A stretch of DNA of 64,000 nucleotides from Phyllobacterium myrsinacearum (lineage in GTDB: Bacteria > Pseudomonadota > Alphaproteobacteria > Rhizobiales > Rhizobiaceae): contig NZ_PVBT01000008.1 of NCBI RefSeq assembly GCF_002980555.1, forward strand, positions 186,001 through 250,000. The letters are read 5' to 3'. The translations under genes were made by a program, and so were the position numbers. The stretch's first letter is position 1. Each line of letters opens with the position of its first letter. The notes under the pieces are model-generated. The model was not told the DNA's origin, made no database searches, and saw nothing but the letters and a program-made list of their open reading frames with translations. Positions 1-64,000 of the stretch are shown piece after piece.

Positions 1-38
1 GCCCGCCGCCTCAACACTGTGTCGGCACCGGAGAGAGC

Positions 39-1538
39 ATGAGCGAACACCTTCTGGAACTGAAAAATATCGGCAAGCGCTTCGGCGGCCTCGTGGCGCT
101 GGATGCTGTCTCGCTCGCGATCAAGCCGGGTGAAATCCACTGTCTTGCCGGAGAGAACGGTTCCGGCAAATCGACGATCATCAAGATCATGGCCGGCGTC
201 TACCAGCCGTCCGATGGTGAAATCCTGATCGATGGCAAGCCGGTCTCCGGCATGACGCCCGCCCAGTCGGTGCAGCATGGCATTCAGGTCATCTATCAGG
301 ATTTTTCCCTGTTCGGAAATCTGACCGTTGCCGAAAATCTGGCGCTGAATACGCTGCTGCTGGAGGGCAAGCGCACCGTGAACTGGCGCCGTGTGCGTGA
401 ACTTGCCGAAAAGGCGCTCGCCCGGCTTGGCGTGACGATGGATCTCGACGCCGATGTCGAGACGCTGCCGACATCGGGCAAGCAGATCGTGGCGATTGCC
501 CGTGCCGTCATGGCCGATGCGCGCCTGATCATCATGGACGAGCCGACGACGGCGCTGACCCGGCATGAGGTCGACGCGCTGTTCCGCATTGTGCGCGATA
601 TCCAGGCGCAGGGCATCGCCGTGCTGTTCGTCAGCCACAAGATGCGCGAAATGCTGGAGATCAGCGAAAGGCTGACGGTCCTGCGCAACGGCAAGAAGGT
701 CGCCGAAGGCCCGATCGGCGATTTCGACGAGCCTGCAATCACCCGCGCCATGACCGGGCATGACCTTACCGATCAGGTCTATCGCTGGCAGCCGACAAAG
801 GGCGATACGCTGCCGCGCCTCGACGTGCGCAATCTCAGCATTGCCGGCAGCCTCGATGATATCAATCTGACATTGCATGCGGGCGAGATTGTCGGCCTGT
901 CCGGGCTCATCGGCTCCGGCCGCACGGAACTGGCTCTGGCCCTGTTCGGCATGCATCCGAAATTCACAGGGACCGTGAAGGTCGACGGCACCGGCGTGCA
1001 TCCCAGGACGGTGCAGGAAGCCATTGCCAGCGGCCTGGCCTATGTGCCGGAAGACCGGCTGACCGAAGGCCTGTTCCTGACCCAGTCGATCGAGCGCAAC
1101 ATGCTGGCGACATCCATCGACAATTTTGTCCGCGGCCTGTTCATCGACCGCAGCAAGACGGCGAAGGCAACCACCTCGATGTTCGGCGCCATGCAGATCG
1201 CGGCGCCCGGACCCTATACACCCGTCAACCATCTTTCCGGCGGCAACCAGCAGCGCGTGGTGCTGGCGCGCTGGCTGTTGACGGGTGCGCGGGTGCTCAT
1301 CCTCAACGGCCCGACCGTCGGTGTCGATGTCGGCTCCAAGGCGCAGATCCATCGCAAGATCCGCGAACTTGCCACCCAGGATGGCCTTGCCGTGTTGATG
1401 ATATCGGACGATGTGCCCGAACTGGTGCAGAACTGCAACCGCGTCATCATCATGCATCGCGGCCGTTTCGTCGATGAAATCGGCCCTGATGTTTTGGATG
1501 AAGACACTCTAAACGACCGCCTGAAGGCCTTGAAATGA
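39..1538 (+). CDS. Ribose-type sugar ABC transporter, duplicated ATPase subunit
   Basis: This 499-residue protein has two tandem ATP-binding domains, as in RbsA/MglA/XylG, and would energise uptake of a monosaccharide. The first domain has an intact Walker A (GENGSGKST, about residues 38-46) and Walker B with MDEPT. The second has the degenerate Walker A typical of the family (GLIGSGRTE) and the signature LSGGNQQ. Its Walker B reads LILNGPTVGVD, with N-G in place of the usual D-E, so the second site should be catalytically dead. A GGAGAG ribosome site precedes the ATG. The stop overlaps the permease start by ATGA. The cognate binding protein is not in this window and may lie just upstream. 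Confidence 0.93.
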   Translation: MSEHLLELKNIGKRFGGLVALDAVSLAIKPGEIHCLAGENGSGKSTIIKIMAGVYQPSDGEILIDGKPVSGMTPAQSVQHGIQVIYQDFSLFGNLTVAENLALNTLLLEGKRTVNWRRVRELAEKALARLGVTMDLDADVETLPTSGKQIVAIARAVMADARLIIMDEPTTALTRHEVDALFRIVRDIQAQGIAVLFVSHKMREMLEISERLTVLRNGKKVAEGPIGDFDEPAITRAMTGHDLTDQVYRWQPTKGDTLPRLDVRNLSIAGSLDDINLTLHAGEIVGLSGLIGSGRTELALALFGMHPKFTGTVKVDGTGVHPRTVQEAIASGLAYVPEDRLTEGLFLTQSIERNMLATSIDNFVRGLFIDRSKTAKATTSMFGAMQIAAPGPYTPVNHLSGGNQQRVVLARWLLTGARVLILNGPTVGVDVGSKAQIHRKIRELATQDGLAVLMISDDVPELVQNCNRVIIMHRGRFVDEIGPDVLDEDTLNDRLKALK

Positions 1539-2512
1539 CTCTGTTTCGCCGATCCGAATTCATCATCGCCTGCATCCTCTTTGCCGCCATGATCATCATT
1601 GGTCTGATCAACCCGGCCTTCTGGTCGCTGGATAACCTGTTCGGGCTCCTGCGCAGCAACGTCATCATCGGCATCATGGCGCTCGGTGTGCTTGTGGTGA
1701 TGATCTCGGGCGGCATCGACGTGTCGTTCACCGCCTTTGCCGCCGCCGCCATGTACCTGACCATCAAGCTGATGATCTATATCGGCTATGAGGGCGTGTT
1801 TCTGCCCTTCGTCGCGGCGACGCTCATTGGCCTGTTTCTCGGCGCGTTCAATGCGTTTTTCATCCACACATTCCGGATGATCCCGTTGATCGTGACATTG
1901 GGCACCGGCAGTGTCGTGCGCGGATTGCTGCTTGGCCTTGTCGGCACCAGTGTCATCAACATCGACAAGATGCCCCAGCAGCTGATCGCGTTTGCCAAGA
2001 CCGACCTTGTCAGCCTGACCTCGGCCACCGGCACCAATTTCGGCCTGACGGCGATGATCCTGATCTATCTCGGCCTTGCCCTCGCAACCCATCTTTTCCT
2101 GCGCCACACCATGGCGGGCCGCAGCATTTTTGCGCTGGGCGGCGCGCCGGAAGCGGCGAGCCGTGTCGGTTTCAACACCCGCCGCACGCTGTTCTTCGTC
2201 TATTGCTTTGCCGGGGCGCTTGCCGGCTTTGCCGGTCTCCTGCACGGCTCGATGATCTGGCTTGCCAATCCGCGTGATTTCGCCGGGCTCGAGCTTGATG
2301 TCATCGCCGCTGTGGTGCTTGGCGGCGCCTCGATCTTCGGCGGGCGCGGCAGCGTCATCGGCACGCTGCTCGGGGTGTTCATGCTTGTCATGGTCAAGAA
2401 CAGCCTGATCATCATGAAGGTCGACACCACGTGGCAGCGTGTCGTCGTCGGGCTGATCATTATCGTTGCGACAGCGCTGACCGCCTGGCGCGACCGCAAG
2501 AAACTGGTGTGA
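1535..2512 (+). CDS. Ribose-type sugar ABC transporter permease (first of two)
   Basis: A 325-residue BPD_transp_2 family inner-membrane permease (RbsC/XylH/YtfT-like) made of hydrophobic segments throughout. The family hallmarks GGIDVSF, near residue 60, and the GGASIFGGRGS loop near the C-terminus are visible. It starts inside the stop codon of the ATPase gene, so translation is probably coupled. A second, non-identical permease follows at once, so the channel is probably a heterodimer, as in LsrCD or YtfT-YjfF, rather than a homodimer as in RbsC. Confidence 0.92.
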   Translation: MTLFRRSEFIIACILFAAMIIIGLINPAFWSLDNLFGLLRSNVIIGIMALGVLVVMISGGIDVSFTAFAAAAMYLTIKLMIYIGYEGVFLPFVAATLIGLFLGAFNAFFIHTFRMIPLIVTLGTGSVVRGLLLGLVGTSVINIDKMPQQLIAFAKTDLVSLTSATGTNFGLTAMILIYLGLALATHLFLRHTMAGRSIFALGGAPEAASRVGFNTRRTLFFVYCFAGALAGFAGLLHGSMIWLANPRDFAGLELDVIAAVVLGGASIFGGRGSVIGTLLGVFMLVMVKNSLIIMKVDTTWQRVVVGLIIIVATALTAWRDRKKLV

Positions 2513-2529
2513 GAGCAGGGAACGTCATC

Positions 2530-3525
2530 ATGCAAAACAGCTCATTCGCCAAGCGCATTCTCGGACAGGACCGCAACATCCTGCAACTGCTCGTCATCAC
2601 CGTGCTCGTCTTCGCGCTGATGTCCTATCTCAACCCGGACAAGTTCCTGCGCTACTACAATTTCGAGTCCATCACCTACATCATGCCGGAACTCGGCATC
2701 CTCGCCATTGCCATGATGATCGCCATGCTGACCGGCGGCATTGACCTTTCGGTGGTGGGTATCGCCAATCTCGCCGGTATCCTTGCCGGTGTGTTCTTCC
2801 ATTCGGTGATCGTCGGTACCAGCCAGTCCACCGGCATGGTGCTGCTGTATACCGGCATCGGCGTCCTGATGGCGCTCGCCATCGGCCTGCTCGCCGGAGT
2901 GCTCAACGGCTTCCTCATCTCGAAACTGCGCATCACGCCGATCCTGGCGACGCTGGGCACCGGGCAGATCTTTACCGGCCTTGCCGTGGTCCTCACCGGC
3001 GGCCCGGCGATTGTCGGTTTCCCGGATGCCTGGAACTTTATCGGCAACGGCAAGATTCTGGGCATCGCCACGCCGTTCATCCTGTTTGTCATCGTTGCGG
3101 GTGCTGTCGCTGTCCTGCTGACGCGCACCACCCTCGGCGTCAACCTGATGCTGATCGGCACCAATCCGCGCGCCGCCATCTTTGCCGGTCTGCGCAAGGA
3201 CCGGATGATTTTCTACTCCTACATGATGACCGGCCTGCTCGCCGCCATTGCCGGGATCATCCTGTCGGGCCGGACCAACGCGGCCAAGTCCGATTATGGC
3301 GCATCCTATCTCCTGCAGGCCATCCTGATCGCCGTGCTGGGCGGTACCAATCCGGCTGGTGGTAAGGGCAGGGTGCTCGGGGTTTCCATTGCCCTGATCG
3401 CGCTGATGCTGCTGTCGTCCGGCTTCCAGATCCTGCGTTTTTCCAACCATCTGATCGACTTCATCTGGGGTGGTTTCCTGCTGCTGGTCATCGCGCTCAA
3501 CGCCTTCAGGAACAGTGACAGGTAG
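2530..3525 (+). CDS. Ribose-type sugar ABC transporter permease (second of two)
   Basis: A 331-residue permease of the same family as the preceding gene, with GGIDLSVVG near residue 70 and the conserved GGTNPAGGKGRV loop near the end. The frame is open further upstream into the previous gene. The ATG at 2530 is preferred because it lies 17 bases after that gene's stop and follows an AGGGAA-type ribosome site. With its neighbour it should form the membrane channel. Substrate cannot be read from the sequence; the linked ribokinase and RbsD/FucU genes argue for a pentose or related sugar. Confidence 0.9.
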   Translation: MQNSSFAKRILGQDRNILQLLVITVLVFALMSYLNPDKFLRYYNFESITYIMPELGILAIAMMIAMLTGGIDLSVVGIANLAGILAGVFFHSVIVGTSQSTGMVLLYTGIGVLMALAIGLLAGVLNGFLISKLRITPILATLGTGQIFTGLAVVLTGGPAIVGFPDAWNFIGNGKILGIATPFILFVIVAGAVAVLLTRTTLGVNLMLIGTNPRAAIFAGLRKDRMIFYSYMMTGLLAAIAGIILSGRTNAAKSDYGASYLLQAILIAVLGGTNPAGGKGRVLGVSIALIALMLLSSGFQILRFSNHLIDFIWGGFLLLVIALNAFRNSDR

Positions 3526-3597
3526 GGCATGTTTCTTTCGCGAAATCATTGATATAGAGCAATTTCAAACACTACGGATAAGGCAAGGAATACACAT

Positions 3598-4527
3598 ATG
3601 GCTCGTCGCATTGCAGTCGTCGGCAGCAACATGACCGATCTCGTCACGTCGATCATCCGCATGCCGGCGCCCGGCGAAACCCTGGAAGCACCGGCATTTG
3701 CCATGGGGTTCGGCGGCAAGGGTGCCAATCAGGCCGTGGCGGCCGCCCGGCTCGGCGCCGAGGTGATGATGGTGACCAAGGTGGGCGATGACGTGTTCGG
3801 CCAGAGCACCATCGACAATCTGAGGAACAACGGCATCGACATCAGCCATGTCGGCATGGTGGCCGGGCAGTCCAGCGGCGTCGCGCCGATTTTCGTCGAC
3901 GAAACAGGCGAGAATTCGATCCTGATCATCAAGGGCGCCAACAATGATCTCAAGCCCGCTGATATCGATGCGGCGGCCGAAGACCTGAAGCAATGCGATC
4001 TGATCCTGATGCAGCTGGAAGTGCCGCTGGAGACAGTCTATTACACCGCTGTCTTCGCCGAGAAACACGGTATCGAGACCATTCTCAATCCTGCTCCCGC
4101 CGCGCCCGGCCTGGATGCTGCAAAGGTTGCCAAAGTCACCTTCGTGGTGCCGAACGAGAGCGAGCTGGCGCTTCTGACCGGCATGCCCACCGACACGGAT
4201 GAGCAGATCGAACAGGCCGCCCATGCGCTGATCACCCGGGGCATCCGCACCGTGATCGTTACGCTCGGCTCGCGCGGCGCGCGGCTGATCACGGCGGACA
4301 AGTCGACCATGATCGAACCGGTCAAGGTCAAGCCGAAGGACACGACCGGCGCCGGCGATGCCTTCATTGGCAGCTTTGCCCGCTTCTATGTCGAGACCAG
4401 GGAGCTGGAAGCGTCGCTGCAGAAGGCGGCGCTTTATGCGGCGGATTCGATCACGCGTCCGGGCACGCAGAAATCCTATGCGACGACGGCAGAGTTCGAA
4501 GCCTTCGTCGCTGCCACCAGGGCATAA
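3598..4527 (+). CDS. rbsK: PfkB-family carbohydrate kinase, ribokinase-like
   Basis: A 309-residue cytoplasmic sugar kinase that would phosphorylate the imported sugar with ATP. The N-terminal glycine motif (GFGGKGANQAVAAARLG, about residues 37-53) and the C-terminal PfkB signature with catalytic Asp (KDTTGAGDAFIGSF, near 246-259) are both present and match ribokinase closely. NPAPA, a ribokinase-type motif, is near residue 161. It is preceded by AAGGAATACACAT, and 72 bases separate it from the permease. Substrate could be ribose or another aldopentose. The 10-bp palindrome TTTCGCGAAA at 3536-3545 lies in the gap and may be a regulatory site. Confidence 0.88.
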   Translation: MARRIAVVGSNMTDLVTSIIRMPAPGETLEAPAFAMGFGGKGANQAVAAARLGAEVMMVTKVGDDVFGQSTIDNLRNNGIDISHVGMVAGQSSGVAPIFVDETGENSILIIKGANNDLKPADIDAAAEDLKQCDLILMQLEVPLETVYYTAVFAEKHGIETILNPAPAAPGLDAAKVAKVTFVVPNESELALLTGMPTDTDEQIEQAAHALITRGIRTVIVTLGSRGARLITADKSTMIEPVKVKPKDTTGAGDAFIGSFARFYVETRELEASLQKAALYAADSITRPGTQKSYATTAEFEAFVAATRA

Positions 4528-4558
4528 GGCCAATACCTGCAAGAATGAGGAAACAACC

Positions 4559-5014
4559 GTGCTGAAAAATCTCGATCCGCTGCTGAATGCCGATGTCCTC
4601 TATGCGCTGAAGTCCATGGGGCACGGCGATCGCCTGGTCATTTGCGATACGAATTTCCCCGGCGATTCCATCGCCCGGCAGACCCGCCTCGGCCGCCTGC
4701 TGCGGATCGATAATGTGAGCGCGCCGCGCGCCGCCAGGGCCGTACTGTCGGTCATGCCGCTCGATACCTTCATCGACGATGCTGCCGCGCGCATGGAAAT
4801 CGTCGGCAGCCCTGACGAGATACCGGATGTGCAGAAGGAAATGCAGGCGGAAATCGATACCGCCGAGGGCAAGCACTGGCCGATGGTGTCCATCGACCGC
4901 ATGGCCTTCTATGAGCATGCCAAGAACGCCTATTGCGTCATCGCCACGGGCGAGCGGCGCTTCTATGGCTGTTTTATCCTCACCAAGGGCGTGATTGCGC
5001 CTGATGCAGTCTGA
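4559..5014 (+). CDS. RbsD/FucU-family sugar mutarotase
   Basis: A 151-residue protein of the RbsD/FucU fold, which interconverts anomers or pyranose/furanose forms of ribose or fucose before phosphorylation. The N-terminal LNADVLYALKSMGHGD contains the conserved catalytic-type His, and the C-terminal EHAKNAYCVIATGERRFYGCFILTKG matches the family's last strands. The frame is open upstream into rbsK, but GTG at 4559 is preceded by GAGGAAA at 6 bases and gives the family's usual length. It closes the import and kinase operon and ends 6 bases before the convergent lacI-type gene. FucU and RbsD cannot be separated with confidence by eye. Confidence 0.87.
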   Translation: MLKNLDPLLNADVLYALKSMGHGDRLVICDTNFPGDSIARQTRLGRLLRIDNVSAPRAARAVLSVMPLDTFIDDAAARMEIVGSPDEIPDVQKEMQAEIDTAEGKHWPMVSIDRMAFYEHAKNAYCVIATGERRFYGCFILTKGVIAPDAV

Positions 5015-5020
5015 TGCAAT

Positions 5021-5995
5021 CTAGCGCGGCGGCGCCGTCGAACCGCGCACCACCAGCGTTGCCTCGAGATAGTCATCCTGCAAAGGCCCGTTGTCGGTAC
5101 CCGTGATGGCGGCAAACGCCCGCGCGGCGATCTGTTCGACGGGCTGGCTGATGGTGGTCAGGCGCGGCGTCACCAGATTGGCCAGCGGAATATCGTCGAA
5201 CCCGATGATCGACACGTCGTCCGGCACCTTGAGGTCGAGATCGCTGGCGGCACGCAGAAGACCGATGGCCTGCTGGTCGCTGGCCGTGGCAATGGCGGTC
5301 GGGCGCTCATGCGGCGGACGGTCGAGCAGGAAGCGCCCGAGCGTTTCGCCCGACGCATAGTCGAAATGGCCCTCGACCGGCTCGCAGCGCGCGCCCGTCG
5401 TGCCAAGCAGGTTGAGGAAACCGGCGCGCCGTTCGCGCGAAACCGGCGCATCGGCGGAACCGGCGATATAGGCAATGCGCTCATGGCCAAGCGCCACGAG
5501 ATGTGCGGCGGCAAGGCCCGCGCCCCGGTAGTGGTTGACGGATATGAGCGGGAGGCCGGCAAAACGCCGGTCAACGGCGACCGTCGCCACGTCGCTGCTC
5601 CAGCCCTTCGAGGCGCCGAACTGCGTCGGCACGACGATGAGGCCGGTGGGATAGCTCTTGAGCAGGCTGTTGATCTGCGCCAGTTCGATCTTCGGATCGT
5701 CATTGGTGATCGACAGGAGCACGGAGAAACCGGCCTGCGAGGCAATCGCCTCCACATGCTTGGCCAGTTCGGCAAAGAACGGGTTGGTGATATCGGGAAT
5801 GACGAGGCCGATCATGTCGGTGCGGCTGCGGCGCAGGCCGCGTGCGACGCCGTTCGGGCGGAAATTCAGCTCGCGGATGGTGGCTTCCACCAGTTCACGC
5901 AGTTCCTTACCGACGGTCTCGTTCTTCGCCAACACGCGTGAAACCGTGCCGACGGAAACATTGGCCCGTGCTGCTACATCCTTGATGTTGACCAT
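5021..5995 (-). CDS. LacI-family transcriptional regulator
   Basis: A 324-residue repressor. The N-terminal helix-turn-helix (IKDVAARANVSVGTVSRVL, residues 4-22) and the hinge-helix region NGVARGLRRSRT are canonical, followed by a periplasmic-binding-protein-like ligand domain. The segments DITNPFF, GFDDIPLANLVTPRLTTI and Q-P-V-E are typical of the family. It is the last gene of the minus-strand sugar transport operon (binding protein, ATPase, permease, regulator). It is the obvious candidate to bind the two identical palindromes 3.7 kb upstream at 9665-9678 and 9741-9754, so it probably regulates its own operon. The effector is presumably the transported sugar or its phosphate. Confidence 0.93.
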   Translation of the reverse strand: MVNIKDVAARANVSVGTVSRVLAKNETVGKELRELVEATIRELNFRPNGVARGLRRSRTDMIGLVIPDITNPFFAELAKHVEAIASQAGFSVLLSITNDDPKIELAQINSLLKSYPTGLIVVPTQFGASKGWSSDVATVAVDRRFAGLPLISVNHYRGAGLAAAHLVALGHERIAYIAGSADAPVSRERRAGFLNLLGTTGARCEPVEGHFDYASGETLGRFLLDRPPHERPTAIATASDQQAIGLLRAASDLDLKVPDDVSIIGFDDIPLANLVTPRLTTISQPVEQIAARAFAAITGTDNGPLQDDYLEATLVVRGSTAPPR

Positions 5996-6052
5996 CTTCC
6001 CATGCCTGACCTGTTGCGGGTGCCGTGTGAAGCCGGCAACGCCATATATCCC

Positions 6053-7054
6053 CTATGCTTTCGTCAATCTTTCACGATATTTGTCAAGGATTACTGCAAG
6101 GATAATCACAAATCCGGTGATCATCTGGCGCATGAAATCGCTGAGGCCGAGCAGGATGAGGCCATTGGCGAGCACGCCGATGATGCAGGCGCCAAGCAGT
6201 GTGCCGACAATGCTGCCGCGCCCGCCGCTGAGGCTGGTGCCGCCAATGATGACGGCGGCGATGGCATTGAGCTCAAAACCGATGCCGATGATCGGGCTGG
6301 CGATGTTCAGGCGGGCCATGTAGATGATCGCGCCGATACCGACGAGCACGCCGCAGATGGTGAATGCCGCCACCTTGTAGAAGAACACGTTGTGGCCGGC
6401 GAGGCGGGCCGCTTCCTCATTGTTGCCGATGCCGTAGAGCACGCGGCCGAACACGGTCTTGGTCAGCACGAACCAGCCGATTGCCACCAGCACCAGCGCA
6501 ATCAGGAACAGGAGCGGAATGCCGTAGAAGGTCTGCGAGCCGAAGGCATTGAAGGCGGCCGGGAAGGAATAGATGGTCGATGCATTGGTGACCTGCAGCG
6601 CCGCGCCGCGGGCAATGTTGAGCGTTCCCAGCGTGACGATGAAGGAGGGGATCGCCCACCAGGCGCTGATCAGGCCGTTGAGGAGGCCGAAGCCGATACC
6701 GGCCACGATGGCGCTGATGGTGGCAAGAAACACCGCGACTGCAGGGTCGAGCCCCGGCAGGGTCATCACCGTGCCCGCCACCACGGCGCAGAAGGACAGG
6801 ACGGAGCCGACCGAAAGATCGATGCCGCCAATGAGGATGACGAAGGTCATGCCGATGGAAAGCACAAGGTTGATCGTCACCTGCGTCAGGATATTGGTGA
6901 CATTGCTGGAGGACAGGAAGTGCGGTGTGAAGGAAAACACGATGATCAGCGCAATGAGCGCGATGCCGATGCCCGCTTCGCGCAGCACGGTCTTGGTCGT
7001 GGTGGCGATGGTTTTGCTGCCCGCCTGTGCCGTGGTCAAATCAGTGGTGTCCAT
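6053..7054 (-). CDS. Ribose-type sugar ABC transporter permease
   Basis: A 333-residue BPD_transp_2 permease resembling RbsC, with GGIDLSVGSVLSFCAVVAG near residue 83 and the GGTSLSGGRGSIVGTLLGA loop near 285. An in-frame TTG at 7078 exists, but the ATG at 7054 is preferred: it has an AAGGA ribosome site and overlaps the ATPase gene by only 14 bases. Unlike the plus-strand system, this operon has a single permease gene, so the channel should be a homodimer. It lies between the ATPase and lacI-type genes on the same strand. Confidence 0.92.
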   Translation of the reverse strand: MDTTDLTTAQAGSKTIATTTKTVLREAGIGIALIALIIVFSFTPHFLSSSNVTNILTQVTINLVLSIGMTFVILIGGIDLSVGSVLSFCAVVAGTVMTLPGLDPAVAVFLATISAIVAGIGFGLLNGLISAWWAIPSFIVTLGTLNIARGAALQVTNASTIYSFPAAFNAFGSQTFYGIPLLFLIALVLVAIGWFVLTKTVFGRVLYGIGNNEEAARLAGHNVFFYKVAAFTICGVLVGIGAIIYMARLNIASPIIGIGFELNAIAAVIIGGTSLSGGRGSIVGTLLGACIIGVLANGLILLGLSDFMRQMITGFVIILAVILDKYRERLTKA

Positions 7055-8615
7055 GGTTGCGTTCGTCCTTGTAGGCAAAGTTCAGGATGCGCTCTTCGGA
7101 AAAGTCCGCGCGTGCCACTTCTCCGGCAATGCGGTGTTTCGACATGACGAGAATGCGGTCGCTGAGGGTGATGAGCTCGGGCAGTTCCGAGGAGACGATA
7201 AGCAGCGCCAGCCCCTTTTCCGAAAGGCCGCGCAGCAGCGCATAGATTTCGGCCTTGGCGCCCACATCGACGCCGCGGGTCGGTTCATCGAGCAGCAGGA
7301 TTTTCGGGTTGTTCGCCAGCCATTTGGCCAGGACGACCTTTTGCTGGTTTCCACCGGAGAGCGTGGAGACCGCATCGGCGGTGTCGCCATATTTCAGCCT
7401 GATCTCGTCGCCGAGCGCGCGCGTCAGCCGGGTTTCCTCGCGCTTGTCGAGAAGGCCGAGCCGCGAAACCTTGCGCAGGCTCGCCAGCGTGACATTGGCC
7501 GCAATTGCCATGCCGAGGATCAGGCCCTCTTCCTTGCGGTCTTCCGTGACGAAGCCGATGCCGTCACGAATGGCCTGCTTGGGATTGCGGTAGCGGCGCG
7601 GCTGGCCGTCGCGTTCAATCGTGCCGGAGAGAGGCAGGTCGGCGGCGAAGATCGAGCGCAGCAGTTCGGTGCGGCCGGAGCCGACCAGCCCGGCGATCCC
7701 GAGGATTTCACCGTAATGCAGGTCGAACGAAACGCCTTCCGCGTGCGGCGAAGCGGGATGGCGCAGGTTGCGCAGCGAAAGCGCTGTGCGGCCGCCCGTG
7801 TCGAGATCGCGCGCGGTGGCCATGGCGGCGGCAAGCTGGCGCCCGACCATGTTGGTGACCAGCTGATCGGTTGTCGTTCCCGCAATATCCGCCGTCATGA
7901 CGGATTCGCCGTTGCGCAGGACGGTGACCCGGTCACAGATCGAGAACACCTCGTTGAGGTGGTGCGAGACAAACACGACAGCGACGCCTTTGGCCTTCAG
8001 GGCGGCGATGATCTGGAACAGCCGTTCGGTTTCGCGCGCGGTCAGTGTTGCGGTCGGCTCGTCGAGAATGAGAATGCGGCTTTCGCCCATCAGCGCCCGG
8101 GCGATTTCCACCAGCTGGCGGTGCGCCACGCCGAGGGATTCCACCGGACGGCGCACATCGACGTCCCCCAGACCGATGGCATCGAGCGCCTTGCGGGCTT
8201 TTGCGTAGAGCGTGGGATAATCAACCATGCCGAACGCCTTGCGCGGCATGTCCTCAAAGCAGATGTTTTCGGCTACGGAGAGGTAGGGCAGCAGATTGAA
8301 TTCCTGGTGCACCACCTGAATGCCTGCCTTCTTGGCATCGCCCGGCGTGTGCGGATCATAGGTCTCGCCGCCCAGCGTGATCGACCCGGCATCCCGCTGG
8401 ATGATCCCGCACAGGATTTTGATCAGCGTCGATTTGCCCGCGCCATTTTCGCCGACGAGCGCATGCACTTCGCCGGGGCGCAGCGAAAAGCTGACGCCGT
8501 TGAGGGCGACAACGCCGCCAAAGCGCTTCTTGACGCCGGAGAGTTCAATCACCGGCGCAGCACCGGCCGGTGCCGGAGCGGCCGCGCCTGCCATGTCAGG
8601 GTTTTCCATGATCAT
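7041..8615 (-). CDS. Ribose-type sugar ABC transporter, duplicated ATPase subunit
   Basis: About 524 residues with two RbsA-like ATPase domains. The first has Walker A GENGAGKST and Walker B ILDEPTATL. The second has the family's degenerate Walker A (GLVGSGRTE) but keeps LLLDEPTRGVDVGAK, unlike the plus-strand paralogue at 39-1538, which has lost it. The ATG at 8615 (or 8609) is chosen over a more distal start at 8648, because 8648 would lie inside the strong hairpin at 8627-8654. An alanine/proline-rich stretch of about 15 residues precedes the first domain. Start choice is uncertain by a few codons. Confidence 0.91.
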   Translation of the reverse strand: MIMENPDMAGAAAPAPAGAAPVIELSGVKKRFGGVVALNGVSFSLRPGEVHALVGENGAGKSTLIKILCGIIQRDAGSITLGGETYDPHTPGDAKKAGIQVVHQEFNLLPYLSVAENICFEDMPRKAFGMVDYPTLYAKARKALDAIGLGDVDVRRPVESLGVAHRQLVEIARALMGESRILILDEPTATLTARETERLFQIIAALKAKGVAVVFVSHHLNEVFSICDRVTVLRNGESVMTADIAGTTTDQLVTNMVGRQLAAAMATARDLDTGGRTALSLRNLRHPASPHAEGVSFDLHYGEILGIAGLVGSGRTELLRSIFAADLPLSGTIERDGQPRRYRNPKQAIRDGIGFVTEDRKEEGLILGMAIAANVTLASLRKVSRLGLLDKREETRLTRALGDEIRLKYGDTADAVSTLSGGNQQKVVLAKWLANNPKILLLDEPTRGVDVGAKAEIYALLRGLSEKGLALLIVSSELPELITLSDRILVMSKHRIAGEVARADFSEERILNFAYKDERNHGHH

Positions 8616-8626
8616 CGACCCGGTTG

Positions 8627-8654
8627 GCGGCTGTGCCGGAGCAGGCACAGCCGC
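8627..8654 (-). other. Intercistronic hairpin between binding-protein and ATPase genes
   Basis: A perfect 11-bp inverted repeat (GCGGCTGTGCC / GGCACAGCCGC) with a 6-base loop sits between the stop of the binding-protein gene and the start of the ATPase gene. No T-run follows on the minus strand, so it is not a simple terminator. By analogy with malE-malF-type operons, such a hairpin may protect the upstream mRNA and let the binding protein be made in excess. That role is inferred. Confidence 0.6.
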
Positions 8655-8668
8655 GGTTCTACCCCGTG

Positions 8669-9604
8669 TTACTTCACGTCGTCCGATGTCACGAGCTTGA
8701 TATCGGTCTTGACCCAGCCTTCGAGCGGCTTGCCGCCAGCCACCACACCAAGCGCCTTGTCGATGGCGTTGGCGGCCATCAGCTGGCCGAACTGGTCGAC
8801 CGTGGCAAGCAGCTTCTTTTCCTTCAGCAGCGGCTGGACCGCCGGGATGTTGTCAAAGCCGACAACTTCGATCTTGCCTGTTTTACCAGCCGCTTCGATG
8901 GCCTTGACGACGCCGAGAACCATGGAGTCATTGGCCGCCATCACGCCCTGGATATCCGGATGGGCGGTCAGCATATTGGAGAATACGGTGTTGGCTTCTT
9001 CGGTTTCCCAATGGGCGGTGCGCGAGTCGAGCAGATCGAGCTTGCCCGCAGTGACGGAGTCCATGAAGCCGAGCTTGCGCTGGGCCGCATTGTCGGCACC
9101 CGGATTGCCTTCGATGATGACGACCTTGGCGCCCGCACCCAGTTTCTTGGCCAGCGCATCACCGGCCATCTTGGCGCCTTCGCGGTTATCGGGGCCGACA
9201 AAGGCGAGCTTCAGGCCTGCCTCCTGCTTGGCCTTGTCATCCAGCGCCACGTCGAAATTGACGACGGTGATACCGGCATCCACGGCACGCTTGATCGGCG
9301 GCACGAGCGCACGGGAATCGGAGGGGGCAACAACGATGGCATCGACCTTCTGGGTGATGAAGCTCTCGATGGCATTGATCTGCGTCTCGACATCGGTCTC
9401 GGACTGCATGCCGACGGCCTTCAGCGTGTAGTCGCCGCGCTTGGCCTCGTGGGCCTTTGCACCCTCAAGCATGTTCTTGAAGAATTCGTTGGCGAGGGAC
9501 TTCATCACGAGCCCGACGACAGGTTTATCGGCGGCATAGCTGGCAGCCGGCATGGCGAGCGTGCCGGCCAGGACGCTGGCGGCGATAAGACGTGCGAATT
9601 TCAT
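8669..9604 (-). CDS. Periplasmic sugar-binding protein, RbsB-like
   Basis: A 311-residue periplasmic binding protein (Peripla_BP_4 type) with a clear signal peptide (MKFARLIAASVLAGTLAMPAASYA). Hallmarks are VGLVMKSLANEFF after the signal, DAIVVAPSDSRALVPPIKRA, the hinge segment VVNFDVALDD, and VMAANDSMVLGVVKAIEAAG. The frame is open to 9754, but ATG 9604 is preceded by GGGAGG and starts the signal peptide. It is the first gene of the minus-strand operon, downstream of a promoter flanked by paired operators. The ligand is probably a ribose-like monosaccharide; nothing visible fixes it further. Confidence 0.92.
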   Translation of the reverse strand: MKFARLIAASVLAGTLAMPAASYAADKPVVGLVMKSLANEFFKNMLEGAKAHEAKRGDYTLKAVGMQSETDVETQINAIESFITQKVDAIVVAPSDSRALVPPIKRAVDAGITVVNFDVALDDKAKQEAGLKLAFVGPDNREGAKMAGDALAKKLGAGAKVVIIEGNPGADNAAQRKLGFMDSVTAGKLDLLDSRTAHWETEEANTVFSNMLTAHPDIQGVMAANDSMVLGVVKAIEAAGKTGKIEVVGFDNIPAVQPLLKEKKLLATVDQFGQLMAANAIDKALGVVAGGKPLEGWVKTDIKLVTSDDVK

Positions 9605-9664
9605 TGTATTCCTCCCAGAATGACAAAAGACGTTCAACGGTTTGCCACGTCCTCCAACATGGCG

Positions 9665-9678
9665 ATGAAACGTTTCAT
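9665..9678. promoter_or_regulatory. LacI-type operator, proximal copy
   Basis: The perfect 14-bp palindrome ATGAAACGTTTCAT with a central CG, as is usual for LacI-family operators. It lies about 61 bases upstream of the binding-protein start codon, downstream of the inferred promoter. It is identical to the copy at 9741-9754. The operon encodes its own LacI-type regulator. Confidence 0.75.
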
Positions 9679-9707
9679 TGCGCGGGCGCAATAGCCTCGT
9701 CCCAGCG

Positions 9708-9739
9708 CAATAGGAGCCCGAAGATGAGCGGGATGTCAA
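9708..9739 (-). promoter_or_regulatory. Candidate sigma-70 promoter of the minus-strand sugar operon
   Basis: On the minus strand a perfect TTGACA (9734-9739) directly abuts the distal operator and is followed after 17-20 bases by a weak CCTATT-like -10 element. The position between two operator copies fits repression by looping. The -10 assignment is uncertain. Confidence 0.4.
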
Positions 9740-9740
9740 T

Positions 9741-9754
9741 ATGAAACGTTTCAT
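9741..9754. promoter_or_regulatory. LacI-type operator, distal copy
   Basis: The second perfect ATGAAACGTTTCAT palindrome, centred 76 bp (about seven helical turns) from the proximal copy and touching the TTGACA -35 element. Two identical sites in helical phase are what a tetrameric or looping LacI-family repressor would use. Confidence 0.75.
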
Positions 9755-9801
9755 TCGAGAGATAGGCAGACGCGGGCGAACGGAACGCTGACTAACGAAG
9801 C

Positions 9802-10599
9802 TTACAGATAATCCGCGACGCGGTTGGCAGCCCAGTGGTAAAAACTGCCGGGAACAAGCGGCTGGTTGGTCGGGTCTTTCTTGTGGACGTGGAAGCCGAT
9901 GAAATCCGGATGGTCGAGCGGTTCGAGGCCATAGGCCGGGTCAAAGATGCGCAGGGCATCGCGGGCCGTCCAGTAATAGAAGTTTTCCTTCGGCGCGGCA
10001 TCCTTGAAGAAACCGTAACGCTTGGCCATGCGCGAAATGCCGTCATTGGCGAAGGCGGTGATGCCGATGGTGGCGGGCGTTACCTTTTGTCCGGTCATCC
10101 GGAACCATGCCGGGCGCATGACGCGGCGGCGGAAGCCCAGCCATGGCGGAACCACGACCGTTCCTTCCATATAGGTATCGAACTCGCCGATGACGGGGTT
10201 GTCCGGCGGCAGATACATCGCCGATACACCGAGGCGGAAGTGGTTCTCCCGGGCGAGGTAAGGCTTGTCGGTCGCCGGATGAAACTGTTTCATCAGGTAC
10301 ATGTCGGTATCAAGCCAAAGGCCCTGCTGTTTCTTCATCAGCGTGACGCGAAACAGGTCGCTGAACTGCGATACGACGTGACCGGGGTTCTCGATATCGG
10401 GAAAATCCGGGTCGATGCGCCGAAGATATTTTTTGTCCAGTATCGGCGCCGCATCGCAAATCTCGATGCCCTTGGGAAGGTTTGCAATCTCGTCGAACGC
10501 GTAGAGCTTCACCCGCTGTCCGGTCATCACCATCGATGCCAGACAGACCCGGTCCACCTCCCGAAGGCGCGGGCCATACCAGAAGGTGCAAATATCCAT
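9802..10599 (-). CDS. Glycosyltransferase of the sugar-binding DXD type
   Basis: A 265-residue cytoplasmic protein resembling the DXD-containing glycosyltransferase family (Gly_transf_sug / Och1-like), which transfers a sugar from a nucleotide donor. The key motif is LWLDTDMYLM near residue 96, preceded by SDLFRVTLMKKQQG, the usual lead-in helix. The N-terminal strand is MDICTFWYGPRLREVDRVCLASM. It stands alone between the sugar-transport operon and cysD, with a plausible promoter at 10638-10666, so the acceptor cannot be inferred. It might modify surface polysaccharide or lipopolysaccharide. A 17-bp palindrome resembling the upstream operators lies inside it at 10278-10294. Confidence 0.72.
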   Translation of the reverse strand: MDICTFWYGPRLREVDRVCLASMVMTGQRVKLYAFDEIANLPKGIEICDAAPILDKKYLRRIDPDFPDIENPGHVVSQFSDLFRVTLMKKQQGLWLDTDMYLMKQFHPATDKPYLARENHFRLGVSAMYLPPDNPVIGEFDTYMEGTVVVPPWLGFRRRVMRPAWFRMTGQKVTPATIGITAFANDGISRMAKRYGFFKDAAPKENFYYWTARDALRIFDPAYGLEPLDHPDFIGFHVHKKDPTNQPLVPGSFYHWAANRVADYL

Positions 10600-10979
10600 G
10601 AACTATTCCAGCGGAAAAAAGTGTTAAAGTGCCAGTCCATCTATGAGAGTTGCTGATCCTGGTCAATCGCATTGTTAGACTAAAGTCGTAGATGGTTGGC
10701 CGCATTTCAACGGCATAAATGGTGAGGGAAGGCAGGGCCGGGGGCCGGCAAACCGGCTGGATCAATTTTCCACGGTTTGGCTTTTTTGAAAAAGCCGGGC
10801 TCCTGCTTTCAGCTTCACTGGAATGAAGTTCTGCCATTTATCGTAGCGGCAGCAATAAATTGGCGCGAATTTCCCCCGGCTTGTGAAACCATCCTTTTCT
10901 TCCGGCGAAGCGTTCCACTATGGTTGCCGCCAGTATCGGCACATCGTAAGACGCCGAAAAACAGTGGACAGTGATTTTC
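10600..10979. other. Intergenic region between divergent glycosyltransferase and cysD
   Basis: No convincing gene is seen in these 380 bases. They hold a candidate minus-strand promoter near 10638-10666, a GCCGG/CCGGC hairpin at 10744-10757, a palindromic GGCTTTTT-TG-AAAAAGCC at 10779-10796, and the unmarked promoter of cysD. No riboswitch consensus is recognised upstream of cysD. Confidence 0.6.
10638..10666 (-). promoter_or_regulatory. Candidate promoter of the glycosyltransferase gene
   Basis: On the minus strand TTGACC (10661-10666) and TAGATG (10638-10643) are separated by exactly 17 bases, about 40 bases before the glycosyltransferase ATG. It is a reasonable sigma-70 match by eye only. 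Confidence 0.35.
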
Positions 10980-11885
10980 ATGACCAAGAGCCTGACGCAT
11001 CTTCAGCGTCTTGAAGCCGAAGCGATCCATATTTTCCGCGAGGTTGCCGCAACATTCGCCAAGCCGGTGATGCTGTATTCCATCGGCAAGGATTCCTCCG
11101 TGATGCTGCATCTGGCGATGAAGGCCTTCTATCCGGCCAAGCCGCCATTTCCCTTCCTGCACGTGGATACCACGTGGAAATTCAAGGAGATGATCGCGTT
11201 TCGTGATTCAGAAGCCAAACGTCTCGGCTTCGACCTGCTGCTGCACAGCAACCAGGAAGGCATCGACCAGGGCATCAGCCCCTTCGTGCATGGATCGAAC
11301 ACCCATACCCACATCATGAAGACCGTCGCGCTGCGGCAGGCGCTCGACAAATACGGTTTCGATGCAGCCTTCGGCGGCGCGCGGCGCGACGAGGAGAAGT
11401 CACGGGCAAAAGAGCGCATTTTCTCCTTCCGCAACGCGCAGCATTCCTGGGACCCGAAGAACCAGCGCCCGGAAATGTGGAAGATCTACAACACGCGGGT
11501 CGCCAAGGGCGAATCCATCCGTGTCTTCCCGATCTCCAATTGGACAGAGCTGGATGTCTGGCAATACATCCTGCAGGAGAACATTCCGATCGTTCCGCTG
11601 TATTATGCCGCACGGCGGCCGGTGGTAGAGCGCGACGGCATGCTGATCATGCGCGATGACGAGCGCATGCAGCTGCTGCCCGGCGAAGAGCTGCAGGAGA
11701 AGCTTGTTCGCTTTCGCACGCTGGGATGCTATCCCTTGACCGGTGCGATTGAATCCGATGCGGTGACCTTGCCGGAAATCGTCAGCGAAATGCTGATCGC
11801 CCGCACCTCCGAACGGCAGGGCCGCATGATCGACAAGGATGAAGCCGGTTCGATGGAGAAGAAGAAGCGCGAGGGCTATTTCTGA
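10980..11885 (+). CDS. cysD: Sulfate adenylyltransferase subunit 2
   Basis: CysD is the catalytic subunit of ATP sulfurylase, which makes adenosine 5'-phosphosulfate from sulfate and ATP with GTP hydrolysis by CysN. The protein is 301 residues, the usual length. The PP-loop [18 protein letters not shown] is near residue 33, and the family motif [20 protein letters not shown] is near 128-147. The GTG at 10971 is an alternative start; ATG 10980 matches family N-termini ([18 protein letters not shown]). The stop overlaps the cysNC ATG by one base (TGATG), as expected for an obligate complex. Confidence 0.96.
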
Positions 11886-13822
11886 TGAACACCATTGCCC
11901 CGATCGAGGCTTCCGCTGCCGAGGAAATCCGCGCCTACATGGCCGAACAGGAAAAGAAATCGCTGCTGCGCTTTCTCACCTGTGGTTCGGTCGATGATGG
12001 CAAGTCGACGCTGATCGGCCGTCTGCTCTACGACACCAAGCTGATCTTCGAGGACCAGCTGGCCGCCCTGCAGAACGACAGCCGCAAACATGGCACCAAT
12101 GGCGAGGACATCGATTTCGCGCTGCTGGTCGATGGTCTGGAAGCCGAGCGCGAGCAGGGCATCACCATTGATGTCGCCTACCGCTTCTTCTCGACGCCCA
12201 AGCGCAAGTTCATTGTCGCCGATACGCCCGGCCACGAGCAATATACCCGCAACATGGCAACCGGTGCTTCGACCGCCGATCTTGCCATCGTGCTTGTCGA
12301 TGCGCGGCAGGGTATTTTGCGGCAGACACGCCGCCACAGTTTCATCGCTTCGCTGCTGGGCATCCGCAACATCGTCCTGGCCATCAACAAGATCGATCTC
12401 GTCGATTACTCCCAGGCCATTTTTGACCGGATCGTCGCCGACTACCAGGATTTCGCCGGCAAGCTCGGCTTCCAGTCGATCCAGCCCATTCCGCTCTCCG
12501 CCCGCTTTGGCGACAATGTCATTTCCGCCTCCGCCAATATGCCCTGGTACAAGGGCCCGGCGCTGCTCGAACATCTCGAAGACGTGCCGCTCGCCAATGC
12601 GGACGAGGAGCGTCCCTTCCGTTTCCCGGTGCAATACGTCAACCGGCCCAATCTCGACTTCCGCGGCTTCTCCGGCACCATCGCCTCCGGTGTCGTCTCG
12701 CCGGGGGACGAGGTGGTGGTTGCCAAGTCCGGCAAGTCTTCGCGCGTCAAGCGCGTCGTCACGCTGGACGGCGACCTTGACCGGGCTGTTGAAGGACAGG
12801 CGGTGACGCTGGTGCTCGAGGATGAGGTCGAGGTGTCGCGCGGCAACATGCTGGTTGCGCCCGGCGCCCGCCCCGAGGTGGCGGACCAGTTTGCCGCGCA
12901 TCTCGTCTGGTTTGCCGAACATGCGCTGATCCCCGGCCGCTCCTATATCCTGCGCACGGAGACCGATCAGGCGACAGCCACGATCACCGATCTGAAATAC
13001 CGAATCGATATCAACAGTTTCGCCCAGGAAGCGGCCAAATCGCTTGACCTCAATGAAGTGGGCGTCGTCAATATTTCAACACAGGAGCCGATTGCCTTCG
13101 ACCCCTACAAGTCGAACCGCTCGACTGGCTCGTTCATCCTGATCGACCGCCTGACCAATGCGACGGTCGGTGCCGGCATGATCGATTTTGGCCTGCGCCG
13201 CGCATCGAACGTGCATTGGCAGGCGCTGGATGTCAGCAAGGCGTCACGTGCCGGCCAGAAGAACCAGAAGCCGGCGGTCATTTGGTTCACCGGCCTGTCC
13301 GGTTCGGGCAAATCGACGGTTGCCAACCTGGTGGAGAAGCGGCTCTCCTCGCTTGGCAAGCACACCTATATTCTCGATGGCGACAATGTGCGGCACGGGC
13401 TCAACCGCGATCTTGGCTTCACCGAAGAGGACCGGGTGGAAAACATCCGCCGCGTCGGCGAGGTGGCCAAGCTGATGGCGGATGCCGGGCTGATCGTGCT
13501 GGTCTCATTCATTTCGCCGTTCCGTTCGGAGCGGCGCATGGTGCGCGAGTTGCTGGACGACGGCGAATTCCTCGAAGTGTTTGTCGATACGCCGTTTGAG
13601 GAATGCGCGCGCCGGGATCCCAAGGGGCTCTATGCCAAGGCGCTGCGCGGCGAGATCAAAAACTTCACCGGCGTCGACTCGCCCTATGAAGCGCCGGAGA
13701 ATCCGGAACTGCACCTGCACACGGTCGGCCGCACGACGGAGGCACTTGCCTCGAAGGTGGAGAAGCTGCTGGTCGAGCACGGTATCATCTTCAATTATGA
13801 TCAAAGCTCGTGGTCGATTTAG
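11885..13822 (+). CDS. cysNC: Bifunctional sulfate adenylyltransferase subunit 1 / adenylylsulfate kinase
   Basis: A 645-residue CysN-CysC fusion, the architecture common in rhizobia (NodQ-like). The N-terminal EF-Tu-like GTPase has GSVDDGKST (34-42), DTPGHEQY (about 113-120) and NKID (about 164-167). It drives CysD. The C-terminal APS kinase has a second P-loop, GLSGSGKST (about 469-477), followed by [15 protein letters not shown], the APS-binding segment, and [16 protein letters not shown]. The product is PAPS, the donor for sulfation and the substrate for reductive assimilation. Residues of both activities look intact. The mobile repeat follows 18 bases after the stop. Confidence 0.97.
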
Positions 13823-13840
13823 GCAATGCCTGATTTATTC

Positions 13841-13999
13841 ACCCCCCTCTGTCCTGCCGGACATCTCCCCCACAAGGGGGGAGATCGGGCTTCATTTCTG
13901 TTTCGATCAATTCTGAGACAGTGCAGTGTCAGCAAAAGCGTCGATGCCGATGTGATCTCCCCCCTTGTGGGGGAGATGGGCGGCAGCCCAGAGGGGGGT
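13841..13999. repeat. Palindromic mobile repeat, copy 1 (159 bp)
   Basis: A MITE/REP-like element whose ends are inverted repeats ACCCCCCTCTG and CAGAGGGGGGT. Each half forms its own hairpin: ATCTCCCCC-ACAA-GGGGGGAGAT on the left, and the mirror with TTGT on the right. The middle of about 60 bp is less conserved. It has the same organisation and near-identical arms as the copy at 41737-41894. No coding capacity is apparent. It fills the gap between cysNC and cysQ and ends two bases before the cysQ ATG. Confidence 0.88.
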
Positions 14000-14001
14000 G
14001 T

Positions 14002-14814
14002 ATGACGTTAATCCTCAAGCCCCTCGATCATGCCGCCCTGCTTGCCGTCCTGGAAACAGTGGCCATTGCCGCCGGGCAGGAAATCCTGCGCATTTACGCG
14101 GAGGGCTGTGATTTCGCGCTGAAGGATGACCAGTCACCCGTCACCGAAGCCGATCATGCGGCGGAAGCCATCATCCTGGCGGCTCTGCGCAAGGCGACGC
14201 CCGACATACCCGTCGTGGCGGAAGAGGAAATCTCCGGCGGCCATGTACCCGGCGATCTCGGTGCGCGCTTCTATCTGGTGGACCCGCTCGACGGAACGCG
14301 GGAATTTGTCAGCCGCAACGGAGATTTCACCGTCAACATCGCGCTGATCGAAAACGCAGCGCCCGTTCTCGGCGTTGTCTATGCCCCGGTCCGCGGCGTG
14401 CTGTTCACCGGCGGCACTGCCGGTGCGCAGGAGATCACGGTCGGCGAGGGCGGTGCGGTTACCGCGCGCAAGGCCATAGGCTGCCGCGCCAGTCCGCACG
14501 ATCTCATTGCGGTTGCCAGCCGCTCGCACCGCACGCCGCAAACCGATGCCTATCTGGAAAAATTCCGTATTGCCGACTGTGTGTCCGTCGGATCATCGCT
14601 GAAATTCGGCCTGCTGGCGCGCGGCGAGGCGGATATTTACCCGCGTTTCGGCCGGACCATGGAATGGGATACGGCGGCGGGCGATGCGGTCCTGCGGGCT
14701 GCGGGCGGGATCACGCTCACGCTCGACGGCAACCCGTTGACCTATGGCCGCCGCAACCAGGCCGACGATGCCGATTTCGCCAATCCGGATTTCGTGGCTT
14801 GGGGGAAGCTATAA
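14002..14814 (+). CDS. cysQ: 3'(2'),5'-bisphosphate nucleotidase
   Basis: CysQ removes PAP, the by-product of PAPS use, and so protects the sulfation and reduction pathway. The 270-residue protein has the inositol-monophosphatase-like metal site: EEE near residue 74, DPLDGTREFVSRNGDFTVNIAL near 95, and WDTAAGDAVLRAAGG near 220. The frame is open upstream through the repeat, but ATG 14002 gives the family length. The repeat's terminal GAGGGGGG, ending four bases before this ATG, is the only Shine-Dalgarno-like sequence. Its place after cysD-cysNC suits a sulfate-activation unit. The last codons overlap the convergent vapC by 6 bases. Confidence 0.93.
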   Translation: MTLILKPLDHAALLAVLETVAIAAGQEILRIYAEGCDFALKDDQSPVTEADHAAEAIILAALRKATPDIPVVAEEEISGGHVPGDLGARFYLVDPLDGTREFVSRNGDFTVNIALIENAAPVLGVVYAPVRGVLFTGGTAGAQEITVGEGGAVTARKAIGCRASPHDLIAVASRSHRTPQTDAYLEKFRIADCVSVGSSLKFGLLARGEADIYPRFGRTMEWDTAAGDAVLRAAGGITLTLDGNPLTYGRRNQADDADFANPDFVAWGKL

Positions 14815-15207
14815 CCAGTTTTCAATTTGAAGCCCGGGCACGCGGCTGAATTCTTTTACATTGTCTGTCACCAGCACGGTACCGGTCGCGCAGGCATGGG
14901 CTGCGATCAAAAGATCATTCGGTCCGATTGGTTTTCCTGTCGCCTCAAGTTCTGTGCGAATACGGGCGTAGTGTGCGTCTGCGGGGCTTTCGAATGGCAG
15001 GATATCGATGATCGCAAGCAATTCTTCAATGATCGCGCGCAGCCGTGCCGAGCCCTTTTTGTCCGCACCATAGCGAAGCTCGGCGGCAACGAGAATGCTT
15101 GTGCACACTGTCTTGCTGTGCTGTCTGACCTTGTCCGTCAGACGGTCATTCTGATTGCGCAGCAAATTTGAAATCGTATTGGTGTCGAGCATATGGCTGT
15201 GTGTCAT
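14809..15207 (-). CDS. vapC: VapC-type PIN-domain toxin
   Basis: A 132-residue PIN-domain ribonuclease, the toxin of a type II toxin-antitoxin pair. Family members cleave tRNA or rRNA in a metal-dependent way. The acidic active-site residues are visible: D8 in MLDTN, E43 in AAELRYG, D98 in NDLLIAA and D115 in VTDN. Its ATG overlaps the antitoxin stop (ATGA), the usual VapBC coupling. It converges on cysQ with a 6-base overlap of the two 3' ends, so antisense interference is possible. No sign of truncation. Confidence 0.9.
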   Translation of the reverse strand: MTHSHMLDTNTISNLLRNQNDRLTDKVRQHSKTVCTSILVAAELRYGADKKGSARLRAIIEELLAIIDILPFESPADAHYARIRTELEATGKPIGPNDLLIAAHACATGTVLVTDNVKEFSRVPGLQIENWL

Positions 15208-15440
15208 AAATCAATCTCGCGAAGGGGAAGAAGACCTTCATCGACATCGGGAAACTCTTCATCAATCGGTTCGAGATGTGCGAGAAACTCACTCAAGGAC
15301 CGCCGCGTGACCGGTTCGATGATCAACCGGTTTCCTTCGCGGTGCATGATTGCGGTGTCACCCGGCATTTCGAATTCAACCGGGATCCGCACAGCCTGAT
15401 TTCGGCCATTGCGAAATAATTTTACCTGACGTTCTTGCAT
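15204..15440 (-). CDS. vapB: VapB-type antitoxin (SpoVT/AbrB fold)
   Basis: A 78-residue antitoxin. The N-terminal half (VKLFRNGRNQAVRIPVEFEMPGDTAIMHREGNRLIIEP) is a VagC/VapB-like AbrB-fold DNA-binding domain. The acidic C-terminal tail should occupy the VapC active site. ATG 15440 is chosen over more distal frame-open codons because it begins directly at the conserved fold. The complex should repress its own promoter; overlapping inverted repeats at 15462-15482 are a likely site. Confidence 0.88.
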   Translation of the reverse strand: MQERQVKLFRNGRNQAVRIPVEFEMPGDTAIMHREGNRLIIEPVTRRSLSEFLAHLEPIDEEFPDVDEGLLPLREIDL

Positions 15441-15461
15441 GGCAGGACCTCGCTCTATCTT

Positions 15462-15482
15462 GGCATATGCCTTAGCATAGGC
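15462..15482. promoter_or_regulatory. Candidate VapBC auto-operator
   Basis: The perfect palindrome GGCATATGCC (15462-15471) overlaps a second inverted repeat, GCCT-TAGCAT-AGGC (15469-15482), 22 bases upstream of vapB. VapB-family antitoxins bind such palindromes at their own promoters. This assignment is positional. Confidence 0.45.
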
Positions 15483-15508
15483 CAATCCCTTCCACTGTAC
15501 AAGGATCG

Positions 15509-16528
15509 CTACCCCGCTCGCTTCCGCAACAGAATCGTCACCACAAAAAACGCGCCGATGGAACTGGTAACGATCCCGATGGGCAGTTCCTGCGGCGCCA
15601 GCAGCAGACGGGCCGCAAGATCGCTGAGCAGGATCAGCAGGGCGCCGAGCAGCGCGCAGGTGACGATCAGTCCCGCGTGCAACTGCCCGGAAAAACGCCG
15701 GGCAATGTGCGGGATCATCAGGCCGACAAAGCCGATGACACCCGCCACCGAGACAAAGATCGCGGTGGAGAAAGCGCAGACGATGAACACCGTGTTGCGC
15801 AGGCGCGTCACCCTTATGCCAAGGCTTTCCGCCGTGTTTTCGCCCGCCAGCAAGGCATCGAGATTGCGGTCGTTGTACAGGGCGTAGATGAGGACGGCGG
15901 CAAGCCCGGCGAGGGCGAGCGGCAGGTTTTCCCAGCGGGCAAGGCCGAGGCCGCCAAGCGTCCAGAACATCACCGAATGCGCGGCGCGCTGGTCGCCGGC
16001 AAACACCATGTAATTGGTGAGCGCAGCGAAAAGGAAAGAGACGGCAAGGCCCGCCAGGATCAGCCGTTCCGGCCCCTGTCCCTGCACGCGCCGCACCAGC
16101 ATGAGCACGACGATGGCCGCCAGCATGCCGCCGCTGAACGCGGCAATCGGCAGGGTCCAGATGCCGAAGCGGTCGCCGATGACCGTAATCACCGAGACCG
16201 CTCCGGCCGCCGCGCCATTGGAAAGGCCGAACAGGAACGGATCGGCGAGATCGTTGCGGGTAACGGTCTGCAGCAGCGCGCCAATGATGCCGAGCCCAGC
16301 GCCAACGCAGATGGCAAGGATCACCCGCGGCAGGCGCAGGTCGACGATGATCTTGCCGACCGGACCGTTGACGGCGGTATCGGAGAGACCGGCGGCATGG
16401 GCGACGGCGCGCAGGACGTCACTGAGCGGAATGACCGTTGCCCCATAGGCAATGGACACGAGGGCGAGGGCCAGAATGGCCATCACCCCAGTCATCAGTG
16501 TCAGATGCTGACGGAAAGGCAGATGCAC
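15509..16528 (-). CDS. FecCD/BtuC-type ABC transporter permease (B12-regulated)
   Basis: A 339-residue permease of the iron-siderophore/cobalamin family with about ten hydrophobic segments. Family motifs include LRLPRVILAICVGAGLGIIGALLQTVTRNDLADPFLFGLSNGAA near residues 63-106 and GFVGLMIPHIAR near 266. It starts with GTG directly after the binding-protein stop (TGAGTG). It is the last gene of the operon led by the cobalamin riboswitch, so cobalamin or another corrinoid is the favoured substrate. A siderophore or cobalt-type ligand is not excluded by the sequence. Confidence 0.9.
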   Translation of the reverse strand: MHLPFRQHLTLMTGVMAILALALVSIAYGATVIPLSDVLRAVAHAAGLSDTAVNGPVGKIIVDLRLPRVILAICVGAGLGIIGALLQTVTRNDLADPFLFGLSNGAAAGAVSVITVIGDRFGIWTLPIAAFSGGMLAAIVVLMLVRRVQGQGPERLILAGLAVSFLFAALTNYMVFAGDQRAAHSVMFWTLGGLGLARWENLPLALAGLAAVLIYALYNDRNLDALLAGENTAESLGIRVTRLRNTVFIVCAFSTAIFVSVAGVIGFVGLMIPHIARRFSGQLHAGLIVTCALLGALLILLSDLAARLLLAPQELPIGIVTSSIGAFFVVTILLRKRAG

Positions 16529-17479
16529 TCAGAAGGCTTCCGGATGCATGGCCTTGGCCATCTTGGCGATGGCCTCGATATTGGCCGGTCCGGGCGTCAG
16601 TTCCGCATAGCGCAGGGCGACGAAGCGGTTGTTCTTGACCGCGTCGGTTTCCTTCATCGCCGGGTGGGACTTGAGGAAGTCGAGCAGCTTCTGGTAACCC
16701 GCATCATCCTGATAATCGAGGAGCACAAGGAATTCCGGATTGCGCGTGGCCACGGTTTCCCACGAGGTGGTGCCCCAGCTGGTGTCGAGATCGGCCATGA
16801 TATTGGTGCCACCGGCTTCGCTGATCATCGCGGTCGGAATGGCGAACTTGCCCGCCGTAAACGGCTTGTCCTCGCCGGAATCATAGAGGAAGACGCGGGT
16901 GCCGCTCTTGTCGCCGATCTTGGTCTTGATCGCAGCAAGTTCGGTCTTCCAGCCGCTGATCAGCGTGTTGGCTTCCTCTTCCTTGTCGAAAATCTTGCCG
17001 AGCTTTTCCATATCGCCATAGAGCAGGTCCATGGTGGCGGCGGGCCGGTTCTTGTCGAGATGAATGCAGCTTTCGGTCAGTTCCAGCGTCTTGATGCCGT
17101 GCGGCGCCAGCGTGTCGGGGGTGACTTCGCCACCCGGTTTCATGCCGTAATTCCAGCCGGCGAAGAAGAAATCCGGTTCCGCCGCAATGAGATTTTCAAG
17201 GGTCGGGTATTTGGGCGCAAGCTCGGGAATGGAGCCCAGCTGCTTCTTGAAGGCGTCATCGAGTTTATACCAGCCGGTAATGCCCGATACCCCGACCATC
17301 GAGGATTGCAGGTGCAGGGCAAAGGCCATTTCACTCATGTTAATGTCCTGGATGACAGCGCGCTTGGGTGCGGCCTCGAAGGTGACGGGTTTGCCGCAAC
17401 TGTCGACCGTCACGGGAAACGCCCATGCGGGGGCTGATAGCGCCGACAAGGCAAGGGCGAGCAGCATTCTTTTCATCAC
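16529..17479 (-). CDS. ABC transporter periplasmic binding protein, BtuF/FhuD-like
   Basis: A 316-residue helical-backbone binding protein with a signal peptide (MMKRMLLALALSALSAPAWA). It begins with the family's FPVTVDSCGKPVTFEAAPKRAVIQDINMSEMAFAL and carries YPTLENLIAAEPDFFFAGW, equivalent to the conserved 'E-I-ALKPDLV' segment. It overlaps the ATPase gene by ATGA and runs into the permease gene. The riboswitch upstream points to a corrinoid ligand. The protein is longer than E. coli BtuF. Confidence 0.88.
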   Translation of the reverse strand: MMKRMLLALALSALSAPAWAFPVTVDSCGKPVTFEAAPKRAVIQDINMSEMAFALHLQSSMVGVSGITGWYKLDDAFKKQLGSIPELAPKYPTLENLIAAEPDFFFAGWNYGMKPGGEVTPDTLAPHGIKTLELTESCIHLDKNRPAATMDLLYGDMEKLGKIFDKEEEANTLISGWKTELAAIKTKIGDKSGTRVFLYDSGEDKPFTAGKFAIPTAMISEAGGTNIMADLDTSWGTTSWETVATRNPEFLVLLDYQDDAGYQKLLDFLKSHPAMKETDAVKNNRFVALRYAELTPGPANIEAIAKMAKAMHPEAF

Positions 17480-18282
17480 ATTCTCCGTAGCTGAGCAGTT
17501 TGTTTTGTTGTTGGCTCTGGTGCTTCGAACACCATGAGGTCGCGATCCTGCGAGGGGTGGCGCAGGCGCAGGACATCAAGATCAAAGACGTCGCTGACGA
17601 TGCGCGGCGTCAGCGTTTCATCCGGCGTGCCAGCGGCGACGAGCTGCGCGGCGTGCATGACGGCGACGTGGGTGGCGAACGGCGCTACCAGCGGCAGGTC
17701 GTGCAGCACCGCTATGACAGTCACATCGAGGCCGGCGACCAGCGCCAGCAATTCGCTGCGCGCCTTCGGGTCGAGATGATTGGTGGGTTCGTCGAGAAAC
17801 AGGATGTCCGGCTGCTGGGCGATGGCGCGCGCCAGCTGCACACGCTGCCTTTCGCCGCCGGAGAGCGAGCCGATGGGACGGCGCGAATATGCGGCGATCC
17901 TGGCGCGCACCAGGGCTTCGGCAACGATATCCCGGTCCCTTGCCTTGGTCAGGGTGCCCGTGTGCGGGATACGTCCAAAAGATACGTAATCATCCACCAG
18001 CAGTTGCGGGTCCGGCATGTCGGTCTGGCCAACAAAGGCAAACCTTTTGGCCCGTTCTTTGGGCGGCAGCCGGTCTATTCCCGCGCCATCGAGGTGGATG
18101 CTGCCGCAGGAGGGGCGCAGCAGACCGGCCAGCATGCGCAGAAGCGTTGATTTCCCCGCGCCGTTCGGCCCGATAATGGCAAGGCGGGCGCCGCGTGCGA
18201 TGTCGAGCGACACCTCGTCCACCAGCGTCTGGCCGGCGGTGCGGAACGTCACCACGTCGGCACGCAGGATGGCATGGTTCAT
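17476..18282 (-). CDS. ABC transporter ATPase, BtuD/FecE-like
   Basis: An ATPase of about 268 residues with Walker A GPNGAGKST (about 37-45), Q-loop VGQTD, signature LSGGERQR, Walker B ILFLDEPTNHLD and the switch His in VLHDLPL. This is the usual arrangement for iron-complex/cobalamin importers. ATG 18282 begins MNHAILRADVV; starts at 18315 and 18330 are also open and cannot be excluded. It lies between the DUF1636 gene and the binding-protein gene, all on the minus strand below the riboswitch. Confidence 0.9.
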   Translation of the reverse strand: MNHAILRADVVTFRTAGQTLVDEVSLDIARGARLAIIGPNGAGKSTLLRMLAGLLRPSCGSIHLDGAGIDRLPPKERAKRFAFVGQTDMPDPQLLVDDYVSFGRIPHTGTLTKARDRDIVAEALVRARIAAYSRRPIGSLSGGERQRVQLARAIAQQPDILFLDEPTNHLDPKARSELLALVAGLDVTVIAVLHDLPLVAPFATHVAVMHAAQLVAAGTPDETLTPRIVSDVFDLDVLRLRHPSQDRDLMVFEAPEPTTKQTAQLRRM

Positions 18283-18408
18283 GGGTGGATATGCGTGACT
18301 GCAGGCAAGGCACATGGCGTCAAATCCCAAGCGGTAAATGTCGTTGCGTCATCGCGGACGCGTCATTCTCGTACAGTAACGTTATAACATTGGTCAATGC
18401 CTGATGTG

Positions 18409-18771
18409 TCATAGGTGCGCCGGAATGCGTGCGAGGGTCTTGTCCCAAAGGCCCTGCGGGCGCTGCGATGCCTTGGACCAGCCATCGGTGAGCGTGTGAT
18501 ACATCCGGGCGAAGTCCAGAAGATCGGCAAAGTTCGTGGCGGGATCGATGTCGCCGAAGAGGTACTGCGCCTTGCCGGGCCCCCGGAAGGCGACGGTACA
18601 GGGATGTTCGCAACCGGCCATGCAGGCAACGCCATGCACCTCGTAGCCGAGCTTGCCATCGAGTTCGGCCTGCAGCCTTGCGGCAAGGTCCTGCCCCGGC
18701 CGTGACAGGCCATCGGCAGCCTTGCACAGGGTGCAGACGATAATCTGGTGATCAGGACTTGGCGTGGTCAT
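18409..18771 (-). CDS. DUF1636 ferredoxin-like metal-binding protein
   Basis: A 120-residue protein matching the DUF1636 family, which recurs beside cobalamin biosynthesis and transport genes. Conserved cysteines occur in CTLC near residue 12 and CMAGCEHPC near 57, resembling a thioredoxin-like [2Fe-2S] ferredoxin arrangement. ATG 18771 is preferred to the TTG at 18795. It is the first gene after the riboswitch, with its ATG about 125 bases after the B12 box. Its function is unknown. Position suggests a role in corrinoid or cobalt handling. Confidence 0.8.
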   Translation of the reverse strand: MTTPSPDHQIIVCTLCKAADGLSRPGQDLAARLQAELDGKLGYEVHGVACMAGCEHPCTVAFRGPGKAQYLFGDIDPATNFADLLDFARMYHTLTDGWSKASQRPQGLWDKTLARIPAHL

Positions 18772-18892
18772 GCCGGTGCTTTGCCTTGTGGACAAAGGTC
18801 AGGGGAACGCGGCCAATGCACCATCGCGACAAGGCGGGAGAGGACATCGCATCGCTCCCGGCACACCCCGTCCGGTTCGAATTACAGATGTG

Positions 18893-19072
18893 ATGGCAGG
18901 TCTCCTGGCTCGCGGGTCTCAGCTTCGCCTTGCCTTCCCGGCCTTTCGGTCAGTGGCATGTCAGGCATCGCTCGCCGCTTACAGTTGCGGGGGCAGCCAC
19001 GGTCTCGGTCCCTTTTGGGTACGCCTCACCGTGTTCCCTTTTCATCTCCCGCGTTGTCTTGCGGAAGAAACC
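18893..19072 (-). promoter_or_regulatory. Cobalamin (B12) riboswitch
   Basis: Read on the minus strand, the leader contains, in order, AAAAGGGAACACGGTG, the core GGCTGCCCCCGCAACTGTAAGCGG, ATGCCACTG, CCGGGAAGGC and the terminal B12 box GCCAGGAGACCTGCC (18895-18909). These are the conserved segments of the cobalamin riboswitch in the right order and spacing. It lies upstream of the DUF1636-ATPase-binding protein-permease operon, and adenosylcobalamin binding should shut expression down. The exact 5' end is estimated. Confidence 0.95.
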
Positions 19073-19246
19073 ATCGGCGCGGATGCTATGCGGCCCGCCG
19101 CGCAGTTGCAAGCATGTTTATGCGGCAATTTTTGAAGCTGCCAAAATTTTTGGCAAATGAAAGATTTCAATTGGCCGGTAACGCGTTAGAGTGCTGGGAG
19201 CATTTGTGGGAACACGGCTTTTTTTGAATCAGATTTTTGAGGCGAC

Positions 19247-22200
19247 ATGGCAATTCACGCAGCAGTCTATCATCTGACGCATTACAGATATGACCGGCCC
19301 ATCATGCTCGGGCCACAGATTATCCGGCTCCAGCCGGCGCCCCATTCCCGGACCAAAGTTCTCAGCCATTCCCTGAAAGTCAGTCCGGCCAATCACTTCG
19401 TCAACCTGCAGCAGGATCCCTACGGCAATTTCCTCGCCCGCTTTGTCTTTCCCGAGCCGGTGACGGAGCTGAAGATCGAGGTCGATCTCGTCGCTGACAT
19501 GACTGTCTACAATCCATTCGATTTCTTCGTTGAACCCGTCGCCGAGACATGGCCCTTCAGCTATCCCGAAGAGATCAGCGACGACCTGTCGATCTATATC
19601 AAACCGGAACCGGCCGGACCTCTGGTTTCAGCTTTCCTTGCAACCATCGATCACAGCCCGGCGAACACGGTGAATTTCATCGTCGATCTCAACGCGCGCA
19701 TCCAGCGTGAGATCGGCTATGTCATCCGCATGGAAACCGGTGTTCAGGAGCCGGACACCACCTTGAACCTGCGCGCGGGATCGTGCCGGGATTCAAGCTG
19801 GCTGCTGGTGCAGGTCCTGCGCAATCTCGGTTTTGCCGCGCGGTTCGTCTCCGGCTATCTCATCCAGCTGAAACCCGATCTCGTCGCCATCGATGGTCCC
19901 GCCGGCACCGACAAGGATTTCACCGATTTGCATGCCTGGTGCGAAGTCTACCTGCCGGGGGCAGGCTGGATTGGCCTCGACCCCACCTCCGGGCTTTTGA
20001 CCGGCGAGAGCCACGTGCCGCTTGCTGCCACCCCGCATTACCGCAATGCGGCACCGATTTCCGGCATGGCGGAATTTGCCAATGTGGAATTCGGTTTCGA
20101 TATGCGCGTGACGCGCGTGTCCGAGCACCCGCGCATCACCAGGCCGTTTTCCGACGAATCCTGGACTGCGCTCGATGCGCTCGGCGAACAGGTCGACGCG
20201 ATCCTGAACGAGAGGGATGTGCGCCTGACCATGGGCGGCGAGCCCACCTTCGTGTCCATCGATGATTTCGAATCGGGCGAATGGAACACCGATGCCGTTG
20301 GGCCGACCAAGCGGGAAAAAGCCGACAGGCTGATCCGGCGACTGCGCGAGCGTTTTGCGCCGGGCGGGTTTCTGCATTACGGGCAGGGCAAATGGTATCC
20401 GGGCGAGAGCCTGCCGCGCTGGACGTTCTCACTCTACTGGCGCAAGGACGGCAAGCCGATCTGGGTCAATCCCGACCTGATCGCTCCGGAAAACAGCAAG
20501 GCTGACGTCAAGCCGGAAGATGCCGGGAAACTCCTTGTCGCGTTGGCGCAGGAGCTGGGCGTTGAACAGGAGATGGTGGCGCCTGCCTATGAAGACCCGG
20601 CGGAATGGATCGTCAAGGAGGGCAATCTTCCCGATAATGTCGATCCGTCCAACTCGAAGCTGAAAGACCCGGAGGAACGCAGCCGCATCGCCCGGGTTTT
20701 CGAGCGGGGCCTGACCGAGCCAAGCGGTTTTGTCCTGCCGGTCCAGCGCTGGAACAGCCAGGCCTCCGGCCCGCGCTGGCGCAGCGAGAAATGGAAGACC
20801 CGGCGCGGCAAGCTGTTTCTGGTGCCGGGGGATTCGCCCGTCGGATACCGCCTGCCGCTCGGCGCCCTGCCGCATGTTCCGGCTTCGGAATATCCCTATA
20901 TCGTGCCGGTCGACCCGTCGGTGGATCGCGGCGTGCTGCCGGACCCGGCACCGCAGGTGCGCGAGAACATCCTTGCGGTTGCCTCTTTCACCGCTGATGA
21001 AGGCAACCAGCAGGAGCGGGTGGAGCAGGAACTGGGGGAAATCGGCGGGGCCGTGCGCACCGCCATATCGGTCGAGCCGCGGGACGGGCGCCTCAGCGTG
21101 TTCATGCCGCCGGTGGAGGCGCTCGAGGATTATCTGGAACTGGTTGCGGCGGCGGAAGCCGCGGCGCACAAGCTCGGACTGCCGGTCCACATCGAGGGCT
21201 ACAGCCCGCCGCAGGATCATCGTATCAATGTCATCCGCGTTGCACCCGATCCCGGTGTAATCGAGGTCAATATCCATCCGGCTGCCAACTGGCGCGACTG
21301 TGTAGACACAACGACGGCAATCTATGAGGAAGCCCGCCAGACACGCCTCGGTGCCGATAAATTCATGATCGACGGCCGCCATACGGGCACCGGCGGCGGC
21401 AACCACGTGGTGGTCGGCGGTGAAACACCGGCCAACAGCCCGTTCCTGCGCCGTCCTGATCTCTTGAAAAGTCTCGTCCTGCACTGGCAGCGCCATCCCT
21501 CGCTGTCTTACCTCTTCTCCGGCCTGTTCATCGGGCCGACGAGCCAGGCGCCGCGCATCGACGAGGCGCGGCACGACAGTCTCTACGAGCTGGAGATTGC
21601 GCTTTCGCAGGTGCCGCGCCCAGGCGAAGGCACGCCGCCCTTGCCCTGGCTGGTGGACAGGCTGTTCCGTAATCTGCTGGTGGATGTCACCGGCAACACG
21701 CACCGTTCGGAAATCTGCATCGACAAGCTGTTTTCGCCCGACGGTCCGACCGGCAGGCTCGGCCTGGTCGAGTTTCGCGGTTTCGAGATGCCGCCCAATG
21801 CGCGCATGAGCCTTGCCCAGCAATTGCTGATCCGCGCGCTGATTGCCCGGTTCTGGAACAATCCGATACAGGGCAGTTTCGTGCGCTGGGGCACGGCGCT
21901 GCATGACCGCTTCATGCTGCCGGCCTATGTCTGGCAGGATTTCCTCGATGTTCTCGCTGATTTGCGCGAGCACGGGTTTGATTTCCGGCCGGAATGGTTC
22001 GAGGCCCAGCTGGAGTTCCGCTTCCCCTTCTGCGGGGAAATCGAGAATGAGGGCGTGAAGCTGGAAATCCGGCAGGCGCTGGAGCCGTGGCATGTGATGG
22101 GCGAGCAGGGCGCCATCGGCGGCACGGTGCGCTTTGTCGATTCCTCGGTGGAACGGCTTCAGGTCAAGGTCGACGGTTTCAATCCTGCCCGCTACAGCGT

Positions 22201-22567
22201 GGCCTGCAACGGGCGCGAGGTGCCTCTGGCGATGACAGGCAGCCAGGGCACGGCGGTTGCAGGCGTGCGCTACAAGGCGTGGCAGCCACGCTCCGGCCTG
22301 CATCCGATGATCCCGGTCAACACGCCGCTGGTTTTCGACATTTACGACCAGTGGTCGCAGCGGGCGATCGGCGGTTGCGTCTATCATGTCGCACACCCCG
22401 GCGGGCGTAGCTATGATACGTTTCCGGTCAATTCGAACGAGGCGGAGGCGCGCCGGCTGGCGCGTTTCGAGCCGCGTGGCCATACGGCCGGCGGATATGA
22501 ATTGCGCAGGGAACAGCCATCGGGCGAATTTCCGATGACCCTTGATCTGAGAAGGCCGAGGCATTGA
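19247..22567 (+). CDS. Transglutaminase-DUF2126 fusion, predicted amidoligase component
   Basis: An 1106-residue cytoplasmic protein. The N-terminal part is a bacterial transglutaminase-like domain: [12 protein letters not shown] at the start, catalytic Cys near 179 in [12 protein letters not shown], His near 230 in [15 protein letters not shown], and Asp near 245 in GLDPTSG. The rest (about 300-1100, with [11 protein letters not shown] near 328 and [15 protein letters not shown] near 707) is DUF2126, which published comparative work assigns to a circularly permuted glutamine-synthetase-like ligase. GAGG precedes the ATG by five bases. With the next two genes it forms a conserved predicted peptide-ligation or tagging operon. 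No biochemical role is established. Confidence 0.9.
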
Positions 22568-22598
22568 GATTGTGGGATTGATGCAAAGAGAGATTTCA

Positions 22599-22614
22599 CA
22601 GCCCAGAGGGGGGT
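22599..22614. repeat. Right-end remnant of the palindromic mobile repeat
   Basis: The 16 bases CAGCCCAGAGGGGGGT match the right end of copy 1 exactly, but no left half is found. It is probably the scar of a decayed or partly deleted copy. It lies in the 57-base gap before the ATP-grasp gene, ending 10 bases before that gene's ATG. Confidence 0.6.
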
Positions 22615-22624
22615 ATTGCAGCCA

Positions 22625-25021
22625 ATGTCCCAGGTGAGCAAATCACGGCCACTCTCCGGTCTCCTAGCCGGCTACAGGCCGCTGCAGGGCGTGGCGGACG
22701 AGATGATCGATCCGAGCGGGGTTGTGCGGCCCGGCTGGGAAAGACTGCTGCGCTCGCTCGACACGCTCGGCCCCGAAAAACTCGCCACCCGCTTTGCCCG
22801 CGCCAACCAGTATCTGCACGATGCGGGCGTGTTTTACCGCGTCTATGACGAGACCGGCACGCAGGAGCGCGAATGGCCGCTCGCCCATGTTCCCCTTCTG
22901 ATCAACGAAGATGACTGGCGCGCCATCACCACGGGGCTGGCCCAGCGTGCCGATCTCCTTGAGGCTGTCGTTGCCGATGTCTATGGCGATAACCGGCTGG
23001 TGCGCGACGGCGTGCTGCCGCCTGATCTGATTGCCTCAAACCCGGAGTTCCTGCATCCCGTCGCCGGCATCAAGCCGGCCAGCGGGCATTTTCTGCATTT
23101 CTGCGCTTTCGAACTTGGACGCGCGCCCAATGGCCAGTGGTGGGTGCTGGGCGACCGCACGCAGGCGCCCTCGGGTGCCGGGTTTGCCCTGGAAAACCGC
23201 GTTGCCACCACCCGCGCCCTTTCGGATATTTCCGGCGCGATGAACGTTCATCGCCTTGCCGGTTTCTTCAAGGATTTCCGTGATTCCCTGCAGGGCCTGA
23301 TCCATGATCCCGCAGGGCGCGCGGCTATTCTCACGCCCGGGCCGAACAACGAAACCTATTTCGAACACGCCTATATCGCCCGTTATCTCGGCATCATGCT
23401 TCTGGAAGGCGACGACCTGACCGTGAGCAAGGGCCGGGTCATGGTGCGCACTGTGTCGGGTCTCAAACCCATCGACGTTCTGTGGCGGCGCATGGATGCC
23501 GCCTATATGGACCCGCTGGAGCTGAAACCGGATTCATGGATCGGCACGCCCGGCATGGTCGGCGCGCTGCGCCAGCGCTCCGTCTCGCTGGTCAATGCGC
23601 TGGGATCGGGCATTCTCGAAACCCGTGCGCTTTTGGCCTTCCTTCCCGCCATCTCGAAAGCCCTGCACGACCGTGATCTCGCCCTGCCCAGCATCGCCAC
23701 CTGGTGGTGCGGCCAGGAGAAGGAGCGCCAGCACGTCATGGACCGGCTCGACCAGATGATGGTCGGTCCGGCATTGTCGACGCGGCTGCCGTTCGAAGAC
23801 GTGCAGGCGACGGTTCTGGGGGCGGCGCTGGACGATGCGGCGCGCCAGGCCCTGTTACAGAGGCTCAAGATCGACGGGCGCGGACTGGTCGGGCAGGAGG
23901 CCGTCAAACTGTCGACAACGCCGGTCTATGTGGAGGGCAGGCTGGAGCCGCGTCCCTTTGTCCTGCGCGTCTTTGCGGCGCGCCATGGCGATGGCTGGAG
24001 TTTCATGCCGGGCGGTTTTGCCCGCGTCGGTTTCACGCTCGATACGGCGGCAATCGCCATGCAGCGCGGCGGGCAGGCGGCGGATGTATGGATCACCAGT
24101 TCGGCGCCCGTGCGCCGGGACACGCTGCTGCCGCGCGAGGACGACGCCTTCCGCCGCAATGTGCCGGGCACGCTGCCGAGCCGTGCGGCGGAAAATCTGA
24201 TGTGGATGGGGCGTTACATCGAGCGCGCCGAAGCCACGGCGCGCATCCTGCGGGCCTGCCATGCCCGCTATGCCGAGACGGCCAATGCGGAATTGCCGCT
24301 TCTGACGGAAATGCGCGATCATCTCAAACCCCTCGGGATTGATCTGGACGAGGCCATTCCGAACGGCCTCTTGCGCTCCATCGATGGCGCGATGCTCAGT
24401 GCCGGCCGCATCCGCGACCGTTTTTCGCCCGATGGCTGGCTGGCCCTGCGCGATCTGTCGAAGACGGTCCACCGGTTTCAGGGGGTGGTGTCGCAGGGCG
24501 ATGACGGCACCCGCGCCATGACCATCATCCTGCGCAAGCTTGCCGGGTTCTCCGGTCTGGTGCACGAGAATATGTATCGTTTCACCGGCTGGCGTTTTCT
24601 TGAAATCGGCCGCAGGCTGGAGCGCGGCATCCAGATGGCGCGCATCCTGGCGAACCTGTCGCGGCACGAGGCGCCGGAGGGCGCGCTGGAAATGCTGCTC
24701 GAGATCGGCGACAGCGTCATGACACACCGCAGGCAGTACAGCGTCTATTCCGGCCGCCTCAGCGTGCTCGACCTGCTTGCACTCGATCCGCTCAATCCGC
24801 GCTCGATCATTTTTCAGCTTGATGCGCTCAAAACCGAGTTCAGCCTCTTGCCGCAGCGCGAGGCAGGGGCACATATGCCCGCCTTTTCCAAGGATGTGCT
24901 GCGTCTGCACACACAGCTTGCCATCATGGAATCGAGCGAACTGACGGCAGATACGCTTGACGGTCTCGCCAATGAAATCGGCGCCTTGTCCGATACCATC
25001 TCCGATCTGTATTTTGCCTGA
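22625..25021 (+). CDS. Circularly permuted ATP-grasp / alpha-E fusion protein
   Basis: A 798-residue protein that joins two families usually encoded separately. Residues of about 60-480 are a circularly permuted ATP-grasp ligase (DUF404/DUF407: FYRVYDETGTQEREWPL, ENRVATTRALSDI, GPNNETYFEHAYIARYLGI, SVSLVNALGSGILE, RPFVLRVFAAR). From about 515 on is the helical alpha-E domain (DUF403) with its hallmark LMWMGRYIERAEATARILR. ATP-grasp enzymes of this kind are predicted to form amide bonds via acyl phosphates. The ATG at 22625 follows the repeat remnant, whose GAGGGGGG may act as a ribosome site. The next gene starts 11 bases after the stop. Confidence 0.9.
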   Translation: MSQVSKSRPLSGLLAGYRPLQGVADEMIDPSGVVRPGWERLLRSLDTLGPEKLATRFARANQYLHDAGVFYRVYDETGTQEREWPLAHVPLLINEDDWRAITTGLAQRADLLEAVVADVYGDNRLVRDGVLPPDLIASNPEFLHPVAGIKPASGHFLHFCAFELGRAPNGQWWVLGDRTQAPSGAGFALENRVATTRALSDISGAMNVHRLAGFFKDFRDSLQGLIHDPAGRAAILTPGPNNETYFEHAYIARYLGIMLLEGDDLTVSKGRVMVRTVSGLKPIDVLWRRMDAAYMDPLELKPDSWIGTPGMVGALRQRSVSLVNALGSGILETRALLAFLPAISKALHDRDLALPSIATWWCGQEKERQHVMDRLDQMMVGPALSTRLPFEDVQATVLGAALDDAARQALLQRLKIDGRGLVGQEAVKLSTTPVYVEGRLEPRPFVLRVFAARHGDGWSFMPGGFARVGFTLDTAAIAMQRGGQAADVWITSSAPVRRDTLLPREDDAFRRNVPGTLPSRAAENLMWMGRYIERAEATARILRACHARYAETANAELPLLTEMRDHLKPLGIDLDEAIPNGLLRSIDGAMLSAGRIRDRFSPDGWLALRDLSKTVHRFQGVVSQGDDGTRAMTIILRKLAGFSGLVHENMYRFTGWRFLEIGRRLERGIQMARILANLSRHEAPEGALEMLLEIGDSVMTHRRQYSVYSGRLSVLDLLALDPLNPRSIIFQLDALKTEFSLLPQREAGAHMPAFSKDVLRLHTQLAIMESSELTADTLDGLANEIGALSDTISDLYFA

Positions 25022-25032
25022 GGAAACGCGGA

Positions 25033-25911
25033 ATGCTTTACAATATCCGCCTCCATCTGCATTACGACTATGAACGTTCCGCAGCGGGCGGCCGCCATCA
25101 TATCCGGGTGATGCCACAGACGCTTCCGGGCATCCAGCGCGTGGTTGCCTCCAGCCTGTCCTTTGATCCTGCGGCGACGGAGCGCTCGGACTTTACCGAT
25201 TTCTTCGCCAATACGGTGACCTCCATCGTCTACCGCAACCCGCATGAAACCCTCGACGTGACGATGACGGCCCGCATCAACGTGGCGCGGCCGCAGACCA
25301 TGCTTGACGTTTCCCCTGATCTTTCCGGTCTGACTCGGGAAATACGCGGCGTCTGGTCAGTGGCGTCCGACGCGCCGCATCACTTTCTGACATCCAGCGC
25401 CCATGCGGGCATCGATGCTGACATGACAGCCTATGCCGCCGCGAGCCTTGGCAGGACGCGGACCGTCATGGAGGCAGCGGGTGATCTGTGCAACCGCATC
25501 CACGCGGATTTCACCTATGATTCCGACGCCACCAATGTGCGTACCACGGCGCGGGAGGCATTCGCGCTGCGGGCCGGGGTCTGTCAGGATTTCAGCCACA
25601 TCATGATTGCGGGCCTGCGCGGCATCGGTATTCCGGCAGGCTATGTCAGCGGTTTCCTGCGCACTATCCCGCCACCCGGCAAGGAGCGGCTGGAAGGTGC
25701 CGATGCCATGCATGCCTGGGTGCGCGTCTGGTGCGGGCGCGAGGCGGGCTGGCAGGAGTTCGATCCCACCAATGCGATGATGGCAGGCAATGACCATATC
25801 ACCGTCGGTTACGGCCGGGATTATGCCGATGTCTCGCCCATCGTCGGGGTGCTGAAAACCAGCGGTTCCCAGGAAGCGAAGCAATCGGTGGATGTGATCC
25901 CGCTGGAGTAA
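25033..25911 (+). CDS. Transglutaminase-like cysteine protease, second in the cluster
   Basis: A 292-residue protein with an N-terminal beta region (LYNIRLHLHYDYERSAAGGRHHIRVMPQ) and a transglutaminase-like core: catalytic Cys near 183 in RAGVCQDFSHIMIAGLRGIGIPAGYVSG, His near 225 in DAMHAWVRVW, Asp near 243 in FDPTN. In this family the enzyme may cleave or exchange peptide amide bonds. It closes the three-gene set and is clearly distinct from the transglutaminase domain of the 1106-residue protein. GAGGAAACGC precedes the start. Confidence 0.9.
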   Translation: MLYNIRLHLHYDYERSAAGGRHHIRVMPQTLPGIQRVVASSLSFDPAATERSDFTDFFANTVTSIVYRNPHETLDVTMTARINVARPQTMLDVSPDLSGLTREIRGVWSVASDAPHHFLTSSAHAGIDADMTAYAAASLGRTRTVMEAAGDLCNRIHADFTYDSDATNVRTTAREAFALRAGVCQDFSHIMIAGLRGIGIPAGYVSGFLRTIPPPGKERLEGADAMHAWVRVWCGREAGWQEFDPTNAMMAGNDHITVGYGRDYADVSPIVGVLKTSGSQEAKQSVDVIPLE

Positions 25912-26048
25912 ACGGATTGACAGCGCTTTTGTCCTTCGCGTCACCATTATTGGAATAGTTTTTCTTGGTTTCCGGCAAACGGGAGAATATGGTCTGCTTC
26001 AAGTGCCATTTGCGCCGGTGAATGGGATGAAATTTCGAAGTGCGATCC

Positions 26049-27170
26049 ATGCTCCCCATTCCACCGCTGATGCTGACCACAGGTCCGGTTCCCGCCTATC
26101 CGCAAGTGCTTGCCGCGCTCGGAAAGCCTGTTCTTTATGACTATCATCCCGCCTTCCAGGCCTTCTATGCCGAGGTGATCGAAAAGCTGCGGCTGGCGCT
26201 GCGGCAGGACACGGCGCCTGTTATCATGCAGGGGGAGGCCATTCTCGGTATCGAAGCAGCCGCTGCCGCGCTGATTGCCCGTGACGATGTGGTTCTGAAC
26301 CTTGTCTCCGGTGTCTATGGCAAGGGATTTGCCGGCTGGGCCGCGCGCTATGGCAAGGAGGTCGTCGAACTTGCCGTGCCCTATGATGATATCATCGACC
26401 CGCAGGCGGTGCGTGCGGCGCTGCGCCAGCGCCCGGATATCAAAATTGTCTCGCTTTGCCATCACGACACGCCGTCCGGCACGCTCAATCCGCTGCGGGA
26501 GATTGGCGCCGCCGTTGCCGAACACGGCGCCTATCTCATCGTCGACGCGGTGTCGTCCTTCGGCGGACTGGATGCCCATCCGCAGGAGGCGCATGCCGAC
26601 ATCTTCATCACCTCGCCATCGAAATGCCTGGGCAGCACGCCGGGTCTCAGCCTCATCGGGGTGAGCGATCGGGCCTGGGCCAAGATCGAGGCCAATCCGG
26701 ACGCGCCACGCGGCTCGTTCCTCAGCCTTTTGGGCTGGAAAGGCGCTTCGGAGCCCGACAAGCCTTTTCCGGTGACGCCGTCCATTGCGGAAATCTATGC
26801 GCTCGACGCGGCACTTGACCTCTATGCCGCCGAGGGCGCCGAAAACGTCTGGGCCCGCCATGCGGAAACGGCTGAAATCACCCGCAACGGCCTGCTGGAT
26901 CTCGGTCTGGAACTCTGGCCGAAAAAGCTGGAATACTGCGCGCCGACAGCCACCGCTTTCAAGCTGCCCGATGGTTTCAGCGATACCGCTCTGCGCGACC
27001 GGTTGCGCGACGAGCACGGCATCCTCCTGTCGCTCGGCCGTGCCGATACATCGGGCAAGCTGCTGCGCGTCGGGCATATGGGCGCGTCCGCCAAACCCGA
27101 TTTTGCCCGCGCCACCATTGCCGCTCTCAGCCAGATTCTGTCCCGCCCCCTCGGCCAAACCTATGCATAA
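26049..27170 (+). CDS. Class V aminotransferase resembling pyridoxamine-pyruvate transaminase
   Basis: A 373-residue PLP-fold-type-I enzyme. It resembles the Mesorhizobium loti pyridoxamine-pyruvate transaminase along its whole length: LTTGPVPAYPQVL, LYDYHPAFQ, VVLNLVSGVYGKGF, VSLCHHDTPSGTLNPL, AYLIVDAVSSFGGLDAHP and SPSKCLGSTPG with the reactive Lys near 191. That enzyme turns pyridoxamine and pyruvate into pyridoxal and alanine in vitamin B6 degradation. None of the other B6-degradation genes is seen here, so an alanine-glyoxylate-type activity is possible. A GTG at 26040 is an alternative start. The transporter binding-protein gene starts 13 bases later. Confidence 0.8.
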   Translation: MLPIPPLMLTTGPVPAYPQVLAALGKPVLYDYHPAFQAFYAEVIEKLRLALRQDTAPVIMQGEAILGIEAAAAALIARDDVVLNLVSGVYGKGFAGWAARYGKEVVELAVPYDDIIDPQAVRAALRQRPDIKIVSLCHHDTPSGTLNPLREIGAAVAEHGAYLIVDAVSSFGGLDAHPQEAHADIFITSPSKCLGSTPGLSLIGVSDRAWAKIEANPDAPRGSFLSLLGWKGASEPDKPFPVTPSIAEIYALDAALDLYAAEGAENVWARHAETAEITRNGLLDLGLELWPKKLEYCAPTATAFKLPDGFSDTALRDRLRDEHGILLSLGRADTSGKLLRVGHMGASAKPDFARATIAALSQILSRPLGQTYA

Positions 27171-27183
27171 GAGGATCGCAAGC

Positions 27184-28800
27184 ATGTCCCGTATCCTGTT
27201 GAACCGCCGCGCCTTTCTCAATCTGACCGCCAGCGCCGCCGCGCTGACCGCCATGCCGGGTCTTGGCTGGGCGCAGGGGGAAACGCCTGTCAAAGGCGGG
27301 CGTCTGATCGTCGCCGGGGACAGCGAACCGGCCAATCTCAATCCTGCCATCGTTGCCTCCAATGGCGTGTTCTTTGTCGCCAGCAAAATTGTCGAGCCGC
27401 TGGCCGAACAGTCCTATGACGGCAAGGACGGCCTGTCGCCGCGCCTGGCCACCGCATGGGAAGGCTCGGCCGATGGCCTGACCGCAACGTTCAAACTGCG
27501 CGAAGGCGTGACATGGCACGACGGCAAGCCGTTCACTTCGGCCGATGTCGCCTTCTCCGCGCTGGAAGTGTGGAAGAAGCTGCAGAATCTTGGCCGCGTT
27601 GTCTTCAAGAATCTCGAGAGCGTCGAAACGCCGGATGACCACACGGCCGTCTTCAAATTCTCGCAGCCGACGCCGTTCCAGCTCATCCGCAATGCGCTGC
27701 CGGTGGTGACCTCCGTCGTACCAAAACACCTCTATGAAGGCACCGATATCGCCAAGAATCCGGCCAATGAAGCACTGGTTGGCACCGGCCCGTTCAAATT
27801 CGGCGAACACAAGCCGGGCGAATATTACCTGCTGAAGCGCAATGAGGCGTACTGGCAGAAGGATCAGCCGCTGCTGGATGAAATCGTCTACCAGATCCTG
27901 CCCGACCGTTCCTCCGCCGGCAATGCGCTGGAGGCCGAACAGATCCAGCTTGCCGCCTTTTCCGCCGTGCCGCTTGCCGATCTCGCCCGCATCTCCAAGG
28001 TGCCGGGCCTGAAGGTCTACGCCAATGGCTATGAAGGGCTGACCTACCAGCTCATCGTCGAGATCAACCACCGCCGCAAGGAACTGGCTGATCCGCGGGT
28101 GCGTCAGGCGCTTGCCCATGCGATCGACCGGGATTTTGTCGTCAAGACGATCTTCCTCGGCTATGCCAAGCCGTCGACGGGACCGGTTCCCGCCTATGAC
28201 AAGACGTTCTACGAGCCAGATGTGGCTGCCAATGCCTTCGATCCGGCCAAGGCGGAAGCGCTGCTAGACGCCGCAGGCTACAAGCGAGGCGCCGACGGCA
28301 ATCGTTTCACGCTGAAACTCCTGCCCGCACCATTCTTCAATGAAACCAAGCAGTTCGGCGACTATCTGCGCCAGGCGCTGGCCAAGGTGGGCATCGATGC
28401 GCAGGTGGTCAGCAACGATACACCCGCCCATCTGAAAGCGGTCTATACGGACCATGATTTCGATATCACCGTGGCTACGCCGGTCTACCGTTCCGATCCG
28501 GCGATCTCCACGACGATCCTGTTCGAAAGCGGGCTGCCCGCCGGTGTGCCGTTCTCCAACCAGTACGGCTATGCCAATGCGGATGTGGACAGGCTGATCA
28601 AGGATGCCGCTTCCACCGTGGATAGCGACAAGCGCGCTGGCCTCTACAAGCAGTTGCAGAAGGTGGTGGCTGAGGATCTGCCGCTGATCAATGTGGCCGA
28701 GTTCTCGTTCATCACGGTTGCGCGCGATACGGTGCAGAATGTGTCGGACAATCCACGCTGGGCGGTGTCCAACTGGGCGAATATCTGGCTGAAGGGGTAG
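27184..28800 (+). CDS. Peptide/nickel-type ABC transporter binding protein (SBP_bac_5)
   Basis: A 538-residue periplasmic binding protein. The N-terminus NRRAFLNLTASAAALTAMPGLGWA carries a twin-arginine motif and signal cleavage region, so Tat export is likely. Family motifs include LSPRLATAWEGSADGLTATFKLREGVTWHDGKPFTSADV near 85-125 and VRQALAHAIDRDFVVKTIF near 305. Such proteins bind oligopeptides, opines, glutathione, nickel chelates or sugars. The gene follows the transaminase by 13 bases and precedes two permeases and two ATPases, so the ligand may be related to the transaminase substrate. Confidence 0.92.
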   Translation: MSRILLNRRAFLNLTASAAALTAMPGLGWAQGETPVKGGRLIVAGDSEPANLNPAIVASNGVFFVASKIVEPLAEQSYDGKDGLSPRLATAWEGSADGLTATFKLREGVTWHDGKPFTSADVAFSALEVWKKLQNLGRVVFKNLESVETPDDHTAVFKFSQPTPFQLIRNALPVVTSVVPKHLYEGTDIAKNPANEALVGTGPFKFGEHKPGEYYLLKRNEAYWQKDQPLLDEIVYQILPDRSSAGNALEAEQIQLAAFSAVPLADLARISKVPGLKVYANGYEGLTYQLIVEINHRRKELADPRVRQALAHAIDRDFVVKTIFLGYAKPSTGPVPAYDKTFYEPDVAANAFDPAKAEALLDAAGYKRGADGNRFTLKLLPAPFFNETKQFGDYLRQALAKVGIDAQVVSNDTPAHLKAVYTDHDFDITVATPVYRSDPAISTTILFESGLPAGVPFSNQYGYANADVDRLIKDAASTVDSDKRAGLYKQLQKVVAEDLPLINVAEFSFITVARDTVQNVSDNPRWAVSNWANIWLKG

Positions 28801-28920
28801 GGCGGCGGACTTGCTCTTGGCATAAAGCCGCATCTTCCCTCCTGAACACAAACCCGTTTGTCTTCCGGCATTATTGGCTCTAGGGTCCAGACCCATTAAT
28901 ATGACCTGTCGGAGCCTTTC

Positions 28921-29901
28921 TTGCCGCCTCTTGCATTCTTTTTCCTGAAACGCCTTTTGGGTGCGATTCCGGTTCTGGCCGTTGTGCTCGTCGGCAGCTT
29001 TCTGCTGCTGGAGGCGGCATCCGGTGACGCGGTGGATTCCTACGTGGCCCGTTCCGGCGGCATGGATGCCGGCCAACTGGCGCAGTTGCGTCAGGCATGG
29101 GGCCTCGATCAGGGGCCATCCCATCGTTTCATCGCCTATGTCTCGGCACTCGGCCATGGCGATCTCGGCTGGTCGACGGCGTTTCAGCGCCCTGTATTGT
29201 CGGTGATCGCCGAACGGTTGCCGGTGACGCTGCTGCTGATGGGCGTTGCCACGGCACTTGCCTTCTTCCTCGGTTCGCTGCTCGGCGTCATCGCCGGTGC
29301 GAAACCCGGTTCCCTGCGCGACCGGTTCCTGTCCATCGGTTCGCTGGCGCTGTATGCCGTTCCCGGCTTCTGGCTGGGGCTGGTGCTGATTGTGATTTTT
29401 GCTGTCGATCTGCGCTGGCTGCCGGTCGGCGGCATCGAGACTATCGCATCCGGCAAGAGCGGATGGGCACGCATGACGGATATCGCCGCGCATCTGGTGC
29501 TGCCGGTCGCCTCGCTCGCCATGGTTTACCTCGCGCTTTATCTGCGCCTGATGCGCGACCGCATGAGCGAGGTCTGGCGCGATCCCTTCGTCACCGGCCT
29601 GAAGGCGCGCGGCCTCAGCCGTGGCCGCATCGTCTGGCGGCACGTGGCGCGCAATGCGGTCCTGCCTGTCATCACCATGCTCGGCCTGCAGGCGGCGGTC
29701 ATGCTGGGTGGCAGTGTGGTGGTCGAAAGCGTTTTTGCCATTCCAGGGTTCGGGCGGCTGGCGGCGGAGGCTGTCTCGCGGCGTGACACGCCGCTGCTGC
29801 TGGGTGTCATCCTGTGCAGTGCCGTCACGGTGATTATCGCCAACCTGCTGGTCGATCTGGCCTATGGCAGGCTCGATCCGCGCGTGAGGGTCGGCCGATG
29901 A
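28921..29901 (+). CDS. Peptide-type ABC transporter permease, DppB-like
   Basis: A 326-residue inner-membrane permease. It opens with FLKRLLGAIPVLAVVLVGSFLLLEAASGD, as in DppB/OppB. The EAA loop is recognisable in MRDRMSEVWRDPFVTGLKARGLSRGRIVWRHVARNAVLPVI near 217-257. The start is TTG at 28921, supported by GGAG six bases upstream. A 120-base gap separates it from the binding-protein gene. It overlaps the second permease by ATGA. Confidence 0.92.
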   Translation: MPPLAFFFLKRLLGAIPVLAVVLVGSFLLLEAASGDAVDSYVARSGGMDAGQLAQLRQAWGLDQGPSHRFIAYVSALGHGDLGWSTAFQRPVLSVIAERLPVTLLLMGVATALAFFLGSLLGVIAGAKPGSLRDRFLSIGSLALYAVPGFWLGLVLIVIFAVDLRWLPVGGIETIASGKSGWARMTDIAAHLVLPVASLAMVYLALYLRLMRDRMSEVWRDPFVTGLKARGLSRGRIVWRHVARNAVLPVITMLGLQAAVMLGGSVVVESVFAIPGFGRLAAEAVSRRDTPLLLGVILCSAVTVIIANLLVDLAYGRLDPRVRVGR

Positions 29902-30716
29902 GCGTCTGGCGGCGTCTCAACCTTGAAGGGCGTGCCGGGCTGGTGCTGCTTCTGGCGCTGGTTCTCATGGCTTTGCTCGCCCCCTGGATCGTGCCGGGCG
30001 ATCCGCTCGCCATCGTCGGCGAACCCTTGGCTCGGCCTTTTGCATCGCAGGCGCATTGGCTGGGGACTGACCGTCTTGGCCGCGATGTGCTGTCGGAACT
30101 TCTCTACGGCACGCGCACGACGCTGCTGGTGGCGTTCTTCTCGGCTGCGGCAGCGCTCGTCATCGGCAGTCTGGTCGGCACGCTGGCAGGGTTTCTCGGC
30201 GGCATTGCCGATGCCGTGCTGATGCGGATCACCGAGGCATTCCAGACGGTTCCAGGTTTTCTGCTGGCGCTGGCCACAATCAGCGTGACCGGGCCGAGTG
30301 TCCCGACCCTCATTCTGGCCATCAGCCTCGGCACCTGGACGCAGGCGGCGCGTGTCACCCGCGCGGAGGTGCTTTCCCTGCGCGAGCGCGATTTCGTGGC
30401 CGCCGCCCGCACGCTCGGCATGCGGCCGCTGGAGATAGCCTTCCGGGAAATATTGCCCAATGCCTTTGGTCCCGCCGCCTCGCTGGCTGCCATTTCCGTG
30501 GCTGCGGCCATCCTCATCGAAGCCGCCCTGTCGTTCCTCGGTTTCGGCGATCCGAACCGGGTGACCTGGGGCAGCATGATTGCCGAAGGGCGCACCGTGC
30601 TGCGTGCAGCGCCTTATCTTTCCATCGTGCCGGGACTGGCGCTGGTGGTCACGGTTCTCAGCGTGCATCTGATCGGGCGCGGCCTGTCGCGCAGTGAAAG
30701 GTTTCTCCAGCCATGA
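29898..30716 (+). CDS. Peptide-type ABC transporter permease, DppC-like
   Basis: A 272-residue permease. The N-terminal hydrophobic helix is followed by HWLGTDRLGRDVLSELLYGTRTTLLV, the hallmark of the DppC/OppC group. The EAA loop is REILPNAFGPAASLAAISVAAAIL near 180-205, and FLGFGDPNRVTWGSMIAEGR is near 213. ATG 29898 overlaps the stop of the previous permease gene. It should form the heterodimeric channel with its neighbour. Confidence 0.92.
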   Translation: MSVWRRLNLEGRAGLVLLLALVLMALLAPWIVPGDPLAIVGEPLARPFASQAHWLGTDRLGRDVLSELLYGTRTTLLVAFFSAAAALVIGSLVGTLAGFLGGIADAVLMRITEAFQTVPGFLLALATISVTGPSVPTLILAISLGTWTQAARVTRAEVLSLRERDFVAAARTLGMRPLEIAFREILPNAFGPAASLAAISVAAAILIEAALSFLGFGDPNRVTWGSMIAEGRTVLRAAPYLSIVPGLALVVTVLSVHLIGRGLSRSERFLQP

Positions 30717-31519
30717 GTGAACCGTTGCTGCGCGTGGAGAATGTCGGCGTTACCTACGGCAAGACCGTGGCACTGGCGGATGTCTCGCTCGACCTTGCGC
30801 GAGGAGGGCGGCTGGCTTTGATCGGTGAAAGCGGCTCGGGCAAATCCACCCTGGCCATGGCCATTGCGGGGCTTCTGCCAAAACAGGCCCGCCAGACCGG
30901 CTCGATCGTCTTTCCCGGTGCATCGGCACGGCCGCGTCTTGGCCGGGATATCGGCGTGGTGTTCCAGGATCCGGGCGGCAGCCTTGATCCGGTCATGAGG
31001 GTCGGCGACCAGATTGCCGAGGTTATCCGGGCGCATGAGGACACCAGCTGGATCGCCGCACGGGTGCGTGCCGCCGATCTGATGGACCGGGTGCGCATTC
31101 CAAAGGCCCTGTCGCGCCTCAACAGCTATCCGCACGAGTTCTCCGGCGGCCAGCGCCAGCGCATCGCCCTCGCATTGGCGCTGGCGGCCAATCCGTCGCT
31201 TGTCATCGCCGATGAGTTGACCAGTGCGCTCGATACGGTGGTGCAGCGCCATATCGTCAACCTGCTGGATGAGCTGGTGCGCGAGGACGGGCTGACGCTG
31301 CTGTTCGTCACCCATGATATCGCGCTGGCATCCGAACGCGCCGACCAGATCGCCGTTCTCTACAAAGGACAACTCGTCGAACAGGGCGCCGCAGCCGATG
31401 TTCTTGGCCAACCCGCGCATCCCTATACCAAGGCGCTGATCGGCGCGCACCTGTCACTGGACACGCCGCGGCAAAAGCGGCTTGCCGAGATCAACCCCGA
31501 CAGCCTGAACCTGCCATGA
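30713..31519 (+). CDS. Peptide-type ABC transporter ATPase, DppD-like
   Basis: A 268-residue ATPase with Walker A GESGSGKST (about 37-45), Q-loop VVFQDPGGSLDP, signature FSGGQRQRIALALAL and Walker B LVIADELTSALD, followed by the switch His in VTHD. The C-terminal YTKALIGAHL matches the oligopeptide ATPase tail. It overlaps both neighbours by ATGA. It is shorter than typical DppD because the long C-terminal extension with Cys-rich motif is reduced. Confidence 0.92.
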   Translation: MSEPLLRVENVGVTYGKTVALADVSLDLARGGRLALIGESGSGKSTLAMAIAGLLPKQARQTGSIVFPGASARPRLGRDIGVVFQDPGGSLDPVMRVGDQIAEVIRAHEDTSWIAARVRAADLMDRVRIPKALSRLNSYPHEFSGGQRQRIALALALAANPSLVIADELTSALDTVVQRHIVNLLDELVREDGLTLLFVTHDIALASERADQIAVLYKGQLVEQGAAADVLGQPAHPYTKALIGAHLSLDTPRQKRLAEINPDSLNLP

Positions 31520-32304
31520 GTGAAACCGACAACGCCACTGTCCTGGATGTAAAGGATGTTGCCAGGCGCTTTGGCGACCGCAATGCATCGGGACTGAAAG
31601 ATATCCGGTTGACCGTGAAACGCGGTGAAACGCTGGCACTGGTCGGTGCATCGGGATCGGGCAAGACGACGCTCGCCCGCCTCATCATGCGGCTGGGCAA
31701 GCCGGATGCGGGATCAATCCACCTGTGCGGGCACGATATCACGGCCCTGCGCGGCGAAGCCCTGCGGCTGCTGCGCCCGAGATTCCAGATGGTGTTTCAG
31801 GATCCGCTGGCGGCATTCAATCCGCGCGCCACGGTCCGGCGCATTCTGGAAGATCCGCTGCGGTTGCACGATCTGGCCCCGCGGGACAGCTATGGCCAAG
31901 TTATCGCCGCCGCGCTCGAACGGGTGGGGTTGAGCCCCGATCTGATGCAGCGCAGCCCGCTGGAACTGTCCGGCGGCCAGCGCCAGCGCATTGCCATTGC
32001 CCGGGCGATCGCCACCCGGCCCGACCTGATTGTTCTGGACGAGCCGGTGTCGGCGCTCGATGTTTCGGTGCGGGCGCAAATCCTCAATCTCCTGCTCGAC
32101 CTGCAAGAGGAAACCGGTGTGTCCTATCTCTTTATTTCCCACGATCTTGCCGTGGTCCGGGCCGTGGCCGACCGCATGATCGTGCTGGACGAGGGCCGGA
32201 TTGTCGAAAGCGGCGAGACCGAGCGGATTCTCGCTGCCCCGCAGGCCGAAGCAACCCGGGTTCTGATCGATGCCGTGCCCAGACTGCAGGTTTCCGCCAG
32301 TTGA
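31516..32304 (+). CDS. Peptide-type ABC transporter ATPase, DppF-like
   Basis: A 262-residue ATPase with Walker A GASGSGKTT (about 43-51), QMVFQDPLAAFNPRATV near 92-108, signature LSGGQRQRIAIARAI, Walker B LIVLDEPVSALD and FISHDLAVVRAVADRMIVLDEGRIVE. It is the last gene of the transaminase-transporter cluster, and both ATPases keep their catalytic residues. The importer is therefore complete: one binding protein, two permeases, two ATPases. Confidence 0.92.
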   Translation: MSETDNATVLDVKDVARRFGDRNASGLKDIRLTVKRGETLALVGASGSGKTTLARLIMRLGKPDAGSIHLCGHDITALRGEALRLLRPRFQMVFQDPLAAFNPRATVRRILEDPLRLHDLAPRDSYGQVIAAALERVGLSPDLMQRSPLELSGGQRQRIAIARAIATRPDLIVLDEPVSALDVSVRAQILNLLLDLQEETGVSYLFISHDLAVVRAVADRMIVLDEGRIVESGETERILAAPQAEATRVLIDAVPRLQVSAS

Positions 32305-32517
32305 CACTCCGGTGGTGGCCGTTCCGGCAATAAAAATCCGCGCCCAGACATCGCAGACGGCCGATTGGTAAAATTTGTTTAAAAGGTCGTCAGTCAATAC
32401 AACCTATGGTAGAAGATTCGCGTCGCTTCGCCCAATAGTTCAATTTTTAGGGATGTCCTTCGTACGAAATTAGCCCGCAAACGCTAGTGTCGCAGGAAGT
32501 GGAATTGAGGTTGAGAA

Positions 32518-33621
32518 TTGTACGCTGAATATTTCCCTGTCTTTGCCGATCTCGTCCATCGTCTTGGGTTGGTTGCCCTGGTCAGCATGGCCTATGGCTC
32601 CATCATCCGTGCTTTCAACCTGCCCTGGACACGCGGCCTGATGGTTGGGTTTCTGTTCGGCGGTGCAGCCATCATTTCCATGCTCGACCCCGTCATCGTC
32701 GATGAGGGCATCATTGTCGATGCGCGTTCCATCCTGCTGGCGCTCAGCGCGCCGTTCGGCGGCGTGGCGGCTGTGCTGGTGTCGACGGCTCTAACGATCC
32801 TGTCCCGCGTCCTGATCGGCGGAGTCGGCGTGCATGCCGGTGTCGTGGGCATTGTCATCATCGGCCTGATCAGCCTGATCTTCACGCTGGTCTACCGGCC
32901 CCAGACCTATTCCTGGAAACATTTCCTCATACTCGGCCTGACGGTTCCGCTCTATACGCTGAGCGTCTTCATCCTGCCATTCGAGCAGGCGCTGCCGATC
33001 TTCCAGCGCATAGCGCTGCCGATGCTGACCTTGAGCGTTGCCGGGATTTTTCTCATCTCGATGTTCCTGCACCGGGAGCGTCTGCGTGTCGACCGGGTGA
33101 AGACGCTGGAGGTGGACGCCCATACGGACCCGTTGACCAACCTTGCCAACCGCCGCCTGTTTGACCGGGTGGCGCGGCGCACCTTCCGCAAGGCGGCATC
33201 GACCGGCGGCGACGTGTTTTCGCTCGTCATGATCGACATCGATTCATTCAAAAGCATCAACGATCATTGGGGCCATTCCAATGGCGATCTGGTGCTCGTG
33301 GAAATCTCCACCATCATTCGTTCGCTGGTGCGCAAATCCGATCTGGTCGCCCGCTATGGCGGGGAGGAGATTGCGATCCTGATGCCATCAGCCACTGCCG
33401 TTGAAGCCATGGCGATGGCCGAAGCAATCCGGCGGCGCGTCAACGAGACCTTTTTCGACCTCGGGCGCACGCAGGCCCATGTCACCGTCAGCGCCGGTGT
33501 CGCCACCTTCACGGCGCAGCACCAGTCGATGACGGAACTGATTGAAGAGGCGGATGTGGCGCTCTACCGGGCCAAGCGCCTCGGCCGCAACCGCATCGAA
33601 CTGGCGGCCATGGCCGCCTAG
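32518..33621 (+). CDS. Membrane diguanylate cyclase (5TM-type sensor plus GGDEF)
   Basis: A 367-residue protein that should make cyclic di-GMP from two GTP. The first 190 residues hold five or six membrane helices of the 5TMR-LYT kind (VDEGIIVDARSILLALSAPFGG resembles its conserved loop). The GGDEF domain starts near 200 (DPLTNLANRRLFDR) and has the active-site signature YGGEEI near 279-284. RKSD exactly five residues before GGEE is an intact inhibitory I-site (RxxD). The start is TTG 32518 with GAGG seven bases upstream. No phosphodiesterase domain is attached. It appears monocistronic. Confidence 0.9.
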   Translation: MYAEYFPVFADLVHRLGLVALVSMAYGSIIRAFNLPWTRGLMVGFLFGGAAIISMLDPVIVDEGIIVDARSILLALSAPFGGVAAVLVSTALTILSRVLIGGVGVHAGVVGIVIIGLISLIFTLVYRPQTYSWKHFLILGLTVPLYTLSVFILPFEQALPIFQRIALPMLTLSVAGIFLISMFLHRERLRVDRVKTLEVDAHTDPLTNLANRRLFDRVARRTFRKAASTGGDVFSLVMIDIDSFKSINDHWGHSNGDLVLVEISTIIRSLVRKSDLVARYGGEEIAILMPSATAVEAMAMAEAIRRRVNETFFDLGRTQAHVTVSAGVATFTAQHQSMTELIEEADVALYRAKRLGRNRIELAAMAA

Positions 33622-33631
33622 GGGCTGGCCC

Positions 33632-34537
33632 CTAACGCTGCCCCAAAGCATTGGTGATGGCAGCGCAGCGTTGCAGCGCCCAGTGCATGTCGCCCTGCGC
33701 CCCGTCGATGGCGCTCTCATGGACTTGCTGCAGTCCGATGCGCAGCTGATAACAGGCGAGGACGGTTTTGTCCTGGACGAGATCCGGCCGGTGAGCCTCG
33801 AAATAGCGTGCCTGCTGCTCCATGCAGTCCAGCCATGGCCGCCAGAACAGGATATTGGCGATATCGTAGAGCGGGTCGCCATACATGGCTTCCGACCAGT
33901 CGATCACACCGGTGATATGACGGCCATCGGTCAATACATTGTTCGAACCGAAGTCCGCATGCACGAGTGCCCGCACATCGGGGCAGTGCCGGGCCAGTTC
34001 GGCGCAGCGTCCGGCCATATCCGCGGCCCGGTCATCGCCGGTCAGGCTGGCAACAAAGCTCCAGTCATAGCCCGACACGGCGGACAGGAATTCCGCCCAG
34101 CTGGCATTGCGCCCGTTTCCCCCCGCATCGAACGGGCCATAGCCGCGTGCCGGTCCGACGCCGGACAGGGCGATGGCCTGCAGGACATCGGCAACCGGAG
34201 CAAGAACCGGCGGCAGATCCTGCGGCGGCAAATCCTGCAGGGTGACGCCTTCGGCCATGTTCGAGACACAAAACCCGTTGCCGTCATCAAGAACGCCATG
34301 AGCGACAATGGCCGGAATGGGCAGCGCGGGCGCAGAAAAATGCCGGCTCGCATAGGCGTCCTTGGCAAATCCGTCAGCGGACCGGTTGATGCGCAGGACA
34401 AAGCGCTCATTGCCCAGATCATAGCGGAAGGCACGCGAATCCTCGCCTTCCGTGATCGGGACGAGCCGGACTGTCTCGCCCGTCAATTGCCGGAGCTTGC
34501 CTGCGGCGGCGGCCAGTGAAATGTCAGGTTTTTGCAT
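33632..34537 (-). CDS. Aminoglycoside phosphotransferase homologous to hygromycin B 4-O-kinase APH(4)-Ia
   Basis: A 301-residue kinase of the APH family. The catalytic loop is HADFGSNN (H193, D195, N200) and the metal-binding Asp is D213 in VIDWSEAM. Beyond family motifs it shares long stretches with the plasmid hygromycin phosphotransferase Hph as recalled from the literature: GE-SRAF, RHF-ALPIP, GVTLQDLP, GYGPF, LVHADFGSNNVLTD, FWRPWL-CMEQQ-RYFE. It could phosphorylate hygromycin B or a related cyclitol, or a natural housekeeping substrate. It starts 14 bases after paiB on the same strand, so the two are probably co-transcribed. No mobile-element signs flank it. Confidence 0.88.
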   Translation of the reverse strand: MQKPDISLAAAAGKLRQLTGETVRLVPITEGEDSRAFRYDLGNERFVLRINRSADGFAKDAYASRHFSAPALPIPAIVAHGVLDDGNGFCVSNMAEGVTLQDLPPQDLPPVLAPVADVLQAIALSGVGPARGYGPFDAGGNGRNASWAEFLSAVSGYDWSFVASLTGDDRAADMAGRCAELARHCPDVRALVHADFGSNNVLTDGRHITGVIDWSEAMYGDPLYDIANILFWRPWLDCMEQQARYFEAHRPDLVQDKTVLACYQLRIGLQQVHESAIDGAQGDMHWALQRCAAITNALGQR

Positions 34538-34551
34538 GACGGGGAAGGCGG

Positions 34552-35196
34552 TCAGGCGCCGCCGGCTTTTCCGCGTTCGTGCACGATCCGCGCCATGGCC
34601 TGCGCTTCGGGGCCTTCCCCCTGCAGGCCCTCGGCAACACCGGTCCTGTCGGCCTCAGCCCGGTTCTGGCTGACTTTCCATTTGCCTTCGATGCGTGTGA
34701 TCGGGATTTCAACGCCGATAATGCCTTTCACCTGCCCGGCAATGAATGGCTCGGGCGCATCTTCCACGGCCCATGGCTGGGCGCGGCCGCCTTCCTGCGT
34801 GCGGGTGAGGCTGCCGATCTGGCGGCGCAGCCATTCGGGATCGTCCTGTATCTGCGGTGTGCCCCAGACCTGGACAACCACATAGTTCCAGGTTGGTACA
34901 ACCTTGCCGTGCTCGCGCTTGGCCGCATACCAGGACGGCGTGATATAGGTGTTGGGGCCCTGGAAAATGACCAGCGCCTCGGCACCCGCCTGCAATGCCG
35001 CCACCTGTTCGTTGGCCTTGGCCAGATGCGCGCGAAGGGTTCCGTTCGGCCCCGCATCCGCGTCAAGTTCGAAGGGGATGAGATTTGCCATCAACCCGTG
35101 TTCGCCGCCGGTCACCAGCATGGCCAGCGGGTGTTTGCGGATCAATTCATGCATCACGTCAAGGCGGTCTTCACGAAACGCGGGTGGTCTGTACAT
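34552..35196 (-). CDS. paiB: PaiB-like FMN-binding negative transcriptional regulator
   Basis: A 214-residue protein of the PaiB family (FMN-binding split barrel), named after a Bacillus repressor of sporulation and protease genes. Typical stretches are MYRPPAFREDRLDVMHELIRKHPLAMLVT at the N-terminus, LIPFELD, HLAKANEQ, PNTYITPSWY and VPTWNYVVVQVWG. ATG 35196 has GGAG seven bases upstream, although the frame is open to 35460. In proteobacteria PaiB proteins are often of unclear function, and some act as flavin-dependent enzymes. It leads a two-gene unit with the APH homologue. Confidence 0.87.
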   Translation of the reverse strand: MYRPPAFREDRLDVMHELIRKHPLAMLVTGGEHGLMANLIPFELDADAGPNGTLRAHLAKANEQVAALQAGAEALVIFQGPNTYITPSWYAAKREHGKVVPTWNYVVVQVWGTPQIQDDPEWLRRQIGSLTRTQEGGRAQPWAVEDAPEPFIAGQVKGIIGVEIPITRIEGKWKVSQNRAEADRTGVAEGLQGEGPEAQAMARIVHERGKAGGA

Positions 35197-35395
35197 GGAT
35201 TGCTCCGGTCTATCGGTTACGGCTTCATGCCGTGCACGGCGTTTGCGGGGAATAATAGTGCATCGGCGCGGCGGCGCAAGGCGCATGCAAGCCCGTGCCC
35301 GCCGGCAAGCAGGAATCTGGATTTTCCCGCTTGCTATTTCACGGCGCGTCGTAAGATGATGAAGCGAGAAACAAGAAATGTCCCGAGGGCTCATG

Positions 35396-35656
35396 ATGGA
35401 CGAAGAACCCGAACTGGTTGTGTCGCGTTTGTCGAAGGAGTTCACGCGCGATGGAATCACCGTCAGTGTCGAGATTTACCGGCTTGCCGAGCAGAGCGAA
35501 TGGACGCTGGAGGTGGTGACCGAAGACAAGGATTCCATTGTCTGGGATGACCCGTTCGAGACGGACCAGGCTGCATATGACGAATTTCTGCGTGCGGTCG
35601 AGGAAGAGGGGCTGGCCGGCCTGATCGATCCCGATGGCGGCGATACGCTGCACTGA
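35396..35656 (+). CDS. Small acidic protein of unknown function
   Basis: An 86-residue acidic protein with no signal peptide or membrane helix, rich in Glu and Asp (about residues 35-80). Segments such as [47 protein letters not shown] read like a small alpha-beta fold. I do not recognise a function. ATG 35396 is preferred because GAGGG lies six bases upstream; ATG 35378 would add six residues. It lies between paiB (divergent) and the tRNA gene (convergent). Confidence 0.6.
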
Positions 35657-35673
35657 CATGCCCCCGGCATGTC
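35655..35673. terminator. Hairpin at the end of the small acidic gene
   Basis: GACATGCC-CCC-GGCATGTC is an 8-bp perfect stem beginning within the stop codon region of the preceding ORF. No T-run follows, so intrinsic termination is uncertain. It separates this gene from the convergent tRNA gene. Confidence 0.35.
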
Positions 35674-35712
35674 TGCAGACCGGGCATTGGCTTGGGAAGC
35701 TCTTGAAAACAC

Positions 35713-35789
35713 TGGTCGGAGTGAGAGGATTCGAACCTCCGACCCCGTCGTCCCGAACGACGTGCGCTACCAGGCTGCGCTACACTCCG
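35713..35789 (-). tRNA. tRNA-Pro, anticodon CGG
   Basis: Read on the minus strand, the 77-base sequence folds as a cloverleaf. The acceptor stem is CGGAGTG paired with CACTCCG. The D arm contains GCGCAGCCTGGTAGCGC. The anticodon stem is CGTCG/CGACG around the loop TTCGGGA (anticodon CGG, reading CCG). The T arm is GGAGG-TTCGAAT-CCTCT, and CCA is encoded at the 3' end. Confidence 0.95.
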
Positions 35790-36033
35790 TGACCAGCGAT
35801 GCGGGGTATATACCGCCGAGTTTTTATGCCTGCAAGTGTTTCATAAGCACTTCTTCAATTATACCCATGCAAACATAAACCATGTTCTGGAAATGGGTGA
35901 ACCGGCCTTGTGATCGCTGCTGAAAGTCTTGTATCGATAAAATACGGATGATGCGATGTATCGCAAAGTCTGCCGGAAGAGAGCTAATTGTATATCGGAC
36001 GAGATATCGACTGAAACAATGGGGTTGCATGCA

Positions 36034-38280
36034 ATGACATCGGGAATGAAGCGTATTATCAGCTTTGTAATGAGTGGCGGTGTTGGTTCAAGGCTCTGGC
36101 CTTTGTCGCGCGAAGACTTTCCCAAGCAGTTTCATAATCTTTCCGGTCAAGGTTCTATGCTGCTGCGTACCGTCAAGCGCATGAGTGCTCGCGGCGGCGA
36201 TGTGGCCGTTCCGGTCTATCTGCTCGCTTCCGAACGGCATGCCGACCGCATCAGCCAGGATCTTTCCGGCGTCGATCTGGCGGGCGGACGGGCGATTCTC
36301 GAACCCATGGGCCGCAACACCGCCGCCGCCGTCGTGCTGGCAACCGAGATCACGCTGCGCGAACATGGCGATGATCTGGTGCTTGTCGTTCCCTCCGACC
36401 ACGAAATCACCACGGACCGCGATTTCTGGAATACCGTGGAAGCGGGAACCGATGCGGCCATGGCCGGCCGGATCGTTGTCTTCGGCATCCAGCCGGACCG
36501 GCCGGAGACGGGCTACGGCTATATCGAGGTCGGGCCGCAGAACGCCGACACGCGCGATGTCATCCGTTTCGTGGAAAAGCCGAATGAGGCAACCGCGATC
36601 CAGTATCTCGAATCAAAAAATTTCCTCTGGAATTCCGGTATTTTTCTGTTCCGCGCCAGCGCCATGCGCGACGCGTTCCGGGCCCATGCACCAAAGATCT
36701 GGGACGGGGCCGTCACGGCGCTCGACGCGGCGACAAGCAATGTCTCAGGCACCTACCTGCCGCATGATCTCTACGCCGAGGTGCCGTCCATTTCCGTTGA
36801 CTATGCCATCATGGAACATGCAAAGGACATTGCGCTGGTCCCGGCGCGTTTCCGCTGGAACGATCTCGGATCGTGGCAGTCCCTGCTCGAAGTCAGTTCC
36901 AGCGATGGCAGCGGCAATGTGATTGTCGGCGACGTCGTGGCCATCGATTGCGAGAACAGCTACCTGCGCAGCAATGGCCGCCTGCTTTCCGCCATCGGAT
37001 TGCGCGATCTGGCCGTGGTGTCGACCTCCGATGCGACATTCGTCGCGCCCGTCACCGAAAGCCAGAATGTGCGCAAGATCGTCGAACAGCTGGAAAAGAC
37101 CGGGCGGCTCGAAACCAAGTTCACCCCGGCGCAGGACCGGCTGCCGCAGGTCGGCGCTTATGAAAAGCGTGTGCGCCACTGGCTGTTCGAGGAGACGCTG
37201 CCGCTGTGGTCGACGGTCGGCGTTGACCGGCGTTATGGCGGTTTTCATGAGGCGCTGACCTTTGACGCCACCCCCATCGTCAAGACCAAGCGGATGCGCA
37301 CCACGGCGCGGCAGATCTATGCCTTTGCCGTGGCGCACGAAATGGGCTGGGACGGCCCGGCCCATGATCTGATTGACCACGGCATCCGCTTCATCACGGC
37401 CAATGGCCGCACGAAACGCGGCGGCTGGGTCAAGACCTTCAACCCAGACGGCACGGTGCTTGACGGGGCGGAGGATGCCTATGACCAGTCCTTCGTGCTT
37501 CTGGCGCTGGCGCATGCCCATCGGGCCGGCCATCCGCAGGCGCTGGGTCTTGCCACGGAAACCTTTGCCTTCATCGACGAGTACCTCGCCGATTCCAAGC
37601 TGCGTGGTTTCCTGGAAATGCCGGGGGATACCGGTCTGCGCCGCTCCAACCCGCATATGCACCTGCTGGAATCATTCCTTGCCTGGTACGATGTGACGGG
37701 GAACCGCGATTATCTGCAGCGCGCCGCGCGGATCGTCGATCTGTTCCGGCATCACCTTTTCGATGCGGAGACATGGACGCTCGGCGAATATTTTACCGAT
37801 GACTGGGAGCGCGCTCCGGGCGAAAAGGGCGAATGGACCGAGCCGGGGCATCATTTCGAATGGGCCTACCTCCTGTCCAACTTTGCCAAGGCGTCGGGCC
37901 AGAAAGACATCATCCGCCACGCGCGCAAGCTCTATGCCTCGGCTATTGCCAACGGGCTGAACCGGACCACGGAACTCGCCTATGGCGCTGTATCCCGGCA
38001 CGGCCTGCCGCTTGACACCAATTCACGCAGCTGGCCGCAGACCGAGGCTGTGAAAGCCGCCATCGCGCTTGACGGCAATGGCGGGCCGGACCTTAAGCCG
38101 GAGGTCGAGGCGCGGGTGGGCCGCCTGTTCCGCTGGCATATCGAACAGGCGCCGAAGGGCCTGTGGATCGACCTGATCGATGAAAAGGGTAGGGCGCGGG
38201 CCGAAGAGGTGCCGGCATCGATCTTCTATCATCTCGTCTGCGCCCTGACGCAATATGTGGATTACATCGGCAAGGCTTAA
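36034..38280 (+). CDS. Mannose-1-phosphate guanylyltransferase fused to AGE-family isomerase
   Basis: About 748 residues. The N-terminal nucleotidyltransferase (GGVGSRLWPLSREDFPKQF near residue 15, EPMGRNTAAA, VVPSDHEI, RFVEKP) makes GDP-mannose from mannose-1-phosphate and GTP. After a linker near 350-380, the C-terminal half is an (alpha/alpha)6-barrel of the N-acylglucosamine-2-epimerase/mannose-6-phosphate isomerase family (RMRTTARQIYAFAVAHEMGW, DAYDQSFVLLALAHA, NPHMHLLESFLAWYDVTG, EPGHHFEWAYLL). It thus probably couples isomerisation and GDP-mannose synthesis for surface polysaccharide. The isomerase part is unrelated to the cupin-type AlgA isomerase. ATG 36034 is a choice among several with weak ribosome sites. 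Confidence 0.9.
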   Translation: MTSGMKRIISFVMSGGVGSRLWPLSREDFPKQFHNLSGQGSMLLRTVKRMSARGGDVAVPVYLLASERHADRISQDLSGVDLAGGRAILEPMGRNTAAAVVLATEITLREHGDDLVLVVPSDHEITTDRDFWNTVEAGTDAAMAGRIVVFGIQPDRPETGYGYIEVGPQNADTRDVIRFVEKPNEATAIQYLESKNFLWNSGIFLFRASAMRDAFRAHAPKIWDGAVTALDAATSNVSGTYLPHDLYAEVPSISVDYAIMEHAKDIALVPARFRWNDLGSWQSLLEVSSSDGSGNVIVGDVVAIDCENSYLRSNGRLLSAIGLRDLAVVSTSDATFVAPVTESQNVRKIVEQLEKTGRLETKFTPAQDRLPQVGAYEKRVRHWLFEETLPLWSTVGVDRRYGGFHEALTFDATPIVKTKRMRTTARQIYAFAVAHEMGWDGPAHDLIDHGIRFITANGRTKRGGWVKTFNPDGTVLDGAEDAYDQSFVLLALAHAHRAGHPQALGLATETFAFIDEYLADSKLRGFLEMPGDTGLRRSNPHMHLLESFLAWYDVTGNRDYLQRAARIVDLFRHHLFDAETWTLGEYFTDDWERAPGEKGEWTEPGHHFEWAYLLSNFAKASGQKDIIRHARKLYASAIANGLNRTTELAYGAVSRHGLPLDTNSRSWPQTEAVKAAIALDGNGGPDLKPEVEARVGRLFRWHIEQAPKGLWIDLIDEKGRARAEEVPASIFYHLVCALTQYVDYIGKA

Positions 38281-38918
38281 TCCGGAGCTTGCACGGGCCA
38301 GGCCCGCATGGCGGTTTCGGCAATGCCTATCAGTTCTTCGACGGTCGCGCCGTCGCGCGCCTGCACGGACATGCCTTGAATGATGGTGCCATAAAATCGG
38401 GCCAGCTGGCGCGTATTGGTGGTCTCCGGCAGTTCGCCCGTGCCGATGCCCTTGCGGATATAGTTCTCGATCATATCCAGACTGCCGCTGCGCATGGCAG
38501 CCAGACTAGCGGCGACCCCTTTCACTTCCGATGCGCAGGAGAGGACCGCCGTCGAGATCATGCAACCGCCCGGGCCTGCGGTAAACGTTTCCGCCGCGCC
38601 GCGCAACAGACGTCTGATCCCGCCATAAACCGTCTTTTCCTCCGTCAGTGCTGCGGGGAAATAGGCGCCGAAACTGCTCCGGTAGAGGTCGAGGACTTCG
38701 GCATAGAGCGCTTCCTTCGACCCGAAGGCCGTGTAGAGACTGGGCGGGGTAATGCCCATCGCCGCCGTCAGGTCATTGATCGACGTGCCCTCGTAGCCGT
38801 GCTCCCAGAAAAGCTGCAGCGCTTTCTCCCGCGCCGCTTCCCGGTCAAAGCTGCGCGGACGGCCGCGCTTGCGGCCGGGTTCTTCAACGGTGCTGTCAGA
38901 TGGCTCGTTTATTTTCAT
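38277..38918 (-). CDS. TetR-family transcriptional regulator
   Basis: A 213-residue repressor. The helix-turn-helix region is near residues 22-65 (REKALQLFWEHGYEGTSINDLTAAMGITPPSLYTAFGSKEALY). A short KRGRPRS basic tail precedes it. The ligand domain has GPGGCMISTAVLSCASE, reminiscent of AcrR/YcdC-type regulators of efflux or reductase genes. ATG 38918 follows a duplicated operator-like sequence shared with the divergent hydrolase. The 3' end overlaps the GDP-mannose gene by four bases. Confidence 0.9.
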   Translation of the reverse strand: MKINEPSDSTVEEPGRKRGRPRSFDREAAREKALQLFWEHGYEGTSINDLTAAMGITPPSLYTAFGSKEALYAEVLDLYRSSFGAYFPAALTEEKTVYGGIRRLLRGAAETFTAGPGGCMISTAVLSCASEVKGVAASLAAMRSGSLDMIENYIRKGIGTGELPETTNTRQLARFYGTIIQGMSVQARDGATVEELIGIAETAMRAWPVQAPD

Positions 38919-38929
38919 AGTGACCACTA
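38918..38929. promoter_or_regulatory. TetR-type operator half-pair, copy 1
   Basis: TAGTG-AC-CACTA, a 12-bp inverted repeat ending at the tetR start codon. It is part of the longer direct repeat ATAGyGACCACTAwTAAA, also found at 38972-38989. TetR regulators commonly bind such sites in the gap with a divergent gene. Confidence 0.55.
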
Positions 38930-38972
38930 ATAAATTGTTGACGCGAAGCAGGCTTGTGCTAGTTCTATTATA

Positions 38973-38984
38973 TAGCGACCACTA
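38973..38984. promoter_or_regulatory. TetR-type operator half-pair, copy 2
   Basis: TAGCGACCACTA, one base different from copy 1, centred 55 bp away (about five helical turns) and 19 bases upstream of the serine hydrolase start. Together the two copies flank both divergent promoters. Confidence 0.55.
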
Positions 38985-39002
38985 TTAAAAAGGAACAGGC
39001 CG

Positions 39003-40196
39003 ATGAACATACCAGTTGCAACAGCCCTGACAACACTTGCCTTGACCGCTCCGGCACTGGCTGTACAGGCCGGTTTCAAGGACCGGCTCGACGCCGTGAT
39101 TGATCGCGCCATCACTGATCAGACCATCGTGGGCACCGTCATCCTGGTCGCCGAGGATGGCAGGATCGTCTATCGGCGTGCTGCCGGATTTGCCGATCGC
39201 GAGGCCGGGGTGCCGATCAGGGAGAATGCCATCTTCCGCTTTGCATCGATGACCAAGCCGATTGTCGCGGTTACAGCCCTGCGGCTGGTGGAAGAGGGAA
39301 AGCTGAAGCTCGATGATCCCGTCACGCAATATCTGCCGGATTTCCGGCCAAAACTGGCTGGCGGCCGCGAACCTGTCATCACCATCCGGCAGCTGATGGA
39401 TCACACGTCTGGCCTGAGCTATGGCTTCCTTCAGCCCGCCGACGGCCCCTATCGCAAGGCCAACATATCCGATGGTCTTGACCAGCCGGGGCTCTCTATC
39501 GAAGAAAATCTGCGCCGGATCGCAACGGTGCCCTTGTCGTTTGAACCCGGCACCGGCTGGGAATATTCGGTTGGCATCGACGTGTTGGGCGCCGTGCTTG
39601 CCAAGGCCACGGGCAAGACGCTACCCGAGCTGGTGAGCGAAAACGTCACCGGAAAGCTGGGTCTCAAGGATACGGCATTCCGCGTGAGTGACCGGGCAAG
39701 ACTGGCGGTAGCCTATGGCGATGCCCAGCCGCCGGTGCGAATGGACGGACCGCATGTCGTGCCGTTTTTCGATGGCGGCGTCAGCTTTGTGCCGGACCGC
39801 ATCTTCGATCCCGCTTCCTACGCGTCCGGTGGTGCGGGCATGGCCGGGACCGCCGATGAATATATGAGCTTCCTCGAAACCCTGCGCAAGGGCGGCTCGC
39901 CCCTGCTGAAGGCCGCCAGCGTCAAGCTGCTGTCTGACAACCAGATTGGCGATATCGTCGTGACGGCCACGCCGCCGGGCTGGGGTTTCAGTCTCGGGTT
40001 TTCCGTTTTGAAAGATCCTGCGGCGGCGGGCTCGCCGCAATCGGCAGGCACCTGGCAATGGGGCGGTGTCTATGGCCAGTCGTGGTTTGTCGATCCTGAG
40101 CGCAAGCTTACCGTCGTTGCGCTGACCAATACGGCCCATGCCGGCATGATGGGGGCATTTCCCGATGGCGTGCGTGACGCCATCTACGGCAAATGA
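39003..40196 (+). CDS. Exported serine hydrolase, class C beta-lactamase/esterase VIII family
   Basis: A 397-residue secreted or periplasmic protein with a short signal peptide (ATALTTLALTAPALAVQA). The SxxK nucleophile motif is SMTK near residue 82, and the YxN-equivalent is YSV near 183. The third motif corresponds to the region around WQWGGVYGQSWFVDPE. Family members include class C beta-lactamases, DD-peptidases and esterases such as EstB. The C-terminal GGVYG suits an esterase more than a beta-lactamase. It is divergent from the TetR gene and probably regulated by it. AAGGAACAGGCCG precedes the ATG. Confidence 0.87.
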   Translation: MNIPVATALTTLALTAPALAVQAGFKDRLDAVIDRAITDQTIVGTVILVAEDGRIVYRRAAGFADREAGVPIRENAIFRFASMTKPIVAVTALRLVEEGKLKLDDPVTQYLPDFRPKLAGGREPVITIRQLMDHTSGLSYGFLQPADGPYRKANISDGLDQPGLSIEENLRRIATVPLSFEPGTGWEYSVGIDVLGAVLAKATGKTLPELVSENVTGKLGLKDTAFRVSDRARLAVAYGDAQPPVRMDGPHVVPFFDGGVSFVPDRIFDPASYASGGAGMAGTADEYMSFLETLRKGGSPLLKAASVKLLSDNQIGDIVVTATPPGWGFSLGFSVLKDPAAAGSPQSAGTWQWGGVYGQSWFVDPERKLTVVALTNTAHAGMMGAFPDGVRDAIYGK

Positions 40197-40235
40197 TGGA
40201 CATGGCGGGACAGATCAATGTCCCGCCTCCACGCC

Positions 40236-41699
40236 TCAATAGGGGCTTTCGACCTTGCCGGTTTCCACATAGACCGACTTGATCTGGCTGTAGTGATAAA
40301 GCGCAGCCAGACCGTTTTCACGGCCGACGCCGGACTGCTTGAAGCCGCCAAACGGCATTTCAACCGGGGCGAGGTTGTAGGTGTTGATCCAGCACGTGCC
40401 CGCCTTGAGCTGGCTGATGACGCGGTGGGCGCGGGACAAGTCCCTGGTAAAGACACCGGCGGATAGTCCGAACTCCGTATCGTTGGCGCGGGCGACAACC
40501 TCGTCCTCGTCCTTGAAATCGAGCACGGCCATGACGGGCCCAAAAATTTCCTCCTGCGCGATGGTCATGCCATCGGTGACACCGGTAAAGATCGTTGGCT
40601 CGACATAGCAGCCGCCTTCAAAACCCTGCATCTTCGGCACGCCGCCGCCAAAGGCAAGCGTCGCCCCCTCGGCCTTGCCCTTTTCGATATAGGCAACAAC
40701 CTTGTCGCGCTGCGCCGCATTGATCAGCGGTCCCAGATGGATGTCCGGATCGAGCGGATCGCCGAGGCGAATTGCCTTGGTGCGCGTCACCAGCCGGTCG
40801 AGGAACCTGTCCTTGATGCCCTTCTGGACGAAGACGCGGGTGCCGTTCGAGCAGACCTGTCCGGTGGAATAGAAATTGCCGAGCAGCGCGCCGCCAACGG
40901 CGTTCTCCACGTCCGCATCGTCGAAAATGATCAGCGGCGACTTGCCGCCGAGCTCCATCGTGGCATGCTTCATGTGCGAACCGGCCTGTGCCAGCACTTT
41001 CTTGCCCGTGGGCACCGAGCCGGTCAGCGAGACCTTGGCGACAAGAGGGTGGTCGACGAGCTGCGAGCCGACATCGCCAAATCCCTGCACAACGTTGAAA
41101 AGACCGTCCGGCAGGCCCGCCTCCTTGTAGATTTCCGCCAGGGCGAGCGCCGATAGCGGGGTGTTTTCCGACGGCTTGAAGATCATGGCATTGCCCGCGG
41201 CGAGCGCCGGGGCCGATTTCCAGCCTGCGCCCTGAATCGGATAGTTCCATGCGCCGATGCCGACGCATACGCCGAGTGCCTCGCGTCGCGTATAGGCGTA
41301 GGAGCCGCCAAGCTCGATCATCTCGCCATTGAAACCGGCGATGATGCCGCCGTAGAATTCCAGGGCATCGGCGGCCGAAGCCGGATCGGCAACCAGTGTT
41401 TCCTGAATGGCCTTGCCGGTATCAAGCGTTTCCAGTTCGGCGATCTCGGCATTGCGGACGCGCAGAAGGTCCGCCGCGCGGCGCAGGATGCGGCCGCGTT
41501 CCACCGGCTTGAGCGCTGCCCAGGCGGGCTGAGCGGCCGCCGCAGCCTGCACGGCCTGTTCGATCAGGGCCGGCGTTGCGCCAAACAGTTTTGCGATGAT
41601 TTCGCCGGTCGCCGGATAGATCACATCGAGCGGCTTGCCGGCCTTGTCCTCGACGAAGCGGCCATTGATGAAATGCGATGCCTTCGGCTGCGCGCGCAT
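40236..41699 (-). CDS. betB: Betaine aldehyde dehydrogenase
   Basis: BetB oxidises betaine aldehyde to glycine betaine with NAD(P)+. The 487-residue protein has catalytic Glu in [10 protein letters not shown] near 251, catalytic Cys in [14 protein letters not shown] near 284, and [11 protein letters not shown] near 225 for the nucleotide-binding fold. [25 protein letters not shown] near the end is BetB-like. ATG 41699 has AGGAG upstream. It is the last gene of betICBA and is separated from betA by the second mobile repeat, which may lower or uncouple its expression. Confidence 0.95.
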
Positions 41700-41736
41700 G
41701 GTGTTCTCCTGAAGTTTGTTCATTCTTATATTACTC

Positions 41737-41894
41737 ACCCCCCTCTGTCCTGTCGGACATCTCCCCCACAAGGGGGGAGATCAGCCTTCATCGATATTTC
41801 TACCAATCTTCAAGGTTGCAAGGTAAGCGAAACCGTCGATGTCGATGTGATCTCCCCCCTTGTGGGGGAGATGGCTGGCAAGCCAGAGGGGGGT
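41737..41894. repeat. Palindromic mobile repeat, copy 2 (158 bp)
   Basis: The same structure as 13841-13999: ends ACCCCCCTCTG and CAGAGGGGGGT, two internal C-run/G-run hairpins, and a less conserved middle sharing GTCGATGyCGATGTGATC. It sits between betA and betB, inside an otherwise tight operon. betB keeps its own ribosome site downstream of it. Confidence 0.88.
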
Positions 41895-41908
41895 GAATAC
41901 ATAATCAC

Positions 41909-43570
41909 TCACCGGTCGCTCACTTCCCAGCGCGGATTGATCCACGGTTCCTGATTGGAGCGCGGCAGGGGATCGCGGCCAAGAATATGGTCCGATGCCT
42001 TTTCGCCGGTCATGATCGATGGACCATTCAGGTTGCCGTTGGTGACGCGCGGAAAAATCGAGGAATCGGCGACACGCAGGCCATCGACACCGATCACCCG
42101 GCATTGCGGATCGACCACGGCCATCCGATCGCTTGCCGCGCCCATCTTGCAGGTGCCGCAGGGATGGAATGCGCTTTCCGCGTGCTCGCGCAGGAAGTCG
42201 TCGATGGCCTCATCGGATTGAACGTGTGCGCCCGGCGAAATCTCGCGGCCGCGATAGGGAGCAAGTGCCGCCTGGCCGAAAATCTCGCGGGTCAGCCGCA
42301 CCGCATGGCGGAAGTCCGTCCAGTCATCGGGGTGTGACATGTAGTTGAAGACGATCTTCGGCTTTTCCAGCGGATCGGACGAGCGCAGGGTGACGCTGCC
42401 GCGCGACTTCGAGCGCATCGGACCCACATGCGCCTGAAAGCCGTGGCCCTTTGCCGCCGCCTTGCCGTCATAACGGATGGCCGCGGGCAGGAAATGGTAC
42501 TGGATGTCGGGATAGTCGACACCGGGTTTTGAGCGCACGAAGGCGGCGGATTCAAAATGGTTGGTGGCGCCGTCGCCCGTCTTGAAGAACAGCCACTGCG
42601 CGCCGATCCTTGCCTTGGAAAACAGTCCGAGTTTCGAATTGAGCGTGATCGGTTTCAGGCTCTCCTGCTGGATGTAGACTTCCATGTGGTCCTGCAGGTT
42701 CTGGCCGACACCGGCGCGGTCGGCCACCACGGCGATGCCATGTTCCTTCAGGTGCTGTGCCGGGCCGATGCCCGACAGCATCAAAAGCTTTGGCGAATTG
42801 ATCGACGACGCCGCCACGATTACCTCACGCCGCGCGCGCACGATTTCCGTCTTGCCGCGCCGGGTGATTTCCACCCCCGTCGCCCTTTGATTCTCGATGA
42901 CCACACGCCGCGCGAAGCCATTGACGAGACTCACATTCCGCCGCTTCAGCGCCGGGCGCAGATAGGCATTGGCGGTGGACCAGCGGCGGCCATTGTGGAT
43001 GGTCTGTTCCATGGCGCCGAAGCCCTCCTGCTTGGCGCCGTTATAATCTTCGGTGACTTCGAAACCGGCCTGCTTTCCGGCCTCCACGAAGGCGTGGAAC
43101 AGCGGATTGTCGCGCCGCCCGCGCTGCACGTGCAGCGGACCGTTGGTGCCGCGCCATCCGGCCTCGCCGCCATGGGAATGTTCCATGCGCTTGAAATAGG
43201 GCAGCACATCCGCATAGGACCAGCCAGCCGCGCCGCTTTCCGCCCAATGGTCGAAATCATGGGCGTGGCCGCGCACATAGACCATGCCGTTGATGGAGGA
43301 GGAGCCGCCGATCACCTTGCCGCGCGGCGTGACCAGCGTGCGCCCGCCCAAATGCGGTTCCGGCTCGGACGAAAAGCCCCAATCATAGGTGCTCATGTTC
43401 ATCGGGAAGGAGAGGGCGGCGGGCATCTGGATGAACGGCCCCATATCCGTGCCGCCGAATTCGATGACGATGACCGAATGCTTGCCATCCTCCGACAGGC
43501 GGTAGGCCATGGCGGAACCGGCCGAACCCGAACCGATGATGACGAAATCTGCTTCCATAGCTGGCCCCAT
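41909..43570 (-). CDS. betA: Choline dehydrogenase
   Basis: BetA is a membrane-associated GMC-family flavoprotein that oxidises choline to betaine aldehyde. The 553-residue protein has FAD motif [18 protein letters not shown] at the N-terminus, [22 protein letters not shown] near 85, [16 protein letters not shown] near 255, and the catalytic His region [14 protein letters not shown] near 465. ATG 43570 overlaps the betC stop by one base (TAATG); ATG 43558 is an alternative. Confidence 0.95.
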
Positions 43571-45093
43571 TATTCGCCGCGCGGAAAGCGCGCCTTGTCT
43601 TCCAGAACATTCAGATCCATGTGATTGCGCATGTAGCGCTCCGAGGCCCTTTGCAGCGGCTGGTAATCCCAGGGGTAGTAGGAGCCGTTGCGCAGGGCTT
43701 CGTAGACAACCCAGCGCCGGGCCTGGCTCTCGCGCACGGCGGCGTCATAGGCCGTCATGTCCCAGCGCGCCCTGGCGGCAGCCGTGAACCGGGCCAGCAG
43801 CGCGGCATGGGCGGGATCACCGGCAAGATTGGTCAGCTCGTGCGGATCCGATTCAAGATCAAACAGTTGCGGCGGATCGATCTCGCAATGCACGAACTTG
43901 TACCGGCCCTCGCGCATGCAGACGAGCGGGGCATTGGAGCCCTCAGCCGCATATTCCATCAGCACCGGGCCCTGCCGCTTGCCGCCCGCGATGACGCCGG
44001 TCAGATCCTCGCCGTCGGTCCATGGTTTGACGGCGGCAATGTTGATACCGGCAAGTGCTGCAAGGGTCGGGTTGATATCGAGCGTCGATACCGGCTGGGT
44101 GACCAATTGCGGCTGGATGCCGCGACCGGCAATCATCAGCGGCACGCGGGCCGACCCCTCGAAAAAGTTCATCTTGAACCACAGGCCGCGCTCGCCCAAC
44201 ATATCGCCATGGTCTGACGTGAAGACGATGATGGTGTCGTCGAGCATCCGCGTAGCCTGCAGAACGTCCAGAATTTCGCCGATCTTGTCATCGACATAGG
44301 AAATATTGGCGAGATAGCCCTGGCGTGCCCGGCGGATGTTTTCCGGGGTAATATCGAATTGCGTGTAGTCGCAGGCCTGCATCAGGCGCTGCGCATGCGG
44401 GTCCTGCGCGTTGAACGGGATGGCAGGAACGGCAGGCTCGAGTGCAGGGGAATTCTCGTAGAGATCCCAGTATTTGCGCCGCGCCACGTAGGGGTCGTGC
44501 GGATGGGTGAAGGAGACGGTGAGGCACCACGGGCGGCTCGCCGCATCGTCTGACGTGCGCGACAGCTGGTAGAGCTTTTGCGTGGCGTGAAACGCCACCT
44601 CGTCGTCATATTCCATCTGGTTGCTGGTTTCGGCGACGCCAGCCCCGGTGACGGAGCCGAGATTGTGATACCACCAGTCGATGCGCTCGCCCGGCTTGCG
44701 GTAATCCGGCGTCCAGCCGAAATCGGCGGGATAGATGTCGGTGGTCAGGCGTTCCTCGAAGCCGTGCAACTGGTCGGGACCGACAAAATGCATCTTGCCG
44801 GAAAGGCCGGTGTAGTAACCGGCGCGGCGCAGGTGATGCGCATAGGTCGGAATATCGGAGGCGAATTCGGCGGCATTGTCATAGACGCGGGTGCGTGACG
44901 GCAGCTGGCCGGACATGAAGGAGGCGCGGGCCGGGGCGCAGAGCGGCGAAGCGGTATAGCTATTGGCAAAGCGGGCCGAACGCTGCGCCAGAGCGCGCAG
45001 ATGCGGGGCATGGATGAAGTCAGCCGGGCCGTCCGGAAACAGGGTTCCGTTCAGCTGGTCGACCATCAGGATGAGAATGTTCGGTCTTGTCAT
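43570..45093 (-). CDS. betC: Choline-sulfatase
   Basis: BetC hydrolyses choline-O-sulfate to choline and sulfate. The 507-residue sulfatase has the formylglycine motif C-A-P-A-R starting at Cys52 ([16 protein letters not shown]), so activation by a formylglycine-generating system is implied. Metal residues are seen in LILMVDQLN near 7-15 and [11 protein letters not shown] near 285. It overlaps betI by ATGA. The order betI-C-A-B is that of Sinorhizobium meliloti. The released sulfate could be re-activated by the CysD/CysNC encoded 32 kb away. Confidence 0.95.
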
Positions 45094-45683
45094 TGGGATG
45101 CTCCGGCGGCGGCTAGTTTCGTCGTCACGTAATCTTCCACGAGCGCGATTGCCGAAGCTGCCTCAGGCGCGCCATTGCGCAGCGCATGGCGGATATAGAG
45201 CCCGTCGATCATCGCCCCCGTGCCCTCGGCAACCTGCAGTGCGGTGGCCCGGTCGGTCATGCTGCTGAGGGCAAAGGCGAGGTTGGACTGCATGCGCCGG
45301 GCATAGACACGCAGGAGGCGGCGGGTCTCGACCGATTGCTGCGCATGCACGTAAAAGGTCAGCCACGCCGCCACGGTCTGCGGCGCGAACTGCGAGGCGG
45401 AGAAGTTGACGGCGATGATGGCGGCAACGCGTTGCGCCGGTGTCTGTGCTGTCGCCAGCGCGGCGAGGAGGTCCTGCCCGAGTTCTTTCAGGAGATGGCG
45501 CATGGTGGCGAGCATCAGCTGTTCCTTGCCGCCGAAATAATGATGCGCCAGCGCGGGCGAAACACCCGCTTCATGGGCGATCTCCGCGACGGTCACATCA
45601 AGCGAGCCGCGCTGGCCGATGGTGCGGATCGCCGCATCGATCAACTCCCGCTTGCGCAGTGGTTCCATTCCGACTTTGGGCAT
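45090..45683 (-). CDS. betI: Choline-responsive TetR-family repressor BetI
   Basis: A 197-residue repressor. The N-terminus [21 protein letters not shown] and helix-turn-helix [28 protein letters not shown] are BetI-like. [18 protein letters not shown] and [12 protein letters not shown] match the family's ligand domain. The frame is open to 45731, but ATG 45683 begins the conserved MPKVGM. It leads the bet operon and has a perfect palindromic operator 32 bases upstream, so autoregulation released by choline is expected. Confidence 0.94.
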
Positions 45684-45715
45684 GCTGAAAACCTCGTTCG
45701 GAGCAATTATTATTC

Positions 45716-45735
45716 TTGATTGACTGGTCAATCAA
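45716..45735. promoter_or_regulatory. BetI operator
   Basis: TTGATTGACTGGTCAATCAA is a perfect inverted repeat (9-bp arms, 2-bp spacer) just upstream of betI. It has the TTGATTG/CAATCAA arms of characterised BetI sites and overlaps the expected promoter. Confidence 0.8.
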
Positions 45736-45958
45736 TAAAAATCACGACATTTTGGAGCGGTATTTGATGGGAGTGCGAACCACGCGGGGGTGCGGGATGC
45801 AACCACCGGCAAGCAATAAACGACTCTCCACGATGCTCCCAGCCGCACGATAATTGCCAAACCGCAGGCCCCGGTATTGCACTGCAACAAAGCCCTTTAC
45901 CTTGAAACGATGCGGGTTCATGGTTACGTCAACAAGAATGACATTTTGGAGGAATGAC

Positions 45959-47125
45959 ATGACAGCCTGTATCGTTGGATGGTCGCATCTGCCTTTCGGA
46001 AAACTGGAAGGCGAGAGCGTTGAAAGCCTGATCGTCAAGGCGGCCGTCGCTGCGCTCGATCATGCAGGCATCGGCCCGCAGGACGTGGACGAGATTGTCC
46101 TTGGCCACTTCAATGCCGGATTCTCGCCGCAGGATTTCACCGCCAGCCTCGTCCTGCAGGCCAGCGATGCCTTCCGCTTCAAGCCCGCCACGCGCGTGGA
46201 AAATGCCTGCGCCACCGGTTCGGCCGCCGTGCATCAGGGCATCAAGACCATTCGCGCCGGTGCTGCCCGTGTTGTATTGGTGGTGGGTGTCGAGAAGATG
46301 ACATCGACGCCGGGACCCGAGATCGGCAAGAACCTTCTCAAAGCTTCTTACCTGCCGGAAGAGGGCGATATCCCCGCCGGTTTTGCCGGAGTGTTCGGCC
46401 AGATCGCGGCTGCCTATTTTCAGAAATATGGCGACCAGTCCGATGCGCTGGCGACAATTGCCGCCAAGAACCACAAGAACGGCGTGAACAACCCTTACGC
46501 GCAGATGCGCAAGGATCTGGGCTATGAGTTCTGCCGGCATGAAAGCGAGAAGAACCCCTTCGTTGCCGGTCCGTTGAAGCGGACGGACTGCTCGCTGGTA
46601 TCGGACGGCGCGGCGGCGCTGGTTCTCACCGACACGCAGACCGCGCTCAAGATGAGGCGCGCCGTGGCCTTCCGTGGCGCTGCCCATGTGCAGGATTTCC
46701 TGCCGATCTCCAAGCGCGACATCCTGTTGTTCGAAGGTTGCGCCGAAGGCTGGAAGCGCGCCCTCGATCAGGCTGGCGTCACCATCGACGATCTGTCCTT
46801 TGTCGAAACCCACGATTGCTTCACCATCGCCGAACTCATCGAATATGAGGCCATGGGGCTGGCCAAGCCGGGCGAGGGTGCCAAGGTTGCGCTGGAAGGC
46901 CAGACGGCCATGGGCGGGCGCCTGCCGGTCAATCCATCCGGTGGTCTCAAGGCCAAGGGCCATCCGATCGGCGCCAGCGGCGTCTCCATGCATGTGCTCT
47001 CGTCCATGCAGTTGACGGGCGAAGCCGGCGGCATTCAGGTGCCGGATGCCAAGCTTGCCGGCATTTTCAACATGGGCGGCGCTGCCGTGGCCAACTACGT
47101 GTCGATCCTCGAACGCATCAAGTAA
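45959..47125 (+). CDS. Thiolase-family acetyl-CoA acetyltransferase (SCP2-thiolase-like)
   Basis: A 388-residue thiolase-fold enzyme with nucleophilic Cys in VENACATGSAAVHQG near 88, FVETHDCFTIAE near 285, and NPSGGLKAKGHPIGASG near 325 holding the second catalytic His. The layout is that of the SCP-2/thiolase subgroup, which acts on acyl-CoAs in degradation. ATG 45959 has GGAGG seven bases upstream. It is divergent from the bet operon, and no beta-oxidation partner lies beside it, so the substrate is unknown. A 227-base gap with the BetI operator separates it from betI. Confidence 0.88.
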   Translation: MTACIVGWSHLPFGKLEGESVESLIVKAAVAALDHAGIGPQDVDEIVLGHFNAGFSPQDFTASLVLQASDAFRFKPATRVENACATGSAAVHQGIKTIRAGAARVVLVVGVEKMTSTPGPEIGKNLLKASYLPEEGDIPAGFAGVFGQIAAAYFQKYGDQSDALATIAAKNHKNGVNNPYAQMRKDLGYEFCRHESEKNPFVAGPLKRTDCSLVSDGAAALVLTDTQTALKMRRAVAFRGAAHVQDFLPISKRDILLFEGCAEGWKRALDQAGVTIDDLSFVETHDCFTIAELIEYEAMGLAKPGEGAKVALEGQTAMGGRLPVNPSGGLKAKGHPIGASGVSMHVLSSMQLTGEAGGIQVPDAKLAGIFNMGGAAVANYVSILERIK

Positions 47126-47146
47126 ATCGCCCGATAGCGGTTTTTC

Positions 47147-47175
47147 CGAATCCGGGACTTCAAGTTCCGGATTCG
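47147..47175. other. Hairpin after the thiolase gene
   Basis: CGAATCCGG and CCGGATTCG form a 9-bp stem, extended inside by ACTT/AAGT. No T-run follows on the plus strand, so it could be an mRNA 3'-end structure rather than a classical terminator. Confidence 0.45.
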
Positions 47176-47238
47176 CCGTGTCAAAAGCATCCGGCAAATC
47201 CATGAATTGAATCATCTTTTCCGGCGGGGGAAAAAGAC

Positions 47239-47949
47239 ATGTCGAACGGATGGAAGGAATCGGCATCCGCCTGGATTGCCGAACAGGCGGAAGACGGTGA
47301 TTACGGCCGCGTTTATGTTCTCGACAAACCGATGCTGGAGCGCGTCAGCGGCCGCGGTTTTAAAAACGCACTCGATGTCGGCTGCGGCGAGGGCCGCTTC
47401 TGCCGCATCCTCAAGGACCTTGGAATCAAGCCGGTCGGTATTGACCCGACCGAGGAATTGCTGGCGCAGGCGCAGGCCCGTGATCCCGAAGGAGACTATC
47501 GTTTCGGTTATGCGGAGGCATTGGAGTTTCCCGATGCTTCCTTCGATCTGGTTGTAAGCTACCTCTCGCTCATCGATATTCCCTATCTGCGCAAGGCCAT
47601 CGCTGAAATGGTCAGGGTACTTGCGCCGGGTGGAACCCTGCTGATTGCCAATCTCAACAGCTTCAACACGGCGGGACAGCCGGCAGGCTGGCAGCCCGAT
47701 ATCAATGGCGATCCGCGCTTCTATGTTGATCATTATCTTGAGGAGCGTGTGGACTGGGTGGAGTGGCGCGGTATCCGCATCCAGAACTGGCATCGGCCGC
47801 TGAGCACCTACATGTCGCTACTCCTTGGCCACGGTCTCACCCTGCGCCATTTTGCCGAACCGGCACCGTATGGCGGCGATCCTGACAAGGCTGATCGCTA
47901 CCGCCGGGTGCCCTATTTCCTTGTCATGGAATGGCAGAAGGGCGGCTGA
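47239..47949 (+). CDS. Class I SAM-dependent methyltransferase
   Basis: A 236-residue methyltransferase with motif I LDVGCGEGRFCRIL near 49-62, an acidic end of strand 2 in GIDPTEELL, and LVVSYLSLIDIPYLRKAIAEMVRVLAPGGTLLIANLNSFN for motifs II-IV. The Methyltransf_11 fold is clear, but the substrate is not. A run of purines, GGGGGAAAAAGAC, precedes the ATG. It lies alone between the thiolase and asparaginase genes. Confidence 0.86.
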   Translation: MSNGWKESASAWIAEQAEDGDYGRVYVLDKPMLERVSGRGFKNALDVGCGEGRFCRILKDLGIKPVGIDPTEELLAQAQARDPEGDYRFGYAEALEFPDASFDLVVSYLSLIDIPYLRKAIAEMVRVLAPGGTLLIANLNSFNTAGQPAGWQPDINGDPRFYVDHYLEERVDWVEWRGIRIQNWHRPLSTYMSLLLGHGLTLRHFAEPAPYGGDPDKADRYRRVPYFLVMEWQKGG

Positions 47950-48052
47950 GCGCAAATCTCCGGTTTTCGCCATTGGAAAGGCAAGCGGGGCATCCTATAA
48001 GACCATCAATTCCGGCGGGTGCCGGTCGATTTCCCGAGCAATGTAGGGCGTT

Positions 48053-49072
48053 ATGAGCAATCCGGTTCTGGTTGAAGTTTTTCGCGGCGAAACAGTGGAG
48101 AGCCGCCATCGCGGCGCGGTTGTTGTCACAGATGGCGACGGCAGGATTGTCTATTCGGTTGGCGATATCGAACGGCCGACCTTTCCCCGTTCGGCAATCA
48201 AGGCAATCCAGGCGCTGCCGCTGGTGGAAAGCGGCGCCGCCGATGCCTATGGCTTCGGTAATGAGGAACTGGCCATGGCCTGCGCGTCGCATTCGGGCGA
48301 ACCGCTGCATGTGAGCAAGGCCGCCGACATGCTCGGCCGTGCCGGTCTCGACCTCTCCGCGCTGGAATGCGGCGCGCATTGGTCATCCGATCAGTCCGTG
48401 CTGATCGCGCAGGCCCGCAGCATGCAGGAGCCGACGGCGCTGCACAACAACTGCTCCGGCAAGCATTCCGGATTTCTCTGCACCTGCGTGCATCTCGGCA
48501 TCGAGACTGCAGGCTATTCGACCCTGGGATCGCCGACGCAGACCATGGTATGCGAAGCCATGGAGAGCGTAACCGGTGCGGTTCATGCACTGGATCGCTG
48601 CGGCACCGATGGCTGCTCCATCCCGACCTATGCCATTCCGCTGAAAAGCCTTGCCCATGGCTTTGCCCGCATGGTGACGGGCACCGGCCTGCCGCCGGTG
48701 CGGGCCAAGGCTGCAAAGCGTCTGCTCGATGCCACCATGGCAGCCCCATATTATGTTGCAGGCACCAACCGTGCCTGCACGCGGCTGATGGAAATGGCGC
48801 CAGGACGCATCTTCGTCAAGACCGGCGCGGAAGGTGTTTTCGTTGCGGCTCTGCCAGAATTCGGCCTCGGCATCGCAATCAAATGCGACGATGGTGCGAC
48901 ACGCGCCTCCGAAGCGATGGTTGCGGCAGTCCTTGCCCGGATTTTCCGCAATGACGCGGAACTGGAATCGAAGCTCGACCGCTTTGCCGACCGCGAAATG
49001 CGCAACTGGAACGGCATCACCTATGGCGTTGTCAGTCCGGCCGATATTCTGACGGAAGCCAATATCAACTGA
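48053..49072 (+). CDS. L-asparaginase, Rhizobium etli (AnsA/ReAV) type
   Basis: A 339-residue enzyme of the class 3 asparaginases, unrelated to the E. coli type. It hydrolyses asparagine to aspartate and ammonia. Residues described for R. etli ReAV line up with an offset of one: S47 and K50 in RSAIK, C134 and K137 in NNCSGKHSG, and C188 in GTDGCSIP. The N-terminus VLVEVFRGETVESRHRGAVVV is also typical. Its end overlaps the convergent beta-helix gene by 8 bases. Confidence 0.92.
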   Translation: MSNPVLVEVFRGETVESRHRGAVVVTDGDGRIVYSVGDIERPTFPRSAIKAIQALPLVESGAADAYGFGNEELAMACASHSGEPLHVSKAADMLGRAGLDLSALECGAHWSSDQSVLIAQARSMQEPTALHNNCSGKHSGFLCTCVHLGIETAGYSTLGSPTQTMVCEAMESVTGAVHALDRCGTDGCSIPTYAIPLKSLAHGFARMVTGTGLPPVRAKAAKRLLDATMAAPYYVAGTNRACTRLMEMAPGRIFVKTGAEGVFVAALPEFGLGIAIKCDDGATRASEAMVAAVLARIFRNDAELESKLDRFADREMRNWNGITYGVVSPADILTEANIN

Positions 49073-50393
49073 GAATGTTGCGCTCGACGATCAGCCTGTC
49101 ATAGCCGCTGGCATTCTGTCGGGCGAGATCCTTGGTCACCGCATCCATCCAGCGGTGGCCGAGAATGCCGCCCCGGACGGCTTTTTCAATGATATTGTCG
49201 GTGACGATGGCGGAGCCAACGCCATCAACGACACTGACATAAATGCCGGTGCCCGCCTGCCGGATCACATTGCCCGTCGCCGTGAGGTTGCGCATGTAGG
49301 GGCCCCAGCCCAGCTTGATGCCATAGAGGGCCGCGTTCTCGATGACGTTGCCCGTCACGGCAATATCCGCTTCGACGCTGATGCCGATGCCGAAACCCGG
49401 CGCATCGGCGGGATAGGGCCCGATGGCCGTGAGGTTGCGCACCACATTGCCGCTGCAGGTGCCCATGCGCCCGCCGCCGTCGAAATTGACCATGGAAATG
49501 CCGCTGGCTGCGCCATCGACGATGTTGTTGGCAATCACCGCGCCTTCGAAGGCGAACTCGGAATAAAGCGCCATCTCGCCGCTGCCGGTGCAATTGTTGC
49601 CGATGATCTGGACGTTGTTTCCGGCATTGGCGCGGACGGCGGAGAAGGCGCAGTTCTTCAGCACATTGTTGGAAACAAGCACGTTGCCGGCACGGAACAC
49701 ATTGATGCCATTGCCGTTTTGGCCGGTGCCGCCGCCATCGGCGCGGATATTCTCGACGCGGTTGCCGCTGACGATGGTCCCGTCCGGTCCCTGCGCATCG
49801 CGAAAGATCAGGATGCCGCCATTGCCGCACGCGCCGACATGGTTGGCAGTGATGTCGAGGCCGGTGGATTGCGACGCGAAAATACCCGCATCGCGTGCGC
49901 CGCTGATGCGGTTGTTGCGGATACTGCCGCCGCACTGAGAAAGCGCGATGGCGTTTTTGGCCGATGCCGCGACATCGCAATCCTCGATGACGATCCGGGT
50001 GACATTGGCAGCATCGACCAGCGCCTTGGCACCGCCGGCAAGCGGCTGGTTCGCGCCATCGATGACAAGTCCGCTGAGGCGGATCTGCGCGCCGCTGCTG
50101 GCCTTGAGAAAGGAACCGCCGCCCCCATAAACGAGGCGGGTTGTGCCGGGAATGCCGGCGAGATTGGTCCGTGCGGGCAAATCCACGCCGGTAACAATAT
50201 AGGTTCCAGGTTGCAGGAAAATCTGGTCGCCGGTCTGGCTCGCCTTCTGCAGGAGGGCAGTGAGCGCCTTGCCCTGATCATCAGGCGATCCCGGATTTAA
50301 TCCTGCGGAGGTCGCCGCAAAAGTCCGGGCGGGCAGGAGTGCCCCGGCACCAAGACCGGCCATGCCACCGAGAACAAGACGTCTGTCGATCAC
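49065..50393 (-). CDS. Tat-exported parallel beta-helix repeat protein (TIGR03808-like)
   Basis: A 442-residue protein. The N-terminus IDRRLVLGGMAGLGAGALLPARTFA is a twin-arginine signal. The rest has right-handed parallel beta-helix repeats, with recurring N-N-x-I / G-N-x-V turns such as SIRNNRISGARDAGIFAS, VSGNRVENI and VSNNVLKNCAF, about 20-25 residues apart. The start is GTG 50393 with GAGG eight bases upstream. This architecture is known mainly from Rhizobiales. Beta-helix proteins often bind or cleave polysaccharide, but no catalytic motif is evident. Confidence 0.85.
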   Translation of the reverse strand: MIDRRLVLGGMAGLGAGALLPARTFAATSAGLNPGSPDDQGKALTALLQKASQTGDQIFLQPGTYIVTGVDLPARTNLAGIPGTTRLVYGGGGSFLKASSGAQIRLSGLVIDGANQPLAGGAKALVDAANVTRIVIEDCDVAASAKNAIALSQCGGSIRNNRISGARDAGIFASQSTGLDITANHVGACGNGGILIFRDAQGPDGTIVSGNRVENIRADGGGTGQNGNGINVFRAGNVLVSNNVLKNCAFSAVRANAGNNVQIIGNNCTGSGEMALYSEFAFEGAVIANNIVDGAASGISMVNFDGGGRMGTCSGNVVRNLTAIGPYPADAPGFGIGISVEADIAVTGNVIENAALYGIKLGWGPYMRNLTATGNVIRQAGTGIYVSVVDGVGSAIVTDNIIEKAVRGGILGHRWMDAVTKDLARQNASGYDRLIVERNILS

Positions 50394-50499
50394 GGGCTTT
50401 ACCTCAGGTTCAGCGTTTGGACAGGCCAGGATTGTGCGTCTTCTGGCCAATCGATTGATGGCACTTGCAGCTTGCTCAGGCAAGGCATACCTTCACCCG

Positions 50500-50985
50500 A
50501 TGAGCAGAGCTTTCACCAAGGAAGACGACAGCAATTCATCGATTGATCTGGGCGAGCGCCCCGTCAGTCCGCACCGGAATCTGGTGACCGAAAACGGTCT
50601 TGCCATGATCGACGCGGAGATCGCTGCCCTGCACGAGGAACTGGCCAAGGGCAATGCCGAAGCCGATCGCGATCTGATCGCGCGGGCATCGCGCGATCTG
50701 CGCTACTGGACGTCGCGGCGCGAGACGGCGGAGGTTTCCCATCCCGACCCCGCCAGCTCCGTGGTGCGCTTCGGCATGACGGTGACCATTGCCGACGAGC
50801 ATGATACCCGCCACAGCTGGGCCATTGTCGGTGAAGATGAGGCCGATGCCAGCCACGGCAAGATTTCGCATGTCTCGCCCATGGCGCAATTGATGTTCGG
50901 CAAATCGCTCGGCGATATTTTCGAACTCAACGGCCGCGAATGGGAAATCATTGCGATCGGACTGCCGCAGGTTGAATCGGAATAA
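50500..50985 (+). CDS. GreA/GreB-family protein
   Basis: A 161-residue protein with a coiled-coil-like N-terminal half (VTENGLAMIDAEIAALHEELAKG... DLIARASRDLRYWTSRRETAEV) and a C-terminal FKBP-like domain (VRFGMTVTIADEHDTRHSWAIVGEDEADASHGKISHVSPMAQLMFGKSLGDIF). This is the GreA/GreB arrangement of RNA-polymerase secondary-channel factors. It diverges from the main GreA and may be an auxiliary factor that modulates transcript cleavage or polymerase stability. It is divergent from the beta-helix gene, and a hairpin at 50990-51025 may end its mRNA. Confidence 0.85.
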   Translation: MSRAFTKEDDSNSSIDLGERPVSPHRNLVTENGLAMIDAEIAALHEELAKGNAEADRDLIARASRDLRYWTSRRETAEVSHPDPASSVVRFGMTVTIADEHDTRHSWAIVGEDEADASHGKISHVSPMAQLMFGKSLGDIFELNGREWEIIAIGLPQVESE

Positions 50986-50989
50986 CCAG

Positions 50990-51025
50990 AAAAAGCCTTA
51001 AACCATTCGCTTACAACGGCTTTTT
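50990..51025 (+). terminator. Candidate terminator after the GreA-like gene
   Basis: AAAAAGCC and GGCTTTTT form an 8-bp stem, closing a 20-base loop, directly after the stop codon. The 3' arm ends in five T. The long loop makes it a weak intrinsic terminator, but it could work in both directions. Confidence 0.45.
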
Positions 51026-51080
51026 GGCCGGTTGCCTCAATTGGGCTGGCAAAGCCAGGCTCAGCTTTGCGGATGCATCA

Positions 51081-51254
51081 TCAGCCATTTCCATCTGCCC
51101 CAGCCGCAATAGCAGACGGTATTAGGATCAATCCCTTATCCGTTTCTAAAACCTCAAGTTCGTCACCGATTTTAAGATTGTAACGATCAAGAATTTCATC
51201 TGGAATAATGAAACCGACTTCGCCTCCGATCTCGATCAAGGTGACCACATACAT
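51081..51254 (-). CDS. Orphan AbrB/SpoVT-type small DNA-binding protein
   Basis: A 57-residue protein. It reads MYVVTLIEIGGEVGFIIPDE then ILDRYNLKIGDELEVLETDKGLILIP, the swapped-hairpin AbrB/MazE fold seen in antitoxins. No toxin gene lies on either side: upstream is corA's end and downstream an empty gap. Codons are more AT-rich (TTA, CTA, ATA, AAT) than in its neighbours, suggesting transfer. It may be a solitary antitoxin or a small regulator. Confidence 0.6.
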   Translation of the reverse strand: MYVVTLIEIGGEVGFIIPDEILDRYNLKIGDELEVLETDKGLILIPSAIAAGADGNG

Positions 51255-51333
51255 GATCTGCGCCCCAGTGTTGCGAATGAATTACAACACCTGCAGTCAA
51301 GTGAATCAAGATTGCTGATCTCATCACTTCGTC

Positions 51334-52326
51334 TTACAGCCAGCCCTTCTTGCGGAAGATCAGCAGCGGGATGACCGCCGAGGCGATCATCATGCCGATG
51401 GCCATGGGATAGCCCCACATCGTCTTGAGTTCCGGCATGAACTCAAAATTCATGCCGTAGATCGAGGCCACCAGCGTCGGCGGCATGAAAGCGACGGCCG
51501 CCACCGAGAAAATCTTGATGATGGCGTTCTGTTCGATGGAAATGAGGCCAACCACCGTGTCGAGCAGGAAGGTGATCTTGTTGGAAAGGAAATCGACATA
51601 GGTGCTCAGCGACTGGGTGTCGCGCTCGAGCGACTTGATCCACGCCTTCGTCTCTTTCTTGTAGCTGTTCTGCTCGGTGATCGCGGCCATATACACGAGC
51701 AGACGGCTCACCCCGGCAATGCTTTCACGCACCTTGGACAGAAAGGCACCCTGGCCGCCAATCCGCGTGAGACTGTCGCGGAAATTCTTTGTCGTCATCG
51801 GCTTGTCATTGTCGGAACGGCGGAAGATCGTGTGGGAATTCTGATCGATATCCGAAGCGACGCCTTCGAGAATGTCGGCAATGCGATCCGTCACGGCTTC
51901 GATGATCCCGAGCAGAATGGTCACGCCGCTGCATTTTTCATTGATCAGCCCGTTGCCGGGCTTCGAGGCCCGGCTGACAAAAAGGCTGAAGGCCCGCGGC
52001 TCGGCATAGCGCACCGTCACCAGGAACGAACCCGTCAGGATGAACGAGATCGGGCTGATGGCGTGATGCTTGTCCTGGGTGAAATAGAGGATCGGCGCCG
52101 TCAGGTATTGTCCGCCATTTTCCGTATAGAAGCGGCTGGACTCCTCGATCTCCACCATATCCTCGCGGGTAGGGATGGCGGTCTTGGTCCAGGTTTCGGT
52201 CTGGATATCCTCGTCATGGGTGGGATTGAGCAGGTCGATCCAGACCGTATTGTCAGGCAGGGCATCGCCGGCCTTGGCCGGGCGTGCGGCCAGATGGTCT
52301 GCTTCAAGCGTATAAACAACGATCAT
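51334..52326 (-). CDS. corA: CorA-family magnesium/divalent cation transporter
   Basis: A 330-residue protein with an N-terminal cytoplasmic domain, a long helix near 180-270, and two C-terminal membrane helices. The signature YGMNFEFMPE is near 292-301, between the helices. The protein ends with the basic tail FRKKGWL. It should import Mg2+ or Co2+/Ni2+. ATG 52326 lies one base after the stop of the methylmalonyl-CoA mutase large subunit (TGAcATG), so the genes are probably co-translated. Confidence 0.92.
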   Translation of the reverse strand: MIVVYTLEADHLAARPAKAGDALPDNTVWIDLLNPTHDEDIQTETWTKTAIPTREDMVEIEESSRFYTENGGQYLTAPILYFTQDKHHAISPISFILTGSFLVTVRYAEPRAFSLFVSRASKPGNGLINEKCSGVTILLGIIEAVTDRIADILEGVASDIDQNSHTIFRRSDNDKPMTTKNFRDSLTRIGGQGAFLSKVRESIAGVSRLLVYMAAITEQNSYKKETKAWIKSLERDTQSLSTYVDFLSNKITFLLDTVVGLISIEQNAIIKIFSVAAVAFMPPTLVASIYGMNFEFMPELKTMWGYPMAIGMMIASAVIPLLIFRKKGWL

Positions 52327-52327
52327 G

Positions 52328-54460
52328 TCACAATAAATCCAGCAAGGTATCAATCAGCTTTTCCGCCGCTTCGCCGATGACAGTACCGGGCGGAAAGATG
52401 GCCGTCGCACCGGCCTTGAGCACGGCATCGAAATCCTGGGGCGGGATAACACCGCCGACGATGATCAGGATGTCGTCGTGCTCGCGCCGCTTCAGCGCCT
52501 CTTTCAGCTCGGGAACAAGGGTGAGATGCCCGGCGGCCAGCGAGGACACGCCGACAATGTCGACATTGCTCTCAATGGCAAGCTCCGCCACTTCATCGGG
52601 TGTCTGGAACATGGCACCGACGATCACGTCGAAGCCGAGATCGCCGAACGCGGTTGCAATCACCTTCTGGCCGCGGTCGTGGCCGTCCTGGCCCATCTTG
52701 GCAACGAGGATGCGCGGCTTTTCGCCCGTCCGCTTTTCATAGGCGGCAGCCTTGGCCTGTACCCGGTCGATCACTGCGCTCTTGCCGACCTCCTTGCGGT
52801 AGACGCCGGAAATGGTGCGGATATCGGCGACATGGCGGCCATAGGCCTTTTCCAGCGCCAGCGATATTTCGCCAACCGTTGCCCGCGCCCGTGCGGCCTT
52901 GATGGCAAAGTCGAGCAGGTTGCCGGTACCGGATTTCGCCGCGCTGGTCAGGGCAGCGAGCGCGCTGTCCACGGCGGTCACATCGCGCGTGCCCTTGAGC
53001 TGCTGCAGTTTCGACAGCTGGCGGGCGCGCACTTCGGCATTGTCGATTTTCAGCACATCGATTTCGACGTCCTCGGCCGGCCGGTATGAATTGACCCCGA
53101 TCACCGGCTGCTGGCCGCTGTCGATACGCGCCTGGGTTCGCGCCGCTGCCGCCTCGATGCGCAGCTTGGGAATGCCCTGCTCGATGGCTTTTGCCATGCC
53201 GCCGAGCGTTTCGATTTCCTCGATATGGGCGAGCGCGCGGGTGGCGAGATCATGGGTCAGGCGTTCCACATAGGCCGAACCGCCCCAGGGGTCGATGATG
53301 CGCGTGGTGCCGGATTCCTTTTGCAGGATCAGCTGGGTGTTGCGGGCGATGCGGGCCGAATGGTCGGTCGGCAGGGCCAGTGCCTCGTCGAAGGAGTTGG
53401 TGTGCAGCGACTGGGTGTGGCCCTGGGTCGACGCCATGGCCTCGATCATGGTGCGCATGATGTTGTTGTAGGGGTCCTGCGCGGTGAGCGACCAGCCTGA
53501 TGTCTGCGAATGGGTGCGCAGAGAGAGCGAGCGTTCGTCCTTCGGATTGAAGTTCTTCTTCAAAAGCACCGCCCAGAGCAGGCGCGCGGCGCGCATCTTG
53601 GCCACTTCCATGAAGAAATTCATGCCGATGGCCCAGAAGAACGACAGGCGCGGCGCGAATGTATCGATGTCGAGCCCGGCGGCGACACCGGCCCGGGCAT
53701 ACTCGATGCCGTCAGCAATGGTGTAGGCAAGCTCGAGATCGGCGGTCGCACCGGCTTCCTGCATGTGGTAGCCGGAAATCGAGATCGAGTTGAATTTCGG
53801 CATGTTCTTCGATGTGTAGGAAAATATGTCCGAAATGATGCGCATCGAAGGCTGCGGCGGATAGATATAGGTGTTGCGCACCATGAACTCTTTCAGAATG
53901 TCGTTCTGAATGGTTCCGGCGAGCCGTTGCTGGTCGACACCCTGTTCTTCGGCGGCAACGATATAAAGCGCCAGAATTGGCAGGACCGCGCCGTTCATGG
54001 TCATCGACACGGTCATCTCGCCGAGTGGAATACCGTCGAACAATTGCTGCATGTCGAGAATGGAATCGATGGCAACGCCCGCCATCCCGACATCGCCTGC
54101 CACGCGCGGATGATCGCTGTCATAGCCGCGGTGCGTGGCAAGATCGAAGGCGACGGAAAGGCCCTTTTGACCGGCCGCCAGATTGCGCCGGTAAAAGGCA
54201 TTGGATTCTTCAGCGGTCGAAAACCCCGCATATTGCCGGATGGTCCAGGGCTGCTGGACATACATGGTGGGGTAGGGCCCGCGGATGAACGGCGCGGAGC
54301 CTGGAAACGTGTTGAGATGGGCAAGACCCTTCAGCGCCGCATCGCCATAGGCGCGCTTGACGCGGATGCCCTCCGGCGTTTTCCACACCGCCGCATCCGG
54401 TTTGCGGGCCGACGATTTGGGTTCTTGCCAGTCGATCTGGGTAAAATCGGGAACTCTCAT
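52328..54460 (-). CDS. mutB: Methylmalonyl-CoA mutase, large (alpha) subunit
   Basis: A 710-residue adenosylcobalamin enzyme converting methylmalonyl-CoA to succinyl-CoA in propionate degradation. The N-terminal TIM barrel carries [35 protein letters not shown] near 60-94 and [21 protein letters not shown] near 228. The C-terminal B12-binding domain has the DxHxxG motif ([13 protein letters not shown], His near 591), supporting base-off cobalamin binding. It overlaps the small-subunit gene by ATGA. The regulated corrinoid importer at 15.5-18.8 kb would support its cofactor. Confidence 0.96.
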
Positions 54461-55899
54461 TCTGCGGAAGCCTGCAATGTTTCATCGATGCGCGGGAAGG
54501 TCAGCGGCTCGCAGTGAACCACGCCATCCGTCGGCAGCGGCATGTGGGGGGCATCAAGCACGGTCACCGGCCGCTCGTCCCTGGCAGGGAAAAGTGTCGT
54601 TCCGATGATCGCCCGCTTGCCGGAGCGGTATTCTTCACTGCGCGCCTCGCGCGCCGCGATGATGCGCTGTTGGAAGCGGTCTTCGACCAGGCTCTGCAGG
54701 ATGCCGCCTTCCTTTTCCAGCACCTGGAATTCCTTCCATGCGGCCTCGCACAGCGCGTCGGTCAGGGCTTCGATCGCGCCCGAACCGGCTCCCGGATCGG
54801 CGACGAAGGCAAGATTGCTCTCATCGGCCAGCACGAGCTGGGTGTTGCGGGCAAGCCGCCGCGCAAACGGATCGGGCAGGCCGTGGGTGATGGTGTGCGG
54901 CAGGATGGCGAGGCTGTCGGCACCGCCCACTGCCGCCGCGAAAGCGGCGATGGTCGTGCGCAGCGTATTGGTCTCGCAATCCTTCCTGGTCATCATCCGC
55001 ATGGAGGTTTCCGCATGGATGGTTGCGGCCGAAGGCGGGATGCCGCAGGCCTCCTGCAGACGTGCCCACAGACGGCGCAGCGCCCGCAGCTTGGCAATGG
55101 ACAGGAACTGATCCTGATCGACAGCGATGGAAAAACCGATATGCGGAGCGGCGTAGACAATCGGCTGGCGCGCTTCCTCGAACAGGCGGAAATGCCCCGA
55201 TGCGATGGATAGCATGGCGCCCAGTTCCTGCGCCTCCGTTGCACCGGCATTGTGATAGACGCGGCCATCGGCCTCCAGCACGATCCCCGGCAGATCGGTG
55301 GAGAAGAACCCGGCCAATGACTGGGGCAGGGATGCCTTGAGCGCCGCCAGCGTCATGCGCAGGCGGCCGGTTCCGGCCAGCGTTGCCGCGGGATCGATCC
55401 CCAGCGAGAAACTCAATGTCTTCGGATTGATGTTGCGCGGACGCATGTAGTCGACGAACCAGTCGGCGCAGGCGCGGCTGCGCGGATGCACGTCCATGCG
55501 CAGGTGGATCATCTCCAGATGCACGCCGCGCAACACCTGATCGACCGCCTCGCGCGTTGACGGCAAACCGTAGCCAAACGCATTGGGCGCCCCTTCGAAC
55601 ACCAGCGAAATACCGGTCGCACCGTTTTCCAGATCTTCCAGAAGCTGCCTGTTGGCGCGTACCGGGTCCGGATCGTCGATGCGCTGGACGATATGCCATG
55701 GCTGCGCCGGATTGCGGCGCGGGGTCAGCCGGGCATTTTTGCGGCGTTCATACAGCGGCTCGATGGCGATATTGTCGTCCGTCCGTGAGACGAGGGCCTC
55801 ATGGAAATCCGCACCCTTCAGGGCTTTCTGGGCCAGTTTGACCCAGTCCTCGCGGTTTGCCGCGGCAAACGCCGTGTCCTTTAGGATAGACGCGTCCAT
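54457..55899 (-). CDS. mutA: Methylmalonyl-CoA mutase, small (beta) subunit
   Basis: A 480-residue subunit homologous to the large one, but ending before a B12-binding domain with DxHxxG, so it is structural. Recognisable stretches are [22 protein letters not shown] near 31, [13 protein letters not shown] near 68, [21 protein letters not shown] and [32 protein letters not shown]. The ATG at 55899 has GGGAG upstream; the open frame extends to 56025. An extended hairpin lies 22 bases ahead of the start. Confidence 0.93.
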
Positions 55900-55921
55900 G
55901 CTCACTCCCGGTCGAATCAAA

Positions 55922-55962
55922 CCGGCTTTCCGCGAAATGAGATCATTTCGACTGGAAACCGG
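55922..55962. promoter_or_regulatory. Long inverted repeat upstream of mutA
   Basis: The near-perfect palindrome CGAAATGA-GA-TCATTTCG (55933-55950) is nested in outer arms CCGG(C)TTTCC / GGAAACCGG. This gives an extended dyad of about 41 bp, 22 bases before the mutA start. It could be an operator for a propionate-type regulator or a leader hairpin. It does not match the TTTGCAAA motif I recall for alphaproteobacterial PccR/ScfR. Confidence 0.5.
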
Positions 55963-56203
55963 CGTCACTGTTGGTTTTCGGTGCGCAAAAACGCAATGTG
56001 CGTCAGGCCCGATATTTCCTGCCAACTTTAGGGGGTGTTATGCTGCTTCGCAATAAAACAAAACATGTGGCCCTGAGATATTGGGCCCGGAAATCCCGCT
56101 TCGGCTCGTCGAGACAGGTCCACGTATCGGCCCATCGAAGTGACGGGCCGGTGAGTCCCTGATTTCCTCGGGATCGATAAGGCCGGCAGCAGCCTTGATC
56201 CGG

Positions 56204-56569
56204 TTACTGATGCGACCGGCCGGGCCCGCCATCGTTGCTGGTCCGGTAGCGGGGAATAAAGACCCTGCGGCCGTCTGACCGGGTCATTCCGGAACGCCCG
56301 TTCCAGCCGTGACGATTGCCGCGGTAGTAGTCCCAGCGGCGTCCGCCATAATAGCGACGGCCGTATCCTCGCCCGTAGTAATCCCGGCTATAATAGCCAC
56401 GTCCATAGCGCGGACCGCCAAAATAGATCGAATCATAGTAGCCGCCATAGCCGCCGTAGTAACCGCCATAGCCGCTATATCCTCGATAATAGGTGCCTTC
56501 CACGCACCCCGACAGTGCCAGGCCTGAAAACCCGATCATGGCGGCGACGAAAAGAGACTTGATAGACAT
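56204..56569 (-). CDS. Gly/Tyr/Arg-rich lipoprotein of unknown function
   Basis: A 121-residue secreted protein. The signal peptide ends in the lipobox LALSGC, so acylation at Cys near 22 is expected. The mature part is low complexity, with repeats YGGYYGGYGGYYD followed by RRYYGGRRWDYYRG. This composition suggests a flexible surface or periplasmic protein. No enzymatic motif is visible. I do not recognise the family. An 18-bp palindrome lies 24 bases upstream. Confidence 0.7.
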   Translation of the reverse strand: MSIKSLFVAAMIGFSGLALSGCVEGTYYRGYSGYGGYYGGYGGYYDSIYFGGPRYGRGYYSRDYYGRGYGRRYYGGRRWDYYRGNRHGWNGRSGMTRSDGRRVFIPRYRTSNDGGPGRSHQ

Positions 56570-56592
56570 CGGATGTACTCCCGAACATCATT

Positions 56593-56610
56593 CTTGTTTG
56601 CTCAAACAAG
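56593..56610. promoter_or_regulatory. Palindrome upstream of the lipoprotein gene
   Basis: CTTGTTTG-CT-CAAACAAG, a perfect 8-bp inverted repeat with a 2-base spacer. The position 24 bases before the start codon and the AT-rich composition suit an operator more than a stable RNA hairpin. Confidence 0.4.
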
Positions 56611-56752
56611 TTCAGTGCTGAATGGTTCCTTAAATTCTTCTTCCGTTCCAGTACATTTTGTATGACAACACCCGAAGGACAGTCACAATTCGGCTGTGCT
56701 GGTAATCTATTGTGTTCGTTGCAGAAAGTTGGCGTGCGGGCGCTTTATGAAA

Positions 56753-57319
56753 TCAGCGCGCCGCGCGCAGAAAAACGTACTCGATCCCGTCGATCTCATC
56801 CATTTCCTCGCCGACCTTGGCAAAGCCCAGGCGCTGCACGATCCGAAGCGACGGCGGGTTTTCAGGCGATACGGATGCGGCAAAAAATTGGACGCCGTGG
56901 ACATCGCGCGCCCAGTCCATCACGGCCTCTGCCGCTTCGGATGCGTAGCCTTGTCCTCTGTCATCGTTGAAGATGAGATAGCCGAACTCGACCGCATGGC
57001 GCGCATAGGACTGCAGATAATCGGGGTCTGGCCGGGTGTGAAACCGGATATGGCCGATCATGCGCCGTTCCCCGGTCAATATGATCGCACGCACCGACCA
57101 TGGCAGATAGTCCGGGTCTTCGTTGAGGCGCATCTGGCCATATTCGAGGGCGCCGGGGTCTTCCAGCAGTTCGTGCGGTATCGCTGTTCCGGTGATGCGG
57201 CTGGCCTCGGCGAGATCACCGGCCAGACAGGCGGTAACCGCTTCGGCGGGCATGAGCCGAAGGGTGAGGCGGGGCGTGACGATATCTTCGATAGCGGGTA
57301 CGGCGCGGTCTGTGATCAT
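56753..57319 (-). CDS. GNAT-family N-acetyltransferase (RimJ-like)
   Basis: A 188-residue acetyltransferase with a C-terminal GNAT core: HAVEFGYLIFNDDRGQGYASEAAEAVMDWA near 125-155 contains the Q/RxxGxG/A acetyl-CoA loop (RGQGYA), and PENPPSLRIVQRLGFAKVGEEMDE is the usual last segment. The N-terminus TPRLTLRLM resembles RimJ/RimL. The substrate is unknown. ATG 57319 is chosen; ATG 57352 is an alternative. It follows the 76-residue gene on the same strand. Confidence 0.84.
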   Translation of the reverse strand: MITDRAVPAIEDIVTPRLTLRLMPAEAVTACLAGDLAEASRITGTAIPHELLEDPGALEYGQMRLNEDPDYLPWSVRAIILTGERRMIGHIRFHTRPDPDYLQSYARHAVEFGYLIFNDDRGQGYASEAAEAVMDWARDVHGVQFFAASVSPENPPSLRIVQRLGFAKVGEEMDEIDGIEYVFLRAAR

Positions 57320-57369
57320 GCGCGGCAACCTATCCGCCGGTTTGGCATGCATCAAGCCGGCAGCTCCGG

Positions 57370-57600
57370 TCAGGAGCGAATGGCCGGTCCTTTGTCCAGT
57401 ATGGCGCACAGCTGCACGAATTCGGTCGCCTCGATGGGCGTGTCGCCGTTGATGTAAATTCTCGACACGTCCCGAAGCTGGGGAATGGCCATGCACGCCT
57501 GATCGACACTTGGATATTTGTGCTCCGTGGAAGCCAGATTGTTGTCGAGGGTGAGTACGATTGTTTCTGCGTCGCGATTGACATCAGATGGATCGATCAC
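57370..57600 (-). CDS. Small protein of unknown function (76 aa)
   Basis: A 76-residue soluble protein with no signal or membrane segment, containing SRIYINGDTPIEATEFVQLCAILDKGPAIRS. I do not recognise it. The GTG start at 57600 has a strong AGGAG six bases upstream, which argues that it is translated. It precedes the GNAT gene by 50 bases on the same strand. Confidence 0.5.
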   Translation of the reverse strand: MIDPSDVNRDAETIVLTLDNNLASTEHKYPSVDQACMAIPQLRDVSRIYINGDTPIEATEFVQLCAILDKGPAIRS

Positions 57601-57695
57601 GGTCTGCTCCTGGTGCTCATTGACTTGCGAGCACCGATTTTACGGCAAATGGCAGCAATGCCAAGCGCCGAAAAACCGGCGCTGTGGATAACCTG

Positions 57696-58106
57696 TTAAT
57701 CATCCTCCTGGTCAAGGGACCTGTCGCAATGCAGGTCCGGCAACCAGGAAAGGGCGGATTGCCGCCACAGTTCCTCCCGGGGAACAAGGCTGTCGCGCTG
57801 CGTCATGCAACCGGTACGCAGCATGTAACGGGCTGGATGCGTATCGGTACCGGTGGAGTAGAGTGGAGTCCCGCAGTCCGCGCAAAATCCCTGAATGCGC
57901 TGTCTGCCACTATCGGCTGTCTTTACGTAGGTTTTTGGGGTGCCGCCGACAAACCGCAGTGCGCTCGCAGCTGCAGGCACGGAGACCCGGAATGCGGTGC
58001 CTGTGAGCTGCTGGCAGTCGGTGCAGTGACAGATCGTGACCGCAGCAGGGTCCACATCCGCTTCGAATCTGATCTTGCCGCAATGGCAGGAGCCATCCAC
58101 TTTCAT
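57696..58106 (-). CDS. GFA-family (glutathione-dependent formaldehyde-activating enzyme-like) protein
   Basis: A 136-residue zinc-binding protein of the Gfa-like (Mss4-type) fold. The cysteines are SCHCGKIRFE near 6, ICHCTDCQQLTG near 25 and FCADCGTPLYS near 75. Founding members were linked to formaldehyde-glutathione chemistry, but many have unknown roles, and this one has no linked formaldehyde dehydrogenase. ATG 58106 has GGAG eight bases upstream. A second, cupin gene lies 49 bases upstream on the same strand. Confidence 0.86.
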   Translation of the reverse strand: MKVDGSCHCGKIRFEADVDPAAVTICHCTDCQQLTGTAFRVSVPAAASALRFVGGTPKTYVKTADSGRQRIQGFCADCGTPLYSTGTDTHPARYMLRTGCMTQRDSLVPREELWRQSALSWLPDLHCDRSLDQEDD

Positions 58107-58155
58107 TGCGTTTCTCCCGTTCGGGCACGAACCCGGCAGTCTGGAATTTCCAGAG

Positions 58156-58470
58156 CTAGGCGCCGAGCGCTTCCGGCTTTTTGATCTCAATTTCGACAAA
58201 GGCAATCGCATGCGGGGAGCCGTTCATGACATCGTGTTTGATGCCCGACGGGCGCTGGTAGGACTGGCCTGCCGTCAGCGGCACGTCGGTGACGTCGGTT
58301 CCGTTGTGAATGCGCAGGATTCCATCCACCAGCATGACAACGAAATAGGGCCATCCGTGCTCATGCCAGCCGGTGACCGCGCCCGGCTGAAAATCCCAGC
58401 GGGTAATGCGCACGGCATCGTCGTCTTGCTGAACGGTCGGTATGGCAGGCAGATCGCACTGGAAGGCCAA
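58156..58470 (-). CDS. Small cupin-domain protein
   Basis: A one-domain cupin of about 104 residues. The first motif is GAVTGWHEHGWPYFVVMLVDGILRI with two His and a downstream acidic/aromatic pattern. The second is LTAGQSYQRPSGIKHDVMNGSPHAIAFVEIEI. Metal binding is likely. No good ATG is available; TTG 58470 (LAFQCDLPAIPTV) best fits family N-termini, TTG 58515 is also possible, and the frame is open to 58713. Function is unknown; single cupins of this kind are dioxygenase-like or regulatory. Confidence 0.7.
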   Translation of the reverse strand: MAFQCDLPAIPTVQQDDDAVRITRWDFQPGAVTGWHEHGWPYFVVMLVDGILRIHNGTDVTDVPLTAGQSYQRPSGIKHDVMNGSPHAIAFVEIEIKKPEALGA

Positions 58471-58555
58471 TTGTCGTGTTCCCGGTTGCAGTGATGTCTC
58501 CGGTTGCCGATCCAATCCTGTCCGCAGCAGGAAAGCAAGTGGCTTCGGCCCGGTG

Positions 58556-58900
58556 TCAGAGCCCGCGGCTGCAGGTCTCCGCCGTGCGGCCCTGCTGCCA
58601 TTGCTCGCGCACGGCCGCTGCCGCGTTGAGCGCGGCGAACAGGCACAGGGCCGCGCACAGCAGCGCGACGGCCAGACGAAACGGCTTTTGCGGGGGACTG
58701 GCATGCAGCGCAAGGCCGGTGCCGTAAATCAGCAGGGCCGGCACCGCATAGAAGAGCACCTGCAGCGGCCCGTCGCAATCCACGCCGTCGATGCCTTGCG
58801 CCTTGTATTCATTGACCGGGAGCCCGCCCGCCAGAATCGCCAGTGGCAATGCCGCGATGAGCAAGAGATACCCCAGCCATTTCAGACGCATGCTTGCCAT
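58556..58900 (-). CDS. Small integral membrane protein of unknown function
   Basis: A 114-residue protein with three predicted hydrophobic helices (YLLLIAALPLAILAGG, VLFYAVPALLIYGTGLAL, LAVALLCAALCLFAALNAAA). The loop after the first helix holds Cys (GVDCDGP). I do not recognise the family. ATG 58900 or 58891 begins the first helix; no strong ribosome site is seen. Confidence 0.5.
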   Translation of the reverse strand: MASMRLKWLGYLLLIAALPLAILAGGLPVNEYKAQGIDGVDCDGPLQVLFYAVPALLIYGTGLALHASPPQKPFRLAVALLCAALCLFAALNAAAAVREQWQQGRTAETCSRGL

Positions 58901-58913
58901 GAACACGATGATC

Positions 58914-59054
58914 TCAGGGAGCGCGAAGGGGATCCTGCAGGGAATGGGGCGGTATCTGCCCGGGACCGGCTTGTTTTTTCGAGAACAGCGCAAGAGCTCC
59001 CAGCAGGGCAAACATAAGAACAAGCACGCCGATCACAAGGCATTTGTGTCTCAT
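58914..59054 (-). CDS. Very small membrane protein (46 aa)
   Basis: MRHKCLVIGVLVLMFALLGA is one transmembrane helix, followed by a short Pro/Gln-rich tail. The ATG at 59054 has GGAG seven bases upstream, an unusually good ribosome site for a chance ORF. It ends 13 bases before the next membrane-protein gene on the same strand. It may be a small membrane regulator or merely a leader peptide. Confidence 0.45.
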   Translation of the reverse strand: MRHKCLVIGVLVLMFALLGALALFSKKQAGPGQIPPHSLQDPLRAP

Positions 59055-59167
59055 CAGGCATCTCCATTGTGACGTCGATGTGACTGTGAAACAGTTTTTT
59101 GGCAGCAATCGGGTCGCAGGTCAAATTCCGGGTCTGCGGCGTGGGCCGGATGCCTGGTTCGGGCAGG

Positions 59168-59200
59168 AAAAAACCCGGCAGGACGACCGTGCCGGGTTTT
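59168..59200 (-). terminator. Intrinsic terminator of the small secreted-protein gene
   Basis: On the minus strand AAAACCCGGCA-N9-TGCCGGGTTTTTT forms an 11-bp stem (7 GC-rich pairs plus A-T pairs) with a 9-base loop and a T tract. It lies 15 bases after the stop of the gene at 59215-59478. The A/T symmetry makes it bidirectional. Confidence 0.85.
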
Positions 59201-59214
59201 GCTTCGGGTGGGAA

Positions 59215-59478
59215 TCAGCGGCAGACGCGCACTTTTCTGACAATGATTCGGCCATGGACACGATGCCGTTCCGTGCGCACGAAGCAGTGGCGATTCCACC
59301 GGCGATGGTGGCGTCTGTAGCCCGGCCGGTAGTCGACATTCTGGATCAGGCTGCCCGTGGTTCCGGCAGGGCTGGCGGTCTGGGCCGGCGGGACGGAGAG
59401 CGGCGCTGCTTCGGACGGAGCATTGAACGCCATCAGGGATGTCAGGGCGATCGCTGTAGCAAGTATCAGGCTTTTCAT
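59215..59478 (-). CDS. Small secreted His/Arg-rich protein
   Basis: An 87-residue protein with a signal peptide (MKSLILATAIALTSLMAFNAPSEA). The short mature part ends in a basic, His-rich segment (YRRHHRRWNRHCFVRTERHRVHGR) with two Cys about 31 residues apart. Similar rhizobial proteins are common and uncharacterised. GAGG precedes the ATG by six bases, and an intrinsic terminator follows. It might bind metal or an anionic surface, but that is inference. Confidence 0.7.
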   Translation of the reverse strand: MKSLILATAIALTSLMAFNAPSEAAPLSVPPAQTASPAGTTGSLIQNVDYRPGYRRHHRRWNRHCFVRTERHRVHGRIIVRKVRVCR

Positions 59479-59586
59479 TTTGAACCTCTGAGCTATTGAC
59501 GCTAACAACAATACACCCGGGTTGCGCCGTGTTCCCATATTACAAAAATTTTAGGTTGGGCGGTGCGGGAAGACACTGTTGCAACC

Positions 59587-60099
59587 CTATGGCGAATCGT
59601 TGGCTTGCCATCCGGGCAGAGCCTGCTGCTCCTCCTCCGTCAGATCAATCGCAAAGGTGCCAATGGTCCTGTTGCCCTTGGCAAAGGCGAGGACCGACAG
59701 CAGGCTTGTCACCAGGGCAGGGTCTTCGGCTTTCGGATAGATGTGCAATGCAAGCGTGGCCATATCGACCCACGCCCGTTCATAGGCGTCCATCAGCCAT
59801 TCCGGGATCGGCGGATTGCGGTCATTGTTGAGGCGGGCGGCTTCAATGGCGGCAACAAGGGCAAAGGCGTTCCAGTCCTTGAGCTTGAGCTGCCAGGCAA
59901 TCCGCACGATTTCCGGGACGGCGGCATAGGCGGCGGTGTCCACATCGCCCCGGTGGTGCAGGTTTTCCCACAACTCGTCCCAGGCAAGGGTAAAATCACC
60001 CTGCTCAAGCGCCTGCAGCGCATCCGCCGGGTTGTAGAGGTCGCGATAGCCGCTGAGAAGCGTGTACCAGCGCTCATCGGTCCAGGCCAACAAACTCAT
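59587..60099 (-). CDS. Protein of unknown function (170 aa)
   Basis: A 170-residue soluble protein rich in Trp and Leu, predicted mostly helical (SLLAWTDERWYTLLSGYRDLYNPADALQAL; WLMDAYERAWVDMATLALHIYP). No signal peptide or known motif was identified. The length and codon use look genuine. ATG 60099 follows a GGGGGC run; ATG 60114 is possible. Confidence 0.6.
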   Translation of the reverse strand: MSLLAWTDERWYTLLSGYRDLYNPADALQALEQGDFTLAWDELWENLHHRGDVDTAAYAAVPEIVRIAWQLKLKDWNAFALVAAIEAARLNNDRNPPIPEWLMDAYERAWVDMATLALHIYPKAEDPALVTSLLSVLAFAKGNRTIGTFAIDLTEEEQQALPGWQANDSP

Positions 60100-60166
60100 G
60101 ACTGCCCCCTGCATGTTCTCACCCGGCCAATCAACCGCGTTGTCACGGGGAAAGCAAGAACGTCTG

Positions 60167-60592
60167 CTAATCCTGATAAATATAGGATGCGCACATATCG
60201 CTGTTGCTGGACGGCGCCTTGCCGCCGGTAAACACGGCCACTTCCGTCAGCCCTTCCCCAGCACCCCAGGTGGCGACATAGGAAACATCGCCGGAACCGC
60301 ACAGCTTGTTGCCGTTTTCCAGTTCGGGATCCGCAGGGGTTTCGACCTTGTAGACCGATGCGTTGACGCTCTTTCCGTCGACAATGAAGTGGTCGCCGAG
60401 CAATGACGAAAAAGCCAGCGCCTCGCCATTGGCAAAGGTGATGCTGAAATCATCCATCGTGATGTCGCCTGTGATGCTCTGGGCGGTGTTGCTGTAGGCC
60501 GTGTACGTGTCTCCCTCGGCCCACGCTTGGCCGCCCTGGGCGGCGACAACGAGAAAAGTGGCGGGCACGAGACAACGTAAGGTGTATTTCAA
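60167..60592 (-). CDS. Secreted protein of unknown function (141 aa)
   Basis: A 141-residue protein with a signal peptide (KYTLRCLVPATFLVVAAQGGQAWA) followed by a beta-rich domain (YTAYSNTAQSITGDITMDDFSITFANGEALAFSSLLGD) with two Cys (KLCGSGD, DMCASY). TTG 60592 is chosen: GGAGGG lies six bases upstream and the signal peptide starts there, whereas upstream ATG codons at 60664 and 60673 would put an odd extension before it. Function is unknown. Confidence 0.65.
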   Translation of the reverse strand: MKYTLRCLVPATFLVVAAQGGQAWAEGDTYTAYSNTAQSITGDITMDDFSITFANGEALAFSSLLGDHFIVDGKSVNASVYKVETPADPELENGNKLCGSGDVSYVATWGAGEGLTEVAVFTGGKAPSSNSDMCASYIYQD

Positions 60593-60850
60593 GCGCAGCC
60601 CTCCGGTCGAACCTGTTGGGATGGGCGGCGATACTGCCGCACCCCTTTTGGACGATTTTGCCATGATCATCATGATACTGATCTCATGAGGCTTTTCGCT
60701 GCCGCGCGCAAGTGCGAACGGCTGTCATCGAGCGCTTTAAAATTCCCTTTCGCGTCTTACTGCCCCGGGGCAGGTGGCTCCCGAAGGCACGACTAAAACC
60801 GCCATTTGCCGGGTTATCGCATCGGCAAACGGCTGAGAAACCTGTCAAAC

Positions 60851-60872
60851 TGCCCGGTCACACGGCCGGGCA
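60851..60872 (-). terminator. Hairpin after the GlsB-like gene
   Basis: TGCCCGG and CCGGGCA form a 7-bp GC stem with an 8-base loop, 8 bases after the stop codon of the minus-strand gene. The minus-strand 3' side continues AGTTTGAC, a weak T tract, so efficiency is doubtful. Confidence 0.5.
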
Positions 60873-60879
60873 GGAACGG

Positions 60880-61131
60880 TCAGCGGCGGATGGCCCGCCC
60901 GACACCGACTAGAATGCAGGCACCGATGAATCCGGCGATGAGATAGCCGATCCAGCCGGTCAGAACGATGCCGAACACCGATAGAATGGCATTGGCAAGA
61001 ACCGCGCCGACGATACCCAGAATGATATTCATGATGATGCCGGTATCGCTCTTCATGAACATCTCGGCCAGCCAGCCGGCCAATCCGCCGATAATGATGG
61101 CTGCAATCCAGCCCACGCCTGCAGTTCCCAT
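60880..61131 (-). CDS. GlsB/YeaQ/YmgE-family stress-response membrane protein
   Basis: An 83-residue protein with three hydrophobic segments and repeated Gly-rich helices (IAAIIIGGLAGWLAEMFMK, NIILGIVGAVLANAIL, GWIGYLIAGFIGACILVG). It matches the small transglycosylase-associated/GlsB-YeaQ family by its GGLAGWLA start. Members are induced by envelope or general stress. ATG 61131 has GAGGG seven bases upstream. Confidence 0.85.
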   Translation of the reverse strand: MGTAGVGWIAAIIIGGLAGWLAEMFMKSDTGIIMNIILGIVGAVLANAILSVFGIVLTGWIGYLIAGFIGACILVGVGRAIRR

Positions 61132-61205
61132 ATCAATACCCTCCGTTGTGAACATTCACGATCATTCAAACGGCCTCATCCGCCGTTTGTTCCGCGCGGC
61201 ACGAT

Positions 61206-61571
61206 CTATTTCCATTGTTTGGCCGGACGCCAGCCGTCTTCGTCATCCCGTTCACGCAGCCAGCGCCTGATTTCGCGGCAGCTGCGCGGGCGGCCGTCGC
61301 TGACCCTGCCATCGGTGCAGGGATCGTAGCGCTCCCGGCGTTGCCGGTAGCGGTCGCGGCGCTCGAGCATGCGCATGATTTCGCGGCAACTGCGCGGTTT
61401 GCCGTCGCTGTAGCGGCCATCTGTGCAGGGGTCTGTGTCATATTGGACGAAGCGAGTTAGCGGCTGACCGGTACCGCGCAACGGGTTGATGGCTGGCGGT
61501 TCAGCCGCCATGGCCGGGGCCATGCTTGCCAGCAGGGCGGCCGAGAGCAGGATATGGCAGAGGCGTCGCAT
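61206..61571 (-). CDS. Exported protein with two tandem Cys-pair repeats
   Basis: A 121-residue protein with a signal peptide (MRRLCHILLSAALLASMAPAMA). The mature part has two copies of DPCTDGRxSDGxPRSCRE (residues 47-64 and 83-100), each followed by a charged helix (IMRMLERRD, IRRWLRERD). Each repeat has a Cys pair spaced 13 apart (49/62 and 85/98), and the period is 36 residues. The repeats may form disulfides in the periplasm. I do not recognise the family. GGAG precedes the ATG at seven bases. Confidence 0.72.
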   Translation of the reverse strand: MRRLCHILLSAALLASMAPAMAAEPPAINPLRGTGQPLTRFVQYDTDPCTDGRYSDGKPRSCREIMRMLERRDRYRQRRERYDPCTDGRVSDGRPRSCREIRRWLRERDDEDGWRPAKQWK

Positions 61572-61738
61572 GGTGGTTCTCCAGAACCGATGCGATGGAA
61601 TGTGGGGAGAAGCACCGGTCCGCAACAGCAATCGGCGCGTACCATTGCCATAGCATTGCAAGATTGTCGCGGAGGCGACTTATTTGCCCGGTTTGCGGCG
61701 GGCGTGCCACCCGCACGCCGTTGCGCCTGGAAATGCTA

Positions 61739-62128
61739 TCAGGGCACCAGATAATGCTGGTCCCATTCGTTCTTGGGGATTTTTTCGCCGATCCGGTATT
61801 TGAAGGCGACGATTTCCATATTGTCGTCATTCGTCGTGCATTTGAATGCCAGGTGATACCATTCGCCCCGGCTGCGAAAGGCGGCGCCGCGCGATTTGAT
61901 CGCATGCGGGTCGACTTTCGGGTCGGCAAAGGCATAGGCCAGCACCTTGTCGGGATTGTAGCCGTTCTGGTCCTTGCGGATGCGCTCCATCGCTTCGACA
62001 TCGCAGCGCTGTTCCAGCCGGGTCTGCGGATCGAGTTTTTCAAGGCCGGCTTCCATTCTCGTGTCCATGGCAACCGCCGATTGCAGGGACAGGGCAAGAA
62101 TGGCGAACAGCAGCATTGGCTTTTTCAT
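61739..62128 (-). CDS. DUF930-family secreted protein
   Basis: A 129-residue protein with a signal peptide (MKKPMLLFAILALSLQSAVA). The mature domain matches DUF930: LEKLDPQTRLEQRCDVEAMERIRKD, NPDKVLAYAFADP and AFRSRGEWYHLAFKCTTNDD, with Cys near 42 and 96. DUF930 is confined mainly to Rhizobiales, and its function is unknown. It lies alone, with a 228-base gap to the next gene. Confidence 0.82.
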   Translation of the reverse strand: MKKPMLLFAILALSLQSAVAMDTRMEAGLEKLDPQTRLEQRCDVEAMERIRKDQNGYNPDKVLAYAFADPKVDPHAIKSRGAAFRSRGEWYHLAFKCTTNDDNMEIVAFKYRIGEKIPKNEWDQHYLVP

Positions 62129-62356
62129 GGATGGGATCAGCCTTCTCTATCTGCCGTGGGCCAGCCCTTGGCAGCGATGTTGAGGAATCAGGCCGTGCGG
62201 CCTGTTTGTCGAATCGCGGGGAGAGGAAATTTGCCCAAAGTGGCGGGAAAGTCAAAACGGGATGGTTCAAGACCGTTGCTGCAACCGGCACACGGGTTGG
62301 GTATGGGCGTTTTGCGCGGTATCATTGCACGGTCTGACCAAGGGGAGACACATCAG

Positions 62357-62740
62357 ATGAGCGATGACGAGCAGGCAATACGCGCAGTGGTGGATACCTG
62401 GCTTGCCGCCAGCCAGGCAGGAGATACCGCGACGGTTCTCAGCCTGATGACGGACGATGTGGTGTTTACGGTTCCCGGCCGGGAACCGTTCGGCAAGGAG
62501 ATGTTTGCGGCGGCGTCCGAGAGCCTGAAAGAGATGCGCATGGAAGGCGCGAGTGAAATTGTCGAGCTTCAGATCCTCGGGCAATGGGCCTTCATCCGCA
62601 ACCATATCCGCATTGCCATCACGCCTCCGGGTGGAAAGGTGCAGCGGCGTTCAGGATACACGCTGACATTGCTGCGCAAGGAAGCGGATGGCAAATGGCG
62701 GCTGGCGCGCGATGCCAACATGGTGACGCAAGAGAGCTGA
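62357..62740 (+). CDS. SgcJ/EcaC-type NTF2-like protein
   Basis: A 127-residue protein of the NTF2/SnoaL-like fold: AIRAVVDTWLAASQAGDTATVLSLMTDDVVFTVPGREPFGKE, then LGQWAFIRNHIRIAITPPGG and TLTLLRKEADGKWRLARDANMV. Such proteins bind small hydrophobic molecules, and some isomerise or hydrate them. The substrate is unknown. AGGGGAG lies upstream of the ATG at a long spacing. It converges on the methyltransferase gene, with 6 bases between the stops. Confidence 0.8.
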   Translation: MSDDEQAIRAVVDTWLAASQAGDTATVLSLMTDDVVFTVPGREPFGKEMFAAASESLKEMRMEGASEIVELQILGQWAFIRNHIRIAITPPGGKVQRRSGYTLTLLRKEADGKWRLARDANMVTQES

Positions 62741-62746
62741 CGGCGG

Positions 62747-63595
62747 TTATGCCCGCCGTGCCGTCACGATCCAGGTGCCCGTGCCGATGAAGACGCCGTC
62801 CGGTGTCGCATAATCGGCAAGCTCGCGCCGGATGGCTTCCCAGGCGGCCTCCGCCCTGTCTGGAAACTGCCTGATATGTTCACCGACAAAGCCGATCTTG
62901 AGAATGCTCAGCACTTCGTCGATATCGCCGCCGCCGGTCCTCAGATCCAGCGGAGTGGCCTCGATGTCCGAAAAGCCGGCCGCAGTCAGGACAAAGTGAA
63001 TACGCTCCGGCCTTGCCAGTGAAAATGCACCCGGGCCCTGGCCGGGCAGGTCGGGAGCAGGGAGGTGCCGGCTTGCGACCCGGATCGGCATTTCGAACCA
63101 TTCCACCTCGCGCCGGTCGCGCCAGCAGGCGAAGGCGAGCCGCCCGCCCGGCTTCAGCGTCTTGGCCAGATTGCTGAAGGCCGCGGCCGGATCGTCAAAG
63201 AACATCACGCCGAAGCGCGAGAACAGGCCGTCAAACCGGGCCGGGCCGAAGTCATGCGTCTGCGCGTTGGCCTCGATGAAATGCACATTGCCGAGGCGTT
63301 CGGCAGACGCCTCCGCGCGGCCCGCGGCCAGCATTGACGGGGAGAGGTCGGCACCCCTAACGCTGCCATCCGGCCCCGCGGCACGGGCCAGCGCCAGCGA
63401 TGTGCGACCGCAACCGCAGCCGACGTCAAGGAAGGTCTCGCCCTGCCGCGGTGCCAGCGCCTTGATCGCCGCGTCGCCGATCGGGCCGAGCATCCGTTCC
63501 AGTGCATCCTGCAGGACGATCCAGTTGTGCGACCGGCTGTCGTCCCAAACGCCCGGTGTGCCTGTCTCCTGTTGGCTCTTATGGGGATCTGACAT
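62747..63595 (-). CDS. Class I SAM-dependent methyltransferase (UbiE-like)
   Basis: A 282-residue methyltransferase with FLDVGCGCGRTSLALARAAG near 65-84 (motif I), GADLSPSMLAAGRAEA (motif II), FDGLFSRFGVMFFDDPAAAFSNLAKTLKPGGRLAFACWRD (motifs III-IV) and a C-terminal extension ending IGTGTWIVTARRA. The Methyltransf_11/25 type is clear. ATG 63595 has AAGGA upstream. It is the last gene of a minus-strand group with the small ORF and GNAT gene. Substrate unknown. Confidence 0.86.
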   Translation of the reverse strand: MSDPHKSQQETGTPGVWDDSRSHNWIVLQDALERMLGPIGDAAIKALAPRQGETFLDVGCGCGRTSLALARAAGPDGSVRGADLSPSMLAAGRAEASAERLGNVHFIEANAQTHDFGPARFDGLFSRFGVMFFDDPAAAFSNLAKTLKPGGRLAFACWRDRREVEWFEMPIRVASRHLPAPDLPGQGPGAFSLARPERIHFVLTAAGFSDIEATPLDLRTGGGDIDEVLSILKIGFVGEHIRQFPDRAEAAWEAIRRELADYATPDGVFIGTGTWIVTARRA

Positions 63596-63617
63596 GGGAA
63601 TCCTTGCGGTTGCCCGA

Positions 63618-63797
63618 TCATTCATCCGCGCCGAGATCGAGATCGGCAAGTTCCTTTTCGCCAGCGCTGCGGGCTTCCTGTTCGGTCCTGTACGGGCCGA
63701 TCTGCGGGCCTGCGTCACCGTCGATCACCAGAACATAATACCAGCTTGTATCATTCTTCTGACTGACGGCGACATGGCAGATCTGTTCGTTGCTCAT
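63618..63797 (-). CDS. Small conserved-looking protein (59 aa)
   Basis: A 59-residue protein reading MSNEQICHVAVSQKNDTSWY then YVLVIDGDAGPQIGPYRTEQ, with an acidic end. The ATG overlaps the stop of the upstream acetyltransferase gene (ATGA), and the stop is 22 bases before the methyltransferase ATG, so operon context supports translation. The fold looks like a small beta-sheet protein. I do not recognise the family. Confidence 0.6.
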   Translation of the reverse strand: MSNEQICHVAVSQKNDTSWYYVLVIDGDAGPQIGPYRTEQEARSAGEKELADLDLGADE

Positions 63798-64000
63798 GGG
63801 GATTCTCCCGCCTCGGGCGCATGGATCTCGTAAGCCACATGGCGGCGCAGCGGATGCCCTTCGGGCAAACCGGGGTGATCGAATTCACCCATCTTGTGCA
63901 TGCCGAGCCGCTGCATCAGGCCCCAGGAGGCGGTATTGGCGGGTGTGGTGAAGCTGACAATGCGGTCAAGCTGCAAGGTCTGGAAGCCGTAGGCGAGCAC
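63794..64000 (-). CDS. GNAT-family N-acetyltransferase, C-terminal part (cut by window end)
   Basis: Only the last 68 codons are visible; the gene continues past base 64000. The segment LDRIVSFTTPANTASWGLMQRLGMHKMGEFDHPGLPEGHPLRRHVAYEI is the typical C-terminal part of RimJ/RimL-like GNAT enzymes (N-x-x-S-x-x-x-x-x-x-x-LGM). It is coupled by ATGA to the 59-residue gene. Confidence 0.8.
   Translation of the reverse strand: MLAYGFQTLQLDRIVSFTTPANTASWGLMQRLGMHKMGEFDHPGLPEGHPLRRHVAYEIHAPEAGESP

What the first reader, a model, noticed from the sequence alone, without database searches (positions are those of the whole stretch)
19247..25911. Transglutaminase-DUF2126, ATP-grasp/alpha-E fusion and second transglutaminase: a predicted peptide-ligase system
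Seen: three consecutive genes with 57- and 11-base gaps, two of them multidomain, with the catalytic triads of both transglutaminase domains present. Known: comparative genomics (Iyer, Aravind and colleagues, 2009) predicted that circularly permuted ATP-grasp, DUF2126 (permuted glutamine-synthetase-like ligase), alpha-E and transglutaminase domains, with an NTN-hydrolase peptidase, form a peptide-tagging or peptide-synthesis system. The activity has not been settled. Inference: the ATP-grasp/alpha-E fusion makes the two domains an obligate unit, two different transglutaminases suggest attachment and removal steps, and the NTN-hydrolase partner is not in this window.
Basis: partly seen in the sequence, partly recalled or inferred. 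Interest (0 to 1): 0.7.

Follow-up and report, generated by a model that had tools for sequence, protein, structure and literature searches.

The report
Dead ATP-grasp in a peptide-ligase cassette
These three genes belong to a widespread, still untested bacterial amide-bond-making system, but the ATP-using part that was expected to do the chemistry here appears to have lost its active site, while an intact copy of it sits elsewhere in the same genome.

Summary
19247-25911 encodes transglutaminase-DUF2126, a circularly permuted ATP-grasp/alpha-E fusion and a second transglutaminase; both Cys-His-Asp triads are intact. The family assignment (Iyer/Aravind predicted system) holds, but two inferences change.

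(1) The fused ATP-grasp looks like a conserved pseudoenzyme. At nine positions kept by 46 of 46 distinct standalone relatives (E-x-N-x-R motif, lysines, Gly-rich loop), 109 distinct fused copies keep 0 to 3 (one copy in a second count keeps 4). The window's keeps none. Its fold and the alpha-E ER motifs remain.

(2) An intact standalone ATP-grasp, not the NTN hydrolase Anbu, tracks the cassette. In a 200-genome phylum draw, 63 of 63 DUF2126 genomes carry one with 9 of 9 sites; in 28 of 63 no Anbu was found. In the window's genome it sits in a separate Anbu operon.

Published data place relatives in the nitrogen-limitation response. I propose an accessory module: DUF2126 is its ligase and the dead ATP-grasp/alpha-E a binding or regulatory partner of the intact one. 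The substrate is unknown.

The parts
19247..22567 (+). TG-DUF2126: N-terminal transglutaminase-like Cys enzyme (about 19265-19984; C180, H229, D245) fused to DUF2126, predicted permuted glutamine-synthetase-like ligase (about 20078-22552)
   Evidence: Pfam; triad; DUF2126 strongly conserved incl. E673-x-N675, N719-H720, E842-x-R844; AF2 pLDDT 72, TG fold 3isr, weak GS-like hits 4hpp/9qur
22697..24097 (+). Circularly permuted ATP-grasp domain of the fusion (residues 28-494): predicted fold kept, catalytic-site residues lost (conserved pseudoenzyme)
23150..23164 (+). Lost metal motif: E-x-N-x-R of standalone relatives reads G179-D-R181-T-Q183 here
23765..23821 (+). Region of the lost lysine and glycine-rich loop (K364, S369-G-G-Y-G373 of the intact paralogue)
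24173..25015 (+). Alpha-E domain (residues 520-800), both ER motifs present (E536-R537, E669-R670)
   Evidence: Pfam
25033..25911 (+). Second transglutaminase-like protein, triad C184/H227/D244
   Evidence: Pfam

Best explanation
The three genes are an accessory module of a hub formed by an intact standalone circularly permuted ATP-grasp ligase with alpha-E and a transglutaminase, which in this genome lies in the Anbu operon on another contig. Shown by sequence: the cassette's own ATP-grasp has lost residues that the intact relatives keep at the metal and ATP site, and is retained, fused to an alpha-E that keeps its motifs; each DUF2126 genome examined has an intact standalone paralogue; Anbu is optional. 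Inferred: DUF2126 is the ATP-using amide ligase of the cassette; the pseudo-ATP-grasp/alpha-E binds the substrate or pairs with the intact ATP-grasp (for example as a heterodimer) to recruit or regulate it; the transglutaminase Cys enzymes cleave or transfer the amide. From published expression of relatives, the system is proposed to act under nitrogen limitation.
For: Nine positions kept in 46 of 46 distinct standalone domains, 0-3 of 9 kept in 109 distinct fused domains; core four (E156, N158, K317, K364): 97 fused keep none, 12 keep one. In place of the lost residues the fused copies share a new set: R181 97/109, Q183 91/109, G189 108/109, E335 108/109, so the pocket looks re-specialised, not merely decayed. 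One branch, SH-aLRT support 100, separates 51 fused from 46 standalone domains in a quick tree. AF2 of the fusion: pLDDT 88.8; best PDB match 3n6x, TM 0.86 by target. 63 of 63 DUF2126 genomes have an intact paralogue (motif read in each) against 48 of 137 genomes without DUF2126 (counted by score, motifs not read); Fisher 9e-22, not corrected for kinship. It lies within 12 kb of DUF2126 in 36 of 63. Three genomes with a fusion but no DUF2126 (G194, G197, G024) also have a high-scoring standalone copy. Enterobacter roggenkampii plasmid: compact row of intact ATP-grasp, alpha-E, TG-DUF2126, fused pseudo-ATP-grasp, TG, with no Anbu in the 30 kb read. B. cenocepacia H111: DUF404/407, DUF403, TG and large TG genes I35_5080-83 are lower by log2 8.2, 9.4, 9.4 and 6.0 in an ntrC mutant; another B. 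cenocepacia record shows ATP-grasp, alpha-E, TG, TG-DUF2126, fusion, TG in a row.
Against: I saw no biochemistry for DUF2126, alpha-E or the fusion in the papers and passages I could read. Nucleotide binding by other residues cannot be excluded from sequence. That E-x-N are metal ligands is recalled glutathione-synthetase knowledge; a profile alignment to E. coli Gss failed. The one interaction test seen (Yersinia Anbu-operon proteins, Anbu as bait) found no specific complex; it did not test ATP-grasp pairs. Five of 63 DUF2126 genomes show no fused match: G036, G064 and G076 seem to lack it; in G049 and G097 DUF2126 is at a contig end. One 74%-complete genome, G149, has a fusion but no intact paralogue was found. 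One read fusion keeps 4 of 9 sites and one extra standalone copy in G069 keeps 7 of 9. No sigma-54 site stands upstream of the window cassette or directly upstream of the own Anbu operon, so nitrogen control here is not shown. The TG-DUF2126 model is only moderate (pLDDT 72) and its GS-like matches are weak. Co-occurrence counts are not corrected for kinship.
Confidence: 0.62

Rival explanations
1. The cassette is a self-sufficient peptide-tagging system in which both the fused ATP-grasp and DUF2126 are active ligases.
For: Domains and gene order are those of the predicted system; the predicted fold of the ATP-grasp is kept; its alpha-E keeps the ER motifs.
Against: No more than 3 of 9 site residues in 109 fused domains, while 46 of 46 standalone ones keep all nine; an intact paralogue in 63 of 63 genomes.
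Confidence: 0.12
2. The fused pseudo-ATP-grasp/alpha-E is an antagonist that competes with the intact ATP-grasp/alpha-E and limits it, rather than helping it.
For: Same predicted fold, re-specialised pocket, co-occurrence with the intact paralogue.
Against: It stands between TG-DUF2126 and a TG in 71 of 80 named loci, which suggests a working part; nothing here tests antagonism.
Confidence: 0.15
3. The cassette and the Anbu-type operon are functionally separate and co-occur only because both are favoured in the same kinds of genomes.
For: In the window's genome they are on different contigs; the Fisher tests ignore kinship.
Against: Intact ATP-grasp within 12 kb of DUF2126 in 36 of 63 genomes, one row of genes on an Enterobacter plasmid, joint NtrC-dependent expression in B. 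cenocepacia.
Confidence: 0.13

Closest known systems
Iyer et al. 2009 predicted peptide-tagging system (CP ATP-grasp, permuted GS-like DUF2126, alpha-E, NTN hydrolase, transglutaminase)
   Same: Domain set and neighbourhood, as recalled and as cited in passages of other papers; the original is not held and was not read
   Different: The fused ATP-grasp of this cassette is degenerate; NTN hydrolase is optional; an intact standalone ATP-grasp is the constant partner
Anbu operon (CP ATP-grasp, alpha-E, transglutaminase, Anbu); ATP-grasp of Yersinia bercovieri releases phosphate from ATP (PMC6376114, passages)
   Same: Homologous ATP-grasp, alpha-E and transglutaminase; one complete copy in this genome
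   Different: No Anbu at the window locus; ATP-grasp and alpha-E fused, ATP-grasp site degenerate; DUF2126 added
3n6x, putative glutathionylspermidine synthase of Methylobacillus flagellatus; eukaryotic glutathione synthetase fold
   Same: Same fold, TM 0.86 by target for 3n6x
   Different: 3n6x keeps the E-x-N-x-R, lysine and Gly-loop motifs; the window domain does not

Membership tests
Catalytically competent CP ATP-grasp ligase | E-x-N-x-R motif, lysines, Gly-rich loop (role recalled; invariance tested) | tested here: not met
   Window domain keeps 0 of 9 positions; fused class 0-3 of 9, standalone class 9 of 9 in 46 of 46
Catalytically competent CP ATP-grasp ligase | CP ATP-grasp (glutathione-synthetase-like) fold | tested here: met
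   AF2 pLDDT 88.8, 3n6x TM 0.86 by target
Catalytically competent CP ATP-grasp ligase | ATP binding and acyl-phosphate chemistry | not testable with these tools
   needs biochemistry
Iyer/Aravind predicted peptide-ligase system | DUF2126, CP ATP-grasp, alpha-E and transglutaminase encoded together | tested here: met
   order kept in 71 of 80 named loci
Iyer/Aravind predicted peptide-ligase system | NTN-hydrolase (Anbu) partner | tested here: inconclusive
   None at the locus; one in the genome within its own operon; found in 35 of 63 DUF2126 genomes
Iyer/Aravind predicted peptide-ligase system | ATP-dependent peptide or amide ligation | not testable with these tools
   needs biochemistry
Anbu operon | Four genes ATP-grasp, alpha-E, transglutaminase, Anbu | tested here: not met
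   Window locus lacks Anbu; the genome's separate copy at C1 meets it
Transglutaminase-like Cys enzyme | Cys-His-Asp triad | tested here: met
   both window proteins
Glutamine-synthetase-like ligase (DUF2126) | GS-like fold | tested here: inconclusive
   weak Foldseek matches to GS homologues 4hpp (prob 0.90, E 0.014) and 9qur (prob 0.72) on a moderate model

The most novel reading that the evidence does not exclude
The DUF2126 systems are built on a pseudoenzyme: an ancient duplicate of the ligase, fused to alpha-E, lost catalysis and became a substrate-binding or allosteric subunit of a two-ATP-grasp (one live, one dead) assembly that, with the DUF2126 ligase and transglutaminases, makes and breaks an unknown amide under nitrogen limitation, with the proteasome-like Anbu as an optional add-on.
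Probability: 0.4. Interest if true: 0.8.

Novelty: new variant of a known kind. Interest (0 to 1): 0.58.

Why it matters
DUF2126 genes are common (63 of 200 genomes of the phylum draw), yet I found no settled chemistry for them. A direct ATP assay on the fusion would probably fail because its site is gone. The work should instead use the intact paralogue together with the cassette, under nitrogen limitation, and need not wait for a proteasome-like peptidase. A pseudo-ATP-grasp kept across one phylum, and also on an Acidobacteriota plasmid, would be a clear case of a dead ligase put to new use.

Tried and rejected
NTN hydrolase as the missing obligate partner: rejected. Anbu was found in 35 of 63 DUF2126 genomes, and among the 111 genomes with a high-scoring standalone ATP-grasp Anbu is independent of DUF2126 (35/63 against 32/48, p 0.25). 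Over all 200 genomes Anbu is commoner with DUF2126 than without (35/63 against 34/137, p 5e-5); I read that as both following the ATP-grasp.

Conserved neighbours as a clue to the substrate: the commonest neighbour family occurs in 21 of 120 loci, and two of the window's downstream transporter genes each in 5. Sigma-54 control in the window: no site upstream of the cassette. Residue mapping to E. coli glutathionylspermidine synthetase by profile alignment failed, and a PDB profile search gave only 3n6x as a credible match. The Enterobacter module was sought in E. coli genomes in 'near' mode: no match. Papers opened that did not help: an ATP-grasp gene in Bradyrhizobium DOA9 and one in Paraburkholderia phymatum that I could not identify as this family, a Caulobacter NtrC paper whose transglutaminase is HvyA, and two papers on a different, membrane-bound inactive transglutaminase.

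Rows dropped before counting: ATP-grasp stretches matched over fewer than about 400 residues, and exact duplicates (110 fused to 109, 52 standalone to 46). A first per-genome count gave 40 of 63 because newly fetched loci were not yet assigned to genomes; with the assignment it is 63 of 63. In one search fusions were read in 41 of 63 genomes; 22 gave none in the stretches fetched (some lack one, others were not fetched), and one read fusion kept 4 of 9. Of four further standalone copies, three keep 9 of 9 and one in G069 keeps 7. Phyla other than the window's could be sampled only through plasmid records (Granulicella with the cassette; Deinococcus and Tsukamurella with standalone ATP-grasp, alpha-E and TG).
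Full report
What is there. The window holds three consecutive + strand genes at 19247-22567, 22616 (or ATG 22625)-25021 and 25033-25911. Pfam gives transglutaminase N-terminal region + transglutaminase core + DUF2126; CP_ATPgrasp_2 + Alpha-E; and transglutaminase N-terminal region + core. The window is part of a 5.4 Mb genome (G000). Its closest named relatives in the scan are a Rhizobiales bacterium (91% identity in the first protein) and Phyllobacterium pellucidum (89%); from these I infer an alphaproteobacterium and take 'phylum' below to be Pseudomonadota. The scan kept the 80 best of 593 loci. In them the order TGD-fusion-TG stands in 71 (one of these with an Anbu operon beside it); 8 show the first gene alone and 1 shows two genes.

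The fused ATP-grasp looks like a pseudoenzyme. The only sequence relative of the fusion in the PDB at E 1 or better is 3n6x. Against it, the window domain reads VLGDRTQAPSG where 3n6x reads VLEDNLRTPSG, and the lysine plus glycine-rich loop is replaced. At nine positions (E156, N158, R160, K317, K364, G370, G371, G373, K463 of the own genome's intact copy) all 46 standalone domains have the residue. The fused ones keep E156 in 1, N158 in 0, R160 in 4, K317 in 2, K364 in 9, the three glycines in 13, 15 and 23, and K463 in 21, of 109. In that set no fused domain keeps more than 3 of 9, and the window's keeps none; in a second, per-genome reading one fusion keeps 4. In glutathione-synthetase-like enzymes E-x-N are metal ligands and the lysines and Gly-rich loop hold ATP (recalled, from no call). 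The change is not free drift: the fused class shares its own residues at several of the same places (Arg 97, Gln 91, Gly 108 and Glu 108 of 109), while the ATP loop is variable. A quick maximum-likelihood tree puts 51 fused and 46 standalone domains on the two sides of one branch with SH-aLRT support 100. AlphaFold2 gives a good model of the window fusion (pLDDT 88.8). Foldseek matches it first to 3n6x (TM 0.86 by target); the matches at E 0.001 or better are titled as glutathione synthetases and their relatives, glutathionylspermidine or trypanothione synthetases, YjfC and a ligase Cp1B, so none points to a known fold for alpha-E (which prints no query ranges). Alpha-E keeps its two ER motifs in fused and solo forms alike, and the transglutaminase triads are intact.

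The constant partner is an intact ATP-grasp. I searched the same draw of 200 genomes of the phylum with DUF2126, CP_ATPgrasp_2 and an alignment of six Anbu proteins. DUF2126 is in 63. I read a standalone ATP-grasp in each: 63 of 63 keep 9 of 9 sites. Of the 137 genomes without DUF2126, 48 have a high-scoring standalone copy (by score, motifs not read); Fisher p is 9e-22, uncorrected for kinship. The intact gene lies within 12 kb of DUF2126 in 36 of 63. Anbu is found in 35 of 63 and not in 28, of which 22 are at least 90% complete and 6 are not (completeness as listed). Among genomes with a standalone ATP-grasp, Anbu and DUF2126 are independent (35/63 and 32/48, p 0.25). Three genomes (G194, G197, G024) have fusion and transglutaminase without DUF2126, and they too have a high-scoring standalone copy; a 74%-complete genome, G149, has a fusion with none found. 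Five of the 63 show no fused match: G036, G064 and G076 seem to lack it, and in G049 and G097 DUF2126 is at a contig end. In the window's genome the intact copy is in a complete operon of ATP-grasp, alpha-E, transglutaminase and Anbu on another contig. A second, stronger proteasome-family match on contig 3 is probably HslV (my inference).

Compact natural versions. An IncFII plasmid of Enterobacter roggenkampii carries intact ATP-grasp, alpha-E, TG-DUF2126, fused pseudo-ATP-grasp and transglutaminase in a row, with no Anbu in the 30 kb read. A Burkholderia cenocepacia record has ATP-grasp, alpha-E, TG, TG-DUF2126, fusion, TG in a row. A Granulicella (Acidobacteriota) plasmid has the three-gene cassette, and its fused domain is among the 109; that plasmid itself holds no standalone copy, and its chromosome was not searched.

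Expression of relatives. Passages of PMC5491218 report that in B. cenocepacia H111 under nitrogen limitation the genes annotated DUF404/407, DUF403, transglutaminase and large transglutaminase protein (I35_5080-83) are lower by log2 8.2, 9.4, 9.4 and 6.0 in an ntrC mutant. That the large protein is TG-DUF2126 is my inference from gene order. Passages of PMC8050072 give log2 4.44 for the P. putida Anbu gene and 3.99 for its ATP-grasp on nitrate against ammonium. Passages of PMC7801951 give, in the first value column, 14.66, 11.04 and 12.61 for PP_2688, PP_2687 and PP_2686 but 1.12 for Anbu PP_2685; a passage of PMC3325844 instead gives 11.1 for PP2685, 6.6 for PP2686 and 7.1 for PP2687, so Anbu is not consistently set apart. 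Passages of PMC3597751 report that DUF403, DUF404 and DUF407 associate with urea-metabolism domains in marine metagenomes. The P. putida genes belong to an Anbu operon, not to a DUF2126 cassette. The window cassette shows no sigma-54 site upstream, so nitrogen control here is not shown.

Mechanism. Shown by sequence: a degenerate ATP-grasp site, an alpha-E with its motifs, a very conserved DUF2126, two intact transglutaminase triads, and an intact paralogue in each DUF2126 genome read. Inferred: DUF2126 is the cassette's ligase; the pseudo-ATP-grasp/alpha-E binds a substrate or pairs with the intact ATP-grasp; the transglutaminase enzymes cleave or transfer the amide. The substrate is unknown; a nitrogen-related amine or peptide is a guess.

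Literature. A search for DUF2126 gave 0 papers in the held library. Searches (capped listings) gave no paper, among the titles listed and the passages I opened, that describes the fused ATP-grasp as inactive. The original 2009 paper is not held and may already have noted this, so the claim of novelty is limited to what I could search.

Noticed in passing
window 18878-19090, - strand: Cobalamin riboswitch (130 bits) just upstream of the divergent ABC, periplasmic-binding and FecCD genes, which therefore look like a B12 uptake operon; it lies between that operon and the cassette.
   Followed up: yes
window 26040-27170, 26785-28800 and 28921-29901, + strand: Pyridoxamine-pyruvate transaminase (NF046070, 626 bits over a 600 cut-off) followed by a family-5 solute-binding protein and a permease; the latter two families occur in only 5 of 120 loci near the cassette.
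   Followed up: partly
L188 8153-17350: An Enterobacter roggenkampii IncFII plasmid (human blood isolate) carries a five-gene version of the system in a stretch with several transposase genes; no similar DNA in the E. coli collection in 'near' mode.
   Followed up: partly
L192 8887-12263; L195, L196, L197: Fused pseudo-ATP-grasp/alpha-E plus transglutaminase without DUF2126 beside it.
   Followed up: partly
G094:C88:6038-6775: Anbu in a genome with no CP_ATPgrasp_2 match; with G149 (fused copy only) one of 2 Anbu genomes of 69 without a standalone ATP-grasp.
   Followed up: no
L230 1224-2672 (G069): A third, standalone ATP-grasp in G069 that keeps seven of nine site residues but has an altered Gly loop.
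   Followed up: partly
DUF2126 loci L039-L077 and L108-L187: In 14 of 120 loci each, neighbours that look to me (read by eye, no family search) like glycogen phosphorylase and glycogen branching enzyme; in 17 what looks like proline dehydrogenase PutA. Probably lineage-specific.
   Followed up: no
Sinorhizobium meliloti SM11, literature: A passage of PMC8407117 links a regulatory region next to a COG2308 (CP ATP-grasp) gene to competitiveness for nodules in a genome-wide association study.
   Followed up: no
window 35716-35789, - strand: A tRNA gene (Rfam, 62 bits).
   Followed up: no
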